A DNA stretch of 60,593 nt from Deltaproteobacteria bacterium (GTDB lineage Bacteria; Desulfobacterota; Desulfobacteria; Desulfobacterales; B30-G6): positions 1 through 60,593 of the forward strand of contig JAJDNW010000014.1 in assembly GCA_022340465.1 (NCBI GenBank), in the 5' to 3' direction. Position 1 is the first letter of the stretch; every line of letters begins with the position of its first letter. The position numbers and the translations under genes are program-made. Positions 1 through 60,593 of this stretch are shown here, piece by piece. Below the pieces are notes generated by a model. The model was not told the origin of the DNA, did no database searches, and saw nothing but the letters and a program-made list of their open reading frames with translations.

Positions 1-2097
1 GGTGGCGTCGGGCACGCCGGTGATGCAGGGGAGCCCGTATTCGCGGGCGATGATGGCGCCGTGGATCAGCATGCCGCCCCGGCGCTCTACGACACCTGCG
101 GCCAGCGGCACCACGAAGGTCATGTTGGGATCGACCGCATCACACACCAGAATCTCCCCGGATTTGAAACTGCTCAGTTCATGATGGTGCTGGATGACCC
201 GCGCCCTGCCTTTTGATATGCCGGGACCCGACGGCTGGCCTGTCAGCTGGCGCGTTTGCAAGGTGTAAGCGCCTTTTTGGGGGGCTGTTGAGGATTGGAC
301 GGCGCTGCCTTCTTTGAAATCGATCTCCTCCAGCGCCTTTGAAAGGGCTTCATCGGGTTGCGCCTCGAGCCGGCGCCTTGCCTCCTGGACGGCAGCCAAC
401 AGCTGTGCCTCGATGCGGCCCAGATAGATGTTGTCGTCGTCCCGCAGGCGGTAGCTGCTTCTGGCCAGGTCCAGCAATTCGCGGGCATGGGCACCGTGGC
501 CGTCCTCGAAGCTGTTGAGAAAGCGTTTCTCAAGCCTTTTTACCCTGTCGCTTTTGTGGGCACCTTCGAATGGCGGATGGTCGGCGAGTTCTATCAGCAG
601 CCTATACAGCGGGGCGGTTCCCAGGACACAGTCTTTGCCCCCGGTAACGGCGCAGGAAAGGTCGCCGAAATTTTCGATGAAAGCCTCGACCCTGGACCGG
701 AAGCCGGGATCGATGTCGGTGTGAGACCCGGATTCGAGGTGTTGTCTCAAGCGGCTGTCCTTTCGAATGTCGGCGGCCAGTTCAATGAGCATGTTGTTTC
801 TGGCCAGGCTGGCCATGTCCGTATCGGTGAGCAAATCGATGAATTCATAGGGGTCTTCGGGCTGAACGGTATCGTTGTACACCTGACCGAAAAGCCGCAC
901 CCCGTGGGCATAGGGGATGAAATCGGACCAATAGATATTGACCCAATGGTTATTGATCTCCCACCGGTTTCTGATCTCTTGGGCAAGTGCTTTGGTCGAG
1001 AGGCTGGCCAGGTTTTTTTTACCCAGCTTTTCGGCGGCCGTGATCATGCCGGGAATCAGGTCTTCTTCGATTTTCCGGCGCAGTTCCTTGAGGTTGTCGA
1101 AACTGCGGTGTAAACTCAGATACCAGCCGCGCTTGTCGCCGGTTTTTTCGCTTTGAAGGGTCGTGATCGGTCTGGATTGCAGCAGCGTCAGTTGCTGCCC
1201 TTGATAGGTCCATTCGACATCTTGAGGTGCCTTGAAATATTCCTCGGCCTTTACGGCAGTGGTCAATACCGTTTTGACCTTCTTATTGTCGAGGGGCGGG
1301 CGGTCAGCCTTGTCATCCGGCAGGGTCGCCCGTTTTACACCACCCCGGGCGGGTATGAACCAGTGGCTGCGCCCGGGTTGGGTGTGATTCACGATGGTGC
1401 CCGAGGCCCGCTCGACCAGCCAGCGGTCCGGTTCGATGCTACCGTCAACCAGGCCCTGATTCAGCCCGTGCACGGCTTCGATGACCGCCTGCCGCGGGTC
1501 ATTGGGATTGCGGGTGAAAGCCACGCCCGAACAGTCGCCGGCAATGGTTTCCTGAACCACCACCGCCATGGCACTTTTTTCAATATCGAGTCCGATTTCC
1601 TGGCGGTAGAGCAGGGCGGCGTCCGACCAGAGGGATGCCCACACCAGGCGGATGTGCTTGATAATGGCGTCGATACCCGTCAGATTGACATAGGATTCGT
1701 GCAATCCGGCAAACGAAGTGCGCGCGTCGTCTTCATCCGGAGCGGAGGACCGCACCGCGACCGATTTGTCTTCGAAAATATGGTGAAGGCTTTTTTTAAG
1801 GTGCTCAGACAGGTCTCCGGGAAGTGGTTGGATCATGAACATGTTGCGGATGCGGGTGGCACAATCCCAGATCTCCTCCCAGCGCATCTCCTTGAAGTCT
1901 TTGCGGTGGAGCTCCAGCATGATGCGTTCACGCAGACCGCTCATCTGCAAAAAATCATGGTAGGCCTCGCTGGTAACGCAGACAGTATCGGGAATGGCAA
2001 AGCCGCCTGCTGCCAGCTGCCACAGGGCATATGCCTTGCCGCCTACGCGTTGGCGGTCACGGGGCTGAATCTCTTCAAGGGGCAATATCCAACTCAT
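1..2097 (-). CDS. PEP/pyruvate-binding (PPDK_N) ATP-grasp dikinase-like protein, 3' end outside the window
   Basis: The reading frame opens with ATG at 2097 and stays open to the window edge (699 codons), so only the extreme C-terminus is missing. The N-terminus (MSWILPLEEIQPRDRQRVGG) leads into the PPDK_N GGKA motif. Further on I read AVRSSAPDEDDARTSFAGLH and then VQETIAGDCSGVAFTRNPN, the diagnostic ATP-grasp motifs of PEP synthase, PPDK and rifampicin phosphotransferase. A swivelling phosphohistidine domain lies near the end, with GGMLIHGAI (phospho-His about residue 679). Having the His domain this late, with no room for a PEP-binding barrel after it, matches the rifampicin-phosphotransferase-like order (ATP-grasp, middle substrate domain, His domain) rather than PEP synthase. 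The substrate cannot be told. Its ATG overlaps the stop of the upstream FMN-protein gene (ATGA), so they are translationally coupled. Confidence 0.85.
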   Translation of the reverse strand, partial: MSWILPLEEIQPRDRQRVGGKAYALWQLAAGGFAIPDTVCVTSEAYHDFLQMSGLRERIMLELHRKDFKEMRWEEIWDCATRIRNMFMIQPLPGDLSEHLKKSLHHIFEDKSVAVRSSAPDEDDARTSFAGLHESYVNLTGIDAIIKHIRLVWASLWSDAALLYRQEIGLDIEKSAMAVVVQETIAGDCSGVAFTRNPNDPRQAVIEAVHGLNQGLVDGSIEPDRWLVERASGTIVNHTQPGRSHWFIPARGGVKRATLPDDKADRPPLDNKKVKTVLTTAVKAEEYFKAPQDVEWTYQGQQLTLLQSRPITTLQSEKTGDKRGWYLSLHRSFDNLKELRRKIEEDLIPGMITAAEKLGKKNLASLSTKALAQEIRNRWEINNHWVNIYWSDFIPYAHGVRLFGQVYNDTVQPEDPYEFIDLLTDTDMASLARNNMLIELAADIRKDSRLRQHLESGSHTDIDPGFRSRVEAFIENFGDLSCAVTGGKDCVLGTAPLYRLLIELADHPPFEGAHKSDRVKRLEKRFLNSFEDGHGAHARELLDLARSSYRLRDDDNIYLGRIEAQLLAAVQEARRRLEAQPDEALSKALEEIDFKEGSAVQSSTAPQKGAYTLQTRQLTGQPSGPGISKGRARVIQHHHELSSFKSGEILVCDAVDPNMTFVVPLAAGVVERRGGMLIHGAIIAREYGLPCITGVPDAT

Positions 2098-2549
2098 GTC
2101 GATTCTATATGCAGCTCGCTGACATTCTGGAATTTTCTGACCAGATAGTACGACCGGACCGAGACACCCACCAGGGCGCAAGTGGGGGCCCGGGCAAATT
2201 CTTCCAGATGGGGGTGTTTGGCCAGGTATTGTTTTAGCGTCGTCTCTTTATCGATTCCGACAATTTCGCCGGCGATGCCCACCGCTGTAACGGCAACGGC
2301 TTCGTGAAAGTCGGCAGCCTGGTTGTTGCTGTTGTCTATCAGCATGGCAACGCGGTTGTTGGCGGTCAAGTTGGCGAACTTGCGCGTGGTTTTGGGCGTC
2401 ACGAAAAACAGGCGCTTCAGATCTTCGGCAGCGTGAAAGGCCACCAGGCTGGCATAGGGCTGACCGCCATGTTGAGTGGACAGTGTGGCCAGATGTTGGG
2501 AAGCGAACAATGCGGTCAGCTGTTTTCGAAACTGATGGGTCGTTTTCAT
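2094..2549 (-). CDS. Pyridoxamine 5'-phosphate oxidase-like FMN-binding protein
   Basis: 151 residues from the ATG at 2549, which has GGAAA seven bases upstream; a GTG at 2555 is an alternative start. The segment ATLSTQHGGQPYASLVAFH followed by LKRLFFVTPKTTRKFANL and NNRVAMLIDN is the split-barrel FMN-binding pattern of the PNPOx-like family, in which the second strand contacts flavin and the R-K region binds phosphate. Members reduce or bind flavin or haem, and many are uncharacterised; this one lacks features that would make it a true PdxH. The gene ends inside the start codon of the dikinase-like gene, so the two form an operon. No metabolic link between them is evident. Confidence 0.75.
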   Translation of the reverse strand: MKTTHQFRKQLTALFASQHLATLSTQHGGQPYASLVAFHAAEDLKRLFFVTPKTTRKFANLTANNRVAMLIDNSNNQAADFHEAVAVTAVGIAGEIVGIDKETTLKQYLAKHPHLEEFARAPTCALVGVSVRSYYLVRKFQNVSELHIEST

Positions 2550-2591
2550 GGACACGTTTCCGATAGAGAGAATATGTTTTGAACCAGGCGA

Positions 2592-2644
2592 TGAACCGAG
2601 ATAGCGAGCGCATTCCCCGCAGCTTGCTGCGGGGAGTGTTCAAT
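2592..2644 (+). repeat. Dispersed hairpin repeat, copy A
   Basis: A 53-bp element starting TGAACCGAGATAGCGAGCG and ending GAGTGTTCAAT, with a central perfect hairpin CCCCGCAG-CTTG-CTGCGGGG. Related copies lie at 5313-5371 (minus), 30939-31058 (minus, expanded) and 42307-42360 (plus). The short outer inverted ends TGAAC/GTTCA are shared. The rest of 2645-2786 is AT-rich and holds no gene that I can see. Confidence 0.85.
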
Positions 2645-2786
2645 CGCCCCTATAGGCACACAATAATACACTTATCGAAAAATATAAACCCCGCAGTTGC
2701 AAGGCTGGGTAAAGCCGGGTGCCCTTATAATTTTCTGGCATGTCCGGCGGTTTCTATGATATTTTATAATTAAAACAGATTGATAA

Positions 2787-4163
2787 TCACCAAATCGGTT
2801 TCTTTTTTATCCGGTCGTTTACTTTTTGGACATAAGCGTCGATGTCACATTTTCTTTCCAGCCCCGATGCTGCCATATAGCGTATCTTGCCGAAAATCGG
2901 ACGTTCTTTCCAGGCCCGGTCATGCACGCCGTAGATCCAGGCCACACCAGCATAGGAATTGGGATCGCGCCCATCCAAAAAATAGGTGTTGTTGAGGGCC
3001 AGGGTGGTCCGATAAGCGTGCTGCGGCGTTTGGGACCATTCCAGAATTTTTTTACCCCAGTACATGCGCATGTAGTTGTGCATGAAGCCGGTGTGCTTCA
3101 TTTCCAGCATGGCCGCATTCCAGTAAGGGTCATGGGTTTTGGCGGTTTCCAACTGGTGGCGGCTGTAGACATGCTCGCGCCTGTCGCCACGGTGGTCTGA
3201 CAGGGTCTTCTTGGCCCAGCCCGGAATGCAGGCGTATTTGTCGTAATCGGGCGTGTAGGAGACAAAGTTCATAGCCAGTTCGCGCCGCACCACGAGTTCC
3301 TCGATGTAAGCGTCTTTGACGGCTGGCGATGCCTTCGTGGTCTGCATGATTTTGAGCGCTACATAGAGGGGGGAAACCTGACCGAAATGTAGATAGGGAC
3401 TCATGAGGGAAAAGTCATCGGTCTGGGGCTGGTTGCTGTTATCTTCGTAACGTTGCAGACGATAGCGGATGAAATTCGCAAGACGCTTTTTAGCCTGGGA
3501 GGTGCCGCCGGCAATATATGCAGATACGGGGGAAACCCTGCGGTCAAGGTCAAGCTCTTCGAGCACTTCCTCAACGGAGCGAAATGTCAGGCCATCGACA
3601 GGCAGGTCCAGGGATGATTTTTTTACGGCCGTATTCTTCAGTCCTGTCAGGTAAGTATGGAGGAGCCGGTGAATCTTGGGACGAATCGTCCGGGCGGCAT
3701 ACTCCGCCCTGTTGGATGCGACTTCAACCGGCACGATCACGTCGCTTTCCACCTGATCAACCCGGCACGGAGCGTTTTCAGCGACCTGTTTGCGCCAGGC
3801 CCGCTGATATTTCAGGTACCCGCGGTCGCAGACGATCAGGCATGCTTTTGCGCCCAGTTCCAAAGCGACATCCGGGGGATGTCCGCGCCGCAGAACCATC
3901 TTGATGCCCCTGGCCTTCAAAGCAGTTTCAGTTTCCTGCAAGCCCTGCAGCATGAAGGTGTAGTGTCTCAGGTTGGCCTCCGGGTAGCTGTCGGTCAGAC
4001 CAAAGGCGACCAGCAACCCGCGGTTTAAGCGGTTGGCCTGCTGTATGGCATATTCCAGGGCGTGGTTGCATTCCGCCCGTTGGGACTGCTGCATCCAGTA
4101 GAGGATATAGTCGCCGTCCTTCACAGGACGGCTGTTGCGTTTTTTTAGGCGTCCTGGTTGCAT
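2787..4163 (-). CDS. phrB: Class II CPD photolyase
   Basis: 458 residues, the usual length of class II deoxyribodipyrimidine photolyases, which use FADH- and light to split cyclobutane pyrimidine dimers. The N-terminal Rossmann-like part contains GDYILYWMQQSQRAECNHAL, the class II antenna-domain start. The FAD-binding C-terminal half has the conserved run MKHTGFMHNYMRMYWGKKIL followed by NNTYFLDGRDPNSYAGVAW, typical of class II enzymes. It starts 3 bp after the stop of the DUF523/DUF1722 gene, and the same pairing (ybgA-phr) is known in E. coli. A photolyase in a presumed anaerobe suggests occasional exposure to light. Confidence 0.93.
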   Translation of the reverse strand: MQPGRLKKRNSRPVKDGDYILYWMQQSQRAECNHALEYAIQQANRLNRGLLVAFGLTDSYPEANLRHYTFMLQGLQETETALKARGIKMVLRRGHPPDVALELGAKACLIVCDRGYLKYQRAWRKQVAENAPCRVDQVESDVIVPVEVASNRAEYAARTIRPKIHRLLHTYLTGLKNTAVKKSSLDLPVDGLTFRSVEEVLEELDLDRRVSPVSAYIAGGTSQAKKRLANFIRYRLQRYEDNSNQPQTDDFSLMSPYLHFGQVSPLYVALKIMQTTKASPAVKDAYIEELVVRRELAMNFVSYTPDYDKYACIPGWAKKTLSDHRGDRREHVYSRHQLETAKTHDPYWNAAMLEMKHTGFMHNYMRMYWGKKILEWSQTPQHAYRTTLALNNTYFLDGRDPNSYAGVAWIYGVHDRAWKERPIFGKIRYMAASGLERKCDIDAYVQKVNDRIKKKPIW

Positions 4164-4165
4164 GA

Positions 4166-5116
4166 TTAGATATATACGCGCAATTTGAGCTCCAGTGGAT
4201 GAGGATGGAGATAGGTCTGGTTTTTCAGGTACGGCTGCTGATATTTGCGGACATAATGGTTGATCAGGGTGATGGGCACGATCAGGGGCACGCGTTCCTG
4301 GTGATAATGGTCAAAGGTTTCGAGCAGTTCCTGTTTTTCGTCCGCACTCAACTGCTTTTTAAAATATCCCATAATGTGTTGAAGGACATTGATGTTTTTC
4401 TTGATGGTCGTTTGCAGTTTCAGGGTGTCCAGGAGCAGCTCCTGGTACTGCTGGAACAGGTCTTGGATGGGCAGGCGTTTGCCTTGGGCGACCAGCTTGC
4501 CCATCATACGGTAGTGTTTCTGGCTGTGAGACAGAAGCAGCAGTTTGTTGCGGGTGTGAAAGTCAACCAGTTTGCCGACACTTTTTCGTCCGGTCAGACA
4601 TTCTCGCCAGCGCTGCATGGTGAAAATGCGCATGATGAAATTTTCCCGGATCTGAGGGTTGTTGAGCCGGCCGTCGTCTTCAACGGGAATCGACGGGAAA
4701 CGGCGCATGAATTCCCGGGCAAAGATACCCACGCCCACCTTGCTGGGCATGCCCTTTTCGCTGTAAACCTTGACCCTGACCATGCCGCTGCTGGGAGAGT
4801 CGCTTTTGAAGATGAAGCCACAGAGATTTTCTTTTTCGAGCGCCTTGACGCGTTTTCTGGCCCATCGAACCATTCTGTCGGTATGGTCTGTTTTGCTTTT
4901 AAAGGTGATCAGCCGCGGATTTTCAGGATCGCCCACCAGACGCATGGATTCCCTGGGGACGCCCAGGCCGACCTCCACCTCGGGGCAAACCGGTACATAT
5001 TCCACGAACTGCCCCAGTGTGTTGGTGAGGTATTTGTCCAGCTTGTGACCTGCATTCCAGCGCACCGGCTTCCCCAACAGGCAACTGCTGATACCGACTC
5101 TGACCTTCATGTCCAT
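4166..5116 (-). CDS. DUF523-DUF1722 fusion protein (YbgA family)
   Basis: 316 residues, with AAGGAG six bases before the ATG. Residues about 1-150 are DUF523 (VRVGISSCLLGKPVRWNAGH, then CPEVEVGLGVPRE and CGFIFKSDSPSSG, with conserved Cys and the SPSSG motif). Residues about 180-310 are DUF1722 (the YbgA domain, including LLLLSHSQKHYRMMGKLVAQ). The biochemical function of either domain is not established. Direct adjacency to the photolyase gene, as in E. coli ybgA-phr, suggests a shared regulon, possibly light or DNA-damage related, but this is inference. Confidence 0.88.
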   Translation of the reverse strand: MDMKVRVGISSCLLGKPVRWNAGHKLDKYLTNTLGQFVEYVPVCPEVEVGLGVPRESMRLVGDPENPRLITFKSKTDHTDRMVRWARKRVKALEKENLCGFIFKSDSPSSGMVRVKVYSEKGMPSKVGVGIFAREFMRRFPSIPVEDDGRLNNPQIRENFIMRIFTMQRWRECLTGRKSVGKLVDFHTRNKLLLLSHSQKHYRMMGKLVAQGKRLPIQDLFQQYQELLLDTLKLQTTIKKNINVLQHIMGYFKKQLSADEKQELLETFDHYHQERVPLIVPITLINHYVRKYQQPYLKNQTYLHPHPLELKLRVYI

Positions 5117-5312
5117 TGTGATCTCCTTGCTAATTACTTGAAAAAATCAGCGACAACGGTGTACCAGGCCCCTTCGATGGGTCTTCCTTGTGCGTCAAGG
5201 CTCTGACGGACGTCACTGGTTTGATCGGCAACCTCCCACTATATTTGATGTCACCGCTGATTGCCGAATCGAGTCGAAGATCCCGATTTTCATGCGGGGC
5301 AATGCGGAATGA

Positions 5313-5371
5313 ATTGAACGCTCCCCGCAGCAAGCTGCGGCAAGTGCGCTCAAAATTGCGATTCAAATTTC
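5313..5371 (-). repeat. Dispersed hairpin repeat, copy B
   Basis: Read on the minus strand the element contains GCCGCAGCTTGCTGCGGGGAG followed by CGTTCAAT, the same right half as copies A and D, with a more diverged left half (GATTCAAAT...). The wider gap 5117-5525 contains this element and the terminator at 5430-5467; I see no gene in it. Confidence 0.7.
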
Positions 5372-5429
5372 TGCTTAACATCTGTTAATTGACGCATAGC
5401 CTATCATAAACACATCGATTTTCTAACAG

Positions 5430-5467
5430 GAAAACGAAAAGCCTGTCACCATTAAAGCATGACAGGC
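5430..5467 (-). terminator. Rho-independent terminator of the small membrane-protein gene
   Basis: On the minus strand a perfect 8-bp stem GCCTGTCA...TGACAGGC with an 11-base loop is followed directly by TTTTCGTTTTCC. It lies about 60 bases beyond the stop of the gene at 5526-5756. Confidence 0.8.
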
Positions 5468-5525
5468 CTATACACGTCGGCGGTGACAAAGTCGCTCCCA
5501 TTCCACCTGCGTCGTCTTTAATCCA

Positions 5526-5756
5526 TCAGCGTCTCGCAACCGTCTTCTTGGCCGTTTCGGTAAGCAGGCGGCAGGCCTTGCTTTCCGGAGCAAAGATGAG
5601 CGCGCCACTCATGACAAGGAGCGGCAGCGCGAAGAAAAAGCCGATCACCGGCAGGACGATGCCGCCGATGAACGCGAGTACAAAGGTAAACGGAAGCAAG
5701 AAAAAGCCCAGGGTGCGGGCGGATAATTTTTCGGATAAACAGTCTATTTTTTTCAT
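5526..5756 (-). CDS. Small membrane protein with two predicted helices
   Basis: 76 residues. The start at 5756 is chosen because GAGGAGG lies seven bases upstream; the longer in-frame extension has no ribosome site. The protein begins MKKIDCLSEKL and contains two hydrophobic stretches, LGFFLLPFTFVLAFIGGIVL and VIGFFFALPLLVMSGALIF, followed by a short basic tail. I do not recognise the family. It stands alone, with its own terminator downstream. Confidence 0.65.
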   Translation of the reverse strand: MKKIDCLSEKLSARTLGFFLLPFTFVLAFIGGIVLPVIGFFFALPLLVMSGALIFAPESKACRLLTETAKKTVARR

Positions 5757-5874
5757 ATATAAACCTCCTCGAGACTTGCATTCAGGGTCAGATGGTTCAC
5801 ATATACAATAAGCACTATTTTGGAAAATCAAACCCGGGCAATGTGATCTGCAGGCGGTGTGCGTTGCGGACACG

Positions 5875-6843
5875 CTAGATGTTTCGATGGTGGGCCTTGA
5901 AAAAGTCCCAGATGATGCCGGCGGCATCGAATCCCTTCAGGGGGTTCTCATCGTTCAGTTCAGCCGTATAGTATAGCCCCGGCCAGACGTGCCCCCACTT
6001 TTCCAGCAGATAGAGCACGACATCGGCACCCTGGCGGCACCCTTTCCAGGTTTGAATGCGGACACTGTTTTGACGACGTTCACCGGACAACGGTTCCCGA
6101 TTGCAGCCATTGTTGGTCACCCAGAAACGGATCGAGTCCTCTATGGAAAGAAAGGTGCGCTTCCCCCCCCGTTTCGAGCTGACACCGCCTTGTGGCGGGA
6201 CGGCATCGTCATCCAGGCCGTGAAACACGATTACCGGCAGGGGGCCGGACGGTTTCCGTGGGCGCCAAACGGGTACATTGTCGGAGGGCCTGCCCCCTAT
6301 GGTTGCCGCGACAACCGCCAGCGCGGCCAGGGTGCCGGTTTTTTCCGCCGCAAACCGGTAGGCGAGCATGCCCCCGTTTGAGAATCCAACCGCATACGTG
6401 CGGTCGGGGTCGATCGACAGGCGCGTGCGAACATCGTCGATGGCTGTGGCGATGAAGCCAACGTCGTCGATACCGTCCTCGGCGGCTTTGCCGCAGCAGT
6501 GCCCGGCATTCCAGTGCTGCAAAAAACCAAACAGTCCCATGCCGTTGGGGTACAGCGCGACAAAGCCCTCCCTGTCGGCCAAATCGCTGAAGCCGGATCT
6601 TTTCTCGATATCCCATGCGGTTTCGAAGGCGCCGTGGATGACGACCACGAGCGGCAGGGGGGTCCGGTCTTCATAGGCCGGCGGAACGTGCACCAGGTAG
6701 GAGCGGCGGCTTCCCATGACGCGCACATCGACCTTGTTTTTATAGGTTTTCGATGCGGGGGGACTGTTTTTGGGAAGCGTTGCCGAACAGCCGGCGACAA
6801 TGGATATCAGTATGACGCAGATCGTTTTCGTCCATGCATGCAT
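5875..6843 (-). CDS. Lipoprotein esterase of the PHB-depolymerase/feruloyl-esterase (LpqC) type
   Basis: 322 residues with a signal sequence ending in the lipobox VAGC (Cys19), so the protein is probably exported and lipidated. It is an alpha/beta hydrolase: the nucleophile elbow is GFSNGG, preceded by the oxyanion-loop region VVVIHGAFETAWDIEKRSG, with a candidate acid in FHGLDDDAVP and the catalytic His in GHVWPG. This pattern matches the secreted polyhydroxybutyrate depolymerase/acetyl-xylan or feruloyl esterase family; substrate is not predictable. Cysteine pairs (HCCGK, CNREP, KGCRQG) could form disulfides. It stands between the Rnf cluster and the small membrane-protein gene and need not be related to either. 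The 219 bp upstream (6844-7062) hold no gene. Confidence 0.8.
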   Translation of the reverse strand: MHAWTKTICVILISIVAGCSATLPKNSPPASKTYKNKVDVRVMGSRRSYLVHVPPAYEDRTPLPLVVVIHGAFETAWDIEKRSGFSDLADREGFVALYPNGMGLFGFLQHWNAGHCCGKAAEDGIDDVGFIATAIDDVRTRLSIDPDRTYAVGFSNGGMLAYRFAAEKTGTLAALAVVAATIGGRPSDNVPVWRPRKPSGPLPVIVFHGLDDDAVPPQGGVSSKRGGKRTFLSIEDSIRFWVTNNGCNREPLSGERRQNSVRIQTWKGCRQGADVVLYLLEKWGHVWPGLYYTAELNDENPLKGFDAAGIIWDFFKAHHRNI

Positions 6844-7062
6844 TTGACGCTCCGGTCGTCATTGCGATCATCAGAAAAAATGGATCTGTCTACCGTATTA
6901 AGGCGCGGACGTTGGCCGGCAGGTAACGCCGAACCGGCCGTAAAGTTGTTTGTGCATGTTTGTGCATGTTAGCGCATTTGCCCTATAAATGTTCCGCTTC
7001 AACGTTGGACTGGCGGGTTGATTTTTCAAGGCACCATATCATCAATAATGGTTCTTTGTTTT

Positions 7063-7638
7063 CTATACCATCCCCTTGAAGGCGTAGAAGGTCAGGGAGA
7101 GGATGCCCGCCGTCACCAGGGCGATGGAGGTGTCCTGCAGGGGTTTGGGCACGCGCGCCAGCAGAATTTTTTCACGGACGCCGGCGAACAGGACCAGGGC
7201 CAGCCCGAAGCCGACGGCATAGGCAAAGGAGGCCACCAGGGCCTGCATGAAATTGTACTCTTCCTTGATGTTGATCAGGCACACGCCCATAACCGCGCAG
7301 TTGGTGGTGATGAGCGGCAGGAAGATCCCCAGCCCGGCGTAAAGCGCGGGGATGCTTTTTTTCAGAAACATCTCCACGAACTGCACCAGCGAGGCGATCA
7401 CCAGGATAAAGGCGATGGTCCGCAGGTACTCCAGCCCCAGGCTCCTCAGAACGAATGCATCTACCATCCATGTGATGACGCCGGCCATCACCAGGACGAA
7501 CACCACGGCCATGGCCATGCCGACGGCGGTTTCCATTTTCTTGGAGGTGCCCAGAAAGGGGCAGTTCCCCAGGTACTGGGCCAGGAGGATGTTGTTGATG
7601 AGAATGCAGCTGATGGCAAGCAGTACGTAATCGCCCAT
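7063..7638 (-). CDS. rnfA: Rnf electron-transport complex subunit A
   Basis: 191 residues and about six membrane helices, with the RnfA/NqrE hallmarks NNILLAQYLGNCPFLGTSKK near the N-terminus and PLITTNCAVMGVCL in the middle. Each half carries a conserved Cys that in the family takes part in a membrane [2Fe-2S] centre. RnfA is part of the ion-pumping ferredoxin:NAD+ oxidoreductase. It is the last gene of the cluster here: the next gene downstream is the unrelated esterase, so the usual rnfB does not follow. Confidence 0.95.
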   Translation of the reverse strand: MGDYVLLAISCILINNILLAQYLGNCPFLGTSKKMETAVGMAMAVVFVLVMAGVITWMVDAFVLRSLGLEYLRTIAFILVIASLVQFVEMFLKKSIPALYAGLGIFLPLITTNCAVMGVCLINIKEEYNFMQALVASFAYAVGFGLALVLFAGVREKILLARVPKPLQDTSIALVTAGILSLTFYAFKGMV

Positions 7639-7648
7639 TGGTAATCTC

Positions 7649-8254
7649 CTATTTACTGCCCACGAGGTTCATCAGGCAGAGCATGAGACCGAGGCAGATA
7701 AAAGCGCCCGGTGCTTCGATCATAAAGGTGAAGGGGTGAAATGACGGGCCGAAAATCTGAATCGGCGTTTCCCATAAAGTCAGCGTGCCGTTGCCGAACA
7801 GCTCGCGTACGGCACCCAAGGAGGCCAGGGCCAGGGTAAAACCGACGCCGATGCCCAGGCCGTCGAGAAAGGACCTTACCACGCCGTTTTTACAGGCAAA
7901 CGCCTCGGAGCGTCCCAGGACGATACAGTTGACGACGATCAGGGGAATGAATATCCCCAGCTTGAGAAACAGCGGGTAGGTATAGGCCTGCATCGCGAGT
8001 TCCACCACCGTCACGAAAGTGGCGATGATGATGATAAAGCATGCGATTCTGACTTTGGAAGGGATAACCTTGCGCAGTGACGATACCAGAATGTTGGAAC
8101 ACACCAGAACAAAAGTGGTTGCCAGCCCCATGCCGATGCCGTTTTCAACGGTCTTGGTCACGGCGAGGGTGGGGCACAATCCGAGTACCAGGCGAAACGG
8201 GGGGATCTCCTCCCAGAGGCCTTTGGTGAATTCTTGCACGAGCGACTTCGCCAT
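7649..8254 (-). CDS. rnfE: Rnf electron-transport complex subunit E
   Basis: 201 residues, six predicted helices, homologous in fold to RnfA. Family motifs: NPVFRLVLGLCPTLAVT-like start (here FRLVLGLCPTLAVTKTVENG) and FIPLIVVNCIVLGRSEAFA. The two Cys-containing motifs correspond to those of RnfA. It lies 10 bp upstream of rnfA and 10 bp downstream of rnfG in the same direction. Confidence 0.95.
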   Translation of the reverse strand: MAKSLVQEFTKGLWEEIPPFRLVLGLCPTLAVTKTVENGIGMGLATTFVLVCSNILVSSLRKVIPSKVRIACFIIIIATFVTVVELAMQAYTYPLFLKLGIFIPLIVVNCIVLGRSEAFACKNGVVRSFLDGLGIGVGFTLALASLGAVRELFGNGTLTLWETPIQIFGPSFHPFTFMIEAPGAFICLGLMLCLMNLVGSK

Positions 8255-8264
8255 CTTTTTCTCC

Positions 8265-8855
8265 CTATTTGAATTCCTTGAGCTTGGCTTGTATTTGTGG
8301 TTTCAGGCGTTTGTAGAGGGCCCCGGCCTGGGTAACCCCGGAAGACACCCCGCGCGAGGTGATGGTGGCGCCGGACATCGCATCGACCTGTCCGCCGTCC
8401 GCTTTGACCTTGAAGGTCTCTATCAGATTCATCCCCTTGAACTGGTTGGTGAAGGTGGGGTCGCTTTTGGCCTTCGACCCGACACCGGGCGTTTCACTGT
8501 GGGTGGTCACGCCTACACCGACGATCTTGTCATCTGTGACGTCGACACCCACCATGAGTCCGATGTCGCCGCCGAACCCCTTGCCGCTGCTTTCGAAGGC
8601 GACTTCGTGCGCCTTGCCGTCGAAGATGCCCACGAAGAAGCTGGCCTCGCCGCCGTCGTACTTGATCTTGAAGCGATCGACGATCGGGTCGTTGGAGGCG
8701 CCTTCCAGAATGCTTTTAATGGCGGGGCCCTTGACGAATTTCAATTGCTGATACTCGATCCGTTCTTTGGTCCCGTTTTTTACGGCGGCCAATAGCCCCC
8801 CGGAGAAGGAGCTCAGGACCGTGAGGACGACTACCATTTTAATGAGTTCACGCAT
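8265..8855 (-). CDS. rnfG: Rnf electron-transport complex subunit G (covalent FMN)
   Basis: 196 residues: one N-terminal helix and an extracytoplasmic FMN-binding domain. The flavinylation motif is DAMSGATITSRGV, with Thr164 the predicted phosphoester acceptor for FMN. THSETPGVGSKA is the second conserved family segment. Flavin attachment would need ApbE, which is not encoded in this window. The gene is tightly coupled to rnfD (1-bp gap). Confidence 0.94.
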   Translation of the reverse strand: MRELIKMVVVLTVLSSFSGGLLAAVKNGTKERIEYQQLKFVKGPAIKSILEGASNDPIVDRFKIKYDGGEASFFVGIFDGKAHEVAFESSGKGFGGDIGLMVGVDVTDDKIVGVGVTTHSETPGVGSKAKSDPTFTNQFKGMNLIETFKVKADGGQVDAMSGATITSRGVSSGVTQAGALYKRLKPQIQAKLKEFK

Positions 8856-8856
8856 G

Positions 8857-9819
8857 TCAAACAGCCTTTCCCATGGCTTTGGGCCGGATTTTGTCCAGCA
8901 GGGGGTTGATGAGGTTAATCAACAAAACGGCCAGCACGGTGCCGTCGATGTAAGCACCGATATTTCTGATCAGAACGGTCATGAGCCCCCCGGCGGCGCC
9001 GTAAATCAGCATGGGGACGGCGTTGACCGGCGACGACGAATCCTCGGTGGCCAGGAAGAAAGCTCCGATCAGGGTGTAGCCGGTACATATGTGAAAGAAA
9101 GGATCGGCATAGCGGGCGGGATCGATCTGGTTGAACAAAAAGGCGGTGATGAAGACGCCGGCCAGATAGGATACGGGAATTTCCCAGCGAATGAATCCTC
9201 TCGCGATCAGGTAAAGTCCACCCAGAATGAGACCGATGCCGAAAGTGGCGCCGATGCCTCCGGCTTGACGGCCTATCAGGAAATCGCCGATGCTGTATTG
9301 GTCGATGCCGCCGGCGCCGAAATTTTTCAATGCAGCCAGGGGATAGGCCATGGGGAAGTCGGTGGAGTAGTTGGCCAGCATGGCGTTGAAGTCGAAATAG
9401 TCCTTCCAGGAAACCATCAGGATGGCGATCGCGAGTGCCACGGGGTTGAACGCGTTGCCGCCGATCCCGCCGAATATCTGTTTGCCGACCACAATGGCGA
9501 CGAATGTTCCCGTGATGACCAGCCACCAGGGGGCGGTCGCCGGCAGCATCATGGCAAAGAGCAGGCCGATAAGGGCTGCATTGCCGTCGCCGATGGAGAC
9601 GGACCGCTTCATGGCCTTGTTCATGGCAAGCTCCCAGAGCATGGCCGTCGAGACGGCAAGGCACACAACGCCGATGGCCGGGATGCCGAACCTGAAAACG
9701 CCCCCCAGCAGGGCCGCGGGCAGGGCGGCACATATGATGTTGAGTTGGCGCCCGGCAATTCCGCTGCCATTGTGCAGAAATGGAGCATGCGAAACGATTA
9801 ACTTGGTCTGGCTATTCAT
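8857..9819 (-). CDS. rnfD: Rnf electron-transport complex subunit D
   Basis: 320 residues with about nine helices, NqrB/RnfD family: GGIGGNAFNPVALA and ATEDSSSPVNAVPMLIYG are characteristic. At the place where I expect the flavin-acceptor motif S-x-A-T-P-L this protein reads PMAYPLAALK, with Tyr159 in the position of the acceptor Thr. The start overlaps the 3' end of rnfC by 8 bp, which indicates translational coupling. Confidence 0.92.
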   Translation of the reverse strand: MNSQTKLIVSHAPFLHNGSGIAGRQLNIICAALPAALLGGVFRFGIPAIGVVCLAVSTAMLWELAMNKAMKRSVSIGDGNAALIGLLFAMMLPATAPWWLVITGTFVAIVVGKQIFGGIGGNAFNPVALAIAILMVSWKDYFDFNAMLANYSTDFPMAYPLAALKNFGAGGIDQYSIGDFLIGRQAGGIGATFGIGLILGGLYLIARGFIRWEIPVSYLAGVFITAFLFNQIDPARYADPFFHICTGYTLIGAFFLATEDSSSPVNAVPMLIYGAAGGLMTVLIRNIGAYIDGTVLAVLLINLINPLLDKIRPKAMGKAV

Positions 9820-11092
9820 CTGTCGCCTCCTCGGTAGTCATCCGGCCGAGTTCGTGCTTTGCCAACCTGATGTACTGGAAAATCGGAATTTTAGAGACAC
9901 ATACATAACTGCAGAGGCCGCACTCGAGGCATGCATCGAGGTCATAGCCGTCGCGCGCTTCCTCGTATTGTCCCGCCTCCAGAAAACGGACAAGCATGCT
10001 GACCTGGATTCTGGCCGGGCAGACCCTGACGCAGTCGCCGCAGTTGATGCAGGGATAGTCGGATGTCAGGGAAATATCGGCTTTGTCCTGAAGCAGAACG
10101 GCATCGGTGGACGGCTGGACCGGATATTGCGCAGAAAATACGCTGTGGCCGGTCATGGGACCTCCGAGGATGATGCGATCCTTGTCCGCGAGGCTTACGT
10201 TGTGCGCTTTCAGGAGATCGGCGATGGGGGTGCCGATTCTGGCGGACACCAGCGAGCGGTTGCCCTGCTTGTCGATAAACGTGATCGTTTTTTTCAGGGG
10301 GATTCTTTTCTGGGTAAACGCGCGGCCGATGGATGCGACCGCTTCGGCGCTGAAAAAGCACACCCCCAGATCCTGAAAGCTTTTCCCGAGGGGGATTTCT
10401 TTGCCAATGACTTTTTGGGCGACGAGTATCGGAAAGCCCGAGGGATAGGCGGTATCCATGTACATGACCGAAGCCCCGATTTCACCGTAACCCTGCAGGG
10501 CGTCCCTGGGCGTGGCGATAACGATGTTGCCGATGCCGCTGATCGCTTTTAGAAAGGATATGCCGGCCTTGATTTCTTCCATGCGGGTGTTCAGCGTGTA
10601 CTGGGCGGTCAGGACCAAAAGGTCCTCGTCCATGGCGCTCACAATGATGGTGTCGATCGGCCGTTCCGCATCCATCAGGGGCTTGAAGTCCGGTGCACCG
10701 GGAACGCAGGCGAGGAACGCGGCGGCGTTTTCGAGGGTCGGTTCGCATCGGGCTGCGAAGGTGTCATCCGCGGCTTCGTCACCCGCGGCGGTAATGGTTA
10801 CGGCAGTGTATTCGCGTCCCGCTTCCCCGGGAAATCTTTCGACAGCCGCCACGGTGCCCGAAATGCTGGCGATGCCGTAGGCATCGGGCGCCGCGGCCAA
10901 AGCGATTTTCTGACCGGTCTTCACCTTGTCACCCGGCTTGACCAGGTTTTTGTCGATATCCCCGACCGGACAGGGTATCAGCAGGGTGACGCCGGCCGGC
11001 TTAGCCAGGGCGGCCGGTGCGGCCATTTTGCCGGCTATGGGCAGATATTGGATTCGAGGTCTGGTTAAACCGAAAAATGAGCGTTTTGTCAT
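9812..11092 (-). CDS. rnfC: Rnf electron-transport complex subunit C
   Basis: 426 residues, the soluble NADH/ferredoxin-side subunit. Two [4Fe-4S] motifs are near the C-terminus: CINCGDCVRVCP from residue 348 and CLECGLCSYVC from residue 388. The middle contains the NuoF-like FMN/NADH fold and SLBB region (ILGGPMTGHSVFS). A lipoyl-like N-terminal part (GDKVKTGQKIAL) is typical for RnfC. It follows the cytochrome c gene on the same strand by about 60 bp. Confidence 0.95.
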   Translation of the reverse strand: MTKRSFFGLTRPRIQYLPIAGKMAAPAALAKPAGVTLLIPCPVGDIDKNLVKPGDKVKTGQKIALAAAPDAYGIASISGTVAAVERFPGEAGREYTAVTITAAGDEAADDTFAARCEPTLENAAAFLACVPGAPDFKPLMDAERPIDTIIVSAMDEDLLVLTAQYTLNTRMEEIKAGISFLKAISGIGNIVIATPRDALQGYGEIGASVMYMDTAYPSGFPILVAQKVIGKEIPLGKSFQDLGVCFFSAEAVASIGRAFTQKRIPLKKTITFIDKQGNRSLVSARIGTPIADLLKAHNVSLADKDRIILGGPMTGHSVFSAQYPVQPSTDAVLLQDKADISLTSDYPCINCGDCVRVCPARIQVSMLVRFLEAGQYEEARDGYDLDACLECGLCSYVCVSKIPIFQYIRLAKHELGRMTTEEATDE

Positions 11093-11150
11093 AATTCAAC
11101 CTTTTTATTTTGCTGCATTTTTTTAAATGTCCCCCATGCGCACGACCAGT

Positions 11151-11588
11151 CTAATACGTGGTATGACACGCGGTGCAGGCAACCGGTCCGGCATCAAAGT
11201 TCTGATGGCAGTTGATGCACTGCTCATGAAACGCATCGGATCTTTTCAATATCTCCGTGCCCTCGACCTCATCGGCATCGTGGCATTCCAAGCATTTATC
11301 AGGGAGCCCGTTCGCCTCTTCCGTGGCATAATGGCAGTCGCCGCAAGCGATCAGGGAGGAATCGTCATCGATGGGGTGGTGGTGGCAATCGTAGCAGGAC
11401 AGCCCGTAGTGCAGCTCTGAAGCGTGCGCCTGGTGGTCGAATAAAACCTTGCCCGCAACGACGTTGTAGGTTTTGCGCACCGGTTCTACAGGCGATTTTT
11501 CAGGGAATGCTGCATAACACAGGACACCGACAAGCAAGAGATATATGATCAACCCGTAGACAATTTTCAGCCTTTTCTCCGAGAGCAT
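11151..11588 (-). CDS. Membrane-anchored pentahaem cytochrome c of the Rnf operon
   Basis: 145 residues from the ATG at 11588; a TTG at 11594, five bases after AAAGGG, is an alternative start. One uncleaved N-terminal helix (about residues 10-28) is followed by five CxxCH haem sites: CYDCH, CGDCH, CLECH, CINCH and CTACH. The extra His residues at HQAH, HYGL, CHHH and AFHEQ can serve as distal ligands. The size and spacing resemble cytochrome c7/c3-type proteins. Multihaem cytochromes encoded first in rnf operons of sulfate reducers are thought to pass electrons between Rnf and the periplasmic c-type pool; the position here supports that role. Confidence 0.9.
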   Translation of the reverse strand: MLSEKRLKIVYGLIIYLLLVGVLCYAAFPEKSPVEPVRKTYNVVAGKVLFDHQAHASELHYGLSCYDCHHHPIDDDSSLIACGDCHYATEEANGLPDKCLECHDADEVEGTEILKRSDAFHEQCINCHQNFDAGPVACTACHTTY

Positions 11589-11687
11589 ATTCAATATAAC
11601 CCTTTCATCTTAATTAATGATTTGTTTTGGTGCAGCAGAGAACCGACTACCATAATGCGACCTCCCTTTCAAGTTTTTATTCATGCA

Positions 11688-13415
11688 TCAGGACCGGGGC
11701 GGGCACACGCCGCAGAGACGGCAGGAGAGCGGGTCGCAGGCCCTGGTCTTTTGACCCTTTGCGGCGCGCTGATATTCCGACCAGAGAAAGGATTTGTGGA
11801 CGCCGTGGTCGATGACGTCCCAGGGGAACACCTCATCGGCGGCCCGTTGGCGGTATACATAGAAATCCGGATCGAAGCCGGACGCCTTGAAGGTTTGGGC
11901 CCAGTTCCACCGGTGGTCCCTGCCGAGCAGGAGAAGATCGGCCAGGCGCCGGTCGCCGCGTGAGAAGAGGGCCTGCATGTAAGCCTGTCTGGGTGCTTCG
12001 GCATTCACCGTTATATTGGGCACGGCCTTCAGGGCGGATTTAATCCGTTTTATTTTTTCCTTCAGAAGAGACACTTTTTCCATGGGCGCCCACTGGAAGG
12101 GGGTATGGGGTTTGGGGATGAAGGCGTTCAGGCTGACGGTGATGCGGCCCATTTTTCCTTTGCGTTTGCTCGATTCGAGAAAGGCGCTTTTGATTTGTTT
12201 ACACAGCTCGGCAACGGCATCCACGTCCGTCATGGTCTCGAAGGGCAGGCCGACCATGAAATACAGTTTCAAATTGGGCACACCGGCGGAAACCAGTTTT
12301 CCGGCTGCATGAATGATGTCCGTTTCCGAAAGCCCCTTGTTGATTACTGCGCGCATGCGCTCCGAACCCGCGTCGGGGGCGATGGTAGCGGTTTTCACCC
12401 TGTTTTTCCGCAGTTGGTGCAGCAGTTCATCGGTGAGGGCATCCGCCCTGAGGGAACTGAATGAGATTTCGATGCCGTTTGCGGCGCTTTCACGGCACAA
12501 TGCGTCCAGCCCGGGCAGGTCGGAGACCGCCGCACCGACCAGGCCGACTTCGCGTGCCAGCGCCCTGCCTTGCCGGATGGTGGCGGCCAGTTCCCCGTGG
12601 GGCCTGAAGCGCGGGGGGCGATAGACATATCCGGCCGCGCAGAATCTACACCCGTGCGGGCATCCGCGGGACACTTCCACCAGAAACGTGCGCTCGAAAG
12701 TCGTGTGCGGGGTCACGACGGTGCTGCAGGTTGCCGTACCCGACAGGTCGTCCAGACGGGCCCGGTGGATAACGCCGGGAATTTTCGTTGTTACCGTCTT
12801 CAGGGATTTCAAGGTGCCGTCCGGGTGGTACCGGTCTTCGAAAAGAGACGGCGCATAAAAGCTGTCCATCTCCCCGGAGGCCTTCAGGAGCAGGTCCTCA
12901 CGGTCGGGATACCGTGAAAAAAGGTCCATGAAGCGGGGAAGCAGCTTTTCGGCCTCGCCTATCAGAAAGCAGTCCATAAACCTTGCAACGGGTTCGGGAT
13001 TCAAGAGGCAGGCTGCGCCACCCGCTGTTACCAGCGGGTGGCGGGGGTCGCGATCCTCGGCCAGGGAGGGGAGGTTGGCCGCATCGAGGATCGTGATCAC
13101 ATTGGGAAAATCGTTTTCAAACGATATGGAAAAAGCCACGACGTCGAAGCCGGAAACGGGCTTGCCGGACTCCAGGGAGGAAAGGGCCTTTGAACCGGTA
13201 GAACGGGGGGGCGGTAAAAAGGCCCTTTCACAGACCACACCCTCCAACGTGTTGAGAATGTGGTACACCGACTGAAAGCCCAGGTTGGACATGGCGACAT
13301 GGTACGTGTTGGGGTACACCAGGGCCACGCTGATCATTCCGCCGTGCGCTTTGCGGATGGTCCCCGCCTCCGCCGCCAACAGGCGGAGACGTTCCCTGTC
13401 GCCTTTTCCGACCAT
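11688..13415 (-). CDS. B12-binding-type radical SAM protein (TIGR03960-like)
   Basis: 575 residues. The N-terminal part has a cobalamin-binding-like fold (VALVYPNTYHVAMSNLGFQS, then FDVVAFSISFENDFPN). The radical SAM core carries CPHGCRFCAAG (CxxxCxxC), and KTATIAPDAGSERMRAVINK and NLKLYFMVGLPFETMTDVD are later core motifs. The C-terminus has an extra Cys cluster, CDPLSCRLCGVC. Large proteins of this pattern are widespread in anaerobes, often next to a DUF2344 partner, which is not present here. The reaction is unknown. The stop codon of ftsZ overlaps its start, so it appears to be transcribed at the end of the dcw cluster. Confidence 0.88.
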   Translation of the reverse strand: MVGKGDRERLRLLAAEAGTIRKAHGGMISVALVYPNTYHVAMSNLGFQSVYHILNTLEGVVCERAFLPPPRSTGSKALSSLESGKPVSGFDVVAFSISFENDFPNVITILDAANLPSLAEDRDPRHPLVTAGGAACLLNPEPVARFMDCFLIGEAEKLLPRFMDLFSRYPDREDLLLKASGEMDSFYAPSLFEDRYHPDGTLKSLKTVTTKIPGVIHRARLDDLSGTATCSTVVTPHTTFERTFLVEVSRGCPHGCRFCAAGYVYRPPRFRPHGELAATIRQGRALAREVGLVGAAVSDLPGLDALCRESAANGIEISFSSLRADALTDELLHQLRKNRVKTATIAPDAGSERMRAVINKGLSETDIIHAAGKLVSAGVPNLKLYFMVGLPFETMTDVDAVAELCKQIKSAFLESSKRKGKMGRITVSLNAFIPKPHTPFQWAPMEKVSLLKEKIKRIKSALKAVPNITVNAEAPRQAYMQALFSRGDRRLADLLLLGRDHRWNWAQTFKASGFDPDFYVYRQRAADEVFPWDVIDHGVHKSFLWSEYQRAAKGQKTRACDPLSCRLCGVCPPRS

Positions 13416-14599
13416 CAGTCCGCTTTACGTCTTAAGAATGTAGGCACCTCCAGGTCGCTGTTGTCGATGATGATCCCTTCGGTGCTGCCGTAGCCGCCGT
13501 AGCCCGCGTCGTTGGTGGCTTCCTTCTGCCGGATGAACGTCGGTTCGTCGAAGTCGATGCCCCTTTCGATGTCCGCCGGGGTGATATCGCGCACCCTGCC
13601 GCGAAGCGGGTGGTCCGTGATCTTGCAGGCGGATGAGGTGTCCGGTCCCGATCCGATGCCCGTGGCGATGACGGTTACATGCATCTCGTCTTCGAGGGTG
13701 TCGTCGACCACCGTGCCCCAGATGATGTCCGCATCTTCGCCGACTTCATTGTAGATTCGTTCGGAGGCCTCCGTCATTTCCTCCATGGTGAGATCGCTGC
13801 TGCTGGTGATGTTCATCAACACGCCCTTGGCGCCGGAGATGGCGATATCTTCGAGAAGCGGATGGGATATCGCCCGTTCGGCGGCTTCCACGGCCCGGTT
13901 TTCGCCCCTGGAGACGCCGATGCCCATGATGGCCAGGCCGGCCCTTGACATGGTGGTGCGGACGTCGGCAAAATCGAGGTTCACCAGGCCCGGCATCATG
14001 ATCAGGTCCGTGATGCCCTTGACCGAATGCAGCAGGATCTCGTCCGCTTTTTTGAACATGTCGATCATCTTGGCATTTTTGGAAGCCAGCCCCCTGAGTC
14101 GGTCGTTGGGAATGGTGATGACGGTGTCGGCCACTTCCTTGAGCGCATCGATGCCTTCGACGGCCTGCCGGGTTCTTTTCTTGCCTTCGAACGAAAAGGG
14201 CTTGGTAACCACGGCGACCGTGAGCGCCCCGATATCCTTGGCGATTTCGGCGATGACCGGCGCGGCACCGGTGCCCGTTCCGCCGCCGAACCCGGCGGTG
14301 ATGAAGACCATGTGGCTGTTTTCCAGGGCCTGCCGAATCTTATCGCTGTTTTCCCGGGCGGCCTCTTTGCCGATGTCGGGATTGGCACCGGCCCCCAGTC
14401 CTTCGGTCAGCTGTTCGCCGATCTGGATGCGGACCTCGGCCCGGGAGACATCCAGGGCCTGGGCGTCTGTGTTGGCCGAGATGAACTTGACGCCCTTGAG
14501 GTTGCTGGCGATCATGTTGTTTATGGCGTTCCCCCCTGCGCCGCCGACGCCGATGACCTTGATTTTTGCCGATTTCTCATTTTCAATGTAAGTAAACAT
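13415..14599 (-). CDS. ftsZ: Cell division tubulin FtsZ
   Basis: 394 residues from the ATG at 14599, preceded by a G-rich ribosome site (GGGGGGG, three bases away); an in-frame extension to 14647 is not supported. Motifs: KVIGVGGAGGNAINNM, the GTP-binding loop FGGGTGTGAAP, and the T7 loop NLDFADVRTTM. The C-terminal tail is variable, then ends in the conserved peptide DLEVPTFLRRKAD, used to contact FtsA and other partners. It polymerises at midcell to build the Z ring. It is the last division gene of the cluster. Confidence 0.97.
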   Translation of the reverse strand: MFTYIENEKSAKIKVIGVGGAGGNAINNMIASNLKGVKFISANTDAQALDVSRAEVRIQIGEQLTEGLGAGANPDIGKEAARENSDKIRQALENSHMVFITAGFGGGTGTGAAPVIAEIAKDIGALTVAVVTKPFSFEGKKRTRQAVEGIDALKEVADTVITIPNDRLRGLASKNAKMIDMFKKADEILLHSVKGITDLIMMPGLVNLDFADVRTTMSRAGLAIMGIGVSRGENRAVEAAERAISHPLLEDIAISGAKGVLMNITSSSDLTMEEMTEASERIYNEVGEDADIIWGTVVDDTLEDEMHVTVIATGIGSGPDTSSACKITDHPLRGRVRDITPADIERGIDFDEPTFIRQKEATNDAGYGGYGSTEGIIIDNSDLEVPTFLRRKAD

Positions 14600-14690
14600 G
14601 TTCCCCCCCTTTGAATGGTTAACTGCATTTCGGTTGCTATTATTCAAGCTTGATATTTCATGACGGGACCGCCTGCGGGCACCGTTGTTG

Positions 14691-15917
14691 TCAGATGACG
14701 TCTTTGAACCACTTTTTCATGCGGCCCATGATGCCGTTGAATATGTTTTTGTCCCTGATTCTGAATTTTTTCGACGGATGCATCCGGGCGCCGTACAGTA
14801 CCAGCCCGACGCCTGTAGCGTACATGGGGTTGTTGACGACGTCCACCAGCCCGCTGATGCCGCTGGGCTTTCCCAGCCGGGTCGGCAGGTTGAAGATAGA
14901 TTCGGCGACATCGGTGATGCCGTCCAGCAGGGCGGTTCCACCGGTGACGACAATCCCCGAGTTGATGGCGTTTTCCATGCCGGCGCGGTATATTTCCCGC
15001 TGAATGAGGGTGAAAATTTCCTCCATGCGCGGCTCGAGGATTTCGCCCAGAATCTGGCGGGGCAGCTTCCTGGGATCGCGCCCGCCCATGCCCGGAACTT
15101 CGATGGCCTCGTCGCTGTGGATGTTGGCGGACAGGCAGGTTCCGAATTTCGTTTTGATCTTTTCCGCCTCCACCAGGGGCGCCCTCAGACCGATGGCAAT
15201 GTCATTGGTCAGGTTGTTGCCCCCCAGGGACAGGACAAAGGTATGCTTGATGTTTTTTCCGGAGAAGATGGCCAGGTCGGACGTTCCCCCCCCCAGGTCG
15301 AGAAGCGCGGTTCCCAGCTCCTTTTCCTCGTTGGTCAGCACGGCTTCGCCGGAAGCCAGCGACTCCAGCACGATGTCGCAAACATCCAACCCCGATCTGT
15401 TGGCGCATTTGACGATGTTGTGGGCCGAGGTCACGGCACCGGTGACGATGTGGATCTTGGCCTCCAGCCGTACGCCGGCCATGCCCACGGGGTTCTGTAT
15501 GCCCGTCTGCTCGTCGACGATGTACTCCTGGGGCAGCACGTGGATGACCTCGCGGTCCATGGGGATGGCCACGGCCCGGGCCGCGTCGATGACCCGCTCC
15601 ACATCGTTTTTGGTGATTTCGGGCCCCTTGATGGCGACGATCCCGCGGCTGTTGAACCCGGTGATGTGCCCGCCCGCAATGCCGGCGTACACGGACGATA
15701 TTTCGCATCCCGCCATCAGTTCCGCTTCCTCAACCGCTTTTTTTATGGATTCCACGGTGGACTCGATATTGACCACGACGCCTTTGCGGAGCCCTATGGA
15801 GGGGCTCGTTCCGGTGCCGATGATATTGATCTCTCCGTGGGAAACCTCGCCCACCACCGCACATATTTTGGTCGTCCCTATATCGAGTCCGACGACTATG
15901 TTTTCCTGCCCATGCAC
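14691..15917 (-). CDS. ftsA: Cell division actin-like ATPase FtsA
   Basis: 408 residues of the actin/Hsp70 fold. IVVGLDIGTTKICAVVGE is the phosphate-1 motif, LLDLGGGTSDLAIF phosphate-2, and IVVTGGTALLDG the adenosine motif. The C-terminus (FNGIMGRMKKWFKDVI) is the amphipathic membrane-targeting helix. It tethers FtsZ to the membrane. It sits between ftsQ and ftsZ as in most dcw clusters. Confidence 0.97.
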   Translation of the reverse strand: MHGQENIVVGLDIGTTKICAVVGEVSHGEINIIGTGTSPSIGLRKGVVVNIESTVESIKKAVEEAELMAGCEISSVYAGIAGGHITGFNSRGIVAIKGPEITKNDVERVIDAARAVAIPMDREVIHVLPQEYIVDEQTGIQNPVGMAGVRLEAKIHIVTGAVTSAHNIVKCANRSGLDVCDIVLESLASGEAVLTNEEKELGTALLDLGGGTSDLAIFSGKNIKHTFVLSLGGNNLTNDIAIGLRAPLVEAEKIKTKFGTCLSANIHSDEAIEVPGMGGRDPRKLPRQILGEILEPRMEEIFTLIQREIYRAGMENAINSGIVVTGGTALLDGITDVAESIFNLPTRLGKPSGISGLVDVVNNPMYATGVGLVLYGARMHPSKKFRIRDKNIFNGIMGRMKKWFKDVI

Positions 15918-15919
15918 CT

Positions 15920-16783
15920 TTACACCTCCTTTTGACCCATGGCGGGCGACGCTTTTGTATCCAGGTTCACAACGATACGGTTGGGGTTGTTCAGATCGAT
16001 CGAGCGCAAGATCAACGTTTCCTTTTTACCTTTGAAATAAATCAGGACTTTTCTGAGCACCTCGTATTTCCCGGGATAATCGTTGTATCCCAGGTGGATC
16101 GTCCCGGTTTCATTCCTGACATGCAGCGTGAGGCCGATGTCCCGGTCCACCTGGATACGGTCGATCCTGGAAACAGGGATGACGCTGCCGTCTTTCTGGC
16201 CGAGCCTCAACACGGACATGATGGCGGCAAAAGGCCTGCTGCAGGGGCCGTGGCCGACTTTCAGATCGGCGATGGAAAGGCCTGCGATCGTCGGAAGGTC
16301 CGTGGGGTCGCTTTCCTCCCACTCCTTGAAAATGATTCCCGACCGGTCGATGAGAAAGCGGCGGTTCATGTCGATAATCGCCAGGGGCACATGTTCCTTG
16401 ATGCGGATGGTTATTCCCGAGGGTATTTCCCGGCTGATTTCGGCTTCTTTGATCCAGGGGTGGGCCAACAGCCTTTTGCGCGTGGTGGTCAGGTTGACGG
16501 AAAAAATATTCCTGCCGGGATAGACCCGGGCCTGTTCCACGATTTCTTGAGACGAAAGGCGTTCGCCGCCGGACACGGTGATCTCGGAGGCGCTGAAAAA
16601 CGAAGACTGGGTCAAAAGGTCGTATCCGAATACAAAAGCGAAACTCATCAGGACAACGATAGCCAGGAGGGTGGTACCCTTGAGCACATTGCCCAGGGTC
16701 GCCATCATCCTGGCGTTCCTTTTGGCCCGGCTGTTTTTATAGTAGTTTCTTCTGGTTCTTTTTCGTTTTTTTCTATCCAACAA
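15920..16783 (-). CDS. ftsQ: Cell division protein FtsQ
   Basis: 287 residues: a basic cytoplasmic N-terminus (RKKRKRTRRNYYKNSRAKRN), one membrane helix (LLAIVVLMSFAFVFGYDLL) and a periplasmic POTRA domain starting FSASEITVSGGERLSSQEI. The FtsQ region follows (HPWIKEAEISREIPSGITIR and VPLAIIDMNRRFLIDRSG). It connects early and late divisome proteins. It overlaps the end of murB by 11 bp. Confidence 0.92.
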   Translation of the reverse strand: MLDRKKRKRTRRNYYKNSRAKRNARMMATLGNVLKGTTLLAIVVLMSFAFVFGYDLLTQSSFFSASEITVSGGERLSSQEIVEQARVYPGRNIFSVNLTTTRKRLLAHPWIKEAEISREIPSGITIRIKEHVPLAIIDMNRRFLIDRSGIIFKEWEESDPTDLPTIAGLSIADLKVGHGPCSRPFAAIMSVLRLGQKDGSVIPVSRIDRIQVDRDIGLTLHVRNETGTIHLGYNDYPGKYEVLRKVLIYFKGKKETLILRSIDLNNPNRIVVNLDTKASPAMGQKEV

Positions 16784-17723
16784 TTTTAACCTCTGTCTCC
16801 AGTTTTACGCGATGATGTTCATAAACCGCATCCGTAGCCAGATCTACCAGCGCCAGGATGTCCGCCGCCGCGGCCCTGCCCCTGTTGACGATAAAGTTGG
16901 CATGCTTGGTCGATATTTCCGCATCGCCGATCCGCTTGCCTTTCAATCCGGCCAGGTCGATCAGTTCGCCGGCCGAGCGTTCCCCGGGGGGATTTTTGAA
17001 AATGCACCCTGCGCTGGGCAGGGTCCAGGGCTGCCGCCGGTTTCTGTGTTTCAACAGCCGGCCGGCCTCTTTACGCAGGCTGTCTCTTTTTCCCTTCCGC
17101 AACCGGAAGGCGGCTTCCAGGATGATGGGCTGCCGGCCGCGTTCTATTTTCAGTTCGGCCGGCCACGCCATTTTTCTGTAAGAGAAATGCAGCATCGCCT
17201 TTCCCATCGTCCGCACCCTTCCGGCCGGCAACAGAACCGTCACCGATTCAAGCAGATCGCCCATACAGGCGTCACCCGTCCCCGCGTTGACCCACAGGCT
17301 GCCGCCGACTGTCCCCGGGATGCCCAGGGCGAAATTGAAACCCTGCAAACCGTGCTTCAAACCGTAGGCGCACAGTGCGGAAAGCTTCAGGCCCGCCCCG
17401 GCTTTCACCAGCGGTCGCTCCGCGCCCGCGTTTCCGGTGACGATTTCCCGCAGACATCTGTCGAGCAGGACGACGATGCCGGAGATGCCCCGGTCCCTGA
17501 CCAGGATGTTGCTGCCCGCGCCCAGGGGCAGGCAGGCGATGCCCCGGGCGTCGGCCCACCGGATCAGCCTGACCAGATCCTCCCTGCTTGCGGGTCTTAC
17601 CAGCGCCTCTGCAGGTCCTCCCACCCTCAAGGTGGTGTGGCGCGCCATGGGCTCGTCGAAAACGACGTCCTGCGGGAGCGCTTGCGCCAGCCAGTCCCTG
17701 TCTTCCGGTTCGAGGGCTGTCAT
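16773..17723 (-). CDS. murB: UDP-N-acetylenolpyruvoylglucosamine reductase
   Basis: 316 residues. The FAD-binding part has HTTLRVGGPAEALVRPAS and LPLGAGSNILVRDRGISGIV. The catalytic Ser lies in GERSAGELIDLAGLKGKRIG and the C-terminal catalytic Glu in HHRVKLETEVKIVG; SYRKMAWPAEL supplies the Arg-containing substrate segment. It reduces the enolpyruvyl ether to UDP-MurNAc. The start overlaps the murC stop (ATGA). Confidence 0.95.
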   Translation of the reverse strand: MTALEPEDRDWLAQALPQDVVFDEPMARHTTLRVGGPAEALVRPASREDLVRLIRWADARGIACLPLGAGSNILVRDRGISGIVVLLDRCLREIVTGNAGAERPLVKAGAGLKLSALCAYGLKHGLQGFNFALGIPGTVGGSLWVNAGTGDACMGDLLESVTVLLPAGRVRTMGKAMLHFSYRKMAWPAELKIERGRQPIILEAAFRLRKGKRDSLRKEAGRLLKHRNRRQPWTLPSAGCIFKNPPGERSAGELIDLAGLKGKRIGDAEISTKHANFIVNRGRAAAADILALVDLATDAVYEHHRVKLETEVKIVG

Positions 17724-19087
17724 GCGGACTCCAGCAGCTTTTCACCGACCTTCCACACATCGCCGGCACCGAGGGTCAGCACGATATCCCTGTCGGCAAG
17801 GTGCTCCTGAAGACAGGCAACGGCCTCGTCCATGTCTTCCACACAGAGGACCTGTTTGTGACCGTGCGCCATGATGTCCGTACACAGGTCGTGACCGTCC
17901 ACGCCGTCAATCTTTTCCTCGCCGGCAGGATAGATGGGTAACACCAGAAGCAGGTCCGAGCGATAGAAGGCCCGGGTGAACTCGTCGAAAAGATCCCTCG
18001 TCCGCGTATAGCGATGCGGCTGAAAAACGACGACTTTGCGCCTGTCGGGCCACGCTTCTTCGAGCGCCTGAAGCGTCGCTTTGATTTCGGTGGGGTGGTG
18101 CCCGTAGTCGTCGATGACCGTGGCCCCCCGCAGCTGGCCCTTTATTTCCAGCCGGCGCTGCACCCCTTCCGCCTGCTCGAGCGCCGCTCTTATTTTGTCG
18201 AAGGGCATGCCGAGCTCAAGACCCACGGCGATGCTGGCCATGGCATTGTATACATTGTGCAGTCCCGGGAGATTGAGTTCGACCCGGCCGAGCTCCTTTC
18301 CCTGGAAGGAGACGGTGAATTGACTTTTCAACTCGTGGAACACCACCTTTTTAGCCTGTATGTCGGCCTGGGGCGTCATGCCGTAGGTTACGTATCGTTT
18401 TCTGACCATGGGAATGATGCTCTGGACATGGTCGTTGTCCAGGCAAAGAACCGCGAGGCCGTAAAAGGGGACCCTGTCGATGAAGCTCAAAAAAGCCGCT
18501 TTGATGGCTTCCAGGTCCGTATAGTGATCCAGGTGCTCCCGGTCGATGTTGGTTACCACGGCGATGGCGGGCGACATTCTTAAAAATGACCCGTCGCTTT
18601 CATCCGCTTCGGCCACGATGAATTCACCCTGTCCCAACAGGGCGTTGGAGCCGATGCTTTTCAACTTGCCGCCGATGACCACGGTGGGATCGAGGCCACC
18701 ATTGGCCAGCACGGCGGCGACGATGGACGTCGTCGATGTTTTGCCGTGGGCGCCTGCCACGGCGATGCTGTATTTCAGGCGCATCAGTTCGGCCAGCATT
18801 TCCGCCCTGGGTATGACGGGTATCGAAGCCTGTTCGGCGGCCATTACCTCCGGGTTGGAAGCGCTTACGGCGGAAGAGGTTACCACCACATCCGCGCCGC
18901 CGACCTGCCCGGCGTGATGCCCCTTGTAGATCGTGCCCCCCAGTTTCCCCAGCCGCCTGGTGATGTCGGTGTCCTTCAGATCGGAACCGGACACCGTGTA
19001 TCCGAGGTTGAGCAACAGTTCGGCGATGCCGCTCATGCCGATGCCGCCGATACCGACGAAATGGATGTGATATTTTTTGTGGTACAT
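17720..19087 (-). CDS. murC: UDP-N-acetylmuramate-L-alanine ligase
   Basis: 455 residues, full Mur ligase. The N-terminal domain has HFVGIGGIGMSGIAELLLN, the ATP loop is AGAHGKTSTTSIVAAVL, and the central domain has ADESDGSFL. The C-terminal domain contains DDYGHHPTEIKATLQAL and FQPHRYTRTRDLFDEF. It adds L-Ala to UDP-MurNAc. The 152 bp between it and the upstream murG stop hold no gene, an unusually wide gap within this cluster. Confidence 0.97.
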   Translation of the reverse strand: MYHKKYHIHFVGIGGIGMSGIAELLLNLGYTVSGSDLKDTDITRRLGKLGGTIYKGHHAGQVGGADVVVTSSAVSASNPEVMAAEQASIPVIPRAEMLAELMRLKYSIAVAGAHGKTSTTSIVAAVLANGGLDPTVVIGGKLKSIGSNALLGQGEFIVAEADESDGSFLRMSPAIAVVTNIDREHLDHYTDLEAIKAAFLSFIDRVPFYGLAVLCLDNDHVQSIIPMVRKRYVTYGMTPQADIQAKKVVFHELKSQFTVSFQGKELGRVELNLPGLHNVYNAMASIAVGLELGMPFDKIRAALEQAEGVQRRLEIKGQLRGATVIDDYGHHPTEIKATLQALEEAWPDRRKVVVFQPHRYTRTRDLFDEFTRAFYRSDLLLVLPIYPAGEEKIDGVDGHDLCTDIMAHGHKQVLCVEDMDEAVACLQEHLADRDIVLTLGAGDVWKVGEKLLESA

Positions 19088-19239
19088 GGGTCGCTGTTGC
19101 TCCCGTGTTAATTTTTAAGTTTTTCGTTTTAGGCGGCGTTCGGTTTCAATGCTTTCAGCTACCTAAAACCTGACACTTTAAACGCGAAACGATTTATATT
19201 CGATCGTCGACTACCGATAATGTTAAGAAAAAAAATTTC

Positions 19240-20463
19240 TTACCCTGAATGAACGAGTTCATACATGTCATCCACGATCACCCGCGCGGCATTCGGACGC
19301 CCCAGCATGGAGGCCCGATGCCCCATTCGAGCGAGCAGGTCCGGGGAACCGGCATAGTGTTGGATGCGCCCTGCCAGCCGTTCTCCCGTAAGATTTTTTT
19401 CCAGGATCAATTCAGCCGCTCCGGCCGCTACCATACTTTCGGCGTTCAGCCGCTGGTGGTCGTCGGCCGCGTGCGGGTAGGGGATGAATATGACGGCCTT
19501 GCCCAGCACCGTGACCTCGGCGACCGTGGTTGCACCGGCCCGGCAGATAATCAGGTCCGCCCTGCGGTACTGCTGCGCCATGTCGGTGAAAAACGCCTTG
19601 ACGGTGCTGCTGACACCGCTTTCTGCATAGGCCTTTTGCATCGTCTCCACATCGTCGCTTCCGGTCTGGTGGATGACGTGAAGGCGATGGCGGCCTTCCA
19701 TGAACGTCAGGGCCGAACGCATGGCCAGATTGATGCCATGCGCCCCCTGACTGCCGCCGACCACCAGGACGGTAAGCGCCTTCGCCGCATTGGCCCCGGT
19801 CTCACCAGCCTGCTCGAGCGGCGGTGTTGCCGCAAAAAATTCCCGGCGCACCGGGTTGCCCGTCACCAATGCCTTTTTTCCCGTCCGGATTCCCTTCGTC
19901 TCCGGGAAGGAAAGATAGAGGCGGTCGGCGATGTGTGACAGCCACCGGTTGGTGATGCCCGGCAGCACATTCTGCTCCTGGAGTGCGGTTTTCACGCCCA
20001 TCATCCAGGCTGCGGCGACCACGGGGCCGGCCGAGTAGCCGCCCACACCCAGGACCAGGTCCGGCCTGAAGCTTTTCAGTATTTTCGCGGAGGCGTATAG
20101 GCTCATGGGCAGCAGCGTGAAGGCCCGGGCCTGTTTCAGCAGCCCCAGGTTCTTGATGCCCTGCACGCTGATGGCTGCATGGCAAAAGCCCTTTTCGCCA
20201 AGAATCGCGGTCTCGAACGGTTTGCCCGTCCCGATGAAAAGGACGCTGCTGTCGGTGTTTCTGGCAAGAACCTCCTCGGCAACCGCGATACCCGGAAAAA
20301 GGTGGCCGCCGGTACCGCCGCCGGCGATAACCAACCGCACGGGGCGGCTCTTTTCGGCGGCAGCCGGCTGTGCGTCACGGGACGGACGCTTTTCGGACGG
20401 GCGTGAGACAGCCCCCGCCTCCGGAAAAGGTCCTCCGGTATGTGCACAGGCACTACTTGGCAT
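19240..20463 (-). CDS. murG: UDP-GlcNAc:lipid II-precursor glycosyltransferase MurG
   Basis: 407 residues. The usual MurG start corresponds to VRLVIAGGGTGGHLFPGIAV at about residue 42; the preceding Pro/Ala/Ser-rich 41 residues are an extension or indicate a later start (no better start with a ribosome site was seen). GT28 motifs: VLVVGGSQGAHGIN, and RAGATTVAEVTVLGKAVIFI followed by PYPHAADDHQ, the UDP-GlcNAc site. It makes lipid II on the inner face of the membrane. It overlaps ftsW by 11 bp. Confidence 0.95.
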   Translation of the reverse strand: MPSSACAHTGGPFPEAGAVSRPSEKRPSRDAQPAAAEKSRPVRLVIAGGGTGGHLFPGIAVAEEVLARNTDSSVLFIGTGKPFETAILGEKGFCHAAISVQGIKNLGLLKQARAFTLLPMSLYASAKILKSFRPDLVLGVGGYSAGPVVAAAWMMGVKTALQEQNVLPGITNRWLSHIADRLYLSFPETKGIRTGKKALVTGNPVRREFFAATPPLEQAGETGANAAKALTVLVVGGSQGAHGINLAMRSALTFMEGRHRLHVIHQTGSDDVETMQKAYAESGVSSTVKAFFTDMAQQYRRADLIICRAGATTVAEVTVLGKAVIFIPYPHAADDHQRLNAESMVAAGAAELILEKNLTGERLAGRIQHYAGSPDLLARMGHRASMLGRPNAARVIVDDMYELVHSG

Positions 20464-21571
20464 GCGTCCTCCCCGAATGCCGCGCGCCGATGTTCATAAG
20501 GATGCCGATAGACGCCATGTTGATCAGCAGGGACGTACCGCCGTAGCTTAAAAAGGGAAGGGTCAACCCCTTGGTCGGCAGCAGTCCCAGGGTCACGCCC
20601 ATATTCACACAGACCTGCATCGCGATGGCGGCGATGATCCCCGTGGCCAGATAGGTTCCGAACGTATCGTCGGCATGGCGCGCAATGTGGATGCCGCGCC
20701 ACAGAATGAGGGCATAGATCCCGATTATAAACAGGGCGCCCCAGAGCCCGAGCTCTTCTCCGATAACCGAAAAGATGAAATCCGTGTGGGGTTCCGGAAG
20801 ATAGAAAAGTTTCTGATAGCCCTTGCCAATGCCGGTTCCCCAGATCCCCCCGGTGCCGAAAGCCATGAGTGAGTGCACGATCTGATAGCCTTCATCCGTT
20901 GGATATTGCCAGGGGTCGAGAAAGCTCAGGATGCGCCGCACCCGGTATTCGGCACTGAGCATGAAATAATATGCCAACGGCAGGATCAGCAGCAGCGCCG
21001 AGAGGAGGTGAAGGATGCGGACCCCCCCCACGAACATCATCATCCAGGCGATGGAGGCCAGTATGGCGACTGAACCGAAATCCGGCTGCATGAGGATCAG
21101 AATCGTGAACATGCCCAAGACAATCACGTGCGGCATAAATCCGACCGAGAAGTTCTTGATCATCTCCTGTTTTTTGCTCAGGGAGTATGCCAGGTAGATG
21201 ATCAACGCCAGCCGGGCGAATTCCGACGGCTGAAAGGAGAGCGAACCGATCTGCAGCCACCGGAACGAGCCCCCGGCGGAAATCCCCAGAGAGGGGATTT
21301 GCACCGCAACCAACAGGACCAGGGCCGTGAGCAGAAGGGGATAGGTCAGGAGCCGGTAGATCCTGAAAGGCACATGGCTGCAGACAACCAGGGCGATAAT
21401 CCCCGCCAGAGAAAAGAGCGCCTGCTTTTTCAGAAAATAATAGTCCGAACCGAACCGTTTCAATGCCAGGGCCGAGCTGGCGCTGTAAACCATGACGATG
21501 CCGATCCCCACCAGAAACAGCACGGCAAAGAGCAGGGTGACGTCGTATGTCGATGTTTGACTTTGCTTCAT
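20453..21571 (-). CDS. ftsW: SEDS-family septal glycosyltransferase FtsW
   Basis: 372 residues with about ten helices. SEDS hallmarks: FQPSEFARLALIIYLAYSLS, FLDPWQYPTDEGYQIVHSL, and the C-terminal GLLPTKGLTLPFLSYGGTSL. It polymerises lipid II together with FtsI. It follows mraY with only an 86-bp gap, where most bacteria have murD. Confidence 0.96.
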   Translation of the reverse strand: MKQSQTSTYDVTLLFAVLFLVGIGIVMVYSASSALALKRFGSDYYFLKKQALFSLAGIIALVVCSHVPFRIYRLLTYPLLLTALVLLVAVQIPSLGISAGGSFRWLQIGSLSFQPSEFARLALIIYLAYSLSKKQEMIKNFSVGFMPHVIVLGMFTILILMQPDFGSVAILASIAWMMMFVGGVRILHLLSALLLILPLAYYFMLSAEYRVRRILSFLDPWQYPTDEGYQIVHSLMAFGTGGIWGTGIGKGYQKLFYLPEPHTDFIFSVIGEELGLWGALFIIGIYALILWRGIHIARHADDTFGTYLATGIIAAIAMQVCVNMGVTLGLLPTKGLTLPFLSYGGTSLLINMASIGILMNIGARHSGRTHAK

Positions 21572-21657
21572 GCTACAGGCTCACCAGCTTCCGAATGCGG
21601 TTGTTGCAACCTTCTTTTCCTTGTTCCGTTTGTTTTGCCGCGCAATTCCAGTACATT

Positions 21658-22737
21658 TCACCGCAACTTCAGTGTGCTCATCGAGACCAGGGCCAGGGCG
21701 ATGGCGATGATCCAGAAGCGGACGATAATTTTGGGTTCGGGCCAGCCCTTGAGTTCAAAGTGGTGATGGAGGGGGGCCATCCTGAAAATCCGTCCACCAT
21801 TGGTCATTTTGAAGAAGCCCACCTGAAAAATGACCGACAGGGCTTCGATGACGAACAGCCCGCCGACGATTATCAGTAAAATCTCCTGCTTGGTTACCAC
21901 CGCCACGACGCCGAGGGCGCCTCCCAGAGAGAGCGACCCTACATCTCCCATGAAGACCTGGGCCGGGTACGTGTTGAACCACAAAAATCCCAGTCCGGCT
22001 CCGGCGATGGCGCCGCAGAAAATGGTCAGCTCCCCACATCCCGCCACGTAGTTGATCTGCAGGTAATCGGCCATTTTTATATGCCCGGCCACGTATGCAA
22101 AGATCATGTAGGTGACCGCGGCGATGGTTACAGGGCCGATGGCGAGTCCATCCAACCCGTCGGTCAGGTTGACGGCATTGGATGCCCCCACGATGACCAG
22201 CACGGCAAACGGAATGTAGCCCAGGCCGAGATCCGGGCTAAATTGCTTGAAAAACGGGATGGTGACCCGGGTGTCGAAATCGGGGTTGAGATACAGCAGA
22301 AGACCGGCGAAGGCCGCCAGAACCACCTGGCTCGAAAATTTGGCTCCGGCGGTCAGCCCCTTGTTTCTTTTTTTGACCAGCATCAGGTAATCATCGGCAA
22401 AACCGATCAGCCCGTAGCCGCCGACGACACAAAGCGCGATCCAAACGTATCCGTTGGTCAGGTCCCCCCACAGAAGCGATGCCGTCACGATGGAGAAAAG
22501 GATGAGGATGCCGCCCATGGTGGGGGTTCCCGCTTTCGAAAGGTGGCTTTCGGGGCCGTCTTCCTGAATGTATTGGCCGACCTGCATTTTTTTGAGCCGG
22601 CGGATTACCCACGGACCGAGAATGAAACAGATCAGGAACGCCGTCAGGCTGGCGTATATGGTCCTGAAGGTAATGTAGCGGAATACGTTGAACGCCGAAA
22701 ACGTGGTGTGCAACGGATATAGCAGGTGATAAAGCAT
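21658..22737 (-). CDS. mraY: Phospho-MurNAc-pentapeptide transferase MraY
   Basis: 359 residues, about ten helices. Conserved stretches: [18 protein letters not shown], the Asp pair in [31 protein letters not shown], and [14 protein letters not shown]. The C-terminus carries the active-site His motif [17 protein letters not shown]. It makes lipid I from UDP-MurNAc-pentapeptide. A 27-codon open frame fills the 86-bp space between its stop and the ftsW start. Confidence 0.97.
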
Positions 22738-22746
22738 GTTTTACCT

Positions 22747-24165
22747 TTACCCGAAGGTGTCGATCAGTTTCTTGACGATCTGTTCCATCCGCATACCGCG
22801 GGAGCCTTTTATCAAAACACAGTGCCGGGGACCGGTCCTGGCGATCAGCTGTTCGGTGATTATCGACAACGATCCGGCGACGATTTTTCCGGCGGCCATG
22901 CCGCCGTCGATAGCCCCCTGGGCCGTGTCACGCGCAAATTCGCCGGTCAGGTACAGCCTTTGGAGGCCCGCCGTGGCGGCGTGGTAGCCCACCTCCCGGT
23001 GCAGGCCGGCGGATGCGCTCCCCAGTTCCAGCATGTCGCCCAGCACGGCCACCCGCCGGTCATCCTGTCCCGTCTGCTTCAACGTGTCGAGCGCGGCTTT
23101 CACCGAGCCCGGATTCGCGTTGTATGTATCGTCGATGATGCGGGCGCCGTTGGCGAGCTTCCGAATATGCAGACGGCCGTTGACCGGTTTAAAGCGTTCC
23201 AGCCCCTTCTTGATGTCGTGCAGGGGGATACGCATCAAATAGGCGGCCGCAGCCGCGGCCAGCGCATTGGAGACCATGAAGAGACCCGGTGTTTCCAGAA
23301 CCACTTCGATCGCGTCGGCGGGCACTTCCAGCAGAAAGGAGACGCTGTCCCCCATGTTTCTGATGCGGCTGGCGCGCACGGCGGCGCTTTGGGATGTGCC
23401 GAACAACAGCACGTCGCCGGGAGCATCCTCAGCCAGGGCGAGCACGTTGCGGTCATCGGCGTTCAGAACGGTCGTGCCGCCACGGTTCAGCTTTTCCAGA
23501 AGTTCACCTTTGGCGCGCAGTACCCCTTCCACCGATCTCAGGCCCTCCAGGTGGGCCGGGGCCACGTTGGTGATCATGCCGATGTCCGGGCGACAGATCT
23601 CCGCCAACCTGGCGATCTCGCCCGGCCGGTTCATGCCGAGTTCGAGCACGGCCAGGTTGTGGTTGCGCTGCAACCTGAGCAGGGTAAGGGGCAGGCCGAT
23701 CTCGTTGTTGAAGTTGCCGGCGGTCGACAGCGTCATGTATTTCAGTCCGGTGATGTGGGTCAGCATGGTCCTGGTCGACGTTTTTCCGTTGGAACCGGTC
23801 AGGGCGATGATCGGGACCTGTACCCGGTTGCGATTGTAGGCCGCCAGGTCACCCAGGGCGCGGATCGTGTCGGCCACGCCGATGATGGTGCTGTCTCCGA
23901 AATCGGAGGTCCTGAACAGCGTGGCGCCGACCTTGGCTTTTTCCACCAGAACCCCTTTTATTCCGTCTTTCAAAACATTTTCCACAAACGTGTGGCCGTC
24001 ATGCGTTTCTCCGGCGATAGCGACAAAAATGGCATCTCTGCCGATGGCCCTGGAGTCGATACTGATGCTGCCGAAAACACGGTCGCCCGTCCCCGACAAC
24101 AGTTCCCCGCCCGTTGCGGCGAGGATATCGCTCGTGTTCCATGGTATGGGTTTCGTGTCGTTCAT
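22747..24165 (-). CDS. murF: UDP-MurNAc-tripeptide-D-alanyl-D-Ala ligase
   Basis: 472 residues, Mur ligase with ATP loop ALTGSNGKTSTRTML. Domain 1 contains ISIDSRAIGRDAIFVAIAGE. The central-domain motif is AVLELGMNRPGEIARLAEI, and the C-terminal domain has IIDDTYNANPGSVKAALDTL. It adds D-Ala-D-Ala to the stem peptide. The D-Ala-D-Ala ligase gene (ddl) often found in dcw clusters is not in this window. The gap to murE upstream (123 bp) holds a low-complexity AT-rich stretch. Confidence 0.96.
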   Translation of the reverse strand: MNDTKPIPWNTSDILAATGGELLSGTGDRVFGSISIDSRAIGRDAIFVAIAGETHDGHTFVENVLKDGIKGVLVEKAKVGATLFRTSDFGDSTIIGVADTIRALGDLAAYNRNRVQVPIIALTGSNGKTSTRTMLTHITGLKYMTLSTAGNFNNEIGLPLTLLRLQRNHNLAVLELGMNRPGEIARLAEICRPDIGMITNVAPAHLEGLRSVEGVLRAKGELLEKLNRGGTTVLNADDRNVLALAEDAPGDVLLFGTSQSAAVRASRIRNMGDSVSFLLEVPADAIEVVLETPGLFMVSNALAAAAAAYLMRIPLHDIKKGLERFKPVNGRLHIRKLANGARIIDDTYNANPGSVKAALDTLKQTGQDDRRVAVLGDMLELGSASAGLHREVGYHAATAGLQRLYLTGEFARDTAQGAIDGGMAAGKIVAGSLSIITEQLIARTGPRHCVLIKGSRGMRMEQIVKKLIDTFG

Positions 24166-24288
24166 CGCCCGGTCTTACACCTTAAAAGATAGTGTGTTGT
24201 GTTGGGTGTTTTGTATTTTGCGAAGCCGAAGCTTTTCTCTCCATTACAATTTTCCGAACACCAAATAGGAAAAACCAAACACCAAAAA

Positions 24289-25794
24289 CTAATTCCCAAG
24301 CGCTTCTTGCGCTTCCTGCATATCATCGAAGGGCAGGGTGCGCTTGCCCACGATCTGATAGGTCTCGTGTCCTTTTCCGGCGATGAGGACGATGTCGCCG
24401 GGGGCGGAGGCCTCGATGCCGAGGCGAATGGCGCTTCTCCGGTCCGGTTCCACAAGATACCCGCCCGTCTGCCATCCGTTTCGAATCTGTCCCGGGTTGT
24501 ACTCGCGCCGGCACACCGTTTTCAGCCCCGGCAGGATGTCGTCGATAATGGCGGCCGGTTCTTCCAGGCGCGGGTTGTCCGAGGTGACGATGGTCAGATC
24601 CGACAGCCGGCCCGAAATCTCGCCCATCATGGAGCGTTTGGCCCTGTCGCGGTTGCCGCCGCAACCGAAGACGCAGATCAGCCGGCCGTGCCCGAGGGCC
24701 TTCAGGGCCTGCAGTACATTTTCAAGCGCGTCGGGCGTGTGCGCGTAATCCACGTAGACGTGCCGGTCGACCGGACCCGGGACCCTTTGGAGGCGGCCCG
24801 GAACCGCCGGAAGATTTTCTATGCCCGCTTTGAGTGCTTCCGGCGCCACATTCAGTGCCACGCCGATTCCGACGGCGCAGAGAATGTTCGCCAGGTTGAA
24901 GTGGCCGGTCAGTTTGGAGCGATATCCGAATTCGCCTGCCGGTGTCCGGATGACGCCTTCGATTCCCTGAATTCCGAGATCTGTCGACAGCGGGCGCACC
25001 ATGGCTGCCGGCCCGTTTCCCACGGTGATGCACGGACAGGAAAGCTCCCGTACAAGTTCGCGCCCCCTTTCATCGTCTACGTTGACAACCGCCACACCGT
25101 CATCCGGGTTCAGGTGTTCGGTAAAAAGCCGTTTTTTACATTTCCAGTAGGACTGCATCTCCAGATGATAGTCCAGATGGTCCTGGGTGAGGTTGGTGAA
25201 GGCGCCCACATCGATGGCGCATTTGAATATTCTGTCGAGGTCGATGGCATGGGAGGAGACTTCCATGATCACATGGGACACTCTTTCCGCCAGCATTTCG
25301 GCCAGGATGCGCTGCAGGTCCAGCGATTCCGGCGTGGTAACGGGGTTGTCGAAAACCTTTTGGTTGTAGCGGTAGTTGACGGTTCCGATGACGCCCACGT
25401 TGAAACCGGACGATTGCAGCATGCGTTCGACAATGAATGTGGTCGTCGTTTTGCCGTTGGTGCCCGTGATGCCGGCGACGACCAGTTTCCTTGACGGATG
25501 GTCGTAAAAGCGGTCGGCGAGGGCGGCCAGCGCCTTACGGGTGTCGGCAACCCGATAGCAGGGGATATCCACTTTGACCGGCTTCTGGACGACGATGGCG
25601 GCGGCTCCCTTTTCGAGGGCATCGCCGATGAAATCGTGACCGTCGGACACCATGCCGCGGATGGCCACGAAAAGGCCGCCCGGCGCAACCTGCCTGGAGT
25701 CGTAATGGATGGAGCCGATGCGGCAGTCATCCGCTTTTGCAGGCGCTGCGAGAATCTTCTGGTCGATTCCCTGTATGAGGCGGTTCAACATCAT
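24289..25794 (-). CDS. murE: UDP-MurNAc-L-Ala-D-Glu:meso-DAP ligase
   Basis: 501 residues. ATP loop GITGTNGKTTTTFIVERML, and FTNLTQDHLDYHLEMQSYWK in the centre. The C-terminal SDNPRLEEPAAIIDDIL contains the DNPR motif that marks meso-diaminopimelate specificity, so the peptidoglycan is DAP-type. Its start overlaps the ftsI stop by 4 bp. Confidence 0.97.
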   Translation of the reverse strand: MMLNRLIQGIDQKILAAPAKADDCRIGSIHYDSRQVAPGGLFVAIRGMVSDGHDFIGDALEKGAAAIVVQKPVKVDIPCYRVADTRKALAALADRFYDHPSRKLVVAGITGTNGKTTTTFIVERMLQSSGFNVGVIGTVNYRYNQKVFDNPVTTPESLDLQRILAEMLAERVSHVIMEVSSHAIDLDRIFKCAIDVGAFTNLTQDHLDYHLEMQSYWKCKKRLFTEHLNPDDGVAVVNVDDERGRELVRELSCPCITVGNGPAAMVRPLSTDLGIQGIEGVIRTPAGEFGYRSKLTGHFNLANILCAVGIGVALNVAPEALKAGIENLPAVPGRLQRVPGPVDRHVYVDYAHTPDALENVLQALKALGHGRLICVFGCGGNRDRAKRSMMGEISGRLSDLTIVTSDNPRLEEPAAIIDDILPGLKTVCRREYNPGQIRNGWQTGGYLVEPDRRSAIRLGIEASAPGDIVLIAGKGHETYQIVGKRTLPFDDMQEAQEALGN

Positions 25795-27545
25795 CCCTGG
25801 TTAACCCCTGTGGACACTCTCAGTTTGTTCTTTTCGATTTCCGGTGGAATATTCAGGTAGTTCAAGGTTTCATGGGCAATTTTCCCGAAAGCGGGTGCGG
25901 CAACCGTTCCGCCGTAGTGCGATCCCTCGGGTTCGTCGACGACCACCAGGATAACGACTTCAGGCGATTTTGCAGGGGCGAAGCCCAGAAATGAGGATAT
26001 ATATTTCCCCGCGGCATAGGTGCCGTCGGTGTCGATTTTCTGGGCCGTCCCGGTTTTGCCGGAAACCGTATACCCTTCCAGGGCGGCATTGACGCCGGTC
26101 CCCCCTTCGGTGACGACGGTTTCCATGATGCGTTTCACGATACCGGCCGTTTTGGCCGACACCGCTTTCCCGACGATGTGGGGCTCGGTTTTCTGGATGA
26201 TGGCTCCGTTGTGGTCCGTTACGGCGGCAACGATATAGGGTCGCATGAGGTCCCCGCCGTTGGCGATGGCCGAGGCGGCGGTCACCAGTTGAAGGGCCGA
26301 AACCGACATTCCCTGGCCGAAGGATATGGCGCCGGTGTCCACCCGTGTCCACCGCTTGGCGGGGGTGAGCACACCGGATGTCTCCCCGGGGCAGTCCAGT
26401 TTGGTTTTTTCCCCGAAGCCGAACCCGGTGAGGGTGCGGTGCAGGCAGTCGGGACCGACGGTTTCGACCACTTTGACAACACCGATATTGCTGGAATACT
26501 TTACAATTTGCTGCAGCGACAGCCAACCGCGGGGGTGGGTGTCGTGGATCACGTTCCTGCCGATGTGATAGACTCCGTTTTCGCAGTAGAAGATGGTGCT
26601 AGGGGTGCAACGGCCGGATTCGAGGGCGGCGGCGGCCGTGAAAATTTTCATGGTCGACCCGGGTTCGAAGGGGTCGGTGATTGCGCGGTTGCGCCAGGTA
26701 TTTCGCGGAAAGTTCCCGAAATCGTTGGGGTTGAACAGGGGAATGTTGGCCATGGCCAGAATGGCTCCTGTTTCCGGGTCCATGACAATGGCCATTCCCG
26801 ACTTGGCCGAGTGCTCTTCGATAGCTTCTTCCAGCGCTTTTTCGGCAATGAACTGGATCGTGCGGTCGATGGTGAGCACGATGTTTTTGGCATTGTCGAC
26901 CACCGGTGTGGCCGCCGCCTCGTCCGGGTGTTCCTTGGCGAATCGGCGGCCCAGGGCATCCTTGAGGACCACCAGGCTGTTTTCCTGCCCCCGAAGCATA
27001 CTGTCATAGTAGTATTCCACGCCTTCCAGGCCGTGACCGTCGGTGCCGGTAAAACCGAGCACCTGGGCGGCAAGCATCTTGTTGGGATAAAAACGGCTGT
27101 AGGCGGGTATGAAATCGATGCCCTCAAGGCCGAGGGCTTTCACTTCGCGCAATTCCTTGGGGGACGTTTGGCGTTTGACCCATATGAAGCTGCGCTGGGA
27201 TCCGATCTTTTTTTCGAGTTTGCGCCTGTCGAGGTTCAGGATCTTGGCCAGCCTGGCGGCGGCACCCTTTTTGTCCTTTAACCGGTGAGGATAGGCGGCT
27301 ATCGATGTGGTTTCGATGCTGACGGCCATCGCATGGTGGTTGCGGTCGAAGATCTGGCCGCGCTTGCTGGTGGTAACCAGGTCTTTTTCGTACTGGTTGG
27401 CCGCTTTTTCGGAAAGCCATCCGCTGCAGAACAGCTGCAGGTAAACGACCTTGATGCCGATGACCGTCATCAGCAAAAAAAAGAACAGGCCGACAATGCC
27501 TATTCGCATGTTGACGTATTTGTTTTTGTCGGCCTTTTTCTTCAT
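25791..27545 (-). CDS. ftsI: Septal peptidoglycan transpeptidase FtsI (PBP)
   Basis: 584 residues: a basic N-terminus, one helix (IGIVGLFFFLLMTVIGIKVV), dimerisation/pedestal domain, then a penicillin-binding transpeptidase domain. Active-site motifs: STMK (in PFEPGSTMKIFTAAAAL), SSN (VKYSSNIGVVKV) and KTG (VSGKTGTAQKI). No PASTA domain follows. It cross-links septal peptidoglycan with FtsW. It overlaps ftsL by 4 bp. Confidence 0.96.
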   Translation of the reverse strand: MKKKADKNKYVNMRIGIVGLFFFLLMTVIGIKVVYLQLFCSGWLSEKAANQYEKDLVTTSKRGQIFDRNHHAMAVSIETTSIAAYPHRLKDKKGAAARLAKILNLDRRKLEKKIGSQRSFIWVKRQTSPKELREVKALGLEGIDFIPAYSRFYPNKMLAAQVLGFTGTDGHGLEGVEYYYDSMLRGQENSLVVLKDALGRRFAKEHPDEAAATPVVDNAKNIVLTIDRTIQFIAEKALEEAIEEHSAKSGMAIVMDPETGAILAMANIPLFNPNDFGNFPRNTWRNRAITDPFEPGSTMKIFTAAAALESGRCTPSTIFYCENGVYHIGRNVIHDTHPRGWLSLQQIVKYSSNIGVVKVVETVGPDCLHRTLTGFGFGEKTKLDCPGETSGVLTPAKRWTRVDTGAISFGQGMSVSALQLVTAASAIANGGDLMRPYIVAAVTDHNGAIIQKTEPHIVGKAVSAKTAGIVKRIMETVVTEGGTGVNAALEGYTVSGKTGTAQKIDTDGTYAAGKYISSFLGFAPAKSPEVVILVVVDEPEGSHYGGTVAAPAFGKIAHETLNYLNIPPEIEKNKLRVSTGVNQG

Positions 27546-27829
27546 GGCATGATGATGGTCTGATCGGCCTTGGGCATGATAAGGCCGAGTTTTTCGCCGG
27601 CAATGCGCGCGATGCGCTCCGGTGATTTCAAACGGGCCAATTCGATTTTGAGGTTGTTCTGATACGCCACCAGATTACCCCTTGTTTCAATTTCGGCGGC
27701 CACTTCGTAGCCGATACGGACATTGTTTACGCGGCACCACGTATAAAAAAAAAGTTCAGCCAGGAACAACAGCAGGATGGCGAGCCACACCCCGGTCAAT
27801 CTTGTTTTCGGGTTTTTCCTTACGGGCAT
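27542..27829 (-). CDS. ftsL: FtsL-like cell division protein
   Basis: 95 residues from the ATG at 27829. A short basic start (MPVRKNPKTRL) is followed by one helix (VWLAILLLFLAELFFYTWC) and a periplasmic coiled-coil-like segment (EIETRGNLVAYQNNLKIELA). It ends with SPERIARIAGEKLGLIMP, the FtsL-like tail. Sequence conservation is low in this family, so the call depends strongly on size, topology and position between rsmH and ftsI. It overlaps the 3' end of rsmH by 10 bp. Confidence 0.85.
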   Translation of the reverse strand: MPVRKNPKTRLTGVWLAILLLFLAELFFYTWCRVNNVRIGYEVAAEIETRGNLVAYQNNLKIELARLKSPERIARIAGEKLGLIMPKADQTIIMP

Positions 27830-28761
27830 ACCTTCACCGCCGCTCTCAATCTGGTACTGCGTGCCATCGGGTTGACGGCGATTTCTTCGGCAGACGGCCG
27901 CCGCGCCTTTTTCGTGAGCACCTGTAGCTGGGCCTTCCTCCCGCAGGCACACACGGGAAGGTCCGGCGGGCAGGTGCATGGGTTTTCCAGCATGCGCAAG
28001 CGGTGCTTGACGATCCGATCCTCCAGTGAATGAAACGCAAGAATACAGATACGGCCACCCGGCTTTAGAAAATCGACGGCGGTGTCCAAAAACTGCTCCA
28101 GGCGTTCCAGTTCCCTGTTGACGGCTATGCGCAGTGCCATGAAAACGCGCGTTGCCGGGTGCAACCCCGGTTTGCGCAACGCTTGCGGCACACACCGGCT
28201 CACGATGTCCGCCAGCTGGCTGCTGAAGCGTATCGCCTCTTTTTTTCTTTCCATGGTGATGCGTCGGGCTATCTGCCCGGCCCGGGGCTCCTCGCCGTAG
28301 CGTTTGAATAACCGCCTGAGTTCGGATTCATCCAGGTCGTTTACCAGATGCTCCGCCGTGATGTCGGAACGGATGTCCATGCGCATATCCAGCGGTTCTT
28401 CCCTGCTGAAGCTGAACCCGCGTCCGGATGAAGCTATATGGTGGAACGATATACCAAGGTCGAGAAGCATGCCGTCCACGGCAGGGATGTTCAGCCGGGA
28501 TAGCAGATCCGACATTTGTACGAAATTGCCGTGAAAGAGGTGGACCGTCGCATTGAAATGGTTGAGGGTGCAAAGGGCATTGTCGATAGCATCGCGATCC
28601 TGGTCCATGCCGACGAATATGCCGCCGGGCTCGATGGCACTGCAGAGAGCGGCGGCATGTCCGGACCCGCCAACCGTTCCATCGAAAAAGATGTTTCCGG
28701 GCTTGGGGTCCAGCAGCTGCAAAACTTCCGTAAGCATAACCGGGATATGCGCATAGCCCAT
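27820..28761 (-). CDS. rsmH: 16S rRNA (cytosine1402-N4)-methyltransferase
   Basis: 313 residues from the ATG at 28761, four bases after the mraZ stop. It starts MGYAHIPVMLTEVLQLL, and FFDGTVGGSGHAAALCSAI is the SAM-binding motif. DGMLLDLGISFHHIASSGRG and ILAFHSLEDRIVKHRLRML follow. The C-terminus ends NPMARSTRLRAAVKV, typical of the family. It methylates C1402 of 16S rRNA. It is the second gene of the dcw operon. Confidence 0.97.
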   Translation of the reverse strand: MGYAHIPVMLTEVLQLLDPKPGNIFFDGTVGGSGHAAALCSAIEPGGIFVGMDQDRDAIDNALCTLNHFNATVHLFHGNFVQMSDLLSRLNIPAVDGMLLDLGISFHHIASSGRGFSFSREEPLDMRMDIRSDITAEHLVNDLDESELRRLFKRYGEEPRAGQIARRITMERKKEAIRFSSQLADIVSRCVPQALRKPGLHPATRVFMALRIAVNRELERLEQFLDTAVDFLKPGGRICILAFHSLEDRIVKHRLRMLENPCTCPPDLPVCACGRKAQLQVLTKKARRPSAEEIAVNPMARSTRLRAAVKVCP

Positions 28762-28765
28762 CGGG

Positions 28766-29212
28766 TCAAATTCCCAGTTTTGCGATTTCGTTGCGGACTT
28801 CCTCCTTTTGCATGTCTTTCTCCATGAAGCCGTTTTCCTTGTCCCAGTTCTGGCGGGACCAGATTTCAAAGTGGTCCAGAACCCCCACCATGACGATTTC
28901 CCGGTCAAGGCCGGCATATTCCCTCAGTGTCGGGGGGATCAGGATGCGGTCCTGACGGTCACAGCCGCACTCGAAGGCGCCGCCGATGAACACCCGCCGA
29001 AAGCGGCGCATGGCGTCGCTTTTCTCCGCCAGGGAGAGAATTTTTGCTTCGATTTTTTCCCAATCCGGCAGGGTGTATGCCACGAGGCCGTTATCCATCC
29101 GCGAAATCATCAGACAGGCGTTTTCGCTTTTCTGAATGGGCGTACGAAACCGTTTGGGAATGATGATTCTTCCCTTGGTGTCGATGGTATGGAAAGAGCT
29201 TCCCCGAAACAT
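28766..29212 (-). CDS. mraZ: Transcriptional regulator MraZ
   Basis: 148 residues with two SpoVT/AbrB-like repeats: MFRGSSFHTIDTKGRIIIPK and, in the second half, GCDRQDRILIPPTLREYAGL. MraZ is a DNA-binding ring that represses its own dcw operon through GTGGG-like repeats. Matching repeats with 10-bp spacing lie just upstream of its start codon. It is the first gene of the cluster. Confidence 0.96.
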   Translation of the reverse strand: MFRGSSFHTIDTKGRIIIPKRFRTPIQKSENACLMISRMDNGLVAYTLPDWEKIEAKILSLAEKSDAMRRFRRVFIGGAFECGCDRQDRILIPPTLREYAGLDREIVMVGVLDHFEIWSRQNWDKENGFMEKDMQKEEVRNEIAKLGI

Positions 29213-29216
29213 AATT

Positions 29217-29242
29217 CACCAATAATATCCACTTAAATCCAC
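29217..29242 (-). promoter_or_regulatory. Predicted MraZ operator (three GTGG-type repeats)
   Basis: On the minus strand GTGGA (29242-29238), GTGGA (29232-29228) and TTGGTG (29222-29217) recur every 10 bp, directly between the promoter and the mraZ start. This is the layout known for MraZ autoregulation. Confidence 0.7.
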
Positions 29243-29251
29243 TTTCTGGCG

Positions 29252-29280
29252 ATAAAAACCTATTATTGAAAAAAAGTCAA
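29252..29280 (-). promoter_or_regulatory. Sigma-70-type promoter of the dcw cluster
   Basis: TTGACT (29280-29275), 17-bp spacer, TTTTAT (29257-29252) on the minus strand. The predicted start would fall at about 29245, right at the edge of the MraZ repeats. The flanking region to about 29400 is strongly AT-rich. Confidence 0.65.
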
Positions 29281-29449
29281 GAAAAAATTTAAATAATTCC
29301 GATATTTTTTATAATAATTATTGAGTGTTAATCAAAAATAAGGAAAAATTTAAAGATGTGGATCTTTGTGGGGGAAATTTTATTGAATAGGAATTTTATG
29401 GTCTAAGGAGGGGACAGCGTCAAAATTGCGATTATTTAACGGTTAAAAG

Positions 29450-29479
29450 TTGACAATAAATCGGCAGGGTTGATACTGA
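29450..29479 (+). promoter_or_regulatory. Possible promoter giving a leaderless MBL mRNA
   Basis: TTGACA at 29450-29455, then 18 bp to TACTGA at 29474-29479, with TGA just upstream resembling an extended -10. The ATG at 29487 would be at or very near +1, and no ribosome site precedes it. The -10 match is weak. Confidence 0.35.
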
Positions 29480-29486
29480 TTAGCGC

Positions 29487-30185
29487 ATGCATATTCGACA
29501 GTTCAGATACGCTTCAGACAACTTAAGTTATTTGATTTATGGAGAAAATCAGGCTTTAGCCATTGACGGTGGCGCTGTCGACGAGATTCTGGGGTTTATC
29601 GGGGATGCCGGCCTGGAGCTTTCAGCCGTTACCAACACCCACTCCCATGCGGACCACACCTCGGGAAATCAGGCGCTTCTGGAAAAGACCCGGGCCCGCT
29701 ATCAGGATCACCGTGCGCTGGCGCATGCAGGGGAATTGTCGCTGGAAAAGGAGATTATCCAGGTTTACCCGACCCCCGGCCATACGCTCGATTCGGTCGT
29801 GTTTCACTGGAACAAGATGCTGATAACCGGCGACACCCTGTTTAACGGCACGGTGGGGACCTGTTTTTCAGGCGATCTCAAGGCCTTTCACCGCTCTATC
29901 CGGCGGTTGGTCAAACTGCCTGAAGATACGCTGATCTATGCCGGTCATGATTACCTGGAATATGCCATGGCGTTTGCCAGGCTCGTAGAACCCGGCAACC
30001 GGGAAATCGACGGCTATCTCGAGGCCTATCGGCCGGCGCATGTTGTTTCAGAACTGGGGGATGAATTGAAAGTCAATCCATTTCTGCGGTACAACCACCC
30101 GGAGATGATTGAGATCCTGAAGGAGCGCGGTTATGCCGTCGCTTCGGAATACGAACGGTTCGAAGGGGTCATGCACCTGGAATAA
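29487..30185 (+). CDS. Metallo-beta-lactamase-fold hydrolase, glyoxalase II-like
   Basis: 232 residues. The Zn motif is THSHADHTSGN (HxHxDH). Further ligands lie in TPGHTLDS, ITGDTLFNGTVGTC (Asp) and YAGHDYLEYAMAF (His). The pattern fits GloB-like thioester hydrolases and related persulfide dioxygenases/MBL enzymes. The substrate is not evident. The start is the ATG at 29487; there is no visible ribosome site, so the mRNA may be leaderless. The HD-domain gene follows with 2 bp between, so they are co-transcribed. Confidence 0.85.
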   Translation: MHIRQFRYASDNLSYLIYGENQALAIDGGAVDEILGFIGDAGLELSAVTNTHSHADHTSGNQALLEKTRARYQDHRALAHAGELSLEKEIIQVYPTPGHTLDSVVFHWNKMLITGDTLFNGTVGTCFSGDLKAFHRSIRRLVKLPEDTLIYAGHDYLEYAMAFARLVEPGNREIDGYLEAYRPAHVVSELGDELKVNPFLRYNHPEMIEILKERGYAVASEYERFEGVMHLE

Positions 30186-30187
30186 AA

Positions 30188-30904
30188 ATGAAAATGTACG
30201 CAACGAGCCCCCTGAAAAAAGAAAAAGCATGCGCGCCGGTGACCGTCGGATCCGAGGAGGGCTTGAGCACCCTGGTTACAAACATCAAACGGCAGGCGGC
30301 CGGGATGCTTGCGGGGCACTCGAGGAGCCACGACTGGGAGCACACCCAGCGGGTTTTCCGGTTGTGCCGCCACATCGGGTCGGTCGAGGGAGTGGACATG
30401 GAGGTGGTTCTTGCCGCCGCCTGCCTGCACGACATCGGGCGCCGTTATCAGGACAGGTCAGGCGGGAAGGTGTGCCATGCCTTGAAGGGCATGGAACTGG
30501 CGCGTCCGATCGTCGAACCATTGCCGATTTCGGAGGACCGCAGGGCCAACATTCTGCATTGCATCGCGGCGCATCGTTTTCGCAAACCGCCGGCGCCGGC
30601 AACCCCGGAGGCCAGGGTTCTGTTTGACGCCGACAAACTGGATGCCATCGGCGCCGTAGGGGTTGCCAGGGCGTATTTGTTTGCCGGTGAAGTGGGCGCC
30701 CGGCTGCACAATTCCGATGCGAATGTGGCGGAAACCAGCGCCTACTCGTCTGAAGATACCGGGTTTCGGGAGTTTACGGTCAAGTTGTCCAAAATCAGGG
30801 ACCGCATGTTAACCGGTGAGGGCATGCGGATAGCGGCTGGCCGGCATGCGTTCATGGCGGCGTTTTTTGAACGGTTGGAAGCCGAACACAGGGGCGATCT
30901 GTAG
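30188..30904 (+). CDS. HD-domain phosphohydrolase
   Basis: 238 residues. The HD metal motif reads SHDWEHTQRVFRLCRHI, then VLAAACLHDIGRRYQD (His-Asp), a further His in ILHCIAAHRF, and Asp in LFDADKLDAIGAVGVARAYL. This arrangement matches small soluble HD hydrolases of the YpgQ/YedJ type, which act on nucleotides or similar phosphoesters. The substrate is unknown. It is adjacent to the MBL gene in one operon; the hairpin repeat at 30939 follows. Confidence 0.82.
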   Translation: MKMYATSPLKKEKACAPVTVGSEEGLSTLVTNIKRQAAGMLAGHSRSHDWEHTQRVFRLCRHIGSVEGVDMEVVLAAACLHDIGRRYQDRSGGKVCHALKGMELARPIVEPLPISEDRRANILHCIAAHRFRKPPAPATPEARVLFDADKLDAIGAVGVARAYLFAGEVGARLHNSDANVAETSAYSSEDTGFREFTVKLSKIRDRMLTGEGMRIAAGRHAFMAAFFERLEAEHRGDL

Positions 30905-30938
30905 GCGTGGCCGGGTCGAAAACCTATTTTGACCAAAT

Positions 30939-31058
30939 ATTGAACACTCCCCGCAGCAAGCGTAAGGGGAATCTCCACCGTAAGGAATTCTATCACTTAT
31001 GATTCGCTCGCTTACCCTGCAGCAAGCTGCAGGGAATGCGCTCGCTGTCTCGGTTCAA
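30939..31058 (-). repeat. Dispersed hairpin repeat, copy C (expanded)
   Basis: Read on the minus strand it begins TTGAACCGAGACAGCGAGCG, has a full hairpin CCCTGCAG-CTTG-CTGCAGGG, then about 55 bp of extra sequence, and ends GCTTGCTGCGGGGAGTG + TTCAAT like the other copies. The two stem variants (CCCTGCAG and CCCCGCAG types) occur in the same element. Confidence 0.8.
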
Positions 31059-31133
31059 AAACGGTTTTAATTCCGGGATGGATGTACACGTACGCGTCTC
31101 TCGGAACATCCTTAAAACGATAAGGAGCGGTTT

Positions 31134-31814
31134 ATGAGCATCAATGTCGTAGACAAGATCGACGGATTGGTAAAAGTGAGGCACGTGCTTATCAGTGTTT
31201 CGGACAAAAGGGGCCTCGAGGCGTTCATTCCACGCCTGGTGGAGCTCAGTCCGGAAACAAAATTTTTGAGCACCGGGGGTACGTACAGCCGCCTGAAGGA
31301 GATCATGGGCGCAACGGCGGACACCCGCCTCAGTCAGGTGGCGGATTACACCGGGCAGCCGGAAACCCAGGGCGGACTGGTAAAAACACTGGACTTCAAG
31401 ATCTATTTGGGCCTGCTGACGGAAACCTACAACGAGGCCCATCAGCAGGATTTGGCCAGGACGCAGAGCGTTCCCATCGACATGGTCGTTGTCAACCTGT
31501 ATCCCTTCCGGGAAACCATTGCCAAGGAAGGGGTGACCGTGGAGCAGGCCCGCGGCAACATCGACATCGGAGGTCCGTGCATGATCCGTGCTTCGGCCAA
31601 GAATTTTATCCGGGTCGCATCGGTGGTGGATCCGGACGATTACCCCGCCATACTGGACGAGTTGGCGGAAAACGGCGGTGCGACGTCGCTGGATCTCCGG
31701 TTCCGCCTGGCGCAGAAGGCCTTCGGGCACACGGCGGAATACGATGGCACCATCCGGGATTTTTTAAGGGCCAAAACCGTTGGGGAGGTGGATGGCTGCT
31801 ACGAGAAAGATTGA
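31134..31814 (+). CDS. purH: IMP cyclohydrolase (PurH N-terminal domain as a separate protein)
   Basis: 226 residues covering the MGS-like IMP cyclohydrolase domain only: VRHVLISVSDKRGLEAFIPR, FLSTGGTYSRLKEI, QVADYTGQPETQGGLVKTLD and DMVVVNLYPFRETIAKEG. NIDIGGPCMIRASAKNFIRV is the family signature. It closes the ring of FAICAR to IMP. AAGGAG precedes the ATG. In most bacteria this domain is fused to the AICAR transformylase; here it stops and a second gene begins 72 bp downstream. Confidence 0.9.
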   Translation: MSINVVDKIDGLVKVRHVLISVSDKRGLEAFIPRLVELSPETKFLSTGGTYSRLKEIMGATADTRLSQVADYTGQPETQGGLVKTLDFKIYLGLLTETYNEAHQQDLARTQSVPIDMVVVNLYPFRETIAKEGVTVEQARGNIDIGGPCMIRASAKNFIRVASVVDPDDYPAILDELAENGGATSLDLRFRLAQKAFGHTAEYDGTIRDFLRAKTVGEVDGCYEKD

Positions 31815-31886
31815 GAACATTTCCTGTTTTCGTGATGGTTCCGATTTTTCGAAAAGACAAGGAGTTCAAACCAGAGGAGGCTTGTC

Positions 31887-33137
31887 ATGGCCGATGACCT
31901 GAAAAAGATGTACCGCACCATCGTGGACGACCACTTCCCGCCGAAGATGGAAATCAGCTTCGTGGACGACAACCAGCGGCAGACGCTTTTTTACGAAAAG
32001 GTGATCTGGCGCGTCGGCGGCGTCGACAAAGGATTGAGGTACGGCGAAAATCCGGGGCAGGAAGCGGCCCTGTACCGGCTTGCAAACGGCAACCTGGTAT
32101 TGGGTGAGACCCAAACCATTCAACCCGGGCAATATCTGGCCTCGGACATCGAGCTGCTGCAGTCCGGCAAGCATCCCGGGAAGACCAACCTGACGGATGC
32201 CGACAATTCCCTCAACATTCTCAGGTATTTTGTCGATCGGCCCACCGTGGTGATCGTCAAGCACAACAACCCCTGCGGTGTCGCCCAGGCGGATTCGCTG
32301 GAGGAGGCTTACGTCAAGGCCAACATGGCGGACCGCGTAGCGGCGTTCGGCGGCTGCATCGCGGCCAACAGGGCGGTGGACCGGGCGGCCGCCGAAGCCA
32401 TTGCCGGCCAGTATGCCGAGGTGGTGGTGGCGCCGGACTTCGAGGACGGTGTCATGGCTGTTTTCGAAAAGAAGAAAAATCTCAGGGTGATAAGAATCGG
32501 CAATATCGACCGACTGCAGACGTTTGTCGGACAGCGCTGCGTCGAGTTCAAAAGCCTGATCGACGGCGGCATCATCGCCCAGTGGTCCTTTGTCCCGGCC
32601 GCCAGGACCAAGGAAGACCTCACGCCGGCCAGTTGCGAGTACAAAGGCAAGACCTACACCATAGGGAGGGAGCCGAACGAAAAAGAGTATGCCGACATGC
32701 TGTTCGGGTGGCTGGTGGAATCCGGCATCACCTCCAATTCGGTCATTTATGTCAAAGACCTGGTAACGATCGGCATCGGCACCGGAGAGCAGGACAGGGT
32801 CGGGGTGGCCGAAATCGCCCGGGACAAAGCCTACCGGAAACTGGCGGATCGGTTGTGCTTTGAGAAGCACGGCATTTCCTACAACGACATGCAAGACCCG
32901 GAGGCGAGGGCCGAACTGGATCAAGCGGTGGCGGCAGCCAGGGGCGGCCTCGTCGGTGCGGCCATGGTCAGCGACGCCTTCTTCCCGTTCAGGGACGGTA
33001 TCGACGTGGGCATCCGCGAGGGGGTTTCCTGTGTCATCCAGCCCGGAGGATCGGCAAACGACTATCAGTCCATCGAAGCCTGCAATGAGGCGGGGGTGGC
33101 CATGGTGTACACCGGGCAGCGCAGCTTCAAGCACTAA
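31887..33137 (+). CDS. purH: AICAR transformylase (PurH C-terminal domain as a separate protein)
   Basis: 416 residues containing the AICARFT half of PurH. The folate/AICAR-site motif is VIVKHNNPCGVAQADS, and RYGENPGQEAAL, AAFGGCIAANRAVD, SDAFFPFRDGID and IQPGGSANDYQSIE are characteristic. It formylates AICAR with 10-formyl-THF. GAGGAGG lies six bases before its ATG. It is a clean full-length gene with its own start, so this is a true split and not a frameshift. Confidence 0.92.
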   Translation: MADDLKKMYRTIVDDHFPPKMEISFVDDNQRQTLFYEKVIWRVGGVDKGLRYGENPGQEAALYRLANGNLVLGETQTIQPGQYLASDIELLQSGKHPGKTNLTDADNSLNILRYFVDRPTVVIVKHNNPCGVAQADSLEEAYVKANMADRVAAFGGCIAANRAVDRAAAEAIAGQYAEVVVAPDFEDGVMAVFEKKKNLRVIRIGNIDRLQTFVGQRCVEFKSLIDGGIIAQWSFVPAARTKEDLTPASCEYKGKTYTIGREPNEKEYADMLFGWLVESGITSNSVIYVKDLVTIGIGTGEQDRVGVAEIARDKAYRKLADRLCFEKHGISYNDMQDPEARAELDQAVAAARGGLVGAAMVSDAFFPFRDGIDVGIREGVSCVIQPGGSANDYQSIEACNEAGVAMVYTGQRSFKH

Positions 33138-33178
33138 CGTGAAATGGCCGCGTCGCTACGGAGCGGCAATTTCACGTT
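33136..33178 (+). terminator. Hairpin after the AICAR transformylase gene
   Basis: AACGTGAAATGGCCGC pairs with GCGGCAATTTCACGTT (one mismatch, 11-base loop), beginning within the stop codon. No clear U-run follows, so it may be a stabilising or Rho-assisted end. Confidence 0.5.
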
Positions 33179-33294
33179 GAAGGTTTGCCCGTTTGATGAT
33201 AAAAGAGACCGGTTCGAATCCAATCGTAAAAGGGAAATGATCGGTACCGCAACGGCGGTGTTTACAAAAGAATATTCATGCAGGCGGTGAGAAG

Positions 33295-35241
33295 ATGAAT
33301 GAGATTGTGTTCAGTTCCTGGGGAAACCGGATAACCGACAAGCGCGATGTTTCGAAACAGAATGCGGGCGTACGGCCTTCTCTGCCCGAGACATTCAGGC
33401 AGGATGAAGCGATCAAGGCCTTTATCGGATGGGACGGCATCGTAATCCGTTCCGACGATGTCGACATTGTGGACCTTTGCCGGGCATATATGGCTGCGGT
33501 GCGCGACCAGTCGTGCGGAAAATGCATTCCCTGCCAGACCGGTACGAATGTCATGGCCGCCATTCTCGACAAAATCTGCCGCGGCGAAGGAACTCCCGCC
33601 GATGTGGAGCGCCTGGGCGAGGTGGCGGGGGTGGTGAGCAGTTCGGCCAAATGCGGCGTGGGCAAAACGGGCCCCATTGCACTGATGCACGCCCTGACGT
33701 ATTTTCCGGATGCCTTTGCCGAGGCCGTCAGCGGCAAGGCCCCCGTGAAAGCCGGGACTTACTACACCAACGTTACCGCCCCCTGTATGGACGCGTGCCC
33801 GATCCATCTCGATATTCCGCAATACGTAGAACTTATCAAGGAGGGAAAATTCGAAAAGGCCCTGGACGTGATCCGATGCCGGCTTCCGGTCCCGGGCATT
33901 GTCGGCCGCGTCTGTGTACGCCCCTGCGAAGAGAACTGCCGCCGAGCCAACCTTGACGAAGCCGTTTCCATCAAGTACCTGAAGCGGTTCGTTGCCGACC
34001 ACGAACTGGCCATGCACAGGGCACCGAACTATGTGATCGAACCGTCTGCCAAGACCGGCAAGGTGGCCGTCGTGGGGGCCGGTCCGGCAGGGGTTACCTG
34101 CGCATATCAACTGGCTAAAAAGGGGCATGCCGTGACCGTTTTCGAAGGCCTCGGAGAGCCGGGCGGCATGTCGGCGATGGGTATCCCGGATTATCGTCTG
34201 CCACGCCATATCCTGCGTGGGGAGGTGGAGAGGATACAGGAGATGGGCGTCGACATCCGGTACAACACGGCTGTGGGCAGGGACGTGAAGCTCTCACAAC
34301 TGGAGGAGGATTACGACGCCGTGTTCATCGGCATCGGCGCCCAGGGAAGCTCCCCCATGCGGGTCGAGGGCGAGGACAAGGGATACAAGGGGTTCATCCC
34401 CGGAGTGCAGTACCTCAAAGAAATCAACGAAGGCCGCGATCCTTACCCGGAGGGCAAACGGGTTGTGGTGATCGGCGGCGGCAACGTGGCCATCGACTGC
34501 GTCAGGTGCTCCTTCAGGATCAACAAGGAGGATGTCAACCTGGTTTATCGGCGGACACGGGCGGAAATGCCGGCCGATGAAGTCGAAATTGTGGACGCCG
34601 AGGAAGAGAAGGTGCAGTTTCACTTTCTGACGACACCCGTCAGAATCCTGGAAGAGAACGGCGTGGTGACGGGCCTGGAGTGTATCCGCATGAAGCTGGG
34701 GGCGCCCGACAAAAGCGGCCGCCGTCGTCCCGTGCCGATCGAGGGCTCCGAGTTTGTTTTTGACTGCGACACGGTTGTGCCGGCCATCGGCCAGCGCGTG
34801 GATCTTTCCCTTTTGGAGGGTGTCGACGGGGTGGAGACGACCGCCTGGAACACCATCATTGTGGACGGCGTCACCAAGCAGACCAGCCGTCCCAAGCTTT
34901 TTTCGGCCGGCGACTGTGAAACCGGCCCCGGGGCACTGATCACGGCCTGTGCAGGGGGGCGCAAGGCCGCCCAGAGCATCGACCGCCAGATCAACGGACT
35001 GCCACTCGAGTACACGGACAACGACCGCTTTCACGAACTGTTTGCCGGCATCAAGGTCTACGATCCGGACGAAAACCTGGGAGATATTGGAAAACGCAGC
35101 CGCAAGCACCTGGAGATGATGCCGCCGGACACGCGCAAGTATGTTTTCGACGAAGTGGAAAAAGGGTACACGACGCCCGATGCAAGGGAAGAGGCCCGGC
35201 GCTGCCTGCGTTGCTACCGGATTTCCATGGTGGCCGTATAA
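33295..35241 (+). CDS. NuoF-type Fe-S domain fused to a GltD-like FAD/NADPH oxidoreductase
   Basis: 648 residues. Residues about 70-120 are a NuoF C-terminal [4Fe-4S] domain (SCGKCIPC, Cys 74/77/80 and C120). Residues about 160-230 are the GltD/dihydropyrimidine-dehydrogenase double cluster (CMDAC at 164-168; CVRPCEENC at 207-215). Then come FAD (VAVVGAGPAGVTCAYQLA) and NAD(P)H (VVVIGGGNVAID) Rossmann motifs and a second FAD motif (LFSAGDCETGPGALI). C-terminal RRCLRCY adds two Cys. Such proteins pass electrons between NAD(P)H and Fe-S partners and are often paired with NuoE/F, hydrogenase or formate dehydrogenase; no such partner is next to it here. It is not the glutamate synthase beta chain, since no large subunit is nearby. 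Confidence 0.88.
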   Translation: MNEIVFSSWGNRITDKRDVSKQNAGVRPSLPETFRQDEAIKAFIGWDGIVIRSDDVDIVDLCRAYMAAVRDQSCGKCIPCQTGTNVMAAILDKICRGEGTPADVERLGEVAGVVSSSAKCGVGKTGPIALMHALTYFPDAFAEAVSGKAPVKAGTYYTNVTAPCMDACPIHLDIPQYVELIKEGKFEKALDVIRCRLPVPGIVGRVCVRPCEENCRRANLDEAVSIKYLKRFVADHELAMHRAPNYVIEPSAKTGKVAVVGAGPAGVTCAYQLAKKGHAVTVFEGLGEPGGMSAMGIPDYRLPRHILRGEVERIQEMGVDIRYNTAVGRDVKLSQLEEDYDAVFIGIGAQGSSPMRVEGEDKGYKGFIPGVQYLKEINEGRDPYPEGKRVVVIGGGNVAIDCVRCSFRINKEDVNLVYRRTRAEMPADEVEIVDAEEEKVQFHFLTTPVRILEENGVVTGLECIRMKLGAPDKSGRRRPVPIEGSEFVFDCDTVVPAIGQRVDLSLLEGVDGVETTAWNTIIVDGVTKQTSRPKLFSAGDCETGPGALITACAGGRKAAQSIDRQINGLPLEYTDNDRFHELFAGIKVYDPDENLGDIGKRSRKHLEMMPPDTRKYVFDEVEKGYTTPDAREEARRCLRCYRISMVAV

Positions 35242-35244
35242 AAA

Positions 35245-35282
35245 AATAACCTTTCCCGCGTCAGCACGCGGGAAAGGTTATT
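35245..35282. terminator. Bidirectional terminator between the flavoprotein gene and hisD
   Basis: A perfect 16-bp stem AATAACCTTTCCCGCG/CGCGGGAAAGGTTATT with a 6-base loop lies between the two convergent genes. A-run before and T-run after it give U-tails in both directions. It covers the hisD stop codon. Confidence 0.9.
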
Positions 35283-36576
35283 TTAAACGGATGCGGACGG
35301 CATTCGCATGCGCCCCCAGACCTTCCACTTCGGCCAGCCGCATGACGTCTGCGGCTTCCTTCCTGAATGCATCTTTCGAGTATTGGATGATGCTGGACTT
35401 TTTCATGAAATGATCCACGGACAGGGCAGAGGCATACCGGGCGGTTCCGGCCGTCGGCAGCACGTGGTTCGGGCCGGCCATGTAGTCACCCACCGGCTCC
35501 GGGGTGTAGTCGCCTAAAAATATGGCCCCTGCGTTGCGGATGAGGGCGATGCGGCTCAGGGGGTCTTTTATCTGGAGCTCCAGGTGCTCGGGGGCAATTC
35601 GGTTGGCGAAATCGACGGCGGTGCCTATGTCCGGGACGACCATGAGGGCCCCGTAGCGTTGCAGTGATGCGGCGGCCGTTTCATGGCGGGCAAGCGCCGT
35701 CAGCTGGGTTTTCAGTTCGGCGGACACGGCTCCGGCCGTTTCTCGAGAAGTCGTCACTAAAACAGCGGAGGAGAGCGGATCGTGTTCGGCCTGTGAAAGC
35801 AGATCCGCGGCGATGTAGGCGGGGTTGGCGGAGTCATCGGCGATCACGAGAATCTCACTGGGGCCGGCGATCATATCGATGCCCACCTCTCCGGCCACCA
35901 GCTTTTTAGCGAGGGTTACATAGATATTGCCCGGTCCTACGATGACATTCGCCCGGGGAACGGTTTGCGTACCGTAGGCCAGGGCTGCAACAGCCCAGGC
36001 GCTGCCTACTTTGTACACTTCATCGACACCCGCCTTTCGGGCGGCCACCAGCAGATGGGGGTCCACACCGCCGTCGCGCATGGGGGGGGTCACCATGCAG
36101 ATTTTTCCGACACCGGCGATGTTGGCGGGAATGGCTCCCATCAGCACGGTGGAGACCAGTGGCGTTTTACCGCCCTTACCGCCGGGAACGTATACACCGG
36201 CGGCATCGACAGGCCGGACGACCTGACCGAGAAGGGTTCCTTCCCGTTCGACATTGATCCATGAGGAGGTCCGCTGCTGCCGGTGAAAGTGCTTGATTTG
36301 CCTGCAGGCGCGGTTCAGCGCCTTCACAAAGGCCCGGTCCACCTTCTTGGGTGCGGCCGCCATTTCCTCCCGGCTGACCACGAGTTGTTCCCGTTGCAGC
36401 TTCGGGGCATCGAAACGGCGGGTATAGTCCAAGAGCGCGTCGTCGCCGTTTTTCTTGACGTCGTCGATGATGCGGGCCACCGCGGTCACGTCTTTCTTCC
36501 TGAAACCGATGGAGCGGTTTTCGATGGCCCTTAACTTTTTTTCCGCCTCGGGTGACGGGTATCGAAATATTTTCAT
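35278..36576 (-). CDS. hisD: Histidinol dehydrogenase
   Basis: 432 residues from the ATG at 36576 (MKIFRYPSPEAEKKLRAIEN); an ATG at 36582 is equally possible, and the longer in-frame extension is unsupported. Motifs: VYVPGGKGGKTPLVSTVLMG, NVIVGPGNIYVTLAKKLVAG, IDMIAGPSEILVIADD and LLSQAEHDP with catalytic Glu/His. The C-terminus has PNHVLPTAGTARYASALSV. It performs the last two oxidations of histidine synthesis. It stands alone, facing away from serC. The 5' region on its strand contains GC-rich hairpins (36640-36690) followed by T-runs that might be an attenuator. Confidence 0.96.
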   Translation of the reverse strand: MKIFRYPSPEAEKKLRAIENRSIGFRKKDVTAVARIIDDVKKNGDDALLDYTRRFDAPKLQREQLVVSREEMAAAPKKVDRAFVKALNRACRQIKHFHRQQRTSSWINVEREGTLLGQVVRPVDAAGVYVPGGKGGKTPLVSTVLMGAIPANIAGVGKICMVTPPMRDGGVDPHLLVAARKAGVDEVYKVGSAWAVAALAYGTQTVPRANVIVGPGNIYVTLAKKLVAGEVGIDMIAGPSEILVIADDSANPAYIAADLLSQAEHDPLSSAVLVTTSRETAGAVSAELKTQLTALARHETAAASLQRYGALMVVPDIGTAVDFANRIAPEHLELQIKDPLSRIALIRNAGAIFLGDYTPEPVGDYMAGPNHVLPTAGTARYASALSVDHFMKKSSIIQYSKDAFRKEAADVMRLAEVEGLGAHANAVRIRLK

Positions 36577-36859
36577 GATCATAATATTGTATAGCTTTTT
36601 TGGAAAAAATCTATCCTTATTGTTGAACGATCTTAAAAAATAATAGCGGCGCAGCCGCCTCACATAAAAACCGCCGCAGGCGTTTTTTATTTTGTTTGAC
36701 ATTGAAGCGGCGATCGTTCAAAAGTTTAACGTTACACGGCTATAGTAGTTGTCGGAAAAATATTTCGCTGAAAATATGTTTATCTCGATCATTTTTAAAA
36801 TTTGAAACGCTCAGCTTAGGTAACATCAAGTGACGCACGGCAACAAAGGAGATTGGGTT

Positions 36860-37948
36860 ATGACGGACAACAGAATTTACAACTTCAATGCGGGGCCGGC
36901 GGCTCTGCCCCTGAGCGTGCTGGAAGAAATTCGGGACGCCTTTCTGGATTTCAAGGGGTCCGGCATGTCGATTACCGAAGTGAGCCACAGATCCAAGTGG
37001 TTCGACGAGGTGATCAACGATGCGGTCGAGCGCCTCAAGCGCATCCTCAACCTGGACGACCGGTTTACGGTTCTGTTCCTCCAGGGAGGTGCCAGTATGC
37101 AATTCTGCATGATACCGATGAACTTTTTGGCCGCCGGCGGGCACGCGGATTATGTCAATACGGGGACGTGGTCCACCAAAGCGATCAAGGAAGCCCGGAT
37201 CCAGGGAAAGAAGGTCGACGTGGTGGCTTCCTCGGAAGACAAGAACTTTTCGTATATTCCCGAAAATATCACCTTCAGCGAGGGGGCCGTATACACGCAT
37301 ATCACCTCGAACAACACCATCAAGGGAACCCAGTGGGCGGCATTTCCGGATACCGGGGGCACCCCCTTGATTGCGGACATGTCTTCCGACATTTTGAGCC
37401 GGCCGTTCGATGCCGATAAATTCGGACTGTTCTATGCCGGCGCACAGAAAAATATGGGGCCGGCGGGTGTTTGTGTGGCCGTCATCCGCGACGATTTCCT
37501 GTCGATGGTGCCGGAAGGGATTCCCACCATGCTGAAATATTCGACGTTTGCCGCCAAGAATTCCATGTTCAACACCCCGCCCTGCTTTGCCGTCTACACG
37601 GTTCAACTGGTGCTCAAATGGCTGGAGGAGGATATCGGCGGTCTTGAAAAGATGGCGGCCCGGAACCGAAGGAAAGCCGAGATGCTGTACGGTTTAATCG
37701 ACGCCAGTGATTTTTACAGGGGGACGGCCGCCCGGAACAGCCGTTCCATGATGAATGTAACCTTCCGCCTGCCCACGGAAGATCTGGAGAAGGCATTTGT
37801 TCAGGACGCCCTGGACAACGGGCTGGGCGGCTTGAAAGGGCACCGCTCCGTGGGGGGCTGCCGGGCGTCCATCTACAACCCGACGCCCATGGCGGCCGTC
37901 GAGGCGCTTTGTGATTTCATGAAGACGTTCGAAAGCAAGAAGGGGTAA
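36860..37948 (+). CDS. serC: Phosphoserine aminotransferase
   Basis: 362 residues. The start is the ATG at 36860, with AAGGAG eight bases upstream. It begins RIYNFNAGPAALPLSVLEEI. The PLP lysine is K197 in FYAGAQKNMGPAGV. NTPPCFAVYTVQLVLKWLEE and GGCRASIYNPTPMAAVEAL are family signatures. It converts phosphohydroxypyruvate to phosphoserine. Confidence 0.96.
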   Translation: MTDNRIYNFNAGPAALPLSVLEEIRDAFLDFKGSGMSITEVSHRSKWFDEVINDAVERLKRILNLDDRFTVLFLQGGASMQFCMIPMNFLAAGGHADYVNTGTWSTKAIKEARIQGKKVDVVASSEDKNFSYIPENITFSEGAVYTHITSNNTIKGTQWAAFPDTGGTPLIADMSSDILSRPFDADKFGLFYAGAQKNMGPAGVCVAVIRDDFLSMVPEGIPTMLKYSTFAAKNSMFNTPPCFAVYTVQLVLKWLEEDIGGLEKMAARNRRKAEMLYGLIDASDFYRGTAARNSRSMMNVTFRLPTEDLEKAFVQDALDNGLGGLKGHRSVGGCRASIYNPTPMAAVEALCDFMKTFESKKG

Positions 37949-37972
37949 AACCCCCCCCGTTGCAACAACTTC

Positions 37973-38002
37973 AAGAGCCCTGCAGTTGCCTGCAGGGCTC
38001 TT
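37973..38002. terminator. Strong hairpin downstream of serC
   Basis: A perfect 13-bp stem AAGAGCCCTGCAG/CTGCAGGGCTCTT with loop TTGC lies between convergent serC and the AsmA gene. There is little U-run. Its core CCCTGCAG/CTGCAGGG is the same as that of dispersed hairpin copy D. Confidence 0.6.
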
Positions 38003-38010
38003 GCGGCGGT

Positions 38011-38080
38011 ATCCAAGCAGCAAACACCCTTCCTGGGTGAAACCAATTCCGGGCCCTACGGGTCCGGCCATGCACGCCGT
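38011..38080 (+). repeat. Two-hairpin dispersed repeat, copy 1 (right part)
   Basis: Contains AACACCCTTCCTGGGTGAAACC followed by a second GC-rich inverted repeat CCGGGCCC-TAC-GGGTCCGG. The same order occurs at 42381-42475 and 53522-53617. Confidence 0.6.
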
Positions 38081-38126
38081 TCGGAACGTTTTTCTGGCAA
38101 CCACTCTACAGTTTTCATTGCGGGGA

Positions 38127-41100
38127 TCATTCCGCTTCCGGGGCCCCGCTTGCCTCTTCGCAAATATTTTTCTCGCCCAAGGAAATGTCCGAAAAGAAAA
38201 GCGCCAGCCCAACCGGCCCTAAAAACACGGCGCCGGCGAATTTACCGGCCGTGACAATGGTACGGGAAGGATCGAGGATCAGCTGCGGTCTGGCGAGGGT
38301 GCCGCCCAACCCGAAGGGCCGTGACAGCTCCCTGAGAGAAAAGCTGATGTGGCCGAGGTGTTCTTCTCCAAAACCCTTTTTGGGGGAGGGCTTGATGCCG
38401 ATGTTCAGTGCTTCATTTTTCAGGTCGATGGTGCCGGCCGCCGCCAGGGCCGTCTGTTCCGTATCGAGCACCAGTTTGCAGTCCGCGTGGCCGTCGGTGA
38501 TGACGTTGGTGCTGATGAGGCAGTTTATTTTGTCGTAGTCGGGCTGCCGTTGAAAGGGATTGATGAGATCCAGCACGTTGCTTCCCAGGTACCTTTCCAG
38601 CAACGCCAGATACTTGTTCTGGATGCGGCCGTCATGAATGGTCAGGCGGACGTCTCCGTTGAGGCCGCCCATCAGGGCTGCCGGGGAGTCGCCGCTGCCG
38701 TTCAGGTGCAGCCTGGCGTCCAATTTGCCTTCGAGGGTGCTTTCCCGGCCCAGCTGCCGGAGCATGGGACCGGCGTCGAACCCGCTGACCGTCAGGTGGA
38801 TATCGATTCCGGGCGGGCGCTGGTCCGCTTGCAGAAAGACCGCGGCTATGGCGTTTCCCCCGCCGGCGTCGAAATTCAGGGGGTCGACCGCCAAAGCACC
38901 GTTTTCCAATTTGAGATCGAGATTTAAATTGTTGAAAACGAAGTTGCTGAAAAGAAGCTCCCGCCCCTCATAAGCGACCTCGGCGTCCATGCGGTGCAAA
39001 AAGGCCAGATCAAAAGGCTTGCTCGAGAAAACACGTCCTTCGGACTCCGGGGGCGCGGCTGAAGGCGCGGTTGCAGTGGTGGCGCGCTTCATTTTTTTTT
39101 GAAATGGACGCAGGTTCATTTTGCCGGAGGAAAAACGGCCCTGCAGTGCCGGGCGCTTGTCCGACAGATCCAGAACCCCCGATCCGGAAAGGTCGCTGTC
39201 ACCATATTGGATGTTCAGGGCCGTCACGTTAAGCCTGTCCGGCCGCGAATCTTCTAACCGGCCGGAGACGTGGACTGGCGTTTGGTCGATGAGACCGGTG
39301 CCGTAGGCGCCGTCCAAAACACCGAGATCACGGCTGGCCACATCGAAATCGAACGTCATCGCGCCCAAAGGTTCCAGGCTGCCGACCGTCCCCTGCAAGA
39401 TGACGCGGATGGTGTCGCTGTCGCCCATGCTGAAATCGAGATAGTTCACCGACGGGGAGCCGTCGGCAAAGGAAAGCTTGGCGGCCACCTCGAGCGGCCC
39501 CAGGTCGGGAATGTGCCTGAGCGGTTCCAGCTTGTCAATGGCCAGGGGGGCCAAGGTGAAATGCCCGGCCGTGAGTTTCGATTCGATATCCGGGGGGCCG
39601 GCGGTACGGTCGATGGCAACCCGGCCGGTGAAGCGGTTGGGCCCGAGGGAAAGGTTCAGCCCGCCTAACAGAAGCTTGTGGGGTGCGGGGGCCGACAGCC
39701 GCCCGGACACGTCAAAGCGTCCCCGCATGGGTATCTGCCTGCCGGTGACGGTCTCCAGGCCGGCAAGATCCCTGCCGGCGGCATTGAAAAGAAGATCGAT
39801 CTTTCGAAGGCCCGCAAGATCGCCCACGGACCCCTTTACCGCGATGTTCATGAAATCGTCTTTCCCGGCGGTGAGGTGCAGTTGCCGCAGCGCATAAACA
39901 CCGCCGGAAAAATCGAGGTCCGCCTTGACCGCCAGCGGGCCGAGGTCGCTTCTGGCCCTTAATCGATCCAACAGCGGCGACCTTCCGGCGGGCAGGGCCC
40001 GCGTGGTCAAGCTGTCGGTGGCCAGATCCAGGGATAGGGCGGTGTGCGGTCCTGCGAATCCGACGGCGGCACTACCGCGCAGGGTGTTCCAGAACGCCGA
40101 TACCTCGAGGTCGTCCATGCGGTATGAACCGCCGTCATGATCGTAGACGCTGCCCGAGACGGCAAACGGGCCATCCAATGGCAGGTGATGCCCGACGGCT
40201 TTTCCCACCCGCGACAGCTCCGGCCCGGTGATGGCGACATGCAGATCGGCCTGACGCATGTTCGAAAGATCGCCGACGGTTCCCGCAATCGCCACGCTTG
40301 CCAGGTCCGTGATTTGTGCCTGCAGGGCGACATGCCTCAGGGAGGGCTGTGCAAGGGGGGCGGACACTTCGAACGTCAACCGCGAGGGACCCACCGCCAA
40401 CAGGCTTTTTCCGACATCGGGCGGAAGGATTTCCTGGGAAAGCAGGCGTTCCAGGTTCAGGCGGTGGGCGGTTAAATTCCCCTTTATCACCGACGGGCGG
40501 TCCTTTACATTCATCTGCAGGGTGCCTCTGACGCTGCTGCGGCCGAGAACTGCCGTGAGTTCCGGGATCCTGATGATGCGCTGGTCGTCCATCAATAGTT
40601 GTCCGGACATGGCGAACGGGCCTCTGACGAGGACAGGCCGTTGGAGAATGTTTTGGATATGGGTCAGGTCTTCCCCGAGGATATGGAATTTGAGCCGGAT
40701 GTCGTCTGGTGGATACACATTCCCCACACCGCCGCTGACAAAGACCCTGGCCAGTTTGGAGGTGCCCATCTGCAGGTCGAGGCGTTCGATGCCGATCCTG
40801 TCCCCTGAACCGCTCAATCTGGTCGAAAGGGACAGGGGGCCCCACGGGTCGAGGGCGGCATCGAGCTGCATGTCCAGCACGGGATGCGGCGGGGTGAGAT
40901 CCAGTTCCATGCTGCCCCGAACGGTATGCTTCCTCCAGGTGACGTGGAAGTCGTCCACCCGGTATCGGTTTGCGGCGGTGCCGGTGACGGTCGCTTCTGC
41001 CTGCAACGGGCCGTCTGGAAGGCGCTGCGGGATGCCGGCCAGCACGCCGATGTTTCCGGTGTTCAGGGTGTGCAGCCGCAGCCCCAAGTCGATGCCCGTC

Positions 41101-42059
41101 ATTTCCGAGAGGTTCCGGACGCTTCCGTTAACGGTGACAGCGACCCTGTCGTCCGAACCGACATCCGCCATGAACGATTCCACGGCGAGGTGCCCCCGGT
41201 CGTCGTTCAATTGCGTTTCGAAACGGTACCTTCCGAAATCGGGGAGGGCCGTCATTTTTGCCAGGGCGGTAAGTTCGCGGGTGGAGGTGCCTTCGGCCCT
41301 TAGGTGGAGGTGGATGCCTCGCAATTGAAGGGGGTCGCGGATTTTTCCTTCAAGGCGGGCTGTTGTCCCTCCAAGACGGGCGGCGGCTTCGAAAACCTGT
41401 TCATGCCCGGGTAGAATCCAGTGTGCGATGGGGCCGACGCTGCCCTTCACCGTGCAGGGGAGGCCCTGCATACGGCCGTCTCCCCTGACCCGGATCGGCT
41501 GGTCCAGTCCGGGGATGTCCGCCACCGCACGGTCGACCTGCATCGACAGGTTGGCATGCCACCGGTGATCGATGTAGACCAACCGACTGCGCTGTATCTG
41601 GATGTCCCTGAAGGCCAGCGCCGGTATGGTAACCGGACCGCTGGTTTCCGGAATATCGAGAAGAAAGTTGGACACGCCCCGGTCGTCGAATTCAAACCGG
41701 ACCTCGGCCCCCTCCGCACGAATCCTGAAGAAGCGGATTTCGCCTTTGAGCAGCGCTTTCAAATCAAGGCAGGCCGTGGCCTTTTCAACCCTGACCATGT
41801 ACGGCCGAGATCCCCAGGACGCGTTTTGAAATGTCACCCGTTCGGCCGTCAGTCCGGGAGGGAAGACGGACGTGAGACGGATGTCGCCGCCGATGATCAG
41901 GTCCCTGCCGGTGTAGTGCCTGACCGTTTTGCCGATCAACGGCTTGAACCGGTTGAAGTCAAAAAGGTACAGGAAGGTCGAGGCTGCCGCAATCACGACC
42001 AGGACAACCAGTACCGCAACGAGAATCTTCTTTTGCTTCTGCATGCCCATTTCGATCAT
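38127..42059 (-). CDS. Large AsmA-family (AsmA/TamB/YhdP-like) protein
   Basis: 1310 residues: one N-terminal helix (ILVAVLVVLVVIAAASTFLYL) followed by the AsmA start FDFNRFKPLIGKTVRHYTGR and a very long beta-rich periplasmic region of repeating units (for example LPDGPLQAEATVTGTAANRY and LPLDGPFAVSGSVYDHDGG). The C-terminus has the AsmA_2 part (LDLINPFQRQPDYDKINCLI, then LGGTLARPQLILDP). Family members form hydrophobic-groove bridges for phospholipid movement to the outer membrane; the size here is like TamB/YhdP. Three close starts exist (42059, 42050, 42044) with no clear ribosome site. It is a single gene, convergent with serC. Confidence 0.88.
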   Translation of the reverse strand: MIEMGMQKQKKILVAVLVVLVVIAAASTFLYLFDFNRFKPLIGKTVRHYTGRDLIIGGDIRLTSVFPPGLTAERVTFQNASWGSRPYMVRVEKATACLDLKALLKGEIRFFRIRAEGAEVRFEFDDRGVSNFLLDIPETSGPVTIPALAFRDIQIQRSRLVYIDHRWHANLSMQVDRAVADIPGLDQPIRVRGDGRMQGLPCTVKGSVGPIAHWILPGHEQVFEAAARLGGTTARLEGKIRDPLQLRGIHLHLRAEGTSTRELTALAKMTALPDFGRYRFETQLNDDRGHLAVESFMADVGSDDRVAVTVNGSVRNLSEMTGIDLGLRLHTLNTGNIGVLAGIPQRLPDGPLQAEATVTGTAANRYRVDDFHVTWRKHTVRGSMELDLTPPHPVLDMQLDAALDPWGPLSLSTRLSGSGDRIGIERLDLQMGTSKLARVFVSGGVGNVYPPDDIRLKFHILGEDLTHIQNILQRPVLVRGPFAMSGQLLMDDQRIIRIPELTAVLGRSSVRGTLQMNVKDRPSVIKGNLTAHRLNLERLLSQEILPPDVGKSLLAVGPSRLTFEVSAPLAQPSLRHVALQAQITDLASVAIAGTVGDLSNMRQADLHVAITGPELSRVGKAVGHHLPLDGPFAVSGSVYDHDGGSYRMDDLEVSAFWNTLRGSAAVGFAGPHTALSLDLATDSLTTRALPAGRSPLLDRLRARSDLGPLAVKADLDFSGGVYALRQLHLTAGKDDFMNIAVKGSVGDLAGLRKIDLLFNAAGRDLAGLETVTGRQIPMRGRFDVSGRLSAPAPHKLLLGGLNLSLGPNRFTGRVAIDRTAGPPDIESKLTAGHFTLAPLAIDKLEPLRHIPDLGPLEVAAKLSFADGSPSVNYLDFSMGDSDTIRVILQGTVGSLEPLGAMTFDFDVASRDLGVLDGAYGTGLIDQTPVHVSGRLEDSRPDRLNVTALNIQYGDSDLSGSGVLDLSDKRPALQGRFSSGKMNLRPFQKKMKRATTATAPSAAPPESEGRVFSSKPFDLAFLHRMDAEVAYEGRELLFSNFVFNNLNLDLKLENGALAVDPLNFDAGGGNAIAAVFLQADQRPPGIDIHLTVSGFDAGPMLRQLGRESTLEGKLDARLHLNGSGDSPAALMGGLNGDVRLTIHDGRIQNKYLALLERYLGSNVLDLINPFQRQPDYDKINCLISTNVITDGHADCKLVLDTEQTALAAAGTIDLKNEALNIGIKPSPKKGFGEEHLGHISFSLRELSRPFGLGGTLARPQLILDPSRTIVTAGKFAGAVFLGPVGLALFFSDISLGEKNICEEASGAPEAE

Positions 42060-42156
42060 TATAACACGGGATACCCGTCAAGAAAAGCATCCATCACCGC
42101 CTGAAAGCCGTTTTTGAACGGCAATCTAAAAAGATCCGAGGCCCAAGGGGCAAGGG

Positions 42157-42246
42157 GTCCAACGTCGAATGTGGTTGATTCGCTTACGGTATTCAGGTTT
42201 CCGGGCAATCAGCCAAAAGCAAATAGACAACCGTTCGATGTTGGAC
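42157..42246 (+). mobile_element. 90-bp element with terminal inverted repeats (MITE-like), copy 1
   Basis: Starts GTCCAACGTCGAATG and ends CGTTCGATGTTGGAC, a 15-bp imperfect inverted repeat. The interior includes TATTCAGGTTTCCGGGCAAT. A second copy in opposite orientation lies at 54596-54686. No transposase is present, so movement would depend on another element. The gap 42060-42590 is filled by this element, hairpin copy D and the two-hairpin repeat; no gene is visible. Confidence 0.65.
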
Positions 42247-42306
42247 GTTCCCCGACCGCTGAGGTCTTACCCTCTGCCCCTGGGATCCTTGGTCCTGGGG
42301 CCCTAT

Positions 42307-42360
42307 TTGAACCGAGATAGCGAGCGCTTACCCTGCAGCTTGCTGCAGGGAGTGTTCAAT
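42307..42360 (+). repeat. Dispersed hairpin repeat, copy D
   Basis: TTGAACCGAGATAGCGAGCG, then the hairpin CCCTGCAG-CTTG-CTGCAGGG, then GAGTGTTCAAT. Compared with copy A, both sides of the stem change together (C to T on one arm, G to A on the other), which keeps the pairing. Confidence 0.85.
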
Positions 42361-42380
42361 TTGTTTAGAGTTTTGATGCT

Positions 42381-42475
42381 GGGATTTAGAATTTACCTGG
42401 TTCAGCAATATCAAGACAACACCCTTCCAGGGTGAAACCAGTAGCGGGTCCCGCGGGCTCGGGTATCTACCGTGT
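42381..42475 (+). repeat. Two-hairpin dispersed repeat, copy 2
   Basis: Begins GGGATTTAGAATTTACCTGG and TTCAGCAATATCAAG, then ACACCCTTCCAGGGTGAAACC, then the GC-rich second inverted repeat near 42446-42466. The full order matches 53522-53617. Confidence 0.65.
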
Positions 42476-42590
42476 CGCCGGCGTTAAGATGGCGCTGCAG
42501 GTTGCCCTTTTTGGAATGATGATTAACATACCGGATAGATGTGAATTGCCGCGAAGAAACGCTTACCCCATCGCTACAGGGAGACCGACC

Positions 42591-42797
42591 ATGGCTGGAA
42601 AAATTTTCTACAGGGAACGCAGAAAAGTCAAGGATGGTGAGAAAAAGCCCCGTTTTCGGGTCGTGGGTGTCTATGACTGCAACCTAACAGTCTACACGGA
42701 CCACTTGCGCATGAGCGAACTTGCGCACATTGCCGAAGCCTCTCAGGCCGAGCTGGTGCTTTTGCGCAAGGGGGGCGATAAAGAGAAAAACCGCTGA
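42591..42797 (+). CDS. 68-residue conserved-looking protein upstream of the MosB-like gene
   Basis: The start is the ATG at 42591, with GGGAG eight bases before it; the longer open frame to 42432 runs through the repeat island and is not coding. The protein starts MAGKIFYRERRKVKDGEKK and has the folded-looking core FRVVGVYDCNLTVYTDHLRM. It ends AELVLLRKGGDKEKNR. One Cys only, highly charged, no signal or helix. I do not recognise the family. It is 32 bp upstream of the molybdenum-storage-like gene in the same direction, which suggests a joint function such as an accessory or capping subunit; this is inference. Confidence 0.75.
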   Translation: MAGKIFYRERRKVKDGEKKPRFRVVGVYDCNLTVYTDHLRMSELAHIAEASQAELVLLRKGGDKEKNR

Positions 42798-42829
42798 TCT
42801 GCCGGCGAAGGCCTGGATAGGAGTGAGGC

Positions 42830-43672
42830 ATGGCACTGGTTCGTGACAAGGATGGCAAAAGACTGCACGTGAAAAGCCGTCTGATGGGTGAAAGCCTGGT
42901 GAGCAAGGCGTTCATCGACAACCTGGACATCGCTCCACAGGAGCGTCTCTACCCGGATGTCGCCGTGATGAAAATCGGGGGGCAGTCCATCTGCGACCGG
43001 GGGGTAAAGGCCCTTCCCGCCATCCTGAAAGAGATCGTTGCCAACCGGGAAAACAACAAGATCCTCATCACCACCGGCGGCGGCACCAGAAGCAGGCACA
43101 TCTATACCATAGGGTTGGAAATGGGCATGCCCACGGGCATCATCGCGCGTTTCGGCAGCATGATTTCCGATCAGAACGCCCTGATGGTGGCTACCCTGCT
43201 GTCACCCTGGGGCGGGATCAAAATATCCCACAGCGATATCGTCAAACTGCCCACCTATTTTGCCGAAGGCATCATTCCCGTCATGCACGGCATGCCGCCC
43301 TATGACTACTTTGCCATCAAGCCGGAAAAAGGGCGGATCCCCACCCACCGGACCGATGTGGGGCTGGTGATTCTGGGGGATCTGATCGGATCGCGGCGGA
43401 TCATCTTTGTCAAGGATGAAAACGGATTGTACACGGAAGATCCCAAAAAGAACCCGGATGCCGAATTCATACCCAGGATAGGCGCCCGGGACCTGATGGA
43501 AAGGGACCAGGACGACCTGGTCATCGAGCGGCCATGCCTGGAGATCATCCAGAACAGCGAGGTCGTAGAACACGTTCAGATCATCAACGGGATGGTTCCC
43601 GGCAACATTACCAGGGCGCTGAACGGCGAGCATGTGGGGACCGTCATCTTCAAACAGCAACCGGGTGATTGA
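42830..43672 (+). CDS. mosB: Molybdenum storage protein subunit-like (MosB-type amino-acid kinase fold)
   Basis: 280 residues; AGGAG lies six bases before the ATG. From memory of Azotobacter MosB, these segments align closely: AVMKIGGQSICDRG, HGMPPYDYFAIKPEKGRIPT and HRTDVG, RIIFVKDENGLYTEDPKKNP, and QIINGMVPGNITRALNGEHV. The family has the UMP-kinase fold; in Azotobacter a MosA/MosB hexamer uses ATP to pack polymolybdate/tungstate clusters. Here only one subunit gene is present, with the 68-residue protein as its only partner. A kinase with another substrate cannot be excluded. Confidence 0.85.
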   Translation: MALVRDKDGKRLHVKSRLMGESLVSKAFIDNLDIAPQERLYPDVAVMKIGGQSICDRGVKALPAILKEIVANRENNKILITTGGGTRSRHIYTIGLEMGMPTGIIARFGSMISDQNALMVATLLSPWGGIKISHSDIVKLPTYFAEGIIPVMHGMPPYDYFAIKPEKGRIPTHRTDVGLVILGDLIGSRRIIFVKDENGLYTEDPKKNPDAEFIPRIGARDLMERDQDDLVIERPCLEIIQNSEVVEHVQIINGMVPGNITRALNGEHVGTVIFKQQPGD

Positions 43673-43703
43673 GGAAAGATACGCACCCATTCGTGGACGC
43701 CTG

Positions 43704-45827
43704 TCATTGCGCTGCGACGGGCGTCTTTGAGTCGGCGACGGGAAAGATGTGTTTGAACGACGTTCCTTTCCCCGGCACGCTTTCGATCTCGATTTCGCCA
43801 CCGTACTCTTTTACGATGCCGTAAATAATGGAAAGCCCCAACCCCATCCCTTTGCCTATCTCCTTGGTCGTAAAGAAGGGTTCGAAAATATTCTCCCTGT
43901 TTTCTTCCGGGATGCCGATGCCCGTGTCCGATACGGTTATGACGACATGCTCCCGATCATGGCGGGTGGAAATTTCAATCCTTTGGGGGGCGGCCTTATC
44001 GGAGGCTTCACGTTTTTTGAGAATCGCATCGCTGGCATTGGCCAACAAATTGAAGAAGACCTGTTCCATGCGGTTGCTTTGCGCCATTATGGTCGGAATC
44101 GACTCGTCGAGGTCGACGACAATGTCGATGTCGTGAAGTTTAAGCTGCTGGCCGATAATGCCGAGGACCGCTTCAATGACCGTATTGACGTTGACGTGCT
44201 CCTTTTTGTAACCGGGTTTGCGGCCGAATTCACGCAGCAGTTTGATGATTTCGGAGGCGCGATCGACCTGGTCGCTCACCTGTCTGGCAACTTCGATGAG
44301 CTGCGGCTGCAGGTTGCCGTGCTGCTTTTCAATCATCATTTGCATGTACTCGCTGCCCATTTTGATAACGTTCAAGGGCTGGTTGAGCTCATGGGCAACG
44401 CCCGCCGACATCTGGCCGAGGGTGGCCATCTTGTTTGCCTGAGCCAGTTGGGCATCCTTTTCGAGCAGCTCATTTATATCCGTCACGGCGACGATAACCG
44501 CCTGTGTCTGGTGGTAGCGGGTCGGGCATGCCGTCACCCGCACGTAGAACGGTTGCTTGTTTTTTCTGAAATGCTGCTCCTTCAAACTGACCACGCACGC
44601 GCTCAAGCTTTCTTCGAACCGGGCGATGCCCAGCTTCATTTTTTCATTGAAATGTTCCTCGCTGGCCATCCCGAGCTCTGAAAACGGTCGCCCGACAAGT
44701 TCTTCCTTGCTGTAGCCGTAAGTCTCTTCGGCGCTGGGGTTGGCGTCGAGAATGATGAAATGATCCTTGTCCAGTACGAAGATGGGATTGGGGCCGCTGT
44801 CGAACAGCGATCGGTAATTTTTTTCCGATTCGTGCAATGCCCTTTCAGCCAGCTTGCGTTCCGTGATGTCCAGAAAAGCACCGGTGATAAACTCGACTTC
44901 GCCGTCTTCGCCGTATATGATCTGGCCGCCCTCTTCCACCCAGACAACGTCGCCGTTTTTTGATTTAAACCGGTATTCCCTGATGTACATCTGGTCCGTT
45001 ATAAGCGCCTGTTTGAAAATATCCTTGGCGTATTCCAGGTCGTTTTCGTGGACGAGGTCGAACCAGTTCACCCTGCGCGAAGAAAAGTCCTCCCGGCTGT
45101 AGCCGGTGAGCGTTTCAATTTTGTCGTCGAAAAAATCGATGTCTCCATTCAGGTAGCCCTTGTAAACGACATTGGGCAGGTTGCGGACGAGGATGCGGTA
45201 TTTGCGCTCGCTCTCCATGAGCGCCTTTTCCGACCTTTTTTTTTCACTGACATCGAGGGCGATGCACAACAACCCTTCGACCGATCCGTAGGGGCCGCGC
45301 AACGCATTGGTGGACATTCTGACGGGGATGTGTTTGCCGCTTTTATGCACATAGGTCCATTCATAGTATCCGAGCGGATCTTCGGCCGCAAAAGCGAAAA
45401 ACAGATCAAGGTTTTCCAACGGCCGTTTCCGCCCCTTGCCAATCAACCGGCTGCGGATATCCATTTCCGACTTCAGATGAAGAAGCAAAAGGGTGTGATG
45501 CCCGATGACTTCGTCGGCCCGGTAACCCAGCATGTTTTCGGCACCCTTGTTAAAAACGGTGATGACCCCCTTTGGGTTCGTGGCGATGATGGATATTTGG
45601 GTGGCCGAGTCGAGCACCGTTTTGCGCTGGGCATTGGCAACCTGAAAACGTTGCAGAACGCTTTCCGTCTCTTCAAACTGCTTGACGACAAGGTCGGCGG
45701 TAATTTCGGCTGCTTTGCGGGCTTCACGAATCTCCCTGCGCAACAGCTCATTTTCCCTGGCCAGATCTTCGAAAGACCCTTCCGGCACGGCTGCGGGTTT
45801 TGTCGGTAAAACGGCGATGTTTCCCAT
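43704..45827 (-). CDS. Soluble histidine kinase with three PAS domains
   Basis: 707 residues and no membrane helix. A coiled coil (about 20-60) precedes PAS1 (about 65-190, [20 protein letters not shown]), PAS2 (about 205-330, [20 protein letters not shown]) and PAS3 (about 335-455, [20 protein letters not shown]). The HisKA box is [20 protein letters not shown], with His479. The ATPase has N box [11 protein letters not shown]1 [12 protein letters not shown] box [10 protein letters not shown] and G2 GMGLGLSI. It is the last gene of the hydrogenase-sensor operon, 4 bp after the large subunit, the position of HoxJ/HupT kinases in known H2 sensors, which also have PAS input. Its kinase core is closely related to that of the RND-kinase fusion in the same operon (15 of the first 20 residues from the His are identical). 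Confidence 0.93.
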
Positions 45828-45831
45828 GGCG

Positions 45832-47328
45832 TCACCTTAAGTCAATGGCGTGTACGGTGCAAACGAGGCACGGATCGAACGATCGCACGACATGATTGAC
45901 CTCCAGCGGATTCTGGGGGTTTTTGAGCCTTGTTCCGATCAGCGCCTCCTCCCAGGGGCCCCTGACGTCGTCAGTCCCGCGGGGTGAGGCATTCCAGGCG
46001 GTCGGGGTTATAATCTGGTAGGACAGGATTTTGTTGTCCTTGATCCTGACCCAATGCCCCAGCGCTCCCCGGGGCGCTTCGACCAGACCGTGCCCCTGCT
46101 GATTTTCGATGCCGCCATGGTCGCGGTAGTATTGTTCGGGCTTAGACCGGGCGGTGGCGATGCAATGCTGAACGGCGGGAATGACGAGTGCCGGCCTGAC
46201 CATTCTGGCCAACTGCCTGATGAACGTGCTCGGGCCGTCCGTGTGCAGGAAATCGATGAAAAGAGGATCGGCGGCAACGACCATTTCCGCCAGAGGTCCC
46301 GTTTCCGCCGGTTTCCCGTTATAGCGCGGGGCCTTGGCCCATGAATATTTGAGGTCTTCACTGCCGGTGGCATACGGCAATGTTTCCCCGTTATAAGGAT
46401 GCTTGCTTTTTCCGTTTTCGACAAACCATGAGTGGGAAAGGTCTTCGGTGATGTTTTCCTGATCCATAGGGAACAGGCGCTTGTCCGCATAAAATCCACC
46501 GCCGGTTAAAAACCTTTTTTCGCCCCCTTTTTGACCGCCGGCAATCGGGATGCCGAAGCTGATGAAGTTGCCGTGGCCTTTGCCGGTCCGGTGTAATCCG
46601 ATCTTTGTCGCAAACCGTATGAAAAGCCCCAGATCGCTTTTTAAGTGAGCGTCGCTTTCCTTGAGCCAGGCAAGCAAATCGGCTTTTGACTGCACGGCGC
46701 GCCACCTTTCCAGGCTGCACCCCAGTATCTGACGCTCGTACCAGCGTTTGAAATTGTTGAGGAGGTAGGAGCACCGGTTCAACTCGTTGATGTTCGGTAC
46801 GGACACGACACCGCCGGGGACCATAAACGAGGAGTGCGGCCACTGGCCTCCGAGGATGGCGATGATTCCCAGCACATCGCGGGTTTCGTTAATGGCCTGC
46901 CGTACGGAGGTCCCTTTGAGCGGTGTGTACCGTTTGACCACTTCGGCATGGAGCGGCTCCTGCCGATAGGCGGCATCGGTGAAGTCGGGCATAAACAGCA
47001 GAAAGGCATGGCGGATATCGTTTTGGAGCATTTCCGTCATCGCGGCAACGTTTCTTATATATGTGGCCTGACGCGGAACCGCTACATCGTAAATCTTGTC
47101 AAGCGCCCTGGCTGCCGCGTGAAGATGGGATGTGCTGCAGATGCCGCAGATGCGGGGCGTTATGACCAACCCGTCAAGGGGGGCGCGGCCTGTCATGATA
47201 TTTTCAAATCCACGGTACATGGTTCCGACGCTGCGCGCATCGGCCACGACGTTGTCCTCCAGGTCGACGGCGATTTCCAGATCGCCCTCGACCCGGTTTA
47301 CCGGGTAAATTTCAACTTTACGCGTCAT
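45832..47328 (-). CDS. hupV: [NiFe] hydrogenase large subunit, HupV/HoxC-like
   Basis: 498 residues. The N-terminal nickel motif is RICGICSTSH (C61, C64) and the C-terminal one DPCLVCTVH (C487, C490, H493), so all four Ni-Fe cysteines are present. The chain ends only five residues after the His (AIDLR). Regulatory HoxC/HupV subunits lack the long cleaved tail of catalytic enzymes; this short tail is intermediate. GGAG lies five bases before the start. It pairs with the small subunit just upstream and is followed by a PAS histidine kinase, which supports an H2-sensing role, although uptake activity cannot be excluded. No hyp maturation genes are in the window. Confidence 0.92.
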   Translation of the reverse strand: MTRKVEIYPVNRVEGDLEIAVDLEDNVVADARSVGTMYRGFENIMTGRAPLDGLVITPRICGICSTSHLHAAARALDKIYDVAVPRQATYIRNVAAMTEMLQNDIRHAFLLFMPDFTDAAYRQEPLHAEVVKRYTPLKGTSVRQAINETRDVLGIIAILGGQWPHSSFMVPGGVVSVPNINELNRCSYLLNNFKRWYERQILGCSLERWRAVQSKADLLAWLKESDAHLKSDLGLFIRFATKIGLHRTGKGHGNFISFGIPIAGGQKGGEKRFLTGGGFYADKRLFPMDQENITEDLSHSWFVENGKSKHPYNGETLPYATGSEDLKYSWAKAPRYNGKPAETGPLAEMVVAADPLFIDFLHTDGPSTFIRQLARMVRPALVIPAVQHCIATARSKPEQYYRDHGGIENQQGHGLVEAPRGALGHWVRIKDNKILSYQIITPTAWNASPRGTDDVRGPWEEALIGTRLKNPQNPLEVNHVVRSFDPCLVCTVHAIDLR

Positions 47329-47340
47329 CTATACTCCATC

Positions 47341-48279
47341 CTATATGCCGGTTTTTCTGGTTTTCAAACGTTGAGGGGCGGCCGCTGCGGCCATGCCCTT
47401 GTAGGCCATATAATGGGCGCGGTTGACGCCTTCCGGAAGCTCGATCGGAATTCCTTCGATATTGCGGGTTTCGAAAAAAGGATACGGCTGCGGAAAGTCC
47501 GGGCGTGTGCAGCCGAAACAGGGGACGCCGATCCGCGTCTTTGAAGAAAGCCGTTGCCAGAGCAGCTTGTTACACGGTCCGTGCGCCAGAGGACCGTGGC
47601 ACCCCAGGTGAAAAAACATGCACCCCTTTTCGCCGAAGCGTTTGTCTTCCACCCGGTATTCATGATATTCGTTGCGCGTACATCCCTGGTGGACCATGAT
47701 GTTGTACCACTCCGCGGGTGACTGGTGCTCCGTCAGGTTCAAGGTCGCATCGGAAGCCAGCATGGCAAGGGTGCCGCCGATGATGTCGTGGTGGCACGGG
47801 CATCCCGGCAGGTTGATTACGGGATGACCGCTTTTGGATTGAAACGCTTCACCCATAAAGCCGCCCTTTTCCCATTTTAAAAACTGCATTCCGGTCGCTT
47901 CGATTTCACTGTCGGTTCCGAAACCGCCGAAGCTGGCGCATGTTCCTACGGCAACGACGTACCGGGCCTGACGTGCCAGAGCGGCGACGAGGTCTTTTTT
48001 CGGCTTTCCATTGACCAGGTCATAGGACCCTGTTCCCCGGGGGCCGCGGATGATGGCGCCTTCGATACAGAGAAAATCGAGCCGCTGCCGCCCGGCCAAA
48101 AGGTCCGACACCAATTGCCGCTGATCCGCACGGCTTTTGACGGATATGGCGGGATGCCACAATACTTCTATGTCGAGGGAAGCCAACAGTTCGGAAAGGT
48201 TCGGTGATTCGATGTTGAACATCGACCATGTGTCTCCGCCGCATCCGCCGCACTGCAACCAGAAAAGCGTCTTTTGCAT
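47341..48279 (-). CDS. hupU: [NiFe] hydrogenase small subunit, HupU/HoxB-like, with Asp in the proximal-cluster motif
   Basis: 312 residues with no Tat signal: it starts MQKTLFWLQCGGCGGDTWSM directly, so it stays in the cytoplasm like HupU/HoxB. Cluster ligands: proximal C13, D16 (Cys in typical HupU), C114 (VGTCASFGG) and C160 (LPGCPC); distal H197, C200 (HQGCTRNEY), C220, C227; medial C236, C254, C257, with no fourth Cys. An extra Cys (C10) lies upstream of the usual pair. EGAIIRGPRGTGSYDLV, HQGCTRNEYHEY and IEGIPIELPEGVNRAHYM match HupU/HoxB segments. It sits 31 bp after the receiver gene and 12 bp before the large subunit. Confidence 0.92.
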   Translation of the reverse strand: MQKTLFWLQCGGCGGDTWSMFNIESPNLSELLASLDIEVLWHPAISVKSRADQRQLVSDLLAGRQRLDFLCIEGAIIRGPRGTGSYDLVNGKPKKDLVAALARQARYVVAVGTCASFGGFGTDSEIEATGMQFLKWEKGGFMGEAFQSKSGHPVINLPGCPCHHDIIGGTLAMLASDATLNLTEHQSPAEWYNIMVHQGCTRNEYHEYRVEDKRFGEKGCMFFHLGCHGPLAHGPCNKLLWQRLSSKTRIGVPCFGCTRPDFPQPYPFFETRNIEGIPIELPEGVNRAHYMAYKGMAAAAAPQRLKTRKTGI

Positions 48280-48310
48280 GCCTCTATACCCCCTGTCGAT
48301 ACATTAATAC

Positions 48311-48694
48311 CTATTTGTTCAAATCCCACTGAGAAAGGTTGTCCTCCGCCTTTGCAAGGGCCTTCTCCAGTTCCTCCCGCTCTATAGGCTTGTGCAAAAA
48401 CGCTGTGGCATTCAGCTCCATGGCCTGTTTCATCAAATCCTGATCGCCATGGCCGGTCATGACGATCACCTGCACGGAGGGATCGATGGACTTGAGCTTC
48501 TCGAGGGCCAATAGGCCGTCCATGCCCGGCATTTTAATATCGGTGAAGACAATCGGCGGCCGTTCCTTGTTAAACAGCGCGATTCCGTCCGCCGCATTCT
48601 CCGCTGTAAGGGCTTCGTAACCAAAGGCTTCGAGAAAAAGATTGAACATAAACAGGGTCGGTTGTTCATCGTCGATAACGAGCGCCTTACGCAT
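48311..48694 (-). CDS. Receiver-only response regulator
   Basis: 127 residues from the ATG at 48694 (GTG at 48706 is an alternative). A complete receiver: acidic pocket ALVIDDEQPTLFM, phosphoacceptor Asp52 in VFTDIKMPGMDG, Thr in VIVMTGHGD and Lys in AFLHKPI. No output domain. It lies between the RND-kinase gene and the hydrogenase genes, so it is the probable target of one or both kinases of the operon; output must pass through protein contact or a phosphorelay to a factor elsewhere. Confidence 0.93.
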   Translation of the reverse strand: MRKALVIDDEQPTLFMFNLFLEAFGYEALTAENAADGIALFNKERPPIVFTDIKMPGMDGLLALEKLKSIDPSVQVIVMTGHGDQDLMKQAMELNATAFLHKPIEREELEKALAKAEDNLSQWDLNK

Positions 48695-48746
48695 GAGCCA
48701 TTTCACCTTTCATGAGTTCAGGGAGGTGTTCACCCCACGCCGGGAG

Positions 48747-51743
48747 TCACTGCCGAACCGGTGCTGCATGGGCAGGAAAAAACAGGATAAATTCAGTTCG
48801 CCGGCCCGGTTCACTTTTTATTTCGAAACGACCGTTGTAGCTTTTCACGATTTCTCTGCAGACAGTGAGGCCGAGCCCCTTGCCGCTTCCCGTGGCCTTT
48901 GTCGTGAAGAAAGGCTCCGTTATTCTATGGACCAGATGGGCGGGGATGCCGATGCCGTTGTCGGCCAACCGCACGTTGACGTAATTCCTACGGGCCGCTG
49001 TCCGGATCGTTATTCGCGATTCGCTGTGCATTTCCCCGGCGGCGGATTTCTTCACGGCTATGGCCTCACAGGCATTGACCAGGAGATTGAAAACGACTTC
49101 ACTGATTTTTTTAGGATGAGCGTAAATATAGGGTATGGTGTCATCCAAATCAAGCTGAATATCGATGCCTTCGATCTTCAGCCGGTTTTCGACCAGCACG
49201 ATGGCCTCGAGAATGGCCTTGTTGACGTCGGTGGGCTCCCTGCTGAAGCCGGGCTGGCTGCCGAAAGCCGTCAACCGGCGAATCAACTCGGATGCCCGGT
49301 CCACCTGCGTTCCTATCTCGTTCGACACGCGGGAGATCCGACCCGCTTCGACGGAGGTTGCTTGCTGGGAGACCATTTTCAGGTAGTCGCTGCCCATTTT
49401 GATCGCATTCAGGGGCTGGTTCAACTCATGCGCGGCCGAGCCCGAAATGCCGCTCAATGTCGGCATCAGCTTCAGCAGATCCCAGGCGGTAACAAGCTCG
49501 ACCTTGAGCATCAAGGCTGGCAGGATCACCAGGTCTCCCGCCAGCGCCGCCAGCATGGTGATGAGCATTAAAAGACCGAATTCCGACGTGGGCTTGAAAC
49601 TGGAAAAAAGCAGAACCGCAAACCCCAGGCCGATGATCATGGTCGTGCAGAGAACCGGCCGTCCGACATGCATCACGGCGTCTTTAAGGGCGCGGTCCTT
49701 ATCCAGATCCTTTTTGAATTCCCGGTTGTACCGGTACAGATAGTGAATGGTGTCGTCAACGGCGAGCCCGATGGCGATACTTGCAATCAGGCTGGTTACC
49801 ATGGACAGGTGGATCCCGAACCAACCCATAATGCCGAAAGTCATGACGATCGGAAAAGCGTTCGGCAGAATGGCGATAAATCCGACCTTGGTGGACAGGA
49901 AAAGAATCAGCATGATCACGAAAATAAAAACCATGGTCAAGGCGAAACTCTTGGCCTGGCCCCACGTCAGGAGATGGCTGCTGGCCGCGGCCACCATGCC
50001 GAACCCGGTCACTTCCCAATCGGGGATATCGGGAAATTCCATTTTGACGTGGTCCAGAATGGTGTCTCTGAGGGCTAAGAAATCCCGTGAACTGGAAATG
50101 TGGGTCAGCAGCATGACGTTGGCCTTGGAAAAGGCGGGGTTCATAAACCGGGTCAGCATGTCGTCGCCCAGCATGGTCTTGTAGCTGTTGATCAGCATGC
50201 GGACCTCGAAGCCTTCGGCGGGCAATGTATAATAATCCGGCTTGTACTGATTCATGGCGTAGTTCACCAGCTGCATATAATCCGCGAAAGACACGGTCTT
50301 GTCGATCCCCGGCAGGGTTTCCAGATAATGCTGGAGCTTCTCGATGCGGGCGATGTTGAGCGGGTTTTCAAAAAAATCATCCTCCCCGCCGTCCATGACG
50401 ACATTGACGGGAAAGCTTCCCGAAAGGTCTTTGTAAATATCGTGAAAGTGCCGGCTGATTGACGTGCGGGGTTTGAAAAAACCCATGGGGTTGGTTTCGA
50501 CATGTATGAAAAAGATGCCGGCGATGCCCAGCACCACCAGCCCGCAGATGGAAAGCAGGACGGGTGTGCGCTTTTCCAGATTGACCTTCACGATCAATTC
50601 GAGGAGTTTTTCGAAGCCGCCGCCGTTTTTCCGGCCCCCCCCCTGCCGCTTGGGCGGGGGAACCAGGAGAAGGGCCGCCGGAAAAGCGGTTAGCAGGATG
50701 ACCAGAAGGCTGAGCATGCCGAAACAGGAAAGCAGTGCGAATTCGTGAATGGCCTGCATGCGGTTGACCAGCAGGGAGGTCAGGCCGATAACCGTTGTCA
50801 GGACCGTCAGGATGGTCGGCAGCAAAACGGCGCCATAGGCTTCTATTACCGCATGGTAGCGCGAGCCGGTATGCCGGCAGCAGGTAAAATAGGTGGCGAT
50901 GATGTGCATGCAGTACGCCGTTCCCACGGCGATCAGGAAAACAGGCACAACCATGGTCATCATAGACAGGGGGACCCGTAACCAACCCATCAGCCCGATC
51001 GTCCATACCAGAGCCGACATCACCGTTCCCAGCACCACGACGGTCACCGCGATATTGCGAAAGAGGATCCACAGGAGGCCGGCGACCAGCAAGAGGGTGA
51101 TGAGCGGCAGGCGTTTGAAATCTTTCTCGGTGTAGCGGGCCATCGCCTGAGATACCAGCGGCATGCCGATCTGGTAGCTGGTAACGGGCTCGGGGACGTC
51201 GTCGATGAGGGCCTGGATATCGTGTATGACCTGCTCCTTGTCCGCATCGATGTTCAGGACGACGGTTAGAACCGTCGTTTTCAGATCTTCCGAGAGGAGA
51301 TTCTTTTTAAACAGGTCGACGGGTTGAATGATCGCTCTGAACCTCTTCAGTTCCCACTTCCGCGACATTTCGACGGCTTTTTTAATCTCGGGCAGGCTGA
51401 TAACCCGCTTTATTCCCGGGAGCTTCTGGAGAGCGGCGGACATTTTTTCCACGAGACCGAAATTCTGCCGCTTGAAAATTCCATCCGTGCGTACAACGAC
51501 CCGTATAATTTCATCGGAACCGAATATCGCTTTGAAGGTGTTGTAACTGGCGGTTTCGGGCGAACGGTCCACCACCATATCGTAGACGGACGTTCGAAAT
51601 GCAATGCCGGGGATGCGCCATCCGAAGCCGACCGTGATCGCCGCGAAGATCAGAATGACCGCAAGCGGCCTTTTCAGAATGCCCTGCAAGAATTCCGCAA
51701 AGAGCCTCCGGTCCAAGTTGGCATGAATGGGTTCTTGTTCCAT
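48747..51743 (-). CDS. RND-superfamily transporter fused to a histidine kinase
   Basis: 998 residues from the ATG at 51743, one base after the Sir2 stop (TAGAATG). Residues about 1-740 are a two-repeat RND/MMPL protein: TM1 (LAVILIFAAITVGFGW), a large extracytoplasmic loop, a helix bundle including LPLITLLLVAGLLWILF and VVPVFLIAVGTAYCMHIIAT, a second loop, and a second bundle ending with the RND signature IAIGLAVDDTIHYLYRYNRE. About 30 residues after the last helix comes [20 protein letters not shown] (HisKA, His772), then N box NLLVNACEAI, G1 ADNGIGIPAH, F box TEPFFTTKAT and G2 GKGLGLTV. The frame is uninterrupted. It resembles HAE3-type predicted exporters joined to a complete cytoplasmic kinase. 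The kinase core is a paralogue of that in the PAS kinase of the same operon. Confidence 0.93.
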   Translation of the reverse strand: MEQEPIHANLDRRLFAEFLQGILKRPLAVILIFAAITVGFGWRIPGIAFRTSVYDMVVDRSPETASYNTFKAIFGSDEIIRVVVRTDGIFKRQNFGLVEKMSAALQKLPGIKRVISLPEIKKAVEMSRKWELKRFRAIIQPVDLFKKNLLSEDLKTTVLTVVLNIDADKEQVIHDIQALIDDVPEPVTSYQIGMPLVSQAMARYTEKDFKRLPLITLLLVAGLLWILFRNIAVTVVVLGTVMSALVWTIGLMGWLRVPLSMMTMVVPVFLIAVGTAYCMHIIATYFTCCRHTGSRYHAVIEAYGAVLLPTILTVLTTVIGLTSLLVNRMQAIHEFALLSCFGMLSLLVILLTAFPAALLLVPPPKRQGGGRKNGGGFEKLLELIVKVNLEKRTPVLLSICGLVVLGIAGIFFIHVETNPMGFFKPRTSISRHFHDIYKDLSGSFPVNVVMDGGEDDFFENPLNIARIEKLQHYLETLPGIDKTVSFADYMQLVNYAMNQYKPDYYTLPAEGFEVRMLINSYKTMLGDDMLTRFMNPAFSKANVMLLTHISSSRDFLALRDTILDHVKMEFPDIPDWEVTGFGMVAAASSHLLTWGQAKSFALTMVFIFVIMLILFLSTKVGFIAILPNAFPIVMTFGIMGWFGIHLSMVTSLIASIAIGLAVDDTIHYLYRYNREFKKDLDKDRALKDAVMHVGRPVLCTTMIIGLGFAVLLFSSFKPTSEFGLLMLITMLAALAGDLVILPALMLKVELVTAWDLLKLMPTLSGISGSAAHELNQPLNAIKMGSDYLKMVSQQATSVEAGRISRVSNEIGTQVDRASELIRRLTAFGSQPGFSREPTDVNKAILEAIVLVENRLKIEGIDIQLDLDDTIPYIYAHPKKISEVVFNLLVNACEAIAVKKSAAGEMHSESRITIRTAARRNYVNVRLADNGIGIPAHLVHRITEPFFTTKATGSGKGLGLTVCREIVKSYNGRFEIKSEPGRRTEFILFFPAHAAPVRQ

Positions 51744-51744
51744 T

Positions 51745-52524
51745 CTATCGGGGTTTCTTCCTGACACCGGCGATGATTTTCGGCATGATTTCTCCGGCAC
51801 TGCCCTCGATGCGGATGTCCGCCAGGTGGTCCAATTCAGTGGGCCCCAGGTTGACGATCACCAGTTTGGCTCCGCTTTCGCGGGCAAACCTGGGAATGAG
51901 TGCGGCAGGGTAAACGGACAGGGTCGATCCCAGAACGACACAGAGGTCGCATTCTCTGGAACGGCGCTCCGCTTCCGACAGCACGCCAATGGGCAGCTGC
52001 TCGCCGAACAGGACCGCATCCGGCTTGAGCATGCCGTTGCATTTTTCGCACACCGGTTCTTCGATGCCGCTTTCCATCCATCCTGCCACGGTCTGCATGG
52101 GATAACGGCTGTGACACTTCAGGCACTTGGCGTGACTCAGGTCGCCGTGCAGCTGGAAAACCATTTCATCCGACGTGCCGGCCTTCTGATGCAGGCCGTC
52201 GACGTTCTGGGTGACGACACCGCAGAGCTTGCCGCTTCTTTCGAGGTCCGTTATGGCCAGGTGGGCGCGATTCGGTTCGGCTTTGAACATGGACAGTTCG
52301 CCATCCGCCAGCAGGGACCAGTGCAGCCTGCGGGCCCTTTTGTCCTCGAGGAATTTTTGGATCGTAAAGTCCTCGGGATCGAACTTGGTCCAAATGCCGT
52401 CGGGCCCCCGGAAATCGGGTATGCCCGACTCCGTGCTGACGCCCGCCCCTGTGAAAACCAACACCTTGTTCGACCGGCGGATCAATTGCGCCGCTTCCTC
52501 TATCTGTGCGTTAATTTCATCCAT
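51745..52524 (-). CDS. cobB: Sir2-family NAD-dependent protein deacylase
   Basis: 259 residues; AGGAG lies eight bases before the ATG at 52524. Motifs: FTGAGVSTESGIPDFRGPDG, VTQNVDGLHQKAG, catalytic His in FQLHGDLSH, and a four-Cys zinc site (CLKCHSRYP ... CEKCNGML). FGEQLP and VVLGSTLSVYPAALIP complete the NAD pocket. It removes acyl groups from lysines, making nicotinamide and O-acyl-ADP-ribose. It is separated from the RND-kinase gene by one base, so it is part of that operon; acyl control of the signalling proteins is a possibility but not shown. Confidence 0.94.
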   Translation of the reverse strand: MDEINAQIEEAAQLIRRSNKVLVFTGAGVSTESGIPDFRGPDGIWTKFDPEDFTIQKFLEDKRARRLHWSLLADGELSMFKAEPNRAHLAITDLERSGKLCGVVTQNVDGLHQKAGTSDEMVFQLHGDLSHAKCLKCHSRYPMQTVAGWMESGIEEPVCEKCNGMLKPDAVLFGEQLPIGVLSEAERRSRECDLCVVLGSTLSVYPAALIPRFARESGAKLVIVNLGPTELDHLADIRIEGSAGEIMPKIIAGVRKKPR

Positions 52525-52619
52525 GCGCAGGGCTCCTTTCGCAGCTATTCTGTCGACCACAGAGGCACAAAGCCCACAAAGAAATCGAGGTGCTTTTCTA
52601 GCGGCAAGGCCGCATATCC

Positions 52620-52638
52620 AATATCGCGAAGCGATATT
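52620..52638 (-). other. Short hairpin at the end of the FmdB-like gene
   Basis: AATATCGC-TTC-GCGATATT on the minus strand, overlapping the stop codon. There is no U-run, so it may only protect or partly separate the transcript from the Sir2 gene 95 bp downstream. Confidence 0.4.
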
Positions 52639-52951
52639 AGTCTTTGATCGTTTTGGAGAGGTCCGGCATGGTTTCGGGCTTGTCCCGGTGCATGTAGCGG
52701 CTCTCGCCGTCACGTGCGGTGACGTTTTCATACACCCCGTCGTCCCTCTTCACCAGTTTGGTGAACCCCAGGTCCCGTAGCTCACCGTTCGTTTTGGGGG
52801 CGCTGATGCCCACCAGGGATATCAGCTTTCTGACCGGTCCGCCGCAAACCGGGCACGCTTTCAAAGGCTTTTCCTCCAGAGACTGGGTGGCTTCGAACAC
52901 GCTTCCCAGGCTGCAGGGTTTTTCAAGATGTTCATATTCGTAAACAGGCAT
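52637..52951 (-). CDS. FmdB-like zinc-ribbon protein with incomplete ribbon
   Basis: 104 residues starting MPVYEYEHLEKPCSLGSVFE. FmdB proteins usually read MPIYEYxCxxCG followed later by CPxCGG; here the second pair is intact (ACPVCGGPVRKLISL) but the first CxxC is reduced to a single Cys. The C-terminal half (SRYMHRDKPETMPDLSKTIK) is charged. FmdB was named as a regulator near formamidase genes but its role is unclear. It is upstream of Sir2 on the same strand and may be the first gene of the operon. Confidence 0.75.
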   Translation of the reverse strand: MPVYEYEHLEKPCSLGSVFEATQSLEEKPLKACPVCGGPVRKLISLVGISAPKTNGELRDLGFTKLVKRDDGVYENVTARDGESRYMHRDKPETMPDLSKTIKD

Positions 52952-52990
52952 TTTTTTCATTCCCCGCCGGTTGTCCGGCCGAATTTTACA

Positions 52991-53284
52991 CTACTTCCTT
53001 CCCGGAATAAACCCCCAAGGTGGGGGGCAATCAGCTTTTTCGAATTTCCCACAGAAATACCGCTGCGGAAAGGACTTTGACGACGACTCCCCGCTTGTCA
53101 GGGAGCGCGGCCACCGCAGAAGGGGATAGTTCAAAATAACGTCCCGCCAGAGGGCCTGCAGCAGTACCTTGAAGAAAAACCAGCGCACCTTGCGGAAGCG
53201 TTTCCAGTGGTAGCCGGAGTTGTCGGGTGTGCCATGCATAGCAGCGTAAGTATAAAATGGCTGCGCCGGCAGGTCAACACACAT
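52991..53284 (-). CDS. Doubtful 97-residue ORF
   Basis: Contains a basic aromatic segment, YHWKRFRKVRWFFFKVLLQA then LWRDVILNYPLLRW, that looks protein-like, followed by a Ser/Pro-rich tail that does not. I could not recognise a family. It might be the start of a larger gene broken by a frameshift; no good ribosome site was seen. Confidence 0.25.
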   Translation of the reverse strand: MCVDLPAQPFYTYAAMHGTPDNSGYHWKRFRKVRWFFFKVLLQALWRDVILNYPLLRWPRSLTSGESSSKSFPQRYFCGKFEKADCPPPWGFIPGRK

Positions 53285-53521
53285 AACTTACGTGTTGCAA
53301 CCCTTTTAAACCGGCATGATAAAACGGGTTCTCCGGGCCCGGTCGGAGAAATTTGCCTGTGCCGGTAATAGCGATACTAAAATTCCAAGCACGAAAACCC
53401 GAAATCCCAAACCATATCGAATGGCCAAAATTCAAATGATCAAAAAGTGTATGTAAGCCACCAGCCGTTTGGTTTCATTTTGTGTCATTTGATATTTGGA
53501 TTTGTTTAGAATTTCGATATT
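53285..53521. other. Gene-free AT-rich intergenic stretch with imperfect palindrome
   Basis: About 53380-53540 consists of short runs such as CCAAAATTCAAATGATC and, inverted, TCATTTGATATTTGGATTTG, forming a loose palindrome. No gene, terminator or promoter is evident. Confidence 0.5.
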
Positions 53522-53617
53522 TGGATTTAGGATTTACATGCTTCAGCAGTATAGAGACAACACCCTCCCAGGATGTGACCGATGCCGGGCACTATGGGCC
53601 GTGGCATCTATAGCAGG
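53522..53617 (+). repeat. Two-hairpin dispersed repeat, copy 3
   Basis: TGGATTTAGGATTTACATGC, TTCAGCAGTATAGAGACAAC, ACCCTCCCAGGATGTGACC and a terminal GC-rich part ending GGCATCTATAG, in the same order as copy 2 at 42381-42475. Confidence 0.6.
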
Positions 53618-53622
53618 TGAGA

Positions 53623-54474
53623 TCAGGGTCGAATGAACTTTTTGCCGACAATGCGCATGGGGTCGACGGGCGTGCGGCCCACGCTGACACCCCAGTGGAG
53701 ATGCGGTCCGGTGGCGCGGCCTGTCCGGCCGACACGGGCGACGATCTCACCCTGGCGAACCAGGTCGCCTTCCCCAACGGCGACGCTGTCCAGGTGGATG
53801 AAAATCGAGCTAACCCCCAGGCCGTGGTCGATCATCAGCACATTGCCCATGAGAAACGTGTCTTCGGCGACCAGCAGGACGATCCCGTCTGCGGGGCTGC
53901 GGGCCGGCGTTCCCAGAGGGGCGGCGATGTCCAGACCGGCATGGGGCGAGCGCGGCTCGCCGTTGAGCACGCGCTGACTTCCGAAAACCCCTGAAATTCT
54001 GCCTTTGACCGGCAGGACAAACCCTTTTTTCAGGAACAGCGGCAGCGCGTAGGGAGACATGCGGCGCACGGCGCTGATTTTTTGGCGATCCGCTGCGATG
54101 CGGCGACGCTCTTCCTGCCCCGGATCGACGTAATTGCCTGCCAGTCCGTCGATGTGCTGCACGTTCCACGCGTACTTGAGTGTTTGAATGGTGTGGACGG
54201 TAGTTTTCTTTTTATAGCGAGCGGTTACCATGAGGTCCCGCTTCAGGTCTCTGGAAAACCCAAGCACGAAATATCCCTGCGGGCTCACGGTTTGATCCCT
54301 GCCGTTGACGCGCAGGCGGGACCCGGGAATCGCCCTGCCGACCACCAGGTCGCCCTGGAAGGATCTTTGCGGGAGATGGAGTTCCATTGCCCGGGAAACG
54401 GGCGCCGCCAGGAGCAGCGCAAGTGCGAGTACACAGCAGCGGCGGCAGATGTGGAGAGAGGAAAAGATTATCAT
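53623..54474 (-). CDS. Secreted M23-family peptidase (LytM type)
   Basis: 283 residues from the ATG at 54474, with a signal peptide (HICRRCCVLALALLLAAPVS, predicted cleavage after SRA). The C-terminal M23 domain has SPHAGLDIAAPLGTPA (HxxxD zinc ligands) and GPHLHWGVSV (HxH). The N-terminal part is a beta-rich region (GSRLRVNGRDQTVSPQGYFV). All zinc ligands are present, so it is probably an active endopeptidase on peptidoglycan cross-links rather than an EnvC-like activator. Confidence 0.9.
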   Translation of the reverse strand: MIIFSSLHICRRCCVLALALLLAAPVSRAMELHLPQRSFQGDLVVGRAIPGSRLRVNGRDQTVSPQGYFVLGFSRDLKRDLMVTARYKKKTTVHTIQTLKYAWNVQHIDGLAGNYVDPGQEERRRIAADRQKISAVRRMSPYALPLFLKKGFVLPVKGRISGVFGSQRVLNGEPRSPHAGLDIAAPLGTPARSPADGIVLLVAEDTFLMGNVLMIDHGLGVSSIFIHLDSVAVGEGDLVRQGEIVARVGRTGRATGPHLHWGVSVGRTPVDPMRIVGKKFIRP

Positions 54475-54595
54475 GGAAAGCATCCATAACGTTTTTGGGC
54501 GGGCATTGCAATGGTACAAAATTTCACGGTTCTTCCGGGGGGCTGTGCATCTGCATCCATCCCCGCCTGAAAGGCGTAGTCAGAGGTCGGGGAAC

Positions 54596-54686
54596 GTCCA
54601 ACATCGAACGGTCGGCCATTTGCTTTTAGCTGATTTTCCGGAAAACCTGAATACAGTATGCGAATAAACCGCATTCGACGTTGGAT
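54596..54686 (-). mobile_element. 90-bp element with terminal inverted repeats (MITE-like), copy 2
   Basis: Opposite orientation to copy 1 at 42157-42246. The ends are GTCCAACATCGAACG and CATTCGACGTTGGAT. Flanking sequence GGGGAACGTCC/GTTCCCCGAC is also shared. It lies between the M23 and cardiolipin synthase genes. Confidence 0.65.
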
Positions 54687-54827
54687 GCTCGATGTTCATT
54701 TTCCAATAGAGTGAAGACAGGTGACTCAAAATCGAAAAAGTGAAACGCCACTCAAGACGTAAAACCTAAAACGTAAACCGGCCTGTTTGTGGTTGAGAGC
54801 TCCAGGTGATTGTGGCATGCTGCCATT

Positions 54828-56255
54828 ATGGAACTGACCATCGTCATCGGCGCCATCGTGGCCTTTTTTGAAATCGTGGGGGTGGTATCGGCCATCGACG
54901 CCATCATGACCTCGCGGACGTCCCAAGGGGCCATTGCCTGGGTGGTTTCCCTGGTGGCGATGCCCGTTGCCGTGGTCCCGCTTTACTGGATTTTCGGCCG
55001 CAACAAGTTCAGAGGGCATGTCAAACTGAGGAATTCGACCGACGTCCAGGTGCGGCACGTCATCGAAAATATGAAGGCGGTTTTTGAAGAAAAAGGGGTG
55101 ATCGACGAAGCCCGCCATCGGCAGGCAAGGGCCCTGGCAAATATGAGTGACCTGCCGCCGACCCGGTTCAACACGGCGGACCTGCTGATCGACGGCACCG
55201 AAACGTTCGCGGGCATCTTTGCCGGCATCGATTCGGCAACCGAATACATCTTGATACAATTTTTCATCGTGCATGACGACACGCTGGGCAGACGGTTGAA
55301 GCGGAAGCTGCTCAAACGGATGCAAGAAGGTATCCGCGTCTACTTTTTATACGATGAGATCGGCAGTCACAAGCTTCCGGACGCCTATATACAAGAGCTG
55401 CGCCAGGCGGGTGCCGCTGCCGTGCCTTTTAGAACGACCAAAGGCAGGGCCAACAAATTTCAGCTCAATTTTCGCAACCACCGGAAGATTGTGGTGGTCG
55501 ACGGTAAGTCGGCTTACGTGGGCGGCCATAATGTGGGAGATGAATACCTCGGCCAAAGCGCCCGCTTCGGTGCCTGGCGGGACACGCATGTAAAGATGAC
55601 CGGCCCTGCCGTGCAATGCCTGCAATACAGCTTTCTGGAAGACTGGTACTGGGCCGACGGCACCATCCCGGAGCTCAACTGGAATCCAGAGATCGGCAAC
55701 ACGGAGGGAGAGGTGTGTCACGTGGTGGCTTCAGGGCCCGCAGACGATTTCGACACCTGCGGTCTCATGTTCGTGCATGCGTTCAATTCCGCCAAAAACC
55801 GGGTGTGGCTCGCAAGCCCGTACTTCGTTCCCGACCGTCAGACGCTCACCGCGATTCAACTGGCCGCCCTGCGCGGGGTGGATGTGCGCATCCTGCTGCC
55901 GGAAAAGCCAGACCATCTGCTGGTGTACCTGGCCTCTTTTTCCTATTACGGCGAGACGCTGCCGGCGGGCGTTCGGCTCTATCGTTACACAGCCGGGTTC
56001 ATGCACCAGAAGGTTCTGCTGGTGGATGACGACGTATCCGCGGTCGGCACGGCCAATTTTGACAACCGGTCGTTCCGGTTGAATTTCGAGGTCACCCCCC
56101 TATTTTTTGACAGCCGGTTGGCCTCCCGGGTCGAAGCGATGCTGGCCAACGACTTTGCCCGGAGCCGCCGGGTGACCATGGCCGATATCGATAGCCGCTT
56201 CATCGGCTTCAAGGTGCTGACGCGCCTGGCACGCCTGATGTCCCCCATTCTATAA
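54828..56255 (+). CDS. cls: Cardiolipin synthase-like phospholipase D protein
   Basis: 475 residues from the ATG at 54828; a TTG at 54810 extends it by six residues. Two N-terminal helices (IVIGAIVAFFEIVGVVSAID and IAWVVSLVAMPVAVVPLYWI) are followed by two HKD motifs, NHRKIVVVDGKSAYVGGHNV and MHQKVLLVDDDVSAVGTANF, with the following Asn-rich DNRSFRLNFE. It joins phosphatidylglycerol units into cardiolipin at the membrane. Single gene. Confidence 0.92.
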   Translation: MELTIVIGAIVAFFEIVGVVSAIDAIMTSRTSQGAIAWVVSLVAMPVAVVPLYWIFGRNKFRGHVKLRNSTDVQVRHVIENMKAVFEEKGVIDEARHRQARALANMSDLPPTRFNTADLLIDGTETFAGIFAGIDSATEYILIQFFIVHDDTLGRRLKRKLLKRMQEGIRVYFLYDEIGSHKLPDAYIQELRQAGAAAVPFRTTKGRANKFQLNFRNHRKIVVVDGKSAYVGGHNVGDEYLGQSARFGAWRDTHVKMTGPAVQCLQYSFLEDWYWADGTIPELNWNPEIGNTEGEVCHVVASGPADDFDTCGLMFVHAFNSAKNRVWLASPYFVPDRQTLTAIQLAALRGVDVRILLPEKPDHLLVYLASFSYYGETLPAGVRLYRYTAGFMHQKVLLVDDDVSAVGTANFDNRSFRLNFEVTPLFFDSRLASRVEAMLANDFARSRRVTMADIDSRFIGFKVLTRLARLMSPIL

Positions 56256-56310
56256 AAACCGCGCCGGAGGATCCCGCCCGTGAGGGCAGGGGTGAATGGC
56301 GCCGGCTTTT
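56254..56310. terminator. Compound terminator between cls and the MFS gene
   Basis: AAAACCGCGCC...GGCGCCGGCTTTT encloses an inner hairpin CCCGCCC-GTGA-GGGCAGGG. It lies just after the cls stop and before the convergent MFS gene end. Confidence 0.6.
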
Positions 56311-56323
56311 ACCTTGTTATTGG

Positions 56324-57523
56324 TTATAGGTCCGTTTTTTTGCGCCTGGCAGCGCCGGCGTGGGACCCGGCGGCAATCAGCAGCAGTCCGACGATGGTGC
56401 CGCCCAACGGTCTGGCGGTACCGTCGTGGAAAACACTCAGGCTGACTGCGGCCAGGCTGGCCATGAACATGGGAACCGCGTTTACCATGGCCGAAGCCAC
56501 GCCGGTGGGGCGGTCGGTGGTGTCCATGGCCTTCATGGGGGCGATGGCGAAAACCGGGGCCAGCCCAAAGGTCATCACGGCAAACAGCAGGGTCAAAGCG
56601 GTTGCCGCAAGATGCCCGCTGAATATCGATCCGGCCAGCCCCAGGGCGCCGGCGGCGGTGACCCCGAGACCGATTTTCAGAATAAAGGTCATCTCGAAGG
56701 CTCCGGCCAGTTTGCGGGTGATGCCGTTGGACACCACATAGGACAGCACCGGTGCAATCATGAACCATCCGTAGGTCTGGGTGGGTACGCCGAGGTGGGA
56801 AATCAGAATGAATGGTGCGGATGTCACCATGGACAGGATCATGCCCGACCCGGCTCCGGTCATCACGGCATAGTTCATGAAGTGCGGGTTGGTCAGCAGG
56901 TTGCCGTAGTCACCGACGATGCGGGTGATGCGAAGATCCGATCGGCCGGGTGGGGATGTTTCCGGAAGGTTGCGCCAGATGATCAGCGATGTTACCGCAC
57001 CGAACAGGGCGATGACGGCGAAGTTGGCTCTCCAGCCGAGCCATACGTGGATGTACCCGCCGACGATGGGTGCGGTGGCGGGTGCCAGGGCGATGGCCAT
57101 GCCGTAGATGGCGAGCGCCCTGATCCTGTGCGCACCTTCAAAAAGATCGTAGATGATGGCATACACGAGTACGGCCTCCGCCGCAGAAAAAATTCCCTGG
57201 AATATCCGGAGGAAAATAAGCTGGGAAATGGATTGGGAGGCGATACAGGCCAGGCTGGCGAGAGTGAAACCGGTCATGCCCGCCAGCATTACCGGCCGCC
57301 GCCCGAACCGGTCGGAGACGGGCCCGTAGATCAGTTGCATAAGGCCGAACGCCAGGGCATTGAGGCTGAGCGACAGTTTAACCACGGCCGGTGTCGTCTG
57401 GAAATAATCGACCAGGTGGGGCATGCTGGGGGTGTACAAATGCGTGGACATCATGGCCGAAACGGTGGCCATGATCACGCCGGTCAGAATCATTGTCTGT
57501 CTGGATTGGCTATCTTGACGCAA
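56324..57523 (-). CDS. MFS drug-efflux transporter, Bcr/CflA type
   Basis: 399 residues with twelve predicted helices. Bcr/CflA features: MSTHLYTPSMPHLVDYFQTT after the first helix, motif A GPVSDRFGRRPVMLAG, and ALAPATAPIVGGYIHVWLGW (motif C-like). It is a proton-driven exporter of small hydrophobic compounds; substrate unknown. No regulator gene is adjacent. Confidence 0.9.
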   Translation of the reverse strand: MRQDSQSRQTMILTGVIMATVSAMMSTHLYTPSMPHLVDYFQTTPAVVKLSLSLNALAFGLMQLIYGPVSDRFGRRPVMLAGMTGFTLASLACIASQSISQLIFLRIFQGIFSAAEAVLVYAIIYDLFEGAHRIRALAIYGMAIALAPATAPIVGGYIHVWLGWRANFAVIALFGAVTSLIIWRNLPETSPPGRSDLRITRIVGDYGNLLTNPHFMNYAVMTGAGSGMILSMVTSAPFILISHLGVPTQTYGWFMIAPVLSYVVSNGITRKLAGAFEMTFILKIGLGVTAAGALGLAGSIFSGHLAATALTLLFAVMTFGLAPVFAIAPMKAMDTTDRPTGVASAMVNAVPMFMASLAAVSLSVFHDGTARPLGGTIVGLLLIAAGSHAGAARRKKTDL

Positions 57524-57599
57524 TCAGGACTCCGATCGAGCGGTACACGCGTGCTGATGAGCGTAACCCCTCGATGTGACCGCTTGCCGGAAGACGATG

Positions 57600-57749
57600 C
57601 TAATGACGCGGTTTGGCACGCCTGTCGTCCGTACTTCTCCTGTTATCCTGGTCCTCCCGCCGTTCAGGAATGTGTGCGGCATACGAGAATTGACGCCTGT
57701 CGATGCCGGAACGCCGACCGTGATTGTCGGAATGGGATGTCCTGTTCAT
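57600..57749 (-). CDS. 49-residue Arg/Asp-rich protein (HIPERR family)
   Basis: An ATG at 57749 has AGGGG seven bases upstream and gives a 49-residue frame to a TAG at 57600-57602. It contains HGRRSGIDRRQFSYAAHIPE then RREDQDNRRSTDDRRAKPRH. The repeated RRSGxDRR pattern and HIPERR are, from memory, typical of a small protein found in deltaproteobacteria, with unknown function. It lies 77 bp upstream of the MFS gene on the same strand. Confidence 0.7.
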   Translation of the reverse strand: MNRTSHSDNHGRRSGIDRRQFSYAAHIPERREDQDNRRSTDDRRAKPRH

Positions 57750-57781
57750 GACGCTTCCCCTGTGTTATTTTTTGGGGAGGG

Positions 57782-57811
57782 TACATATCACAATATATAG
57801 TGGTTTGTCAA
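57782..57811 (-). promoter_or_regulatory. Possible promoter of the 49-residue protein gene
   Basis: TTGACA (57811-57806) with an 18-bp spacer to TATGTA (57787-57782). The -35 is perfect, the -10 poor. The region 57750-57955 has no gene. Confidence 0.35.
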
Positions 57812-57955
57812 TGATAAAAGCCATATATAGTATCAAAGCCAAGCGATTGCCGAAGCTTGCAAGCCTGTGGCGGCATTGCTGCATATCCGCATGTGAAATG
57901 GAAGATTCTTTGCTTACTTACGTTATCCTGACGTAGGCTGCTCACGAAAAGGGGG

Positions 57956-58234
57956 TTAGATGAACTGGACGCCAATCATCTTGCTGCCCGCCCACATAAC
58001 CTCGGCCCTACGCTTGACGTTTTTTGATTTGTCGGTGAAGGGGATGGTGATGATGATTTGCTCTCCCGGTTCGATTCTGGGCATGCCTCCGGTGTGAATA
58101 AGCGCACCGCCGCGGCTGATGTTCTTGACGGTTGCGGTGTAAACCTTATTTTCGACCGAAAAATATACTTCGGCGCTGTAAGGCTTCCTGGAATCCCGTC
58201 TTCTGAACTGATCGAAATCGTGAGGATCGGCCAT
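57956..58234 (-). CDS. PilZ-domain protein
   Basis: 92 residues from the ATG at 58234; AGGAG lies five bases upstream. The c-di-GMP-binding pattern is present: RRRDSRKPYSAEVYF (RxxxR region) and NISRGGALIHTGG (N/DxSxxG). The rest is a PilZ beta-barrel (EVMWAGSKMIGVQF). A single-domain c-di-GMP receptor; the process it controls is not shown by its neighbours. Confidence 0.88.
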   Translation of the reverse strand: MADPHDFDQFRRRDSRKPYSAEVYFSVENKVYTATVKNISRGGALIHTGGMPRIEPGEQIIITIPFTDKSKNVKRRAEVMWAGSKMIGVQFI

Positions 58235-58326
58235 GGCTCTCCTTTCAGAATGAGCAGGTGAAAGCAAATTTTGGCCAAACATTACCACGTTTTCGGTGGA
58301 TTTTAAATGCCTAATTGGGATTTAGG

Positions 58327-58452
58327 ATGTACCTGTTTCAGCACGTGGACTTCATCACCTATCCCAGCCTGTATGAAGGCTTCGGCAATGCCTTTCTCGA
58401 GGCCGTCTATTTCAGCAAGCCGATTCTGATCAACTTTTTCGGTGTGGAGTAA
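58327..58452 (+). pseudogene. Fragment of a GT4-type glycosyltransferase
   Basis: A 41-codon open frame reading [20 protein letters not shown] then [15 protein letters not shown]. This is the nucleotide-sugar-binding motif region near the C-terminus of GT4 enzymes (YPSxYEGFGNAxLEA). Sequence upstream of the fragment is a piece of the two-hairpin repeat (GGGATTTAGGATGTACCTG at about 58317), and the frame stops after 41 codons, so it is a remnant. Confidence 0.75.
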
Positions 58453-58467
58453 TTACCCCCGACGTCA

Positions 58468-58523
58468 AGAATAACGCAACCCCATGCCAGGGGTGCCGGC
58501 TGTCCACCGGGGTGTTATTCTTT
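58468..58523 (+). terminator. Hairpin after the glycosyltransferase fragment
   Basis: AAGAATAACGCAACCCC pairs with GGGGTGTTATTCTT across a 28-base loop that contains a further GC-rich stem. T-rich sequence follows (TTTCTCCC). Confidence 0.5.
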
Positions 58524-58602
58524 CTCCCGGTTCGTTGATGGCGTCTAATTTGAACTCAGGTGGCACTTAATATGCATGTGCCCAGAGGGAAAGGATCGGG
58601 AG

Positions 58603-58893
58603 ATGAACGAACACATGGAAGAAATCGCGATCTCGGCGCTGATCGTATGCCTGCTGGCACTGTTCCCGGGTTCTGCGCAATCGTCGGAGCCATTGGTAAC
58701 CGTTTCCGGCGTCGTGAGCGACGAGGGGCAATTGTTCGGCGATGACGGTGTCATATACGAGATTGCGGATAACGAAATGGGCTTTGACTTGATGGAAATG
58801 TCGGGCTGCCGGGTGAACGTGAAGGGCCATGTCATGACAACCGATGAAACCCTTGTCCTGGTGGCGGTGGAATTTGAGGTGACCCGTGAGTGA
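58603..58893 (+). CDS. Small secreted protein
   Basis: 96 residues from the ATG at 58603, with AAGGA about eight bases upstream. Signal peptide: IAISALIVCLLALFPGSAQS. The mature part (VTVSGVVSDEGQLFGDDGVI, then YEIADNEMGFDLMEMSG and CRVNVKGHVM) looks like a small OB-fold domain of the kind found in periplasmic stress proteins. Single Cys. Family not recognised with certainty. Confidence 0.65.
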   Translation: MNEHMEEIAISALIVCLLALFPGSAQSSEPLVTVSGVVSDEGQLFGDDGVIYEIADNEMGFDLMEMSGCRVNVKGHVMTTDETLVLVAVEFEVTRE

Positions 58894-59072
58894 TAATGGC
58901 GGGCCGGCGGCTTCTGTCGATACGGCAATTGTGTCCGGTTCCGGTCCTTGGGGCCGATCTGCGGTGGTATTAACAAGATACCGGAGTTCCGATTGAAAAT
59001 AATTGGGAATCGGGAGTTCCGGTTTAAACATGAACACCTGGCTTAGACGGGAAGCGTTTTGGGAGTGTCGTC

Positions 59073-59285
59073 ATGGAAAGTGAACGCATTGTCTGCATAC
59101 AGTGTGAAAATGAATTCGAGTTCAGTATTGCTGATCAAATTCGCTATGCCGAAAAGGGATTTGAGCCCCCTCGGCGTTGCCCTGCCTGCCGCAGGAACAA
59201 ATCCAAAATCATTTATCTGGACGGAAAACGGGAGGCAAAGAACCGGAGGGTACCGCATCGCAATAGAAAGGAAAGCGAATACTAG
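59073..59285 (+). CDS. Small zinc-ribbon protein
   Basis: 70 residues: VCIQCENEFEFSIADQIRYA then EKGFEPPRRCPACRRNKSK. The CxxC...CPxCR arrangement with EF-x-E/D-Q-xxYAEKGF spacing matches the probable zinc-ribbon family often found in anaerobes. The C-terminus is basic (KNRRVPHRNRKESEY). Probably binds zinc and nucleic acid; role unknown. Confidence 0.8.
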   Translation: MESERIVCIQCENEFEFSIADQIRYAEKGFEPPRRCPACRRNKSKIIYLDGKREAKNRRVPHRNRKESEY

Positions 59286-59351
59286 GCCGGCGAAACATGT
59301 TAGCAACAGACAGAATGTCTTTTAACCATTTATTATAAGAGGGTCGTTTCG

Positions 59352-59639
59352 ATGAAAATTAATCTGGAAAAAGATCTGCAAGCCGTCAGTAGCCGACTCA
59401 CGGCGCTTTCTAAAGAGATCGACAGGATCGCCGCCGGGATCGGGAAACCCAAAAAGCCCAAAGCCAAACCTGCAGCAGGGAAGGCAGGCTCAAAAGGCAG
59501 TAGAAAAACCGCCGCCGCTCAAACGGCGCCGGGCGGGCAAAAAGAGGCCGGGCCTTCCATCGAGATCGATCCGATCCTGGAAAACGGGATTGCGGAGGAT
59601 ATGCCGGACTATAATACCGGAGCAGACGCCCCTGTTTGA
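59352..59639 (+). CDS. Small Lys/Ala-rich protein with N-terminal coiled coil
   Basis: 95 residues; AGAGGG lies eight bases before the ATG. The N-terminus (LEKDLQAVSSRLTALSKEID) is a predicted coiled coil, the middle is histone-tail-like (KPKKPKAKPAAGKAGSKGSR) and the end acidic (IEIDPILENGIAEDMPDYN). Function unknown; it could bind DNA. It follows the zinc-ribbon gene by 66 bp. Confidence 0.6.
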   Translation: MKINLEKDLQAVSSRLTALSKEIDRIAAGIGKPKKPKAKPAAGKAGSKGSRKTAAAQTAPGGQKEAGPSIEIDPILENGIAEDMPDYNTGADAPV

Positions 59640-59654
59640 GTCGAATCGCTCCGG

Positions 59655-59691
59655 CGCCCGCCACCCCCGGTCTGACGGGGATTGGCGGGCG
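59655..59691. terminator. Hairpin between convergent small genes
   Basis: CGCCCGCCA/TGGCGGGCG, 9-bp perfect stem, with an inner CCCC/GGGG pairing. No U-run. Confidence 0.4.
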
Positions 59692-59761
59692 TATCCAAAA
59701 GGCGGCTTGCGTTTTAACGGCTCAATTCACTCCAGCATTCACCCAACACCGGGGTTCTCAG

Positions 59762-60133
59762 CTACAAGTAATCAAACGGCGCCAGGCCGTAAAGGGCCCT
59801 GGCCCTGTCACAGTGGTAATTCCTGGCGCCTTCCTGCCAGGAAGCCTCAAAACTCCTGCACACGGTGGGCCTCGATACGTAGATGGTGCAGGTCACCCGA
59901 TGACCGATCTGACCCTCCAGTGCGGTGCATCGTTTGTGTTTCAATTCAGTTCCCTTCATCGCACAGATCGAGCCGTCGATTGACGTGGCGAACGCTTCGG
60001 GGACCCAGCCCCCGTTGTCGTGCATCATTTCCACAGCCGGAAACCGCACGATAAAAGCAGCGCAGCAGGCGCCGCAGCGCATGCACGGGTTCACCTCGCT
60101 GCAATGCAAACGGATTCGGTCCAACATAGGCAT
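59762..60133 (-). CDS. YkgJ-family cysteine-cluster protein
   Basis: 123 residues. NPCMRCGACCAAFIVRFP is the characteristic CxxCxxCC cluster near the N-terminus. More Cys follow in SICAMKG, KRCTAL, TCTIYVSRPTVCRSFE and HCDRARALYGL, a full family complement thought to bind iron or zinc. Role not known. ATG at 60133 or 60127. Confidence 0.85.
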   Translation of the reverse strand: MPMLDRIRLHCSEVNPCMRCGACCAAFIVRFPAVEMMHDNGGWVPEAFATSIDGSICAMKGTELKHKRCTALEGQIGHRVTCTIYVSRPTVCRSFEASWQEGARNYHCDRARALYGLAPFDYL

Positions 60134-60593
60134 TCCCCGATTTCAAGTCACGTGATCCGAAAACATAATGCACGGGGCGTGCCATTTCATACCGGGAAAA
60201 GCAGAAGACAGAAGTCAGAAGCAAGGAGCAAGGGAAATTGAACCGCCCGCTGCGCTCGAGTCGCAGAGGACGCAGAGAATAATTTTACCCTGCGGGGCTT
60301 CTAAGAAGTCGGATGCCTCAAGCAAGGGCAATCGAATCACAAAGCCACCAAGGACACAAAGGTATTTTACATTGAGGGTTCAAGGGTCCAAGGAGCCGAG
60401 GCTCCAAGGGTAAAGCCAGAAGTCGGAGGCCATGGGCAAATGGTTTATTTTTCATTTTAATTTCAAATGATTGGAATGATGATGGATGTACGGATAGAAC
60501 TGCGGGTTCCGATTTTTTGCAAAACTCCATGCAACCTTCCGGTGTGTTTCTGCGCGTCATGCATCTTCACGGACCTCCGATCAGATCAATCCA
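60134..60593. other. Gene-poor right end of the window
   Basis: Contains short direct repeats of the AGAAGTCAGAAGC / AGAAGTCGGA type and runs like GGGTCCAAGGAGCCGAGGCTCC, with no convincing gene. At the very edge the minus strand reads eight codons (WIDLIGGP and stop), which might be the end of a gene outside the window. Confidence 0.4.

Follow-up and report, generated by a model that had tools for sequence, protein, structure and literature searches.

The 60,593-nucleotide stretch of DNA analysed here (the window), from a Deltaproteobacteria bacterium, encodes a [NiFe] hydrogenase and a receiver-only response regulator set between the genes of two histidine kinases. What does a hydrogenase do in such company, and why would two kinases share a neighborhood with a receiver that carries no output domain? 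The original prediction held that the locus is an H2-sensing system with a HupU/HupV-like hydrogenase, in which two duplicated kinases meet at one receiver. Here, we consider the parts of the locus, their conservation, the class of the hydrogenase, and the means by which it could be connected to a kinase.

Results

The five genes are intact, lie on the minus strand, and follow the predicted order. The RND-type histidine kinase (RND-HK; 48747..51743) has 998 residues from ATG 51743, with an alternative open GTG at 51800, and consists of a membrane half of MmpL/NPC1 fold that leads into HisKA/HATPase, with the phospho-His codon at 49428-49430. Pfam recovers MMPL and HATPase_c in this protein; HisKA is below the cut-off, yet the His, N, and G boxes are intact in the alignment. 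The response regulator (48311..48706; 131 residues from GTG, 127 from ATG 48694) has its phospho-Asp in TDIKMPG and comprises Response_reg only, as expected from the first description, and all 15 orthologous loci likewise encode a receiver alone. The hydrogenase small subunit (47341..48279) is of the cytosolic type, with no Tat signal and with the proximal-cluster motif CGGD. The large subunit (45832..47328), from a clade that is most likely 2c-type (see below), has both CxxC motifs intact and a degenerate tail, AIDLR. Last in the series is a cytosolic PAS histidine kinase (43704..45827; 707 residues; phospho-His codon 44391-44393), built of an N-terminal helix, three PAS domains, and HisKA/HATPase. 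The intergenic gaps are 40 bp (receiver GTG) or 52 bp (ATG 48694), 31, 12, and 4 bp; the earlier values of 52, 31, and 12 bp are therefore correct for the ATG start, and the last, given as 3 bp, is 4 bp. A promoter and terminator scan of the locus gave nothing usable. A Sir2-type deacylase gene (51745-52731, minus strand) runs in the same direction and ends 1 nt before the ATG of RND-HK; it was rejected as a member of the system, being absent from all 16 related loci searched.

Co-occurrence of the five genes in related genomes had been proposed as a check, and the clusters are indeed conserved. The main sample comprised 291 genomes of the class, 34 of which carry large-subunit relatives, mostly at 50-59% identity (a 35th match, in G255, was left out as a group 1 enzyme). 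All five genes are found together in nine loci (the window, L070, L050, L034, L053, L056, L066, L068, and L069). Two further loci are broken by contig ends (L051 and that of G056, which is split over two contig ends, L149 and L033), and L058 is rearranged: an RND-HK/kinase/receiver set adjoins the hydrogenase and its PAS kinase and runs divergently from them. The receiver lies 5' of the small subunit in three loci and 3' of the PAS kinase in the others. Full-length RND-HK occurs in 14 of the 291 genomes, and 12 of these 14 also carry the hydrogenase (Fisher p = 7e-11, a rough indication given that the genomes are related). Among the carriers is a cultured organism, Desulfatibacillum alkenivorans DSM 16219 (L078). 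The five genes are not an indivisible unit: in L146-L148 and L058, both kinases and the receiver are present, and no sensory hydrogenase lies among them. The presence of the two-kinase/receiver module without a sensory hydrogenase in L146-L148 suggests a more general module of hydrogenase operons into which H2 sensing has been plugged.

In a maximum-likelihood tree of 72 large subunits, the window sequence falls in a 43-member clade (99/93). Its neighbor is an Ideonella dechloratans hydrogenase (100/98) whose locus also encodes a diguanylate cyclase/phosphodiesterase, and group 2a comes next; the seven group 2b sequences make up a separate clade (100/100), and this lies outside the one that holds the window enzyme and 2a. 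Membership in group 2b (HoxBC/HupUV) was rejected because of this separate placement and because the three 2b-specific residues checked are absent. The window large subunit has His68 where 2b enzymes have Gln after CGIC, and Leu111 where they have Phe in the gas channel (HoxC F110); both Gln and Phe are present in seven of seven 2b sequences. The proximal motif is CGGD, and it is CGGC in all three 2b sequences compared. Thus, the label HupU/HupV-like does not hold, and the enzyme belongs to a clade beside a 2c-type hydrogenase. Asp16 and Ile63 are common to the window enzyme and group 2 in general. The enzyme retains every [NiFe] ligand, and it shares with 2a a Leu at the second gas-channel position. 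The fourth proximal Cys is replaced by Asp in all aligned clade members and in the Ideonella enzyme; it is Asn in 2a and Cys in 2b and group 1. Judged from this motif, the window small subunit likely houses an unusual proximal cluster.

The ends of the subunits are also informative. The small subunit begins directly at the cluster domain, and the group 1 Tat-type leader is absent. Its C-terminal tail (47344..47469, minus strand; residues 271-312) is the most conserved part of the protein in the clade (mean pairwise identity 81% versus 65% in the core) and may contact the kinase. Large-subunit tails after the last ligand range in the clade from 0 to about 30 residues and are not conserved, the window enzyme having five extra residues; elsewhere, 2a keeps a conserved peptide, and 2b stops exactly at the ligand in TVH. 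No maturation protease or electron-acceptor gene conserved beside the clade hydrogenase was found in the loci compared. Grouping with catalytic uptake enzymes that show no sensor features, which would have spoken against the original prediction, was not what we observed: the enzyme has no signal peptide and no conserved cleavable C-terminal peptide, and kinases adjoin it clade-wide.

At least 15 sister loci (six Pfam-checked) encode a hybrid kinase and a REC-GGDEF regulator after the hydrogenase; no diguanylate cyclase was found beside the window genes. HydDB names group 2c "diguanylate cyclase-linked (putative)" and regards it as a putative sensor that may sense H2 (PMC5037454). Because the clade lies beside a diguanylate-cyclase-linked hydrogenase and its sister loci with REC-GGDEF fit the HydDB 2c description, the window hydrogenase most likely belongs to this putative sensory group, an assignment made from our own tree and linkage. 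The window enzyme and the HydDB 2c/Ideonella type share a large-subunit clade, the CGGD motif, and a cytosolic character, and most other clade members have the REC-GGDEF linkage, whereas the window locus is without a diguanylate cyclase and has two sister kinases and a bare receiver. In the window, the second kinase and bare receiver stand in for the hybrid kinase/REC-GGDEF output of the sister loci. Further differences of the Ideonella locus (L103) are its maturation protease gene, its output of fused GGDEF/EAL type, and the absence of the candidate docking motif described below.

These sister loci are the proper comparison for the window, rather than the HoxJ-HoxA and HupT-HupR systems against which it was originally set. 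There are likenesses to HoxBC-HoxJ-HoxA and HupUV-HupT-HupR: a cytosolic group 2 hydrogenase adjoins a soluble PAS-type kinase, no conserved cleaved C-terminal peptide is apparent, and the predicted logic runs from H2 to kinase. However, the window enzyme is in a separate clade without the 2b Gln, Phe, and fourth proximal Cys, its kinase core is unrelated to HoxJ/HupT, and the locus has no NtrC-type DNA-binding regulator such as HoxA/HupR (only the 131-residue receiver) and has a second, membrane-bound kinase. Group 2a (Huc; 7uus/7utd) is the next nearest clade and likewise shows no signal peptide, a gas-channel Ile, and a non-Cys proximal position, but 2a enzymes have a conserved C-terminal peptide, nearby maturation protease genes, and no linked kinase.

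Counting from the phospho-His, 15 of the first 20 residues are the same in the two kinase cores, in exact agreement with the first description. Eighteen other kinases of the genome match either window kinase at 3-9 of the 20 positions, and the next closest, on contig C92, matches at 11. In a kinase-core tree, the RND-HK cores (16 rows, 100/99) and the partner cores (16 rows, 90/76) are sister clades (100/96), which indicates that the kinase duplication is old and that both products were retained together. The nearest outside relative in this tree is the further same-genome kinase on C92, and HoxJ and HupT are distant. This C92 kinase (L164:5640-9203, plus strand) is a HAMP-PAS kinase, and the gene after it encodes a REC-HATPase protein. 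Identity in the receiver-facing helix is 65% between the families versus 67-69% within them, and in other parts of the kinase core it is 39-41% between families; the HisKA/HATPase catalytic boxes are kept in both window kinases. A receiver-facing helix that stays alike while the remainder diverges is the pattern expected if both kinases address the same receiver. The proposal of duplication and a shared target is thus strengthened by the sister clades and the selectively conserved helix, with sequence and gene order supporting one receiver for both kinases. Elsewhere, a truncated RND-HK (L048:7295-8854, minus strand) has lost its phospho-His (VADELNGPL) and adjoins a group 1 hydrogenase; the sensory hydrogenase of that genome uses a hybrid kinase, an apparent case of decay of the RND-HK module.

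How could the hydrogenase be connected to the PAS kinase? A segment of about 45 residues (45630..45764, minus strand; residues 22-66), defined by a motif profile and predicted with low confidence to be helical, precedes the first PAS domain. Within the 291 genomes of the class, the profile is found in 34 of 34 hydrogenase genomes and is strong in 3 of the 257 without, and two genomes with two such hydrogenases have two copies each. The three exceptions (G166, G167, and G203) are hybrid kinases in genomes with no such hydrogenase, followed in two cases by REC-GGDEF. The helix is also borne by PAS- and GAF-hybrid kinases that adjoin this hydrogenase and whose cores are unrelated; the labels of their contigs include Chloroflexota and Planctomycetota, among others. 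It is absent from the RND-HKs, HoxJ, and HupT and from three cores orthologous to the PAS kinase that do not adjoin a hydrogenase (L147, L148, and L058b), and it is decayed in L146, a locus without a sensory hydrogenase. In a second sample, of 395 genomes from the phylum, 11 genomes have the helix and 11 have a hydrogenase of >50% identity, and the two sets coincide; 8 of the 11 are outside the class, and two genomes with only 38-40% hydrogenase relatives lack the helix. Since the segment tracks the hydrogenase, is common to unrelated cores, and is missing from orthologous kinases away from the hydrogenase, residues 22-66 are a strong candidate for a hydrogenase-docking segment. The simplest reading is that the helix would couple the hydrogenase to whichever kinase is in use, although it could be retained for a reason other than hydrogenase binding.

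The surroundings of the module bear on both its input and its target. At L147 and L148, a periplasmic binding protein gene sits between RND-HK and the partner kinase, in the hydrogenase's place; the L147 partner kinase has an sCache domain (Pfam), and the L148 kinase resembles it in length and tree position. In loci with the hydrogenase, this slot is occupied by the sensory hydrogenase, with a cytosolic PAS kinase bearing the candidate docking helix. The input gene and the kinase input region are therefore swapped together while the cores and receiver stay constant, which supports the hydrogenase as the input of the PAS kinase. The RND-HK/partner kinase/receiver module is usually within group 1 hydrogenase/hyp operons, and RND-family proteins with a kinase or a cNMP plus GGDEF output are encoded in group 1 [NiFe] hydrogenase operons alongside hycI, hypF, hypD, hypE, apbE, and often etf. 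The receiver overlaps hypF at L034 and is 5' of hypD, hypE, and apbE at L053. No group 1 hydrogenase or hyp genes were found inside the window; the group 1 operon of this genome is on contig C126, away from the window hydrogenase, and for that reason our proposal for the regulatory target is drawn from relatives.

Several other features of these operons were observed. Proteins that combine RND with C-terminal cNMP-binding and GGDEF domains (L155, L048, L150-L154, and L156-L163) are in many cases encoded in group 1 hydrogenase/hyp/apbE/etf operons. The one in the window's own genome begins at the end of C126 and continues on C57 (L155, 2-3115); it was rejected as a functional diguanylate cyclase, the GGDEF motif being degenerate in both such proteins examined (L155 and L150). 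At L058:12669-14515 (minus strand), the receiver gene overlaps a diadenylate cyclase gene (DACND-DACNH-DAC) by 4 nt, and a c-di-AMP output is possible in that genome. The group 1 large subunit of the window's own genome (L049, on C126, gene ending at 3155) has an in-frame TGA exactly where the first metal motif would have its second Cys (RSCGV-TGA-T), as do L050, L053, L147, L150, L153, L154, L156, and L162. A conserved hairpin with a GGT loop, CTGTCCTC-GGT-GAGGGCAG, follows about 15 nt past the TGA; the Cys-encoding relatives L148 and L152 do not have it, and selB is present in the genome. These group 1 large subunits probably contain selenocysteine in the N-terminal motif. In [NiFeSe] enzymes, selenocysteine is usually in the C-terminal motif.

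AlphaFold models of both kinases are of low confidence (RND-HK pLDDT 65), and only the overall RND fold was used. By fold, the RND-HK model matches MmpL4/5, MmpL3, HpnN, NPC1, and Patched, a modeled likeness confined to the membrane half; RND-HK differs from these proteins in its fusion to a histidine kinase and in lacking the TM4 acidic residue, and the RND paralogues differ in their fusion to cNMP and a degenerate GGDEF domain. Family members keep a nearly invariant acidic pair in TM10, none of them has the acidic residue of TM4, and the last membrane helix of the RND half continues directly into the kinase helix. We favor a role for the RND half as a sensor of a membrane or hydrophobic signal. 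No description of a kinase with an RND (MmpL/NPC1-fold) half linked to a hydrogenase was found in the searchable literature.

Discussion

Taken as a whole, a two-input signalling device around a predicted (2c-type) H2-sensing hydrogenase is the explanation that we consider reasonably probable. A cytoplasmic hydrogenase probably senses H2 and would be plugged into one of two sister kinases that would share one receiver. The hydrogenase would bind the N-terminal helix of the PAS kinase, and reaction of H2 at the [NiFe] site would alter the activity of that kinase. RND-HK, with its lipid-type RND fold, would add a second input from the membrane or periplasm, and both kinases would phosphorylate or dephosphorylate the same receiver. 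Having no effector domain, the receiver could act on another protein in a CheY- or Spo0F-like manner, and its most likely role would be to control the group 1 [NiFe] hydrogenase and the maturation genes of its usual host operon, at the level of expression or activity. The REC-GGDEF regulators of the sister loci mean that the output may instead be c-di-GMP. Counted against the device as a whole is the absence from the window enzyme of the gas-channel and Gln residues of 2b, the tested H2 sensor.

Other explanations deserve weight, beginning with the hydrogenase itself. It could be a catalytic enzyme of the 2a/Huc-like kind, taking up H2 and passing electrons to metabolism, with the neighboring kinases regulating it rather than being driven by it. 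Group 2a is the nearest characterized group in the tree, Huc (7uus, 7utd) is the best solved match, and the intact [NiFe] ligands and the Leu at the second gas-channel position are as an uptake enzyme of this kind would have them. We judge this very improbable, however: no maturation protease or electron-acceptor gene is conserved alongside, the large-subunit tail is degenerate, unlike that of 2a, and the hydrogenase always adjoins a kinase bearing one particular helix, including cases in which the kinase core is unrelated. That the receiver is a phosphorelay intermediate or phosphate sink for c-di-GMP signalling, and not a regulator of hydrogenase genes, is possible if somewhat unlikely; the many sister loci with hybrid kinase and REC-GGDEF, the GGDEF domains of the RND paralogues, and the overlap with a diadenylate cyclase gene at L058 speak for it, whereas no diguanylate cyclase is conserved beside the two-kinase loci, the GGDEF motif of the own-genome paralogue is degenerate, and the receiver keeps company with hypF (L034) and with hypD, hypE, and apbE (L053).

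The two kinases could also be a heterodimer or an antagonistic pair, one controlling the other, instead of independent inputs. Their sister cores stay together in nearly every locus, and first-helix identity is slightly higher in same-genome pairs (69%) than in cross-genome pairs (65%; n = 14). Yet conservation is strongest in the receiver-facing helix after the His, the loop and second helix are 39% identical between families, and both kinases retain their catalytic boxes, all of which leaves such pairing quite doubtful. As for the RND half, a working transporter (of lipid, for example) whose kinase tail reports on or regulates transport would suit the fold near MmpL3-5, HpnN, and NPC1, the nearly invariant TM10 acidic pair, and the relatives that adjoin etf and polyprenyl/CDP-alcohol lipid genes. 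However, no member has the TM4 acidic residue, and the RND half is paired with different signalling outputs (kinase or cNMP-GGDEF), as an input module would be, so we regard a transporter as unlikely and prefer a dedicated sensor.

Beyond the window, the loci may represent a plug-in module of anaerobic H2 metabolism with a constant core, an exchangeable sister-kinase input, and a reused helix. The core would be the lipid-RND-fold kinase, its sister kinase, and the bare receiver, situated in hydrogenase operons. The input would be either a hydrogenase docked by a dedicated 45-residue helix or a periplasmic binding protein with sCache, and the same helical segment would link the hydrogenase to unrelated kinases in several phyla. 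For these propositions taken jointly, we see the chances as evenly balanced.

Judged by its sequence and its relatives, the locus is a conserved two-kinase, receiver-only variant of a predicted H2-sensor class, with a specific candidate docking element. The helix provides a deletable handle for testing whether and how a 2c-type hydrogenase drives a kinase, and it offers a way of finding such loci by genome search that does not depend on the hydrogenase. The existence of a two-kinase variant suggests that, in sulfate reducers and related organisms, one receiver combines H2 status with another signal, probably from the membrane, and this merging of two signals would occur inside hydrogenase operons.
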